A DNA stretch of 24,751 nucleotides from a virus, in IMG/VR virus record IMGVR_UViG_3300044733_001760, positions 1 through 24,751 of that record, one strand, 5' to 3'. Within the stretch, counting starts at the first letter, position 1; each line of letters opens with the position of its first letter. This document shows positions 1 through 24,751 of this stretch, in pieces. Made by a program: the position numbers and the translations under genes. Under the pieces are notes generated by a model. The model was not told the origin of the DNA. It saw nothing but the letters and a program-made list of their open reading frames with translations, and made no database searches.

Positions 1-572
1 CCTTCACCCGCGTTCCGCAGTTGATGGGCAACGCCGCCGCCAATCTGGAAAGCAACACGGTCTACACGATCCTGACCGGCAATCCGACCATGGGCGACAG
101 TGTGGCTCTGTTCGCCACGGCGCACGCTAACTTCCAGGGCACCGGCTCCGCCCCGGACGTGACCACCATCGGCGCGGCGATGACCGCCATCGGCTCCCAG
201 ACGGGCCTCGATGCGAGCACCTACCTGAACCTTCAGGGCCGCTACCTGATCGGCGGATGGCTGACCCACACGCTGCGGGCGCAGTACACATCGCCGAACT
301 TCCAGCCGACCGCGCAGTCGGGCGTCAATCCCTACACCGGCCTGATCCCGATCACCGACGCCCGTATCACGGACACGTCCTGGTACGTCTCGGCTGACCC
401 GTCCCAGATCGACACCATCGAGTACGCCTTCCTCGACGGCCAGGATGGTGTTTACACCGAAACCCGCATCGGTTTCGAGGTGGATGGCGTGGAGATCAAG
501 GCCCGCCACGACTTCGCGGCCAAGGCCGTCGATTATCGCGGTCTTTATCGCAATGACGGCTCGGGCAACTAA
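1..572 (+). CDS. major capsid protein, C-terminal part (cut by window start)
   Basis: The reading frame is open from the first complete codon at position 3 (FTRVPQLMGNAA...) to the stop at 570-572, so this is the 3' part of a longer gene. The ATG at 24 is internal. The C-terminal residues, DTIEYAFLDGQDGVYTETR followed by GFEVDGVEIKARHDF and a final DYRGLYRNDG, match the end of Mu gpT-like major head subunits, which in many temperate siphoviruses are fused to a ClpP-like prohead protease. Whether a protease domain is present cannot be seen here. The product should form the capsid shell. It is followed 30 bases later by a decoration-protein gene, which is the usual order. The family assignment comes from recognised sequence pattern, not from a search. 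Confidence 0.85.
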   Translation, partial: FTRVPQLMGNAAANLESNTVYTILTGNPTMGDSVALFATAHANFQGTGSAPDVTTIGAAMTAIGSQTGLDASTYLNLQGRYLIGGWLTHTLRAQYTSPNFQPTAQSGVNPYTGLIPITDARITDTSWYVSADPSQIDTIEYAFLDGQDGVYTETRIGFEVDGVEIKARHDFAAKAVDYRGLYRNDGSGN

Positions 573-602
573 GCACCCCCTCTGATTCAGGAGACCTGAA
601 AA

Positions 603-1376
603 ATGGCTACCAATTATGTTCAGGAGGGCTGCTTCGTCACGGTTGCTGCCCCCACCGGCGGCACCACGTCGGGCAACGCCTACCTTATCACTGGCATCTT
701 CGGTGTTGCCTCCACCACCCAGCTTGTCGGGGTGGACGTGGAGCTGGCGACCGAAGGCGTCTGGACGCTGACGAAAGTCGGCTCGCAGGCGTGGTCGGTC
801 GGTGATCGTATCTATTGGGATGACGCCAATTCGCGTTGCTCCAGCGATGCGGGCGCGGGCATCTACATCGGTGTGTGCACCGCCGCCGTGGCATCGGGCG
901 CTGGCGACACCACCGGCAACGTCCGCCTCAACGGACTGACCCCGGCGCTGAACAACGGCGTGGTGAACGTCACCGCCGCCACTCTGACTGTCACCGCAGC
1001 CAAGCACGCGGGCAAGGTCGTCACGCTCAACAAGGCGGATGGCATCGCCGTCACGCTGCCGGCTGCGAGTGGAACGGGCAACACCTACAAGTTCTTTGTG
1101 GGTACGACCGTCTCGTCGGTTGGCACGACCATCAAGGTTGTCGGCAACGACACCATGGTGGGCAGCGCCATCAATGCCGCTGACGGCGGCGCAACTGCAG
1201 CGATGTTCGAGGCCAGCGGCACCGACGACACGATCACCATGGACGGCTCTACCACGGGCGGCATCAAGGGTGACTTCGTGGAGTTGATCGATGTGGCCGC
1301 CGATCTGTGGTCGGTGCGCGTGACCGGCTCCGCGACCGGCAGCGAGGCCACGCCGTTCAGCGCGACCGTTTCGTAA
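603..1376 (+). CDS. DUF2190-type capsid decoration (cement) protein
   Basis: This 257-residue protein starts with an ATG behind a good ribosome site (caggaga, about 588-594). Residues 1-115 (MATNYVQEGCFVTV, then LITGIFGVAS, VWTLTK, SVGDRIYWDD and GNVRLNG) have the DUF2190 pattern of small beta-rich proteins that sit on the capsid surface next to the major head gene. Residues from about 125 to the end form an extra Thr/Gly/Ala-rich beta region containing GIAVTLPAASGTG and YKFFVGTTV, a C-terminal extension often seen on phage decoration proteins. There is no signal peptide or membrane segment. Expected role: stabilising and decorating the head. The strong hairpin immediately downstream suggests the head transcript is partly terminated here. 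Confidence 0.8.
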   Translation: MATNYVQEGCFVTVAAPTGGTTSGNAYLITGIFGVASTTQLVGVDVELATEGVWTLTKVGSQAWSVGDRIYWDDANSRCSSDAGAGIYIGVCTAAVASGAGDTTGNVRLNGLTPALNNGVVNVTAATLTVTAAKHAGKVVTLNKADGIAVTLPAASGTGNTYKFFVGTTVSSVGTTIKVVGNDTMVGSAINAADGGATAAMFEASGTDDTITMDGSTTGGIKGDFVELIDVAADLWSVRVTGSATGSEATPFSATVS

Positions 1377-1390
1377 CGTCTCTCCACTAA

Positions 1391-1426
1391 GGGCCGGGGC
1401 TTAACCGCTCCGGCCTCACTTCTTTT
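1391..1426 (+). terminator. rho-independent terminator after the decoration gene
   Basis: A 9-bp GC-rich stem (GGCCGGGGC 1392-1400 with GCTCCGGCC 1407-1415, one G-U pair) has a 6-base loop (ttaacc) and is followed by the T-rich stretch tcacttctttt (1416-1426). It lies 15 bases after the decoration gene stop and just before the lipoprotein gene, so it would separate high-level capsid and decoration expression from the genes that follow. Some read-through is expected, because no clear promoter is visible between it and the next genes. Confidence 0.7.
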
Positions 1427-1439
1427 CGAGGCTCCCGAC

Positions 1440-1814
1440 ATGGCCAAGATCTTGATTGCTGCCACCGCCTTGGCGCTGGCAGCCTGCACCACCACGCCCG
1501 CTGACCAGAACATCCCCGCCATGAAGGTCAAGGCCGCAAGCTACGGCTTGGCGTGCCCCAAGGCTGACCCGCTGGTCACCTACGGCGGCGTATCCGAGGC
1601 GTCCGCTCAGTGGCCTTCTGCGGCGTTTCCGGGCGGGGTTATCAAGATGCCGCTCAAATACGCACAGCACGATTGGGCATCAGGTCCGCATGGCCACAAC
1701 CGCATGGCCCATGAGGTCGCGCATACCTGCGGCGCTGACGAAACCACGGCGCGGTCTGTCGCCAACGCGTGGTGGCCCGTCGAGGCTGGATTCAATGGAG
1801 GGCTGCATGACTGA
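1440..1814 (+). CDS. small lipoprotein with an HEXXH metallopeptidase-like motif
   Basis: This 124-residue protein starts with an ATG 8 bases after a GAGG ribosome site (1428-1431). The N-terminus is short and hydrophobic and ends in a lipobox (L13-A-A-C16), so a lipid-anchored exported protein is predicted. Near the C-terminus it contains H91-E-V-A-H95, followed by T-C-G-A-D-E101. HEXXH is the zinc-binding and catalytic motif of many metallopeptidases, and a Glu a short distance downstream could be the third ligand, as in gluzincins. The spacing HEXXHXXGXXE resembles the metzincin motif with E in place of H/D. Other features are Cys39, Cys97 and several histidines before the motif. The substrate is unknown. 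Its place between head genes and a fibre-like gene suggests an accessory (moron-like) role at the envelope. It could also be an inactive relic with the motif by chance, though the HEVAH context is good. Confidence 0.6.
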   Translation: MAKILIAATALALAACTTTPADQNIPAMKVKAASYGLACPKADPLVTYGGVSEASAQWPSAAFPGGVIKMPLKYAQHDWASGPHGHNRMAHEVAHTCGADETTARSVANAWWPVEAGFNGGLHD

Positions 1815-2004
1815 CATGATCTGCGTTGCATTCCAGTTTGGCGAGGCTCCCTACATCCTAAACGATGCCCTGTGCCTGACGCAGGCGCAGTGGGACGCTC
1901 TCACGCCCGAGGAAGTCGCGGCGATGCAGCAGGCTCGATACGATAACTGGCGCGAGGCCATGACGAGGCCGCCGACGATTGATCCGCCGGAAGAGGTGAT
2001 CTAG
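1807..2004 (+). CDS. small hypothetical protein, acidic
   Basis: The ATG at 1807 overlaps the end of the lipoprotein gene by 8 bases and gives a 65-residue protein, which contains QAQWDALTPEEVAAM and ends in PPTIDPPEEVI. A longer reading from 1690 would lie wholly inside the lipoprotein gene and is not favoured. The stop codon TAG shares its G with the GTG start of the next gene, so the two are translationally linked. There is no membrane segment or recognisable domain. The W-D-x-L-T-P-E-E pattern is reminiscent of small tail-fibre-adjacent phage proteins, but no function is claimed. Confidence 0.55.
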   Translation: MTDMICVAFQFGEAPYILNDALCLTQAQWDALTPEEVAAMQQARYDNWREAMTRPPTIDPPEEVI

Positions 2005-4694
2005 TGGCAAATCGGTACGCTGTAGGCACCGGCACTTGGGACGGGTCTAACACCGGCATCTGGTCCGCGACGAGCGGCGGTGCGACTGGTGCGAGCGTGC
2101 CCGGCGTAGGTGACGTAGCGTATCTGAATGCGAACAGTGGTGTGATCACGCTAGGCGCGAATGTTACGTGTGCGATCCTAGACCAGACGGGTTTTTCTGG
2201 CACGCTGGATTGGGCTGGATACAAGATTAGCCTAGCGTATAACAACGCGGCGATCTTCGCTGGCTCGACTACCTGCACGAACACCGGCACTCCGCTGATC
2301 GAATGCACCTATTCGGGGAGCGTGGGGCAGCGGACAATCACGACCGGCGCGGTAACTGAGGCCAACGCCATCAGTTTCAACATCACCGCCGGCACGGACG
2401 CTATTAACTCCCTCGCTGTTTGCCGTAATGTTAACTTTACCGGATTTTCCGGCAATCTGGTCAACAGCGCGCGCACCATCTACGGCAGCCCGACATACTC
2501 GCCGACGATGACTGCCACGCCGACCGCAAGTGCCACCACCTTCGCCGCCACCAGCGGAACGCAGGTCATCACGTCGAACGGCGTGACGATGGACTTCCCG
2601 ATCACGGTGAACGCCCCCGGAGCCACAGTCCAACTGGCCGATGCGCTGACCATCGGCAGCACGCGGACGTTCACGCTGACGGCTGGCGGGTTGGACTTGA
2701 ATGGGAAGAACCTGACGGCGGGTCTTTTCGACAGCAGCAACAGCAACGTCCGCAGCATCACATCCGGTGCGGGCCAGTTCTACTGCACATCTACGACGGG
2801 TTACCCATGGGGTGTTAGTACGATCACTAATCTGACCTTTGTTGATCGTGCCACGGTTAATATCACAGGAGCATCCACCGGGGTTGATTCCCGCGTAATC
2901 CAGTGCGGAGCGGTCGCTGAGACTGTATCACCGGACTTCAATATCACGGCTGGCGCTGGAACGGTGACGCTGACGGCGAGCGGCAACGACTCTACGCGCA
3001 ACGTGAGCTTCATAGGCTTCTCTGGCGTGTGCTCAAGGATCGCACGCTCAACCTACGGCAGCGTGACAGCCTCGCCGACTATGACATTCAGCGCCTCGGC
3101 CACCGTCATCAGTTTCCTCGCCACCAGCGGCACGCAAGTCGTCACTACCAACGGCGTCACCCTCGACTTCCCGATCACGGTGAACGCCCCCGGAGCCACA
3201 GTCCAACTGGCCGATGCGCTGACCATCGGCAGCACGCGCTCGTTCACGCTGACGGCTGGCGGGTTGGACCTGAATGGGAAGAACCTGACGGCGGGCGCGT
3301 TCTCGTCCAGCAACGCCAACGTCCGGTCCATCACCAGTGGTGTGGGGCAGTTCTATTGCACAGTGGCGCCATCGTCTGGTACGAGTATCCCGTTCAACGT
3401 TAACGTCACAACCAACCTGACGTTCGTAGACCGCCCGACCATCAACCTCACAGGCAACGGGTCGGGAACCGCCATCCGTCAAATCTATGGGGTCGTTGGC
3501 CAAACAGAGGCATTGGCCCCTGACGTGAATGTGACGGCAGGGACAGACACCGTGGCTGCGCCGGTCACTTCAAATATGCCGATCCGAAACCTAAACTTTA
3601 CCGGGTTCTCGGGCGTGTTATCGAGTGCTGTACGCACCCTATACGGCAACCTGACGCTATCACCAACAATGACTGCGACAGCGACAACCAGTGGCACCAC
3701 TTTCGCCGCCACGAGCGGCACGCAGGTGATCACGTCGAACGGCGTGACGATGGACTTCCCGGTAACGGTCAACGCGCCCGGCGCGACCGTGCAGTTGGCT
3801 GATGCGCTGACGATGGCCGCAGGCCGCAGGCTGACCCTGACGGGTGGCACATTCGACGCCAACAACAAGAACGTCACCTGCGGCAACTACTCGGCAGGCG
3901 GTGGTGCAGTCACCCGTGCGACCCTCATGGGCAGCGGAACGTGGACGATCCTCGATGCAGGCTCGGCATGGGATACGCAAGCTGCGGCCAGCCACACGTT
4001 TACGCCCGGAACTGCCACGATCCTCATGACTGCGGCAACGGCCAAGATTTTCACGAGCGGTGGTAGGACGTACTGGAACCTCAGCAACGGCGGCGCGGGG
4101 TTTATCTCCATCGGCAACGGCGGCAGCACGTTTAACGCTCTGCAAAACACTGTAAGCCCGACAGGCTTCACGCTCCCGGCCAGCACGACCACCACTGTAT
4201 CCGCCTTGAGCCTAGCGGGCACGGCGGGCAATCTGGTGACCCTGCAAAGCAGTTCGGCAGGCACGCGGGCTACCCTAAGTAAGGCCAGCGGGACGGTCGA
4301 TGTTTCGTATCTATCCATAAAAGACAGCGCGGCGACGGGCGGGGCTACGTGGCAGGCAAAGCCGCACAACGGGAACCTGGATGCGGGCAACAACACCGGC
4401 TGGACGTTCCCGTACGACACCGTAGCGGCGGCATCCATGGCCATGACGGCCTATGCGCCCGGCGTGGAAATCAACGTGCCGATGCCGATGGCGGGCATGA
4501 CGCTCACGGCGTTTCTGCCATCGGTTGAGATCGTCATTCCTGCGCCATTGGCGGCAATGACCATGACCGCTTACGCGCCGACTTTTAGCGAAGAATATCT
4601 CGGCTCGCTGGGCGGTGTCGTCCGGGTGCGCCCGGCGCTGTCTGGCGCCATTACAGTTCGGCCCGCGCTGTCCGGCCAGGTCAGCATCAACTAG
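2004..4694 (+). CDS. large repetitive beta-rich structural protein (fibre or head-spike candidate)
   Basis: This 896-residue protein starts with GTG overlapping the previous stop (TAGTG). The N-terminus (YAVGTGTWDGSNTGIW, then SGGATGA) is a motif common at the start of beta-helical surface proteins. The body holds three long repeats of about 191-196 residues. Each has a (N/S)FxGFSG block, then YGxxxxSPTMT, ATSGTQV, DFPxTVNAPGATVQLADALT and LDLNGKN; the DFP blocks begin at residues 197, 388 and 584. Ser, Thr, Gly and Asn dominate and charged residues are rare, which fits a solenoid of short beta strands. The last 90 residues carry short repeats (M-T-x-T-A-Y-A-P and V-R-P-A-L-S-G). No chaperone or peptidase domain is visible. 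A role as head fibre, spike or receptor-binding protein is inferred from composition and position only. Confidence 0.6.
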   Translation: MANRYAVGTGTWDGSNTGIWSATSGGATGASVPGVGDVAYLNANSGVITLGANVTCAILDQTGFSGTLDWAGYKISLAYNNAAIFAGSTTCTNTGTPLIECTYSGSVGQRTITTGAVTEANAISFNITAGTDAINSLAVCRNVNFTGFSGNLVNSARTIYGSPTYSPTMTATPTASATTFAATSGTQVITSNGVTMDFPITVNAPGATVQLADALTIGSTRTFTLTAGGLDLNGKNLTAGLFDSSNSNVRSITSGAGQFYCTSTTGYPWGVSTITNLTFVDRATVNITGASTGVDSRVIQCGAVAETVSPDFNITAGAGTVTLTASGNDSTRNVSFIGFSGVCSRIARSTYGSVTASPTMTFSASATVISFLATSGTQVVTTNGVTLDFPITVNAPGATVQLADALTIGSTRSFTLTAGGLDLNGKNLTAGAFSSSNANVRSITSGVGQFYCTVAPSSGTSIPFNVNVTTNLTFVDRPTINLTGNGSGTAIRQIYGVVGQTEALAPDVNVTAGTDTVAAPVTSNMPIRNLNFTGFSGVLSSAVRTLYGNLTLSPTMTATATTSGTTFAATSGTQVITSNGVTMDFPVTVNAPGATVQLADALTMAAGRRLTLTGGTFDANNKNVTCGNYSAGGGAVTRATLMGSGTWTILDAGSAWDTQAAASHTFTPGTATILMTAATAKIFTSGGRTYWNLSNGGAGFISIGNGGSTFNALQNTVSPTGFTLPASTTTTVSALSLAGTAGNLVTLQSSSAGTRATLSKASGTVDVSYLSIKDSAATGGATWQAKPHNGNLDAGNNTGWTFPYDTVAAASMAMTAYAPGVEINVPMPMAGMTLTAFLPSVEIVIPAPLAAMTMTAYAPTFSEEYLGSLGGVVRVRPALSGAITVRPALSGQVSIN
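2592..3880 (+). repeat. three in-frame direct repeats within the 896-residue protein gene
   Basis: A block starting gacttcccgatcacgg at 2592 recurs at 3165 (period 573 bases) and, more diverged, at 3753 (period 588). Copies 1 and 2 are nearly identical over about 130 bases (2592-2720 and 3165-3293), with only a few mismatches. Copy 3 instead matches copy 1 better just upstream (the ATSGTQVITSNGVTMDFP coding part). This patchwork suggests recombination or gene conversion between units. All periods are multiples of three, so gain or loss of a unit keeps the frame. Confidence 0.85.
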
Positions 4695-4702
4695 GAGGCC
4701 CA

Positions 4703-5131
4703 ATGGCCATCTCAATCACGCTTTACCCGAGCTTTAAGACCAAGCTCGGGCAGAAGGCCATTGCGCTCAACGCCGACACGTTGAAGGTCGCGCTGCTGGG
4801 TGTTGGCGCGTCCTACAATTCCGCGCACGACGAATGGGCGGATATCTCGGCGCAGGAGATCGCCAACGGCAGCGGCTACACGACAGGCGGGCTGACGCTG
4901 ACCAACGTGACGTGGACCAATAACGCCGGAACGGTGACGCTCGACGCCGACGATGCAAGCTGGACGATCACCGGGTCGGCGGTCAGCGCCTACAGCGCGG
5001 CAATCGTGGACACCACGGCCAGCGGTAGCCCGCTGATCGCTTTCCTCGACCTGGGCGGCATCAACACGGCCAGCCCCGGCGCGCTGTTCAAGCTGCCGTG
5101 GAACGCCTCTGGCATCCTGACGCTGGCGTAA
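4703..5131 (+). CDS. conserved phage structural protein, function unknown
   Basis: This 142-residue protein has a very strong ribosome site (AGGAGG at 4693-4698) 4 bases before the ATG. Its pattern is LNADTLKVALLGVGASYN, then HDEWADI, GYTTGGLTLTN, WTITGSAVSAYSAAIVD, and a C-terminal LIAFLDLGG with LPWNASGILTLA. It belongs to a type of small beta-rich protein found widely in tailed phages between fibre or capsid genes and connector genes. It may be a fibre-associated or head-surface protein. No catalytic motif, signal peptide or membrane segment is seen. The strong ribosome site implies abundant synthesis. Confidence 0.65.
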   Translation: MAISITLYPSFKTKLGQKAIALNADTLKVALLGVGASYNSAHDEWADISAQEIANGSGYTTGGLTLTNVTWTNNAGTVTLDADDASWTITGSAVSAYSAAIVDTTASGSPLIAFLDLGGINTASPGALFKLPWNASGILTLA

Positions 5132-5133
5132 TC

Positions 5134-5460
5134 ATGGCAGCTACCGACGTTCTTTATGTGGGGTCAGACAACCTGATCTCTGTGGAAAACCTGCGCCTTA
5201 CGTCCACTGGTGGCTATCTGACCACGGCCACGGTGACGCTGACAAAGATCGAGGATTCGACCGGCGCAACGGTCAGCGGCTCGACAGGCATCACCTTGTC
5301 CTATTACGGCACGAACGGCGTCTATCACGGCACGCTGCCGGATAGCGTCTCGCTGACTGAAAACGCGGAATACACGGCGGTGATCACGGCGGTCTATTCC
5401 AACCTGACCAAGACATGGCGGCGCACGCTGCGCGCCCGATACGCGAACCAAGGCGAATGA
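5134..5460 (+). CDS. hypothetical phage protein with Ig-like beta pattern
   Basis: The ATG at 5134 (MAATDVLYVGSDN) lies 2 bases after the previous stop and is preferred to the in-frame upstream ATG at 5098, which would overlap that gene. The 108-residue product alternates hydrophobic and polar residues (TTATVTLTKIED, then SYYGTNGVYHGTLPD and EYTAVITAVYSN) like an immunoglobulin-like beta sandwich. Its stop overlaps the next start (ATGA at 5457-5460). The neighbours are structural, so a minor virion or assembly protein is likely; no specific function can be given. Confidence 0.6.
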   Translation: MAATDVLYVGSDNLISVENLRLTSTGGYLTTATVTLTKIEDSTGATVSGSTGITLSYYGTNGVYHGTLPDSVSLTENAEYTAVITAVYSNLTKTWRRTLRARYANQGE

Positions 5461-5768
5461 GCATCTTCACCGCACCGCTCGCGGCCATCTTTGCCGGGCC
5501 GATGGGCGAAACTGCGCGCTATCGCCCGCGTGTGGGCGCGGCGTTCGCCGTCAAGATGATCCCGGTCACGGCCGGCGACAGCGAGATGCAGATCGCGGGG
5601 GCCATGGTGGTGCCGGAACTCATCTACGAGGCCGATGTGGCGCAGTTCGATATTGCACCGCTTGAGCGCGACACCGTGCTTTTTGGCACGACATCCTATT
5701 ACGTCAAGTCGGTCCAGAAGGTTAACGACAACCTTGTTTACCGCCTCTCGCTGGGCACCACCCGATGA
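5457..5768 (+). CDS. putative head-tail connector protein
   Basis: The ATG at 5457 overlaps the previous stop (ATGA) and gives 103 residues. The N-terminus MSIFTAPLAAIFAGPMGE, the central RVGAAFAVKMIP and the final DTVLFGTTSYYVKSVQKVND are of the kind found in small head-tail attachment proteins (lambda FII / neck type), with a beta strand-rich C-terminal half. It is followed, again by an ATGA overlap, by a tail-terminator-like gene, the normal order connector - terminator - tube. Assignment rests on size, order and pattern; a search with structure prediction could change it. Confidence 0.5.
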   Translation: MSIFTAPLAAIFAGPMGETARYRPRVGAAFAVKMIPVTAGDSEMQIAGAMVVPELIYEADVAQFDIAPLERDTVLFGTTSYYVKSVQKVNDNLVYRLSLGTTR

Positions 5769-6247
5769 CCGTTGCGATCCGCGAACAGGTGATCCGGGCC
5801 TTTGCCGCGCTCCTGGCAACCCTGACGGACGAACACGGCGATGCCGTGACGGTCGATCGTGGGCGGGATACGCCTGTCTCGTCGTTTCCCTGCCTGGTCA
5901 TCGCGGCCGGCAGCGAGCGCGGCGAGGAGCCAAGCTACGGCCAGCTCGACCTGACCATGACCATCGAGGTCTATGGCTACATCCAGCAGGCCGCCGAGGA
6001 AGGCGACGTGGACGCGGCCGGCGCTGACTTTGAGGCCGCAGTGAATGACCTTTACGCCCGCACCGTGCAAGCCGTGCTGACTGAGCCGCGCACCCTGGGC
6101 GGCATTGCCGTCGATATGCGGTTCCTGTCCATGACGCCTGAAATCGCCATGGACGCCGCGACTAACAGCGGCTCGTTCACCATCGAGTTCGAGATCCAGT
6201 ACTGGACCTCAAGCGCCAACCCCTTCTCGCAAACAACCGGAGGCTAA
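5765..6247 (+). CDS. putative tail terminator protein
   Basis: This 160-residue protein starts at the ATGA overlap with the connector gene. It begins with an amphipathic helix (REQVIRAFAALLATL) and continues with FPCLVIAAGSE, LTMTIEVYGYI, an acidic linker, a helix (FEAAVNDLYARTVQAVL) and ending strands (AVDMRFLSMTPEIAMD, FTIEFEIQYWT). This helix - strand - helix - strand order and length match the minor tail protein U / tail terminator group, which caps the tail tube and joins it to the head. It lies one small gene upstream of the tube gene, which supports the call. Confidence 0.6.
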   Translation: MTVAIREQVIRAFAALLATLTDEHGDAVTVDRGRDTPVSSFPCLVIAAGSERGEEPSYGQLDLTMTIEVYGYIQQAAEEGDVDAAGADFEAAVNDLYARTVQAVLTEPRTLGGIAVDMRFLSMTPEIAMDAATNSGSFTIEFEIQYWTSSANPFSQTTGG

Positions 6248-6249
6248 CC

Positions 6250-6438
6250 GTGTATCACGCGGTTTCAACGACGGACGGCCGCGTGCCGCCCGAGGAAAAG
6301 CTGCGCCTGGAAGCCATCCACGGCAAGGCGCTGGCGGCTGAGATCGTCGCCGAATCCGAGGTGGCAAACGCCTCTCCTGCAAAGCCCACGAAATCCACCC
6401 TGGCCGCCCCGGCTGCCATTGATAACGGAGATGCCTGA
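6250..6438 (+). CDS. small hypothetical protein before the tail tube gene
   Basis: This 62-residue protein has a GTG start (6250) with a good GGAGG ribosome site at 6239-6243 and ends overlapping the tube start by one base (TGATG). The N-terminal half is mixed and helical (PPEEKLRLEAIHGKALAAEIVAE when read in parts); the C-terminal half is Ala, Pro, Lys and Thr-rich and probably disordered. No domain is recognised. It may be an assembly cofactor of the tail tube or a small accessory protein. Position in the operon and the strong ribosome site argue that it is translated. Confidence 0.5.
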   Translation: MYHAVSTTDGRVPPEEKLRLEAIHGKALAAEIVAESEVANASPAKPTKSTLAAPAAIDNGDA

Positions 6439-7610
6439 TGGTCGCCTATGTGCGGACACGCCCCCAACAACTTCTGGCCAAGGTGGAAGTCACCGAAGGC
6501 ACCGATGTTACGCCGACGCTTGCCAGCAACGCGGTCAAAATCGAAAACATCAACTGGACGGAGACGCCTAACGTCATCCAGTCCAACGAGCATTCCGGCG
6601 CCCTTGACGTGTCCGCGCCGATTGTCGGCGGCGTCAAGACGACCGTGACCTTCGACGTGTGGGTCAAGGGCCGCTCGACCGGCTCGACCGCTCCCGAATT
6701 GGGCGTGCTGCTCAAAGGCTGCGGCATGGCTGAGACGATCACCTCGACCTCGGTCCCGGCTGCCCCCGAGGCGCTGGCGGCTGGCGGTTCGACCACGACC
6801 GCCGTCCTCGGTGCGTCCGCGACCGGCACCGCCGATCTCTACAACGGGATGCCCATCACGTTCTCCAGCACGGTCGCGGGTGACAGCTTCATCGCCGACT
6901 ACACCGCTGCAAAGCTGGCGACCCTGACCGACACCATGAGCGGCGCGCTGGTCGCCACGTCCAACTATGTCATCCCGATCAACGTGGTCTACCGCTTCGC
7001 ATCATCGTCCATCGCGTCGCTGACCCTGTGGGCCTACCGCGACGGCAAGAAGATGATGGGCGTCGGCTGCCGTGGCACCTACACGATGCAGTGGGTTAAC
7101 GGAGAGGGCATCAAGTTCTCGTTCTCGTTTATGGGCGTCTGGGTGCAGGCCACCGACACGGCGCTGGGCACGGCGACTTACATCGACACCAACAAGATAA
7201 TCTGGCGCGGCACCTCGTCCGCTGTCAGCCGCATGCGCTGGAACCGTATCCTCGCACAGTGCAAGACGCTGAGCTTCGATTGCGGCAACACCGTGATCCA
7301 CCCGGACAACCCGGAAGCCGTCGAAGGCTTCGATCCCGCGCAGATCACGCTGCGCAACGCTTCCGGCTCGTTCGATCCGCTGGAAACCCTGCTGGCCACC
7401 CGCGACATCTTCGCCGACATGCGCGCCAACACCACCCGCATTCTCCATGCGCGTGCTGGCTCGGGTGCTGGTTCGCGTGTCGCTGTCACGGCTGCCAATG
7501 TGCAGGCCACCCAGAACAACCAGGGCGGCGACCGCGACGGGCTTTCCACCGAGGCCGTCAACTTCCGCTGCACCGGCGATAACGACGCTTTCAGCATCTG
7601 CTTCTACTGA
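6438..7610 (+). CDS. tail tube protein
   Basis: This 390-residue protein starts at an ATG sharing a base with the previous stop. It opens with AYVRTRPQQLLAKVEVTEG and TDVTPTLASNAV, a pattern typical of long tail tube proteins of siphoviruses. It continues with NIQSNEHSG-like text (NVIQSNEHSGALDV), FDVWVKGRSTGSTAPELGVL and the characteristic GLxMTxQ-like region (RGTYTMQWVNGEGIKFSFSF). A 60-residue Ala/Thr/Ser-rich insertion in the middle (about residues 110-180) may be a surface domain. It should polymerise into the tail tube around the tape measure. Its 3' end overlaps the antisense antitoxin gene by 7 bases. Confidence 0.75.
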   Translation: MVAYVRTRPQQLLAKVEVTEGTDVTPTLASNAVKIENINWTETPNVIQSNEHSGALDVSAPIVGGVKTTVTFDVWVKGRSTGSTAPELGVLLKGCGMAETITSTSVPAAPEALAAGGSTTTAVLGASATGTADLYNGMPITFSSTVAGDSFIADYTAAKLATLTDTMSGALVATSNYVIPINVVYRFASSSIASLTLWAYRDGKKMMGVGCRGTYTMQWVNGEGIKFSFSFMGVWVQATDTALGTATYIDTNKIIWRGTSSAVSRMRWNRILAQCKTLSFDCGNTVIHPDNPEAVEGFDPAQITLRNASGSFDPLETLLATRDIFADMRANTTRILHARAGSGAGSRVAVTAANVQATQNNQGGDRDGLSTEAVNFRCTGDNDAFSICFY

Positions 7611-7879
7611 GCAGCTACACTCAGCCTTAGCCCGAGAGCCTTTAGCACCTTGGCGACGGTCCCGAACTTGGGGTCGCCATTGAATGCCTTATACAGGCTC
7701 TCGCGGCCAAGGTTGGCGTCCCTGGCGATCTGCGTCATGCCGCGCGCTCGGGCTACTGTGCCCAGCGCGCGGATGAAGAATTCGGGGTCGCCATCTTCAA
7801 GAGCGGCCTCAAGATAGGCGGCGCAATCCTCGTCGTTTTCGAGGTATTCGGCCGCGTCAAACTTGGCGATTTCGATCAT
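7604..7879 (-). CDS. antitoxin of a HigBA-type pair (HI1420 / TIGR02684-like)
   Basis: This 91-residue protein begins at the ATG at 7877-7879, inside an ATGA overlap with the toxin stop; the longer frame from 7948 lies within the toxin gene and is rejected. The N-terminal half (FDAAEYLENDEDCAAYLEAA) and the C-terminal HTH (MTQIARDANLGRESLYKAF, then FGTVAKVLKALGLRLSV) match the 'probable addiction module antidote' family named after H. influenzae HI1420. It should bind and neutralise the toxin and repress the operon through the HTH. It is antisense to the phage late operon, and its 3' end overlaps the tail tube gene by 7 bases. Confidence 0.88.
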   Translation of the reverse strand: MIEIAKFDAAEYLENDEDCAAYLEAALEDGDPEFFIRALGTVARARGMTQIARDANLGRESLYKAFNGDPKFGTVAKVLKALGLRLSVAAQ

Positions 7880-8169
7880 TTCAACTCCTTTGCCATGGCC
7901 TTGGCGTTGCGAATGTCTCGGGCCTGAGATGACTTGTCGCCGCCGCAAAGCATGATCACGACGACCTCGCCTTTCTGGACGAAGTAAAGGCGGTAGCCGG
8001 GGCCGTAGGTAATGCGGATTTCGCCGACACCGTCGCCAACCGACTTCACGTCGCCAAGGTTTCCTTCGGCGGCGCGCTCCAGCCGAACAATGACCCGTGC
8101 CTTTGCCTGACGATCCCGCAGGTTGCGAAGCCAGTCGGAGAATTCAGCGGTGCGGCGGATTTCAAGCAT
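7876..8169 (-). CDS. RelE/HigB-type toxin (HI1419 / TIGR02683-like, phage Gp49-like)
   Basis: This 97-residue protein is the first gene of a two-gene antisense operon. Its pattern (EFSDWLRNLRDRQAKARVIV, then GNLGDVKSVGDGVGEIRI, YGPGYRLYFVQKGE, and LLCGGDKSSQARDI-like text) is that of the 'addiction module killer' family related to HigB/RelE, ribosome-dependent mRNA endonucleases. The conserved basic residues in DRQAKAR and the YGPGYR strand are present, so the toxin looks intact. The toxin gene precedes the antitoxin gene, as is usual for this family. No clear ribosome site is visible before the ATG. It lies between tail tube and chaperone genes and is probably prophage cargo. Confidence 0.88.
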   Translation of the reverse strand: MLEIRRTAEFSDWLRNLRDRQAKARVIVRLERAAEGNLGDVKSVGDGVGEIRITYGPGYRLYFVQKGEVVVIMLCGGDKSSQARDIRNAKAMAKELK

Positions 8170-8177
8170 GTCTAACT

Positions 8178-8193
8178 GTATCCTATCAGATAC
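8178..8193. promoter_or_regulatory. operator-like inverted repeat upstream of the toxin gene
   Basis: GTATC-ctatca-GATAC is a perfect 5-bp inverted repeat centred about 17 bases upstream of the toxin start. The same half-site recurs as GGATAC at 8222-8227 and at 8336-8341. A palindrome directly upstream of a HigA-type antitoxin operon is the expected place for autoregulation. No strong -10/-35 pair is visible on the minus strand, so the promoter itself is not placed. Confidence 0.5.
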
Positions 8194-8236
8194 GGATGGG
8201 CAACAATAAATGTAGCCTCACGGATACAAATCCTAC

Positions 8237-8317
8237 CCCGACTCTAGCCGTCCCGCTGCTTTCCTCCCCGGTGTGCAGCGGACCCGATAGGGGCTGGAGT
8301 CGGGTCCAGCCCCTATC
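8237..8317 (+). promoter_or_regulatory. two mutually exclusive hairpins before the tail chaperone gene
   Basis: Hairpin A pairs GATAGGGGCTGGA (8286-8298) with TCCAGCCCCTATC (8305-8317): 13 perfect base pairs and a 6-base loop. Hairpin B pairs CCCGACTCTAGCC (8237-8249) with GGCTGGAGTCGGG (8292-8304): 13 pairs, one of them G-U, with a 42-base loop. Both use 8292-8298, so they cannot form together, as in an attenuator or antiterminator. Hairpin A lacks a T-run on either side. It may be a weak terminator, an RNA stability element, or a protein site between tail genes. Confidence 0.5.
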
Positions 8318-8345
8318 ACCTATTCCCGATAGATAGGATACTTCA

Positions 8346-9101
8346 ATGATCACCTCTGCAAAGCAGGTGGACAGGTTCACGCCTGTTGACCATCTGGACG
8401 AGGACGGCAAGCCGCGTCCTGGTGCAGTCGTCTATCTTATCAAGACTCCGACGCTGCAAGCCCGTGCTGAATGGCACCGGCACCTGTCGGATCAGGGCGC
8501 GAAGCACGTCTCATCGGATACGCTCTATGCGTCCATGCGGCGTGGCATCAACAAGGTCGTCGCCGAGGACCAGCGCGCCGAACTGCTGGCCTTCCTCGAT
8601 GAATACGAATCCCGGCTGACCGAATACCGCGATGAGATCATCGACGCCAATATCAGGGCGGAAGGGCTGGAAGATGGCAGCGAGGAAGCCAAGGCCATCG
8701 GCGCCGAACTGCTGGAAACCTTCGAGAAGATCACCGAGCTGAAAGACCAGATGGACGATCTCGAAGGCCAGATGCGGCGCATGTTCCCGCCCTATGGCCG
8801 CAAGTACGGCGAACAGCTTTTCTGGATGCAGATGGCCCCGCTCACCGCAGCGGCGATGTTCCTTGTAGGCGCGGAAAACTCCGAAATCGAGATGAGCCGC
8901 ACCGCAGGACTGGTATCAGATGAGACGCTGAGCGCTCTGCCGACCGGCCACGCGCTGGAAATCGGCTGGCGCGCCGTGGGCCTGATGAACGCCATTGGCG
9001 ACGACGCAAAAAACTCCGATGGGCCTTCTTCATCCGCCAGCAAGCCGAAGCCTTCGGCCCGGACGAGGACGGCCCGTGGGACATCTTCGGCGAGCAAGTA
9101 G
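8346..9101 (+). CDS. tail assembly chaperone, short form (gpG-like)
   Basis: This 251-residue protein starts with an ATG behind an AGGA-type site. The first 50 residues (KQVDRFTPVDHLDEDGKPRP, then YLIKTPTLQARAEWHRH) are followed by a long charged helical stretch and by FWMQMAPLTAAAMFLVGAE. The last 30 residues after the A-run are Ser, Lys, Arg and Ala-rich and look like a chance tail, while the -1 frame encodes a well-formed domain. Size, position between tube and tape-measure genes and the slippery site make this the lambda gpG counterpart, which together with gpGT coats the tape measure during tail assembly. Similarity to gpG is by role and arrangement, not by sequence. Confidence 0.75.
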   Translation: MITSAKQVDRFTPVDHLDEDGKPRPGAVVYLIKTPTLQARAEWHRHLSDQGAKHVSSDTLYASMRRGINKVVAEDQRAELLAFLDEYESRLTEYRDEIIDANIRAEGLEDGSEEAKAIGAELLETFEKITELKDQMDDLEGQMRRMFPPYGRKYGEQLFWMQMAPLTAAAMFLVGAENSEIEMSRTAGLVSDETLSALPTGHALEIGWRAVGLMNAIGDDAKNSDGPSSSASKPKPSARTRTARGTSSASK

Positions 9102-9310
9102 ACACCAACCCGGTTGACGACATCCCGGCCTGGTGCTGGGACATGCTGACGCTGTGGGGTCTGTGCCGCTCGCCGGAAGGCGGATACCTGCGGATGCCGG
9201 ATGAAGGCGGCGTGAACGATCAAGCCGCGTTCGTCATGTCGGCGTTCAACGCGCTGGATCATGTGATGTCGGATTATCAGGACTGGAAGAAGTCGGCGCG
9301 GGATGGCTAA
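8346..9310 (+). CDS. tail assembly chaperone, -1 frameshift product (gpGT-like)
   Basis: If ribosomes slip back one base at 9008-9014, translation continues in the -1 frame from 9014 (ctc) to a TAA at 9308-9310, giving 223 + 98 = 321 residues. The extension (LRWAFFIRQQAEAFGPDED, then PWDIFGEQVDTNPV, AWCWDMLTLWGLCRSP and MSDYQDWKKSARDG) has normal amino-acid composition and no start codon of its own near its beginning. It fills the otherwise empty space before the next gene. This is the classic G/GT arrangement. The T part normally recruits the tail tube protein to the tape measure. The frameshift itself is inferred from sequence. Confidence 0.8.
9008..9014 (+). promoter_or_regulatory. -1 ribosomal frameshift site A AAA AAC
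   Basis: The heptamer is in the correct phase (gcA AAA AAC in the zero frame: codons at 9006, 9009, 9012). After slippage both tRNAs re-pair with AAA. A downstream stem GCCGA (9044-9048) with TCGGC (9054-9058), nested inside GGGCC (9021-9025) with GGCCC (9056-9060) as an alternative, could stimulate slippage. The zero frame stops at 9101 and the -1 frame at 9310. Confidence 0.8.
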
Positions 9311-9342
9311 GGCTTCCTGGCGCATGTGTCAGGAGATCCACA

Positions 9343-10014
9343 ATGCACGCCGTCGCCAAGTTCATCAGCACGGTAGCAAAGGATCTCCGCGACGACCTGG
9401 AATATCGCAAGAAGGCTCAGGCCGAAGGGCTAAGGACGGCGGCACGCGGGCTTGAGAAAGACTTGGAGAGCGCGGCATCGTCTAGCGGCCTTGGCCGTCT
9501 GTCACGCGCGTGGGCGTCCGCAGCCTATCCCCGGAAGGGTGTTGGCTCGTTAAGTGCGTCGGCTGAAATCTTCGTGAAGGGCAGCCAGCACACACAGGAC
9601 GCCATGTATGCGTTCAGCCACGGATCGACCATCCGATCTGGAAGCGGTTTCTTCCTGCTGATCCCGACAGAGAACGCGCCGAAGGTGGGCTTGGGCCGCG
9701 ACCGTGATAAGCGGCTGGCGGCTGCCGAGGCTCGGTATGGGAAACTGCGGTTTATCTATCGGCGGGGCAAGCCGTCCCTTTTGGTGGCCGACAACGTGCG
9801 TGCCCGAAGCGGCAAGCGCGGCGGGTTCGCAAAGGCTTCCGTCAAGGCGTCCGCTGCCGGAAACGTCGCCACCATCGTCGTCTTCATTCTCGTCCCAGTC
9901 GTGACGCTGCGGAAGCGGTTCTCTATCGCCCCGCTCGAAGCGAAATGGCGCGCGCAAATCCCCTCGATGATCGCCAACGAATATCAACGCCTGTCAGGAA
10001 ACCGCAGTGGCTGA
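9343..10014 (+). CDS. DUF6441-like tail-region protein
   Basis: This 223-residue basic protein starts with an ATG behind a caggaga-type site (about 9328-9334). The N-terminus is helical (KFISTVAKDLRDDLEYRKK), followed by LGRLSRAWASAAYPR, AMYAFSHGSTIRSGSGFFL and a C-terminal VTLRKRFSIAPLEAKW. This pattern corresponds to the DUF6441 family, found in alphaproteobacterial prophages just before the tape-measure gene. It is rich in Arg, Lys and Ala and has no signal peptide. The role is unknown: by position it may be a minor tail or assembly protein. Its end overlaps the tape-measure start by 8 bases, so the two are coupled. Confidence 0.6.
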   Translation: MHAVAKFISTVAKDLRDDLEYRKKAQAEGLRTAARGLEKDLESAASSSGLGRLSRAWASAAYPRKGVGSLSASAEIFVKGSQHTQDAMYAFSHGSTIRSGSGFFLLIPTENAPKVGLGRDRDKRLAAAEARYGKLRFIYRRGKPSLLVADNVRARSGKRGGFAKASVKASAAGNVATIVVFILVPVVTLRKRFSIAPLEAKWRAQIPSMIANEYQRLSGNRSG

Positions 10015-13000
10015 AACACGCAATACGATCCGCTGGGATAGCGTCGGCGCTGACAAGGTAAAGCGCGACTATGCCGACGTCCGCACCGCGAACGATGGCG
10101 CCGCATCGGGCTTCAAGGCGACTGGCGCGGCTGCGACCCAGGCGGGCGGCGGCATCACCAACCTTTCAAACAGCACCAAAGGCTATGCGGCGCACGCCGA
10201 GATTGCTGCGAAGTCTAGCAACCTGTTTAGCGTCGGCCTGGCATCAATTGCACGCTCGGTTGGTGTTGGTGCGCTTCTCGCGGGCGCTGCGGTGGGTATC
10301 AAGGCGGCAGTCTCTGCGCTTGATGACCTCGGCGACCAGGCACAGCGCGTCGGCCTGACGGCGGTTGCATTGCAGGAACTTCAGAACGCCGCGCGCCGCA
10401 GCGATGCTGATGTAGCGACCCTGAACAGTTCATGGGAGAAGTTCACCAAAGCGACCGGCGAGGCCACCCAGGGCAGCGGCAAGCTCAACGACATCCTGAA
10501 ACAATACAATATCGCTCTCCGCAATTCAGACGGCACCACGCGCTCGACGATGGCGCTCTATCTGGAACTGGCCGACGCGGCCAAGAAGACCGGCGACAGC
10601 ACCGAGATTGCCCGTATCGCCATTTCAATGTTCGGCAAGGAAGGTATCGGCCTCGCCTCGATGGTGAGCAAGGGCGCGGACGGTTTCCGAGAAATGTCCA
10701 AGGAAGCCCATGAAGCCGGCCGCATCGTCAGCGAAGACCTGGTGCAGGCCGCTGGCGAGATGCAGCATAAATACGATGAGGTGCTGGACACGCTGACGGC
10801 CAAATGGCGCACGTTCGCCGTGGTCGTGGCGCAGAGCCTAAATCTGGTGGACAAGACCGAACGCCAGCAGGCGCAGCGGTCCATCGATATTCTGCAACCC
10901 CAGCTTAAAGCGCTGAATGCCCGCATCGCCCGTGGCCCGGATGCGAGCGACCAGTCGGGTTTTGACCAGTTGCGCGGCACTGCGACCGCGAAGGCTGAGG
11001 CTGAATATCAGAAGTTGTTGGTGCGCCGCACCGATCTGGTTCGGACGCTGCTGGACCTCAAGACCAAGATGGTTCAGTTGGACACGGCGCCGGTCGATCC
11101 GGGCTTCGTCGCGCCTGAGAGTGAGGGGGATGCATCGAAGCGCGATGCGGAAGCCACCAAGGCCGCCGCCGCCCGAGAGAAGGCCCAGCGAGAGGCCGCA
11201 ACCGCGCTGGCCGACCGCCTCCGGTTCGAGGGCGAGGAATTCGCCCAGATGAACAAGATGACCGACGCCATGATGAAGGGCGTTGATGCAACCAATGACG
11301 CCACCGACGCTCGGAACGCTTATCAGGCATCGCTAGATGATGAACTGCGCCTGCTGGGCATGAGCGACCGCGCACGCGCCATCGAGATCGAGCGGCTTAA
11401 CGCAGAGACGGAAGCCGTTGGCATCCTGGGCGAGGCGCGGGCCGCCGAACGCGCCAAGTTCGTCGCCGATGCGATGGCCAAGCGCGGCGCGATCTATGAC
11501 CAGCAGCAGACGATAGACGCCGCCAAGAAAGCCGCCGAAGAAGTTGACGCCATATGGGAGCAGGCCAAATCCGGCATCTCCGATAGCTGGTCTGACCTTT
11601 GGTTCGACATCTTCGACAAGGGCAAGTTCAAGTTCGGCGACTTCGCCAAATCGCTCAAGTCGATCTGGGCGCGGACCATTGCCGACATGATCGCGCTTAG
11701 CACCCAGCAGAGCATCGTCCAGCCCTTGTTCAACGCCATGTTTGGCGGGATGCAGGGCGGCGGGACGGGTGCTGCGGGCACGCGGGACGCGCTGTCATGG
11801 TTGACAGGTGGTGGAAGCGGCAAGGGCGTTAATGGTGACTCCATGGGGTCGCTCGCTGATCTGGGCGACGGCTCTGGCCTCAAGGTTTCCAACGGTGCTC
11901 CTACTGAATTCCAATCCCAATTGGGCAACGCAATGCGTGGTGCTGCAATTGGCGGCATGGTGGGAGGCGGCAAGACCGGCGCGGCTCTCGGTGCTGTGGG
12001 TGGCATGATAGGGTCAGCACTCGGCCCCATAGGCAGCATGGTCGGTAGCGTCATCGGTGGCCTGATTGGCGGGCTGATGAAATCCACGCCGAAGTCGATC
12101 AGCTCCTATGGAACATCCGGCGTGACGGATTCCATGGCCGCTGGCGGCCTTGACGTGAAGATCGGCAAGGACATGGCCTCGGGCGTGCTGCGCGCGCTGC
12201 GGACCTTCTCCGAGCAACTGCTGACGGGTATCGAGAATGATGAATTCCTCGGCATCGTCGGCCAGCGCGGCAAGAAGTTCTTCTTCCAGTCGCAGCAGTC
12301 CGACATCAAGAGCGCGGGCAAGGGCAAGTACGGCGCGGTGAAGTTCGACAGCGCCGAGGAAGCCATTGCCGCAGCTATCGAGGCCGCGATCAACTCGGGC
12401 GTGGTGAAGGGTCTGACCGACGCCGACAAGAAGCTGATGCGCGCCGCTGGCTCGGTGGAGCAGGCGATGCAGGACGTTATCGCGTCCCACGACTTCAAGC
12501 GCGAGTTGGACTTCCAGTTCACCGGCCTGTCTAACCCTCTCTCAGAGGCGCAGGCCCGGCTTGAATTCGAATACCAGCAGCAACTGATCCTCGCGGACAA
12601 GTACGAGGCCGACAAGACCAAGCTGGAAGCCGTCTATGCCCAGAAGCGCCTTGATCTGGTCAAGCAGTACAATGACCAGCAGAACGCGGCGATGGAGCAG
12701 AGCCTCGGCGGCCTGAAGGCGTACCTGTTCGACCTGACGGGCGGGTCCGCGTCTCCGCTGTCGCCGACCAACCGGCTGAACCTGGCGCAGAGCAACTACA
12801 ACAGCATCAAAAGCCGGGCGCTGGCCGGGGATAAGGACGCCATCGGCCAGCTTCAGGGTGCATCGCAAGACTTCCTCAGTGCCTCGCGGTCGGTGTTCGG
12901 CTCTGCCTCGGGCTTCCAGACGAACTATCAGAACGTGGTCGCCACCCTGTCGCAGATCACCGGCTCGGCTAATCCTCTGGGCGCGGCGAACAACAACGCA

Positions 13001-13216
13001 GCGGCGGCGGTCAACGACAACACCCGCGTGCAGTCTGCCTACGCCGAACGTGCGGCAACCCAGCGCGCAGACACGAACGCCAAGCTGGACACCGTGATCT
13101 CGCTGCTGGCCGCATCGGCCAATCGAGGCAGCATGGCACCGACGCAAAATGGCGTGGTGACGGTCGGCACCGTCGATTGGGCATCCATCACTCAGGCGGT
13201 CGCTTCGATCCGCTGA
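10007..13216 (+). CDS. tape measure protein
   Basis: This 1069-residue protein starts with a GTG at 10007 (MAETRNTIRWDSVGADKV) 6 bases after a caggaa site. It has the composition of tape measures: long Ala-rich helices with coiled coil (notably residues 280-530) and hydrophobic segments at about 84-105 and 640-690. The second is very rich in Gly, Ala, Ile and Met and is a likely membrane-interacting segment used during DNA ejection. The N-terminal text VGLTAVALQELQNAARRS and the C-terminal SPTNRLNLAQSNYNSIKSRA agree with lambda-H type tail-length proteins. It sets tail length and occupies the tube lumen, and at about 0.15 nm per residue would suggest a tail near 160 nm. No lytic domain is visible. 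Confidence 0.85.
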   Translation: MAETRNTIRWDSVGADKVKRDYADVRTANDGAASGFKATGAAATQAGGGITNLSNSTKGYAAHAEIAAKSSNLFSVGLASIARSVGVGALLAGAAVGIKAAVSALDDLGDQAQRVGLTAVALQELQNAARRSDADVATLNSSWEKFTKATGEATQGSGKLNDILKQYNIALRNSDGTTRSTMALYLELADAAKKTGDSTEIARIAISMFGKEGIGLASMVSKGADGFREMSKEAHEAGRIVSEDLVQAAGEMQHKYDEVLDTLTAKWRTFAVVVAQSLNLVDKTERQQAQRSIDILQPQLKALNARIARGPDASDQSGFDQLRGTATAKAEAEYQKLLVRRTDLVRTLLDLKTKMVQLDTAPVDPGFVAPESEGDASKRDAEATKAAAAREKAQREAATALADRLRFEGEEFAQMNKMTDAMMKGVDATNDATDARNAYQASLDDELRLLGMSDRARAIEIERLNAETEAVGILGEARAAERAKFVADAMAKRGAIYDQQQTIDAAKKAAEEVDAIWEQAKSGISDSWSDLWFDIFDKGKFKFGDFAKSLKSIWARTIADMIALSTQQSIVQPLFNAMFGGMQGGGTGAAGTRDALSWLTGGGSGKGVNGDSMGSLADLGDGSGLKVSNGAPTEFQSQLGNAMRGAAIGGMVGGGKTGAALGAVGGMIGSALGPIGSMVGSVIGGLIGGLMKSTPKSISSYGTSGVTDSMAAGGLDVKIGKDMASGVLRALRTFSEQLLTGIENDEFLGIVGQRGKKFFFQSQQSDIKSAGKGKYGAVKFDSAEEAIAAAIEAAINSGVVKGLTDADKKLMRAAGSVEQAMQDVIASHDFKRELDFQFTGLSNPLSEAQARLEFEYQQQLILADKYEADKTKLEAVYAQKRLDLVKQYNDQQNAAMEQSLGGLKAYLFDLTGGSASPLSPTNRLNLAQSNYNSIKSRALAGDKDAIGQLQGASQDFLSASRSVFGSASGFQTNYQNVVATLSQITGSANPLGAANNNAAAAVNDNTRVQSAYAERAATQRADTNAKLDTVISLLAASANRGSMAPTQNGVVTVGTVDWASITQAVASIR

Positions 13217-13233
13217 TCCAACAGGAGATACCA

Positions 13234-13665
13234 ATGGCCATCGGGTCACTCGCACTTAACACCACCGTCACGACCACAGGCGCTCCCGCGTGGGACGTAA
13301 AGGCTGCTGCAACCAATGAACCAGCCGTTATGGAACTGGGGATCAACCTGGGCGCGGCGACTGCATCGACCTACGGCGTCGGTCGGTCGGCTAATACGCC
13401 CACCCAGTCGTCCACCACGCTGCTGCAATCGGAAGACCCCGACCGGCCCGCGTTCGTGACTACCTGTGCGGTAACGTGGTCGGTCGCGCCGACGATCCCC
13501 AGCCCGTTCCTGCGCCGCGTCGATCTGCCGGCCACGCTGGGCGCTGGCATTATCTACACCTTCCCGCGCGGGCTGATCCTGGGTGCATCCGGCCCGTCGC
13601 TGGTGATGTGGAATCTGGCGACCAACTCAGCCGACACCAACGTCCATGTAGTTTTGGACGAGTAG
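13234..13665 (+). CDS. conserved phage tail-region protein, unknown function
   Basis: The ATG at 13234 follows an aggag site (13223-13227) and gives 143 residues; the earlier in-frame ATG at 13177 lies within the tape measure and is not used. The product is beta-rich, with Thr/Ala patterns at the start (LALNTTVTTTGAPAWDV) and LPATLGAGIIYTFPRGLILG near the end. It probably belongs to the group of small distal-tail proteins found between tape measure and baseplate genes. No catalytic motif or signal is seen. It is followed by a stop-start gap of only 1 base. Confidence 0.55.
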   Translation: MAIGSLALNTTVTTTGAPAWDVKAAATNEPAVMELGINLGAATASTYGVGRSANTPTQSSTTLLQSEDPDRPAFVTTCAVTWSVAPTIPSPFLRRVDLPATLGAGIIYTFPRGLILGASGPSLVMWNLATNSADTNVHVVLDE

Positions 13666-13666
13666 C

Positions 13667-13903
13667 ATGTACGCCGAGGCCACCCGCGACCCTGACGACC
13701 TGTACGGTGACCAGACGGTTGCGGTGATTGAGGTCCGTATTCGCCGCAACGGGGCCATGTCGGTCGCTGGCAGCATCAATGACGAGGCGTATGCCGTCGC
13801 CATGTTGCAGCACGCCATCGACAGCGTGCGCGACCACAACGCCCGGAAGCATCTGGGCGAGCGTGGCGGGCTGCTGATATCGGCTAAGGACACGGGCATT
13901 TGA
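13667..13903 (+). CDS. small hypothetical protein in the tail module
   Basis: This 78-residue protein has its ATG one base after the previous stop. It has a strand region (QTVAVIEVRIRRNGAMSVAG) and a helix (AYAVAMLQHAIDSVRDHNAR). There are no Cys pairs or membrane segments. The stop overlaps a TTG start of the following large tail gene (TTGA at 13900-13903), which suggests coupled translation. Similar-sized proteins occur at this place in other alphaproteobacterial phages, but the function is unknown. Confidence 0.55.
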   Translation: MYAEATRDPDDLYGDQTVAVIEVRIRRNGAMSVAGSINDEAYAVAMLQHAIDSVRDHNARKHLGERGGLLISAKDTGI

Positions 13904-16722
13904 CACGGTTTCTCGGCGGCAGCGACTGGCTATCGGATGACGCCCGCTGGGGCTTGTCGTCGTGGGACTACTATCGGCGCGGGCCTGCAACTGTCCGCGA
14001 TCCTCGTCGCTGGTCAACGCTATGGTCCCGCACCCGCACGGATGCGCTGTCTGGGTCATGGGCAGAGTGGCAGATCAACGGCGCTGGCAAGCGGCTGGTC
14101 TATGCGTCATCTGTCTCCGACGCGGGCAAGGTGTGGCTGGTCAAGGCCACGCCCTATGACCCGGTGGGCGCAGCGGAAACCACCGTTTATTTCTCAGCCG
14201 GGCGGCCTGACATGGCGGCCCCGGTTTATGACGGCGTGCTGTGGCCGGCGCGGCTGACAACGGCGATCAGCACGCAGGTATCGGTATTCGAGGGCGAGTT
14301 CGGCGGCGGCGTCCCGACATTCGGCGTGGTGCAGATCGCGCTTGTGGCCGGGGAATACGACAGCCTGCTTGATTACTATTGGGACGGGCGGGACATCTTC
14401 ATCTATCGCGGCAGGCAGGATGCGGGTGGCGTGTCGGACATGGCGCTGGTGTTTAAAGGCACTGTCCGCTCCGTCCAGTGGGACCGCTACACCCTGACGA
14501 TCAATCTTGCCGATTATGGCGAGGTGTTACAGAAGCCGATCCAGACGACGCTTTACGCTGGGACGGGCGGCGCGGAAGGCGGATCGGACCTGACAGGCAA
14601 GCCCAAGCCGCTGGCGTTCGGCACGCCGAAGAACATTGAGGCCACGCTCGTTGACAGCGCCTATCTGGTTTACCAGTACCACAGTCGCCAGGCTAACGGC
14701 GTTGACTGGGTATATGACCAGGCCGTCGCCATGAGCCTGAATGCCGACTACACGACATACGCCGACCTGATCGCGGCACTGGTGCCTCCTGGCAAGTACG
14801 CGACGTGCAATGCTCTGGGCATGTTCAGGCTTGGCGCCACCCCGGTCGGGCCGGTGACGGCGGATGTGACCGGCGATGCAGTTGGCGGCTTCGTCTACCG
14901 GGCGGCTGATATTATTGCCCGCATCGCCGACGACTTCACCGATCTGGAATCCGGTGACCGGGACTGGGCGGCGTTCTCGCGGCTGAATTCCAGCAACGGC
15001 GCGCCGTGTTCAATCTACGTCGCAACGGGTGACAATCCTTCGGCTGCGGACCTATTCACGCAGTTGATGGTGTCTGTGGGTGGATTCTGGACGTTCACGC
15101 CGGATCGCCTGCTGACTGTGCGCCAGGTCGCCATGTCAACGCCTGTGGTCGCCATCTCTTATGACTACGGCCCGCTTGCCCTTGATTCGGTGGCACGCGC
15201 AGAGACGCCGCCTCCCTACTGGCGCAGCAAGATGGGCTATTCGAGAAGCTGGCGTGTCCAGTCGTCAAACGAGATCGCCGCCGCCGCGACGATTGGCATT
15301 GGCATCGACATTAACTATGTGGATTTCGCAACGCCGGATGTGGTGAACGGCAAGGCCATCATTCGCGGTTTCGATCTGGATAATGGCCGCGCGGACGTGG
15401 ACGGCTGGTATTATCTCGACGGCGCGCTGGTCACCTTGCCGCGCGCACAGTTTGCTGATGGATCGACCATCCACTCCAGCCAGCCGGTGCAGTCCTACAT
15501 CCTGCACGACTACGACCCGGTGACCGCCTCGTTCAAGGACTTGTTCGCGGGCGCTGCGGCCACCGACCTGTCGGCACACACACCGGACACCGGCACGAGC
15601 TGGAGCGACATCAGCGGCATCACGCGCAAGTTCAAGCTGAACGGATCGGGCCAGGCGTCTGTCAGCCTCGCCACGTCTGCTGTGATCGTCATCTACAGAG
15701 CCAACAACGCGCCATCATCGGCGGATATGTTCTCCGAGTTCCAGCTTGACGCTTGGGACGAAACTTATCCGAACGCCTGGGGCATCATCGGGCGCTACCA
15801 GTCGGCCACGTCGATGTATGCACTCAGCATGTTCAAGGCGCTGTCTGTAGGCGGCAACAAGTTGACGGTGGGGCTGAAACGGGTAACTGGCGTTAGTACC
15901 GTCACCGCCGTGGGCGATCTGGTGGATATCGTTTACACGCCGGGGATGAAATGGCGGCTGACCTGTGTCGGCTCGACGATTTCCGGGTGGTACAAAAACC
16001 CAGGCAGCATGACATGGGTGCTGGCCGTCACAGGCACAGACAGCGGCATCGTAGCGGCTGGCAATGGCGGGCTGTGGACCGGTGCGCTTTTTAACGCGGG
16101 CTTTCAGACTGCGCCCGCTGCCAAGCTGTCGAACTACCGCGACGGCAACATGCGGAGCCTGTTTACGTTCGGCGGCCCGGAATATCCGGCTGTGGTGCTG
16201 GTGCGGTATTCGTCGGGCAGTTGGGAATATGACGATACCACCGGCTGGGTTGCTTTCACCCCGACCGATAGTATGACGATCATCGGATCGCTCACCCGCA
16301 ACGGCACCAACATTACCTCTGCGGCAATCACCCAGCCGCAGCGCGTGCCATCCACGGACGTGCAGACGGTCATTGTCCGGGCCGCTTTCGTGGGCGAGGC
16401 GCAACGCTTCGTGACCACAAGCGACACGGCCGTGCAGACCCGCCACAAGCTGGCGCGCGAACGCGAGGTGTCCAGCCTGCTGGATAACGCATCGGACGCG
16501 ACGACCGAGAACGACCGGCAATTCGCGCTGCTTGATGCCAAATGGGACGTTTACAGGGTGCCGGTGCAGCGGATCGCGGTCGATGACTACCGGCTGCGGC
16601 TAGGCGACACGGTGACGCTGAAGCTGAACAGGTTCGGCCTGACCACCGGCAAGGACATGATCATCGGCGGCATGGCGACCGGCGCCGACGCGGACGAAAC
16701 CATTCTCACACTTTGGGGCTGA
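13900..16722 (+). CDS. large tail tip / baseplate protein with an inserted LamG-like region
   Basis: This 940-residue protein starts at a TTG overlapping the previous stop; no better ATG or GTG is near and the N-terminus (TRFLGGSDWLSDD) reads well. The first 280 residues contain FEGEFGGGVPTFGVVQIAL and a beta-rich region typical of distal tail proteins. About residues 546-748 read like a separate jelly-roll domain (DLFAGAAATDLSAH, then MFSEFQLDAWDETYPNAWGI, then WRLTCVGSTISGWYKN), similar to concanavalin/LamG-type carbohydrate-binding folds. The C-terminus ends with YRLRLGDTVTLKLN and DMIIGGMATG, the pattern of phage baseplate hub proteins. It probably forms the tail tip and may contact the host surface through the inserted domain. 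The exact family is not certain. Confidence 0.6.
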   Translation: MTRFLGGSDWLSDDARWGLSSWDYYRRGPATVRDPRRWSTLWSRTRTDALSGSWAEWQINGAGKRLVYASSVSDAGKVWLVKATPYDPVGAAETTVYFSAGRPDMAAPVYDGVLWPARLTTAISTQVSVFEGEFGGGVPTFGVVQIALVAGEYDSLLDYYWDGRDIFIYRGRQDAGGVSDMALVFKGTVRSVQWDRYTLTINLADYGEVLQKPIQTTLYAGTGGAEGGSDLTGKPKPLAFGTPKNIEATLVDSAYLVYQYHSRQANGVDWVYDQAVAMSLNADYTTYADLIAALVPPGKYATCNALGMFRLGATPVGPVTADVTGDAVGGFVYRAADIIARIADDFTDLESGDRDWAAFSRLNSSNGAPCSIYVATGDNPSAADLFTQLMVSVGGFWTFTPDRLLTVRQVAMSTPVVAISYDYGPLALDSVARAETPPPYWRSKMGYSRSWRVQSSNEIAAAATIGIGIDINYVDFATPDVVNGKAIIRGFDLDNGRADVDGWYYLDGALVTLPRAQFADGSTIHSSQPVQSYILHDYDPVTASFKDLFAGAAATDLSAHTPDTGTSWSDISGITRKFKLNGSGQASVSLATSAVIVIYRANNAPSSADMFSEFQLDAWDETYPNAWGIIGRYQSATSMYALSMFKALSVGGNKLTVGLKRVTGVSTVTAVGDLVDIVYTPGMKWRLTCVGSTISGWYKNPGSMTWVLAVTGTDSGIVAAGNGGLWTGALFNAGFQTAPAAKLSNYRDGNMRSLFTFGGPEYPAVVLVRYSSGSWEYDDTTGWVAFTPTDSMTIIGSLTRNGTNITSAAITQPQRVPSTDVQTVIVRAAFVGEAQRFVTTSDTAVQTRHKLAREREVSSLLDNASDATTENDRQFALLDAKWDVYRVPVQRIAVDDYRLRLGDTVTLKLNRFGLTTGKDMIIGGMATGADADETILTLWG

Positions 16723-16723
16723 A

Positions 16724-17488
16724 ATGAGCAATTACATCATCGCGCAGCCCTACACGGCCACGATCACGGCGACGACCGCAGCCACGTCCATGCCGGCCAG
16801 CAATCTGAACAAGGTCCAGCCGTCCGATGTGTGGCGGTCCACAGACATAACCGGCGAATATATCGAGATCGACCTGGGATCGGCCAAGGCGGTTGACCTG
16901 ATCGCCCTGATGTTCACCAACCTGACGAGCGCGGCAACGTGGCGGATCGTGGCCGGCACGACCACGGCTTATTCCAACTATGACAGCGGCGCGGTCACGG
17001 CATGGGCGGGTGCAACGCAGAATGTCGACCGCCCACATGCCATGCTCTATCTCGCTGCGGCCCAGACCTATCGCTACTGGAAAATAACACTCACCGACGC
17101 GGCCAACCCAGCCGGGTATTTCGAGGCCGGGCGCGTGATCCTGGCAGACGCCTTGCAGTTCACCCGGAATTACAGTTACGGCGCGGGCAGGGGCTTCAAC
17201 GACCTCTCGACCACGAAGGAAGCCTTCGGCGGGCAACTGCTGATTGAGGACAAGGCCAAGCGTCCGGTTCTCTCGTTCGAGGCCAACTTCCTGACGGCGA
17301 CCGAGATGGAGGCCAGCGTGCTGGAACTCCAACGGAACAAGACGGGCGCGGTGTTCGCCATGACCAACCCGGACGCCAGCACCTATCGGCAGGGCCGGAT
17401 GTATTACGGCGCGCTGAAACTGGAGCCGGTCATTGTCGCCGCGCTCAACGTCTACAGCACGCGGTTCACGGTTGAAGGTTTGATCTAA
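16724..17488 (+). CDS. tail protein with discoidin (F5/8 C)-like N-terminal domain
   Basis: This 254-residue protein starts one base after the baseplate-like gene. Residues 10-135 show the F5/8 type C pattern: SDVWRSTDITGEYIEIDL, LGSAKAVDLIALMFTNL and YRYWKITLTDAANPAGYFE. Such domains often bind carbohydrates. The C-terminal half contains LLIEDKAKRPVLSFEANFL and a helix with EMEASVLELQRNK. It is probably a minor tail tip component that may help adsorption. Its stop overlaps the next start (TAATG). Confidence 0.6.
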   Translation: MSNYIIAQPYTATITATTAATSMPASNLNKVQPSDVWRSTDITGEYIEIDLGSAKAVDLIALMFTNLTSAATWRIVAGTTTAYSNYDSGAVTAWAGATQNVDRPHAMLYLAAAQTYRYWKITLTDAANPAGYFEAGRVILADALQFTRNYSYGAGRGFNDLSTTKEAFGGQLLIEDKAKRPVLSFEANFLTATEMEASVLELQRNKTGAVFAMTNPDASTYRQGRMYYGALKLEPVIVAALNVYSTRFTVEGLI

Positions 17489-17757
17489 TGAATGTCCATC
17501 AGAACGATAAATCCGAAGGATGGAAGATAGACAAAAGTTTCTCTTTGGGCGACCTGCTATCAGTCGTGACAGCGATCATCCTGGTGACTCTTGCCTACGG
17601 TCGGCTGTCTGCCGCCGATGATGTGCATGACACAAAGATCGCCCAGATGAGGGAGCAGCGCGCCGAGGACCAGCAGCGCAGCGATGCGCGGTATCGTGAA
17701 ATTCTGACGACGCTGGGGCGGATCGAAACCAAGATCGACCACAAAGCGGACAAATAG
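17488..17757 (+). CDS. small membrane protein with coiled coil (holin-region candidate)
   Basis: This 89-residue protein has its ATG sharing a base with the previous stop. It has one predicted membrane segment (residues about 22-38, SVVTAIILVTLAYGRL) followed by a charged helix or coiled coil (DTKIAQMREQRAEDQQRSD). This is a common design for accessory proteins at the junction of tail and lysis modules. It has a single segment and would not be a classical holin, though it could be a holin-like partner. No lipobox or other motif is seen. Confidence 0.5.
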   Translation: MNVHQNDKSEGWKIDKSFSLGDLLSVVTAIILVTLAYGRLSAADDVHDTKIAQMREQRAEDQQRSDARYREILTTLGRIETKIDHKADK

Positions 17758-17758
17758 G

Positions 17759-18931
17759 GTGATCGACTTTGCGGGGCTTCGGCCGTACGCAACAAAGCGT
17801 CAAAGAGAATATCTTGACGCGCTGGAAGTCCATGGGAGTGCGCGCAAGGTGGGCGCGGCGCTGGGCGTACACTACGCCTCAGTGTCGAAGTCCATCAGGG
17901 CGCTAGTGCGGGAAGCCGCCCGGCGCGGCTATTCCCCACCACACGATATGACGCATGTCGTCCCCGATGGGTTCAGCGTCAAAGGCGTCTCGACCTATTA
18001 CGACGCGGAGGGAAAGCCTCGCGGCCAGTGGGTTAAAAGCCGGGCGGATGAAACCGCCATGCTGGACCGGCTGACTGATCTTGTGTCGGGGCTGGCCGAA
18101 GCGGTGGACGGCAAGTTCAAAGCCACACCCGCGCCGGCCGAAGTGACTGACGATCTGCTGACGGTCTACCCGCTCGGAGATCCGCACATAGGCATGTATG
18201 CATGGGGCGAGCAGAGCGGCGAGGACTTCGACCTTGACGTTGCAGAGCGCGATCTGCGCGGCGCCATGGTCCGGCTGGTGGCAAGTTCTCCGCCATCCCG
18301 CCAGTGCATCATCCTCAATCTCGGCGACTATTTCCACGGCGACAGCCCGAACAACATGACCGCCCGCAGCGGCAACACGCTGGACATTGACACCCGGTGG
18401 GAAAAGGTCATGCGCGTCGGCGCCCGGCTGATGTTCTGGCTGGTGGAACACGCGCTCACCAAGCATGAGACGGTGATCGTCCGCAACGTGCAGGGAAATC
18501 ACGACGATACCAGCAGCTTTGCGCTGTCGCTGGTGCTTGATGCGTACTTCCGCAACGAGCCGCGCGTGCAGATCGAAACCAGCCCGAAGCCGTTCTGGTA
18601 CTACCGTTTCGGCAAGGTGCTGATCGGTGCCACCCACGGCCACAGCGTCAAGCAGGCCGACCTGCCGAACATCATGGCAGCCGACCGCGCCGCTGATTGG
18701 GGCGAGACGACGCAGCGGCACTGGTACACCGGCCACATTCACCACAAGGACGCCAAGGAGTTCTACGGCGTCATGTGCGAATCCTTCCGCACCCTGGCCG
18801 CGTCCGATGCCTGGCACCACGCCAGCGGATACCGCTCGGGCCGGGATATGTGCGCCATCGTCCATCACCGGGAGTGGGGCGAGGTTGAACGCCACCGCGC
18901 CGACATCCTCCGTATCAGGAGTGAACAATGA
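17759..18931 (+). CDS. HTH-metallophosphoesterase (calcineurin-like) fusion protein
   Basis: This 390-residue protein starts at a GTG one base after the previous stop. Residues 11-52 (RQREYLDALEVHGSARKVGA, then ASVSKSIRALVREA) form a helix-turn-helix with DNA-binding character. The rest carries all calcineurin-type motifs: D141-P-H143, G189-D190-Y-F-H193, G246-N-H-D249, H293-G-H295 and G325-H-I-H328. The metal site appears complete, so a metal-dependent phosphohydrolase or nuclease is predicted. Such proteins occur in alphaproteobacterial phages downstream of tail genes; the substrate (DNA ends, RNA or nucleotide) is unknown. The HTH suggests DNA as the partner. There is no signal peptide, so cytoplasmic action is expected. 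Confidence 0.8.
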   Translation: MIDFAGLRPYATKRQREYLDALEVHGSARKVGAALGVHYASVSKSIRALVREAARRGYSPPHDMTHVVPDGFSVKGVSTYYDAEGKPRGQWVKSRADETAMLDRLTDLVSGLAEAVDGKFKATPAPAEVTDDLLTVYPLGDPHIGMYAWGEQSGEDFDLDVAERDLRGAMVRLVASSPPSRQCIILNLGDYFHGDSPNNMTARSGNTLDIDTRWEKVMRVGARLMFWLVEHALTKHETVIVRNVQGNHDDTSSFALSLVLDAYFRNEPRVQIETSPKPFWYYRFGKVLIGATHGHSVKQADLPNIMAADRAADWGETTQRHWYTGHIHHKDAKEFYGVMCESFRTLAASDAWHHASGYRSGRDMCAIVHHREWGEVERHRADILRIRSEQ

Positions 18932-19110
18932 GCGAAAACGGAGCGCCCACCGGCAACGTGATCGACGCCCGCGCTGTCTTCCTGGCCCGCCAGATGGCCG
19001 CGCTGGCCGAGGAATCCATTCTGGGCTGCTGGGCCAAGGGCATGTTCCTCGACCAGACCGCCGGATACGTCGATCCGCCATGCGATACCGAGGCGCCGCG
19101 TGACGAGTGA
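18928..19110 (+). CDS. small hypothetical protein downstream of the phosphoesterase
   Basis: This 60-residue protein overlaps the phosphoesterase stop by 4 bases (ATGA). It contains an Ala-rich helix (ARAVFLARQMAALAEESIL), two Cys residues (one in GCWAKGM, one in PPCDTE) and an acidic end. No metal-binding pattern or membrane segment is obvious. It overlaps the following GTG-started gene by 11 bases, which supports coupled translation. Function unknown. Confidence 0.5.
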   Translation: MSENGAPTGNVIDARAVFLARQMAALAEESILGCWAKGMFLDQTAGYVDPPCDTEAPRDE

Positions 19111-19309
19111 CCTCCCAACCCGCCGCCCGCAGGTAACGGTGGAAGGCAAGTTCTTCGCCGCATCCGTAGGCTTTGACCCGACCACCGGCAAGCCGTGCGA
19201 GGTGTTCTTTGTCAGCCGGGGCAAGTCCGGCACCGACATTTCCGAGGAACTGGACAATTTGTCCATCGAGATATCCCGCATCATGCAGGGGAGGGCATCC
19301 CATGACTAA
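19100..19309 (+). CDS. TSCPD-like small protein
   Basis: This 69-residue protein starts at a GTG (19100) overlapping the preceding gene. The pattern VGFDPTTGKPCEVFF, then GKSGTDISEELDNLSIEI, resembles short TSCPD-type phage proteins, which share a fold with a C-terminal piece of ribonucleotide reductases. That likeness is only pattern-based and the role of such phage proteins is not known. The stop overlaps the start of the endolysin gene by 8 bases. Confidence 0.45.
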   Translation: MTSDLPTRRPQVTVEGKFFAASVGFDPTTGKPCEVFFVSRGKSGTDISEELDNLSIEISRIMQGRASHD

Positions 19310-20003
19310 AGCCATCACACGCGGACTACGCAACCACAATCCCGGCAACATCGACCGCGACGGCACGCCGTGGCAGGGCATGGCAGAGGACCAGTCGAGC
19401 GACCCCAGGTTCATCGTGTTCAAGTCCGCGCCGTTCGGCATCCGCGCCATTGCCCGCGTGCTGATCACCTACCAGGACAAGCATGGGCTGGGCACCGTCC
19501 GCAAGATCATCAACCGTTGGGCGCCGCCCGTTGAGAACGACACCGGAGCCTATGTGCAGGCGGTCGCTGCCGCGCTCGGCGTCGAGGCGAACGACATCAT
19601 CGACGTACACGACTTTGAAGTGATGAGGCCGCTGGTCAAAGCCATCATCAAGCACGAAAACGGCGTGCAGCCATACGCGGATTCGGTGATCAATTATGGC
19701 CTGTCGCTGGCAGGCATCACGCCGCAAGTTCAGCCCAAGCCGCTCACCCGGTCCAAGACTGTCATCGGCAGCACGCTTGCAACGGCAGGAACGACCGTGG
19801 GCGCGGTAGTCGATCAGATCCAGCCCGATGACGTGCCGATCTCTCAGGTCGCTCTGGAGGCCGTGCAGGCGTCACAGGAAGCCGTTGGCTACACCATGGG
19901 GCTGTGGGAGTGGGCGGGCATCGTCTGCGCCGTGCTGGCCATCGTCGGGATTGGCATTGTGCTGTGGTCGAAGTATCAGCGCCGACAGAAAGGGCTCGAA
20001 TGA
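19302..20003 (+). CDS. membrane-anchored lysozyme-like endolysin (P5-like)
   Basis: The ATG at 19302 lies behind a strong caggggaggg site and gives 233 residues; the longer frame from 19173 lies inside the preceding gene and is rejected. Residues 7-75 (RGLRNHNPGNIDRDG, then RFIVFKSAPFGIRAIARVL, then TVRKIINRWAPPVEND) match the lysozyme-like / 'structural protein P5' family of phage peptidoglycan hydrolases. The C-terminus has one membrane segment (about residues 202-223) followed by a basic tail. This makes an endolysin fixed in the inner membrane or a virion-associated hydrolase. Catalytic residues cannot be named with confidence. The gene is followed by spanin genes, which supports a lysis role. 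Confidence 0.7.
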   Translation: MTKAITRGLRNHNPGNIDRDGTPWQGMAEDQSSDPRFIVFKSAPFGIRAIARVLITYQDKHGLGTVRKIINRWAPPVENDTGAYVQAVAAALGVEANDIIDVHDFEVMRPLVKAIIKHENGVQPYADSVINYGLSLAGITPQVQPKPLTRSKTVIGSTLATAGTTVGAVVDQIQPDDVPISQVALEAVQASQEAVGYTMGLWEWAGIVCAVLAIVGIGIVLWSKYQRRQKGLE

Positions 20004-20434
20004 TGACCGCAATAGCCGCCATCGCCCTCCGTCTCCTGCTCACCTACTGGCGGCAGCTACTTGCTGGCCTTGGCGTCATAGGGGCGCTCTGGTGGGCCTA
20101 CAGCGCCGTCTATGGCCGGGGCTATGACACGGCGGACAACGAGTGGAAGGCCCGCCAGCAGGCAGCACAGGCCCAAGCAGCGGCAGACACGGCCAAGCTG
20201 CAAGCCTACATCGCCGCCATCGACACCGGCATCACCATCGACATGGAGGCTATATCCAATGTCCGCACCGTTTACCGCGACAAAATTCGCACTGTTGCAC
20301 TTGCTGCCGATCGTCCTGACTGCGTGCTTGTTGATGGGCTGCTCAGCGACATCAATGCCGCCGCTGCGGCCTACGGTGCCGCAGCTACCGGCGCAAGTGG
20401 TGCAAGCGTGCGGCCTGCCAAGCCCGCTCGCTGA
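20000..20434 (+). CDS. Rz-like inner-membrane spanin
   Basis: This 144-residue protein starts at an ATGA overlap with the endolysin stop (a second in-frame ATG follows at once). It has one N-terminal membrane segment (about residues 8-38), then a hydrophilic helical region rich in Gln and Ala (EWKARQQAAQAQAAADTAK) with coiled-coil character, and Arg- and Asp-containing helices. This is the i-spanin layout. The Rz1-like lipoprotein gene is embedded in a different frame at 20259, the typical Rz/Rz1 arrangement. The pair would fuse inner and outer membranes in the last step of lysis. Confidence 0.7.
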   Translation: MMTAIAAIALRLLLTYWRQLLAGLGVIGALWWAYSAVYGRGYDTADNEWKARQQAAQAQAAADTAKLQAYIAAIDTGITIDMEAISNVRTVYRDKIRTVALAADRPDCVLVDGLLSDINAAAAAYGAAATGASGASVRPAKPAR

Positions 20435-20555
20435 CGGCAACGTCTCGACGCTGATCTCAGCGCTGCTGGACGCATGGGAAGGGCAGGCCGTGTGCGAGAT
20501 TCGGCGTGCGGCGGCTGTTAGGGCGTATGAGGCAGCAAGGAGGCTAAACCCATGA
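20259..20555 (+). CDS. Rz1-like outer-membrane spanin lipoprotein
   Basis: This 98-residue protein is encoded in a shifted frame and overlaps the Rz gene from 20259 to 20434. A GGAGG site (20245-20249) precedes the ATG. A signal sequence (FALLHLLPIVLTACLLMGC) ends in a lipobox with C28 (L-M-G-C); C23 in T-A-C is a second possible site. After it come prolines (SMPPLRPTVPQLPAQ) as in Rz1 proteins, then a helical C-terminus longer than in lambda Rz1. It should attach to the outer membrane and bind the Rz-like protein. Confidence 0.72.
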   Translation: MSAPFTATKFALLHLLPIVLTACLLMGCSATSMPPLRPTVPQLPAQVVQACGLPSPLADGNVSTLISALLDAWEGQAVCEIRRAAAVRAYEAARRLNP

Positions 20556-20671
20556 GCGACAAAAGCTGGGTCAACTGGTCCGACCTGAAGTTTATCGCCC
20601 GCAAGCGCGAGTTCTGGCTGTCGGCCATCGCGTGCGGCGTCATTGGCGCGGTTATCGGTTGGCTGGTTTAG
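20552..20671 (+). CDS. 39-residue single-span membrane protein
   Basis: This short gene follows a strong AAGGAGG site (20537-20543) and overlaps the Rz1-like stop (ATGA at 20552-20555). The product has a charged N-terminal half (MSDKSWVNWSDLKFIARKR) and one hydrophobic segment (FWLSAIACGVIGAVIGWLV) ending at the C-terminus. It is too small for a classical holin but could be a small holin, antiholin or lysis regulator. It is the last gene of the rightward operon. Confidence 0.55.
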   Translation: MSDKSWVNWSDLKFIARKREFWLSAIACGVIGAVIGWLV

Positions 20672-20777
20672 TCCGCGCCGCGACCATTGCGCGGTAGATG
20701 TCCGCCTCGTAGCCCTCGATGATTTCGGCGAAGCCGAATTTCCGCCGCGCCTCAAGCCCGGCCTCAAGCATCGCCAT
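20652..20777 (-). CDS. 41-residue hypothetical protein at the end of the leftward operon
   Basis: Read on the minus strand, this 41-residue frame (MAMLEAGLEARRKFGF, then AEIIEGYEADIYRAMVAART) has a helical, charged composition. Its end overlaps the last rightward gene by 20 bases (convergent). No convincing ribosome site is visible; the second ATG (M3) is an alternative start. A 17-base palindrome lies just upstream (20789-20805). Coding status is uncertain. Confidence 0.4.
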   Translation of the reverse strand: MAMLEAGLEARRKFGFAEIIEGYEADIYRAMVAARTKPANR

Positions 20778-20788
20778 CCGCGGCAGTC

Positions 20789-20805
20789 GTCAAGGATTCC
20801 TTGAC
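20789..20805. promoter_or_regulatory. 17-base palindrome, operator candidate
   Basis: GTCAAGGA-T-TCCTTGAC is an 8+1+8 perfect inverted repeat with no gene overlapping it. It lies between the 41-residue gene and the next leftward gene. The tiny centre makes an RNA hairpin unlikely, and the shape fits a dimeric repressor or other regulator binding site. TTGACA at 20801-20806 resembles a -35 box but no matching -10 box is found at 17 bases. Confidence 0.45.
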
Positions 20806-20819
20806 AACTGACTCTGCCA

Positions 20820-21062
20820 CTAGCGCATCGACACGATCACATACCCGGCTTCTGCTAGGGCGCGCTCCACGGCGGCGGCGCACAACGTGTCAAGGTAGGC
20901 TTGGCAGGCTTCCATGCGCCCGATCATAACGATGGTTGTCGGGTATTCGTTGGTTTGCAGCTTGTATTCCGTGAAGTCACCTTGTGGCATGCCGGACCTG
21001 AACATCTCGTATTCATTCCGTTCGGCGTCCCACGCGGCGGCGATGATGGCGGCGGGGGTCAT
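20820..21062 (-). CDS. 80-residue hypothetical protein
   Basis: The start ATG at 21060-21062 overlaps the stop of the upstream gene (ATGA) and has a GGAGGGG site upstream; the longer frame to 21095 overlaps the previous gene and is rejected. The product is helical (TPAAIIAAAWDAERNEYEMF, then MEACQAYLDTLCAAAVERAL) and ends EAGYVIVSMR. It contains two Cys residues. No domain is recognised. It belongs to the leftward block of accessory genes downstream of the integrase. Confidence 0.55.
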   Translation of the reverse strand: MTPAAIIAAAWDAERNEYEMFRSGMPQGDFTEYKLQTNEYPTTIVMIGRMEACQAYLDTLCAAAVERALAEAGYVIVSMR

Positions 21063-21268
21063 GCGTAGCCCCTCCAAATCCCCTCCAGAATCCACTCGTC
21101 ACTTCCCGTAGGAATCATGCCAATGGACCTGCAAATCGCATTGTGCCGATCCACCTTGGCTCCGTGATAGACAGCCCTGACATGACGGACCACAGGTAAG
21201 CGAAAGAACCAATGCGCGGGCCGTACACCCCAACCATTTCGTTCGCCGATAGTTTTCCATTCGCTCAT
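21059..21268 (-). CDS. 69-residue hypothetical protein starting MSEW
   Basis: This small protein has an AGGAG site 7 bases before its ATG. It starts MSEWKTIGERNGW and ends DEWILEGIWRGYA, with a basic, His/Arg-rich centre (RLPVVRHVRAVYHGAKVDRH). The start resembles the two genes upstream, which also begin M(S/T)EW, but the rest does not. No function is known. Confidence 0.5.
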   Translation of the reverse strand: MSEWKTIGERNGWGVRPAHWFFRLPVVRHVRAVYHGAKVDRHNAICRSIGMIPTGSDEWILEGIWRGYA

Positions 21269-21271
21269 TAT

Positions 21272-21511
21272 CTACTCCTGTATGTGAGAGGCGGGAGGGG
21301 GCGGGAGCGGCATCCAGTGGGTCACCAGCGCCGTGTCAAACGGTGCGCCACCGTCAATCATCCACGCACCTTCCGCGATGGCGTCCATGTTCGGTCCCCA
21401 ATACGCAGGCCACGGTAGGCCGTCGGCTTCGTACCAGATCAGTATTGTCGGCCCCAGCATTTTACCGGCATCGTTTTTTGGCGCTGTGTCGATTGTCTGC
21501 CATTCAGTCAT
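21272..21511 (-). CDS. DUF551-like small protein (copy 2)
   Basis: The start ATG at 21509-21511 overlaps the previous stop (ATGA) and has a GGAG site. The 79-residue product starts MTEWQTIDTAPKND and ends with HWMPLPPPP, the ends of the DUF551 family, which is widespread in phages and has no settled function. The middle contains ILIWYEADGLPWPAYWG. It is a likely paralogue of the gene just upstream, which has the same ends. Confidence 0.65.
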   Translation of the reverse strand: MTEWQTIDTAPKNDAGKMLGPTILIWYEADGLPWPAYWGPNMDAIAEGAWMIDGGAPFDTALVTHWMPLPPPPASHIQE

Positions 21512-21753
21512 TGCGGCATCTCCGGTAAGTCCATCCAATGTGAAGCCCAGAACGGTTGACCTGTCACTGATGCGAAAACCCGGCCCTTGCGTTGCTTTGG
21601 GCGAAGCCGGGCAACGATCAAGTGCCGGTCGGGCGTGTGGGCATCATCGCCAAAAATCGCCGCGATAAGTTTTTCCTCTGCCCTCTCTGGCAGGGCAACG
21701 GCGATGAAGTATCGGTCCTTCGCCGCCGTGTCGATCGGCATCCACTCGCTCAT
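21508..21753 (-). CDS. DUF551-like small protein (copy 1)
   Basis: This 81-residue protein has its ATG (21751-21753) after a GGAG site. It begins MSEWMPIDTAAKD and ends SHWMDLPEMPQ, the same ends as the following gene. Its middle (LPERAEEKLIAAIFGDDA) differs. It is the first gene downstream of the integrase region in the leftward direction. The pair looks like a diverged tandem duplication. Confidence 0.6.
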   Translation of the reverse strand: MSEWMPIDTAAKDRYFIAVALPERAEEKLIAAIFGDDAHTPDRHLIVARLRPKQRKGRVFASVTGQPFWASHWMDLPEMPQ

Positions 21754-21919
21754 CCATCAACTCCACTGTGACGCCCGCTCGGGGTGGCAAATCGTGGGTC
21801 TTAACGACCGCATCCGGGTTCCGTGCCCAAATTCGCTGTGTCATTCGTCATTGATTTCATTCGGCTATCAGCATTGACTTGGAATGCAAACGGTTCTGCA
21901 TCAGTTTGATTTAACTAAC
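21754..21919. other. intergenic region next to the integrase, possible attP
   Basis: This 166-base stretch has no convincing gene. It becomes AT-rich toward the integrase stop and contains ATGCA-aacggttc-TGCAT (21884-21901), an inverted repeat of the size of a recombinase core site. Phage attachment sites are often next to int, but no tRNA end or host junction is visible to confirm one. A minus-strand frame from 21844 is not accepted because it runs far into a better gene. Confidence 0.3.
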
Positions 21920-22939
21920 TTATTTCGAGTTTCTGGAATGCGTGCCACTCGGCGTGCCACTTTCCCATTTGTCCATTGCTGCACGCGCCAGCGCCTTGGC
22001 GTCGCGGCCCTTCGCATAGTGCGCGACCACCTCTAGGGTCTGTCCGGTGATGGCCGACACCTGGGCGATGGTGCATCCAGCTTCAAGCATGGCGTTCACC
22101 GCGTTCTTACGCAATCCGTGCCAGTGCCACCTGTCATCCGGCAGCACGCGGTACAGACGGTCCCGCAGCCTCTCAGGCCGCATCTGCTCGCCGTTGGCGT
22201 TGTATATCATCCAGTGGATATGGCGCGGCACCTTGGCCAGTTCCGCCTTCAGGCTGCTGTGCATCGGCACCCACACCGTCTTGTGGGTCTTTTGCTGGAC
22301 AACCTCTATCACGTCGCCATCAACGTGCTTCCACTGCATGTTGCACACGTCGCCGATCCGCTGGCCGGTGTAGAGGTGCAGGATCACGGCGAGCCGCAGC
22401 ATGGGCGAGGCGCGGTCCAGAACGTGCGCGATCAATTTCTCTGGCCATGGCTGGTATTCGCCAATCGGCAATTTCGCCAGCCCCGTAACCGGGTTATATT
22501 GCACCAGGTCCAGATCCACGGCGCAGGCGTATAGCACGGACAGGACCGCCATCATGTTGCGGGAGGCGCCGGGCGTATCGCCCATGCTGTCCCTGATCTG
22601 CTTCAACTTGCCCTTGGTGACGCCAGCGTATGGCTTCCTGCCGTAGTCGTCCTCAATCCTGGCCAGATAGATATTCCGCATCCGCTTCGTGCCCGGCGCG
22701 AGGTTCCGATAGTCCTGCGTGTTCTTGTACAGGCTCACCAGTTCAGCCATGCTGCCGCGCTCTTTGCTGACCGGCGCTTTGTCATTCAACAGCTTCAGGT
22801 AGGCGGCTGCAAACAGCGGGTCATCCGTGCTGTCCGGCAGTCGGATTCGGTCGGTGGTCCGCTTGCCCTTGACGACGCGGGTGCGCCGGAAATAGAGACG
22901 ATCATCAACGCGCTGGACGTATTTCGGCAGGTCTACCAT
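21920..22939 (-). CDS. int: tyrosine recombinase (phage integrase)
   Basis: This 339-residue protein has the ATG at 22937-22939, overlapping the stop of the excisionase-like gene by 7 bases. Residues 1-60 are the DNA arm-binding type, 65-150 the SAM-like core-binding domain (SMAELVSLYKN...), and 165-320 the catalytic domain. The active-site set is R194 (in TGQRIGDV), K217, H274 and R277 (HGLRKNAV) and Y308 (AHYAKGRD). The position usually held by His or Trp in the 'LGH' box is Q300 (ITGQT), an uncommon variant. The enzyme integrates and, with the excisionase-like protein, excises the phage. The C-terminus is Ser/Gly/Thr-rich. Confidence 0.9.
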   Translation of the reverse strand: MVDLPKYVQRVDDRLYFRRTRVVKGKRTTDRIRLPDSTDDPLFAAAYLKLLNDKAPVSKERGSMAELVSLYKNTQDYRNLAPGTKRMRNIYLARIEDDYGRKPYAGVTKGKLKQIRDSMGDTPGASRNMMAVLSVLYACAVDLDLVQYNPVTGLAKLPIGEYQPWPEKLIAHVLDRASPMLRLAVILHLYTGQRIGDVCNMQWKHVDGDVIEVVQQKTHKTVWVPMHSSLKAELAKVPRHIHWMIYNANGEQMRPERLRDRLYRVLPDDRWHWHGLRKNAVNAMLEAGCTIAQVSAITGQTLEVVAHYAKGRDAKALARAAMDKWESGTPSGTHSRNSK

Positions 22940-23163
22940 GGCTCAAGCCCCGGGTTTTCGGTCGCCAATCCTGACCACGCATCAACCCACTGGTCCAGCA
23001 CTACCTTGTCCCAGAACACGTTACCACCATCCTTCTTGCCCGCCGGATACACGCCCTTGCGGACCATCTCGCCGAACTTCGTCTCGCTCACGCTCAGGTA
23101 ATCAGCGGCCATCGGCGCCTTCATGCGTCGCGGCCAATGCGGGAATACCTGGCGCTCGCCCAT
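22933..23163 (-). CDS. excisionase / AlpA-like HTH protein
   Basis: This 76-residue protein starts at the ATG at 23161-23163, which overlaps the stop of the next gene (TGATG); an in-frame GTG one codon upstream is the alternative. The middle, MKAPMAADYLSVSETKFGEM followed by VRKGVYPAG and VFWDKVVLDQWVDAW, has the winged HTH_17/AlpA pattern. Such proteins bend DNA at attachment sites or switch on int. Its overlap with the integrase gene strongly supports a role in excision or control of integration. Confidence 0.75.
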   Translation of the reverse strand: MGERQVFPHWPRRMKAPMAADYLSVSETKFGEMVRKGVYPAGKKDGGNVFWDKVVLDQWVDAWSGLATENPGLEPW

Positions 23164-23423
23164 CACTCACCCCGCGCTGTGTGGGCCATCAGGGCAGCGC
23201 GGATTTGGGCAAGAATGGCATTCCCGGACCCTGTTCCGTCGAACTTGTCGTGCAGATATTCGATTTGCAGCCCGGCACCTTCCAGCGCCGCAGTCAACAT
23301 TTCGACCTGTGCGCGCAGGGCCGCGATCTCGGCGCGGGCGGTGGCGAGTTCGTCGTGTTCGGTGCACTTCGGGCAGCTTGTGTCGCCGGCTGCTGCAAAA
23401 CCGTGCGGGCAGAAAAAGATCAT
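23163..23423 (-). CDS. zinc-finger-like coiled-coil protein
   Basis: The ATG at 23421-23423 (MIFFCPHGF) overlaps the stop of the preceding 35-residue gene (ATGA at 23420-23423); the in-frame GTG at 23432 would only overlap further. The 86-residue product has C-P-H-G at the start and C-P-K-C near residue 17-20, a likely Zn site, followed by a coiled-coil helix (ELATARAEIAALRAQVEML). Function unknown; small Zn-binding proteins with coiled coils are common in phage early operons. Confidence 0.6.
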   Translation of the reverse strand: MIFFCPHGFAAAGDTSCPKCTEHDELATARAEIAALRAQVEMLTAALEGAGLQIEYLHDKFDGTGSGNAILAQIRAALMAHTARGE

Positions 23424-23527
23424 CGTTCCCACTCCCTATACCGCTCGCGGGCCTGCCTCGCCCATTCGCGCAGCATCTCGGCTTGGCGCTCGGGCGTGGC
23501 GCGGGCGTATTCGGTGAGCGGCTTCAT
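23420..23527 (-). CDS. 35-residue basic helical microprotein
   Basis: This gene encodes MKPLTEYARATPERQAEM followed by LREWARQARERYREWER. Its start overlaps the stop of the 25-residue membrane peptide gene (ATGA), and its stop overlaps the next start (ATGA). It is rich in Arg and Glu, and probably one amphipathic helix. The two tight overlaps are the main support. The function is unknown. Confidence 0.5.
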   Translation of the reverse strand: MKPLTEYARATPERQAEMLREWARQARERYREWER

Positions 23528-23601
23528 GCCAGCCACCACACGGCAGCCCACCCAGCGGCGCTAAGGCCAAGGACGGCCGAGAAGCGCTGAAACGGGCTCA
23601 T
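23524..23601 (-). CDS. 25-residue single-span membrane peptide
   Basis: The start ATG at 23599-23601 and the stop TGA at 23524-23526 both lie in ATGA overlaps with the neighbouring genes. The peptide (MSPFQRFSAVLGLSAAGW, then AAVWWLA) is almost entirely hydrophobic. Despite the tiny size, the frame is framed by genes on both sides, which makes chance less likely. It could be a membrane microprotein acting on the host or on superinfection. Confidence 0.45.
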   Translation of the reverse strand: MSPFQRFSAVLGLSAAGWAAVWWLA

Positions 23602-23840
23602 GGCCGCGTCTCCATCCGCAGCAGCCGCTCAACGGTGAGCCGCTTGGCGTGCCGCAGCAGGCCAGCCACTTCCAGCATGACGCCCACGCCTTCCTTGGCC
23701 AGACTGTCAGCCACCAGGATCGCGTCGTCGCACTCGCCCTCGAGCCGGATCAGGTCATCGACCGTCTCGGCGTCCCGCTCGCGCTCACGTTCGCGCTCGG
23801 CGCGTGTCAGGGTGTCGTCGTGGGTGAGGATGCGGTTCAT
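23598..23840 (-). CDS. 80-residue hypothetical protein with an Arg-Glu repeat
   Basis: The ATG at 23838-23840 overlaps the preceding zinc-ribbon stop (ATGA); the longer frame to 23930 overlaps that gene and is not preferred. The N-terminus is MNRILTHDDTLTRAERERER, with a run of alternating Arg and Glu, then an acidic stretch (ETVDDLIRLEGECDDAILVA) and a helical end. No known domain. It is part of the same overlapping chain. Confidence 0.55.
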   Translation of the reverse strand: MNRILTHDDTLTRAERERERERDAETVDDLIRLEGECDDAILVADSLAKEGVGVMLEVAGLLRHAKRLTVERLLRMETRP

Positions 23841-24016
23841 GCCCGTTTCTCCAGTGCCGCCCCACGCCGCAGGCGGATCAGCCGGCGCTTTGCCTGGATG
23901 GAGGGGTACCGCGGGTGCGGCTCGCCGCACTTGTGGCAGACCGGCTCGACGCGCAGGACCGCGCCGCAGGCGTCACATTCCGGCCGGGGGCTGTGTAGCT
24001 GTATCTGGTCAAGCAT
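23837..24016 (-). CDS. 59-residue zinc-ribbon protein
   Basis: This product starts MLDQIQLHSPRPECDACG and has two Cys pairs, C14-D-A-C17 and C27-H-K-C30, the pattern of a rubredoxin-like zinc ribbon, followed by a basic tail (QAKRRLIRLRRGAAL). It overlaps the preceding gene by 8 bases and the following start by 4 (ATGA). It is probably a nucleic-acid or protein-binding regulator. No experimental function can be stated. Confidence 0.6.
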   Translation of the reverse strand: MLDQIQLHSPRPECDACGAVLRVEPVCHKCGEPHPRYPSIQAKRRLIRLRRGAALEKRA

Positions 24017-24104
24017 GTGAGACTCCGATGAACAGCAGCCCCATGGCTGCCAGGAACGTCAGAAGGGCAAAGAACGCGCCCACATCAGCGAGCCAGTTCC
24101 TCAT
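24009..24104 (-). CDS. 31-residue single-span membrane peptide
   Basis: This peptide (MRNWLADVGAFFALLTFL, then AAMGLLFIGVSHA) is one hydrophobic segment after a short polar start. Its ATG overlaps the stop of the preceding gene (TGATG) and its stop lies inside the following zinc-ribbon gene start. It is the second membrane peptide in this operon. Translation is inferred only from overlap and composition. Confidence 0.45.
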   Translation of the reverse strand: MRNWLADVGAFFALLTFLAAMGLLFIGVSHA

Positions 24105-24295
24105 CACGCACCTTCCTTCGTGTTCGGCGACCAGTTCCGGCCACCAGCGGCAGCCAGATCACGGCGGCGGCGCATCACGTCGATGTCCACGATCTTGGCG
24201 TCGTAAAATCGGGCGCGGGCCTCGACCATGGCGGCGAACGCCTCGCGCACGTCGCAGGGTGTCTCGGTGTCACATGGCCTGAGATCGTCGCTCAT
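24104..24295 (-). CDS. 63-residue hypothetical protein
   Basis: The ATG at 24293-24295 overlaps the stop of the first gene of the operon (ATGA). The product starts MSDDLRPCDTETPCDVREAF, with C8 and C14, then a helix (AMVEARARFYDAKIVDID) and a basic region (VMRRRRDLAAAGG). No known domain. The two Cys residues could be structural but no second pair is present. Confidence 0.5.
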   Translation of the reverse strand: MSDDLRPCDTETPCDVREAFAAMVEARARFYDAKIVDIDVMRRRRDLAAAGGRNWSPNTKEGA

Positions 24296-24492
24296 CGCGC
24301 CAGCCCTTCCAGATACGCATCCACAGCGGCCACTGACGGGAACTGCATGGCGGCAACATCAACGCGGATCAGGACAGCGCCGAACTGGTTGCGCTCGACC
24401 GAGAACCGGGTCTGGCGGTCGGTGTGCGACGGCTTGATGCGACGGCTGGGCGGATAGGGCGGGTGGATCGTGGCGGGGGCTGATTGGCCCAT
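24292..24492 (-). CDS. 66-residue hypothetical protein, first gene of the leftward operon
   Basis: The ATG at 24490-24492 lies 8 bases after a GGAG site and about 30 bases after the predicted transcription start; the longer frame to 24621 would run through the promoter and is rejected. The product starts MGQSAPATIHPPYPPSRR and is basic, with a C-terminal segment (VAAMQFPSVAAVDAYLEGLA). No known domain. As first gene it may be the most strongly expressed. Confidence 0.55.
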   Translation of the reverse strand: MGQSAPATIHPPYPPSRRIKPSHTDRQTRFSVERNQFGAVLIRVDVAAMQFPSVAAVDAYLEGLAR

Positions 24493-24528
24493 TGGTATGC
24501 TCCATGGCTGTGTGTGCCGGTGGAGATT

Positions 24529-24557
24529 AATATATCCACTGTGTGTGGATGGTTCAA
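24529..24557 (-). promoter_or_regulatory. leftward promoter with operator in the spacer
   Basis: On the minus strand, TTGAAC (-35, plus-strand 24552-24557) and TATATT (-10, 24529-24534) are separated by exactly 17 bases. An inverted repeat ATCCAC-ACACA-GTGGAT (24534-24550) fills the spacer. A repressor bound there would block RNA polymerase, so this is the likely controlled promoter of the int/xis operon. The bound regulator is not in the window. Confidence 0.6.
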
Positions 24558-24685
24558 GCATAAACGTCACGATGCGTGGTGAAATAACATTTTGTTGATC
24601 GCGGCAGATCGTTGCCGACACCCCGCAACCGTGGATAAATCGCAGCCCGCGAGCGGGGATGCCGCGCGTTTTGTTTGAATATGGA

Positions 24686-24705
24686 TTTAAAACTTATGTT
24701 TTAAA
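24686..24705. promoter_or_regulatory. AT-rich inverted repeat
   Basis: TTTAAAAC-TTAT-GTTTTAAA has perfect 8-bp arms and stands in an AT-rich stretch within otherwise GC-rich DNA. It may be a second operator, part of a rightward promoter (a weak TTGTTT / TATGTT pair with 18-base spacing surrounds it at 24671-24701), or a replication or termination element. Nothing in the window decides between these. Confidence 0.35.
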
Positions 24706-24718
24706 AAATTGCGCTTGC

Positions 24719-24733
24719 GGGGGGGGGGGGGGG
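24719..24733. repeat. 15-base G run near the window end
   Basis: Fifteen G residues in a row, 18 bases before the end of the window and next to AT-rich sequence. It may be a true homopolymer, a phase-variable tract, or a sequencing or assembly artefact at a contig end. No gene is placed across it. Confidence 0.7.
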
Positions 24734-24751
24734 TAGGGTTACCTAGAAGTA

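Follow-up and report, generated by a model that had tools for sequence, protein, structure and literature searches.

The exo-xis region of lambda and Stx phages (orf60a, orf63, orf61, orf73, ea22 and variable genes) is a set of small early genes lying directly before xis. The excerpted text of PMC8614690 describes the lambda genes as early, small, located just before xis and among the earliest expressed from pL, and states that they are confirmed by ribosome profiling. These genes shift the choice between lysis and lysogeny according to excerpts of PMC8614690 and PMC3824215 and, for Orf63, of PMC10869804, and a partial text of PMC11323111 reports that Orf73 binds RNA polymerase. Their products are short and consist of a single domain, and one of them carries a C4 zinc motif.

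We analysed IMG/VR virus record IMGVR_UViG_3300044733_001760 over its full length of 24,751 bases (hereafter the window), in which eight small leftward ORFs, named A to H, precede xis and int. As in lambda and the Stx phages, the small genes form a cluster directly ahead of xis, share the strand of this gene and int, and encode short single-domain products, one with a C4 zinc-type motif. In contrast to lambda, no exo is located between the promoter-like site and A, where the operon seems to begin, profiles of Pfam, PHROG and NCBIfam detect no homologue of Orf60a, Orf63, Orf61, Orf73 or Ea22 among A-H, and each gene overlaps the next throughout. Because a bordering exo and a shared family are both absent, we do not file the operon as an exo-xis region. 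We consider it probable that A-H belong to a temperate tailed phage, as a single leftward early operon that ends in xis-int and works in a manner similar to lambda exo-xis.

Layout of the gene chain

The eight ORFs are all on the minus strand and tile positions 24492-23163 of the window, followed by xis and then by int. In order of reading, they are A (24292..24492, 66 amino acids (aa)), B (24104..24295, 63 aa), C (24009..24104, 31 aa), D (23837..24016, 59 aa), E (23598..23840, 80 aa), F (23524..23601, 25 aa), G (23420..23527, 35 aa) and H (23163..23423, 86 aa), and they run on the same strand into the excisionase-like xis (22933..23163, 76 aa) and the tyrosine integrase int (21920..22939, 339 aa). 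The successive overlaps from A through H and xis to int are 4, 1, 8, 4, 4, 4, 4, 1 and 7 nucleotides (nt), and the ORFs cover the 1560 bp of the A-xis span completely. The sequence at the eight junctions from A to xis is ATGA in five, TGATG in two and ATGCTTGA in one. At all eight, the start/stop spacing is -4, -1 or -8, the classes given as enriched among overlapping gene pairs in the excerpt of PMC12548453, which places the highest coupling efficiency between -4 and +3 nt; the spacing between xis and int is -7. An alternative ATG upstream and in frame would extend A to 89 aa, and this form would overlap the promoter-like site described below.

The original prediction reported eight leftward small ORFs overlapping each other at 23163-24492. 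Both coordinates and strand are right, and the chain extends further into xis and int. The products of 25, 31, 35 and 59 residues that it singled out are present in the ORF listing as F, C, G and D, respectively, and the chain includes sizes that are dropped by the usual length limits. The observation of a coupled chain of eight ORFs is confirmed.

Chance occurrence, ribosome-binding sites and codon usage

It had been argued that the repeated coupling makes chance unlikely, and the counts bear this out. With chains defined by ATG starts, products of at least 20 aa and overlaps of 1-8 nt, the A-xis span contains a chain of 9, and no chain longer than 5 arose when the same span was shuffled 1000 times with its dinucleotides preserved. 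Chains of 4 or 5 were reached by 35 of the 1000, indicating that short ORFs do chain by chance and that a lone short ORF is therefore weaker evidence than the whole chain. When both strands of the whole window were scored, the chain was 10 including int and the shuffles gave at most 6 (2 of 60). If only overlaps of 1 and 4 are allowed, the observed chain is reduced to 6, compared with at most 5 in the span shuffles, and 6 was also reached by one of the 60 whole-window shuffles over both strands. These shuffle tests rule out chance as the source of the overlaps.

The Shine-Dalgarno score was calculated as the pairing of the bases 4-18 nt before the start with the 16S rRNA end. Its mean was -6.3 kcal/mol for the starts of A-H and -1.85 kcal/mol for 763 other ATGs, and none of 20,000 random draws of eight ATGs matched the mean of A-H. 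D and F have sites whose strength is matched at about 4% of other ATGs, and the weakest of the eight, that of G, is equalled by 16%. For most starts, the Shine-Dalgarno sequence is located within the preceding gene. From this arrangement and the stop/start overlap at every junction, we infer that ribosomes finishing one frame would most likely re-initiate on the next.

A codon-usage model was trained on 5497 codons from 13 longer window ORFs, and 97 spurious ORFs inside long genes served as the control, with a 95% quantile of 0.11 bits/codon. The own frame scored best of six for seven of the eight genes, the exception being D, where it came second. Scores of A (0.15), B (0.18), C (0.27), E (0.44) and H (0.16 bits/codon) exceeded the quantile, while F (0.10, p 0.014) and G (0.06, p 0.03) were below it and marginal, and the score of D (-0.17) gave no support for D as a coding sequence. 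On sequence alone, A, B, C, E and H are well supported. For D, F and G, support comes mainly from the position that each occupies within the chain, together with the Shine-Dalgarno sequence in the case of D and F.

This division of the genes raises the alternative that selection at the protein level acts only on the larger ORFs A, B, C, E and H, and that D, F and G are short frames maintained chiefly to pass ribosomes and start/stop seams along the chain, or recent insertions that have no function as yet. The codon usage is in line with it, being unsupportive for D and within the range of spurious ORFs for F and G, as are the weakest Shine-Dalgarno sequence at G, the lack of any relative found for D, F or G and the lack of a match to these three at the C-E locus of the second phage described below. 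A spacer, however, would need neither the two CxxC pairs of D nor the hydrophobicity of F over its whole length, and the Shine-Dalgarno strength of D and F is rare among other ATGs. Weighing these points, we regard this alternative as unlikely. Taken together, the chain statistics, the Shine-Dalgarno scores, the codon usage of five genes and the synonymous-biased change in C and E uphold the view that these are real coupled small genes. The chain would thus add to the cases in which overlapping ORFs, here of 25-90 codons and in a probable early operon of a phage, behave like real genes.

Predicted products of A-H

Judged by searches of PHROGs, Pfam, NCBIfam and PADLOC, which reach relatives detectable by profiles, A-H match no known family: no family was accepted for any of them, and the best PHROG match was that of H (E-value 0.013). 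No convincing match came from sequence searches of the PDB with E, D, H and xis.

Two of the products had been described as single membrane spans. The maximum of the Kyte-Doolittle score over 19 residues is 2.45 for C, where the single span is clear, and 1.49 for F, which is only a probable membrane peptide. The claim of a zinc ribbon in the chain was likewise borne out in part, because D contains CxxC-x9-CxxC, recognized by eye and followed by a basic tail, but its best zinc-ribbon match in Pfam (E-value 0.013, 16.1 bits) falls below the cut-off of 27.3 bits. Given the cysteine pattern, D is likely to bind zinc. In its four cysteines arranged in two pairs and its class of genomic position, D is similar to lambda Orf73 and other proteins of the TraR/DksA type. 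It differs from them in having no TraR/DksA match in Pfam at E-values up to 1 and no DxxDxA start, which is given as the hallmark of these proteins in the excerpt of PMC8614690, and D as a TraR/DksA protein was rejected on these grounds.

The model of E, calculated with two sequences as input, is a helical hairpin (pLDDT 88.4, pTM 0.68), and fold searches with it returned no match at E-values up to 0.001 in either of two libraries. The model of H, from a single sequence, is weak (pLDDT 73) and predicts a long helix after the cysteine-rich start with CPHG and CPKC. G appears to be a charged helical peptide.

Searches for relatives

Within the databases and loci compared, no convincing relative was found for A, B, D, F, G or H. 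In the phages database, blastn detected no relative of A-H, tblastn with nine joined proteins gave two weak matches only, both in the xis part, and searches with the C-E DNA of the second phage and with its form of E found none. In viral_contigs, the joined query identified no relative of A-H in what is a weak test, as three of six peptide patterns crossed artificial joints, and IMG/VR scans with H, xis and B found no relative. A, D, F and G were compared with the integrase loci and other loci already retrieved; their few matches, at E-values of 0.003-0.1, were chance-like. A match of G lies within the integrase gene of its locus (L054) and one of B on the strand opposite to the integrase (L064), and both were rejected.

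Among the Sphingomonadales, H matched 11 of 396 genomes at E-values up to 0.01 and the alignment of E matched 6 of 296. Nine of the 11 H matches are in open frames of at least 386 aa, and another (L080) has neighbouring ORFs that look chromosomal by eye; by our judgement these, the H match in L086 and the six matches of the E alignment are due to chance. Locus L003, with an exonuclease-like protein at 71% identity, showed no significant match to the window integrase or to A-H.

The C-E pair in a second phage

The sole IMG/VR contig that matched E, IMGVR_UViG_3300017716_001537 (L074), was also found with C. The homologue of C is at 4210-4302 of this contig and shares 67% aa identity with C of the window. 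It is joined immediately to E by an ATGA overlap, and D is absent between them. Over 74 aligned codons of E, there are 23 nt differences, with 15 codons changed synonymously and 7 nonsynonymously (dN 0.044, dS 0.34). Over 29 codons of C, there are 37 differences, with 12 synonymous and 10 nonsynonymous codons, the latter including the start codon; dN is 0.30 and dS is saturated and not computable by the method. Third codon positions account for 15 of the 23 differences in E (p 0.002) and for 20 of the 37 in C (p 0.007). Because change is biased toward synonymous codons and third positions, C and E are kept as proteins, under purifying selection. Frames disrupted in relatives would have counted against the original prediction; for C and E, the two genes covered by this comparison, both frames are intact in L074.

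The two genes have diverged to very different extents, with nt identities of 57% for C and 90% for E. The sole blastn match between the window and L074 is 23609-23825, inside E, and in the global alignment the similarity of E ends just before F, at the GGAG that serves this gene. Since C and E diverged so differently, the simplest account would be a recombination boundary between them, at the position occupied by D in the window.

In the 10.5 kb of L074 compared, none of D, F, G, H, xis and int was found. The phage module around the pair differs from the xis-int setting of the window, as C-E of L074 precedes genes assigned by PHROGs to an exonuclease, a nucleotidyltransferase-like protein, a Tgt-like protein and a DNA polymerase. 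Before C-E, at 2289-2570, 3639-3797 and 3855-4217 of L074, there are ORFs that consist nearly entirely of Ala/Asp/Arg/Tyr repeats (e.g. AARDAAYDA).

That C and E are the only genes common to L074, adjacent and coupled by ATGA despite the differing module, raises the alternative that they are a specific mobile unit of two parts, in which a membrane peptide is coupled to a helical partner in the cytosol and to which the rest of the chain is accessory. The confident helical hairpin of the E model would suit such a partner, and by its title a 2023 paper holds that the products of coupled pairs are frequently subunits of a single complex. Yet the identities of 57% and 90% are so unequal that the two genes did not move together as a unit in recent times, D lies between the two genes in the window, and PADLOC gave no match. 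We take such a unit, for instance a toxin-antitoxin or a host-inhibiting pair moving between phages, to be quite unlikely.

It is possible, if doubtful, that the chain is instead made of one-gene cassettes exchanged singly between phages at the start/stop seams. The end of each microgene would then carry the ribosome-binding site and the overlap for the next gene, so that phages could insert a unit, as with D between C and E, or substitute one, as with E, and leave the coupling intact. This reading draws on one comparison, that of the window with L074. If it is true, early phage operons might be viewed as strings of interchangeable small effectors that can be searched for by their ATGA seams. 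The C-E pair offers a concrete case to test.

xis, integrase and sphingomonad loci

The best match of xis is PHROG 25900, annotated as 'transcriptional regulator' (E-value 2e-9), and PHROG 66, an excisionase, matches with an E-value of 0.0014; matches to Pfam HTH_17 and NCBIfam TIGR01764 are below cut-off, and the gene lies beside int. The integrase matches PF00589 with 47.6 bits (cut-off 27.1) and PHROG 1 with an E-value of 3e-35. Its relatives are found in 35 phage records, all below 60% identity (Rhizobium 10, Pseudanabaena 4, Paracoccus 3 and others), in 28 plasmid records and, at E-values up to 1e-20, in 27 of 396 genomes of Sphingomonadales, where the best match is 38% identical. In 19 of 30 retrieved loci, an xis-like sequence (E-value up to 0.05) is beside the integrase.

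Coupled chains were counted at 20 sphingomonad integrase matches from 18 genomes, using ATG starts and overlaps of 1, 4 or 8. Chains of at least 5 upstream of the integrase were found on the same strand in 9 of the 20 loci versus 1 of 20 on the opposite strand, a count made without a shuffle control, and in 5 of the 20 a chain of this length ended within 350 nt of the integrase match. The other 11 loci had chains of 4 or fewer. The sphingomonad prophage operons resemble the window in having coupled small genes before a related xis-int, some of them encoding small Cys-rich proteins, but differ from it in gene content, which is not homologous to A-H. Because relatives of the integrase have coupled chains upstream of them in roughly half of these sphingomonad loci, the layout of coupled small genes before xis-int is, on this genomic comparison, ordinary.

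Promoter-like site and expression

A promoter-like site, TTGAAC-17-TATATT, is located at 24529..24557 on the minus strand, 36 nt before the start of A. It is the only sigma-70-like match in 20700-24751; shuffles of the sequence average 1.1 such sites, so that it is only the position that speaks for it as a promoter. The spacer contains the perfect palindrome ATCCAC-acaca-GTGGAT (24534..24550, minus strand), a possible repressor operator. The palindrome was noticed first and counted after, and 0.91 such sites are expected in the window when two mismatches are allowed. An inverted copy resembling a half-site is found at 24628-24640. No long ORF is present in 24493-24751; the window contains no tRNA, and its part 21500-24751 gave no Rfam match. 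About 190 nt past the promoter-like site the record stops, before any repressor gene. Just before this end, near 24720-24735, there is a run of about 15 C on the minus strand, which is perhaps the point where the assembly broke.

From this layout, a transcript would start from the promoter-like site (24557-24529) and pass through A-H, xis and int. Repression at the spacer palindrome would probably keep the promoter shut off in the lysogen, and the combination of one palindrome-bearing promoter-like site with an operon ending in xis-int suggests that the operon is silent in the lysogen. The small proteins would then be made at infection or induction along with the excision machinery, and by analogy with lambda exo-xis the Cys-rich, helical and membrane proteins may adjust host physiology and the choice between lysis and lysogeny.

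A different role, that of superinfection-exclusion or immunity peptides made by the prophage, could be proposed for C and F; the original prediction had pointed to single membrane spans as a form often taken by exclusion or anti-host peptides of phages. Phages are known to encode small membrane proteins of this kind, and C has a strong single span and F a probable one. On the other hand, neither C nor F has a family match in PHROGs, Pfam, NCBIfam or PADLOC. Prophage exclusion proteins are as a rule produced in the lysogen, and the ending of the chain in xis-int and the palindrome-bearing promoter-like site suggest expression at induction or infection instead. This role is therefore not favoured and seems very unlikely. 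An anti-host role of peptides of the chain early in infection is possible.

Other features of the window

The tail and lysis genes of the window are on the plus strand. A toxin-antitoxin pair at 7604-8169 is on the minus strand, opposed to the surrounding plus-strand structural genes, and matches Gp49/DUF891 (30.9 bits, cut-off 23.9) and an addiction-module antidote protein (109 bits). At 19904-20555 on the plus strand, an ORF of 176 aa is overlapped in another frame by one of 147 aa with a lipoprotein-like stretch, an Rz/Rz1-like arrangement; the 147-aa ORF has a sub-threshold match to the Rz1-like LysC (19.5 bits, cut-off 27). After int, at 21272-21753 on the minus strand, two adjoining small ORFs have similar starts (EWxxIDTA), one of them matching DUF551 and the other being without a Pfam match, and an ORF similar to these two is present at 5381-5572 of locus L003.
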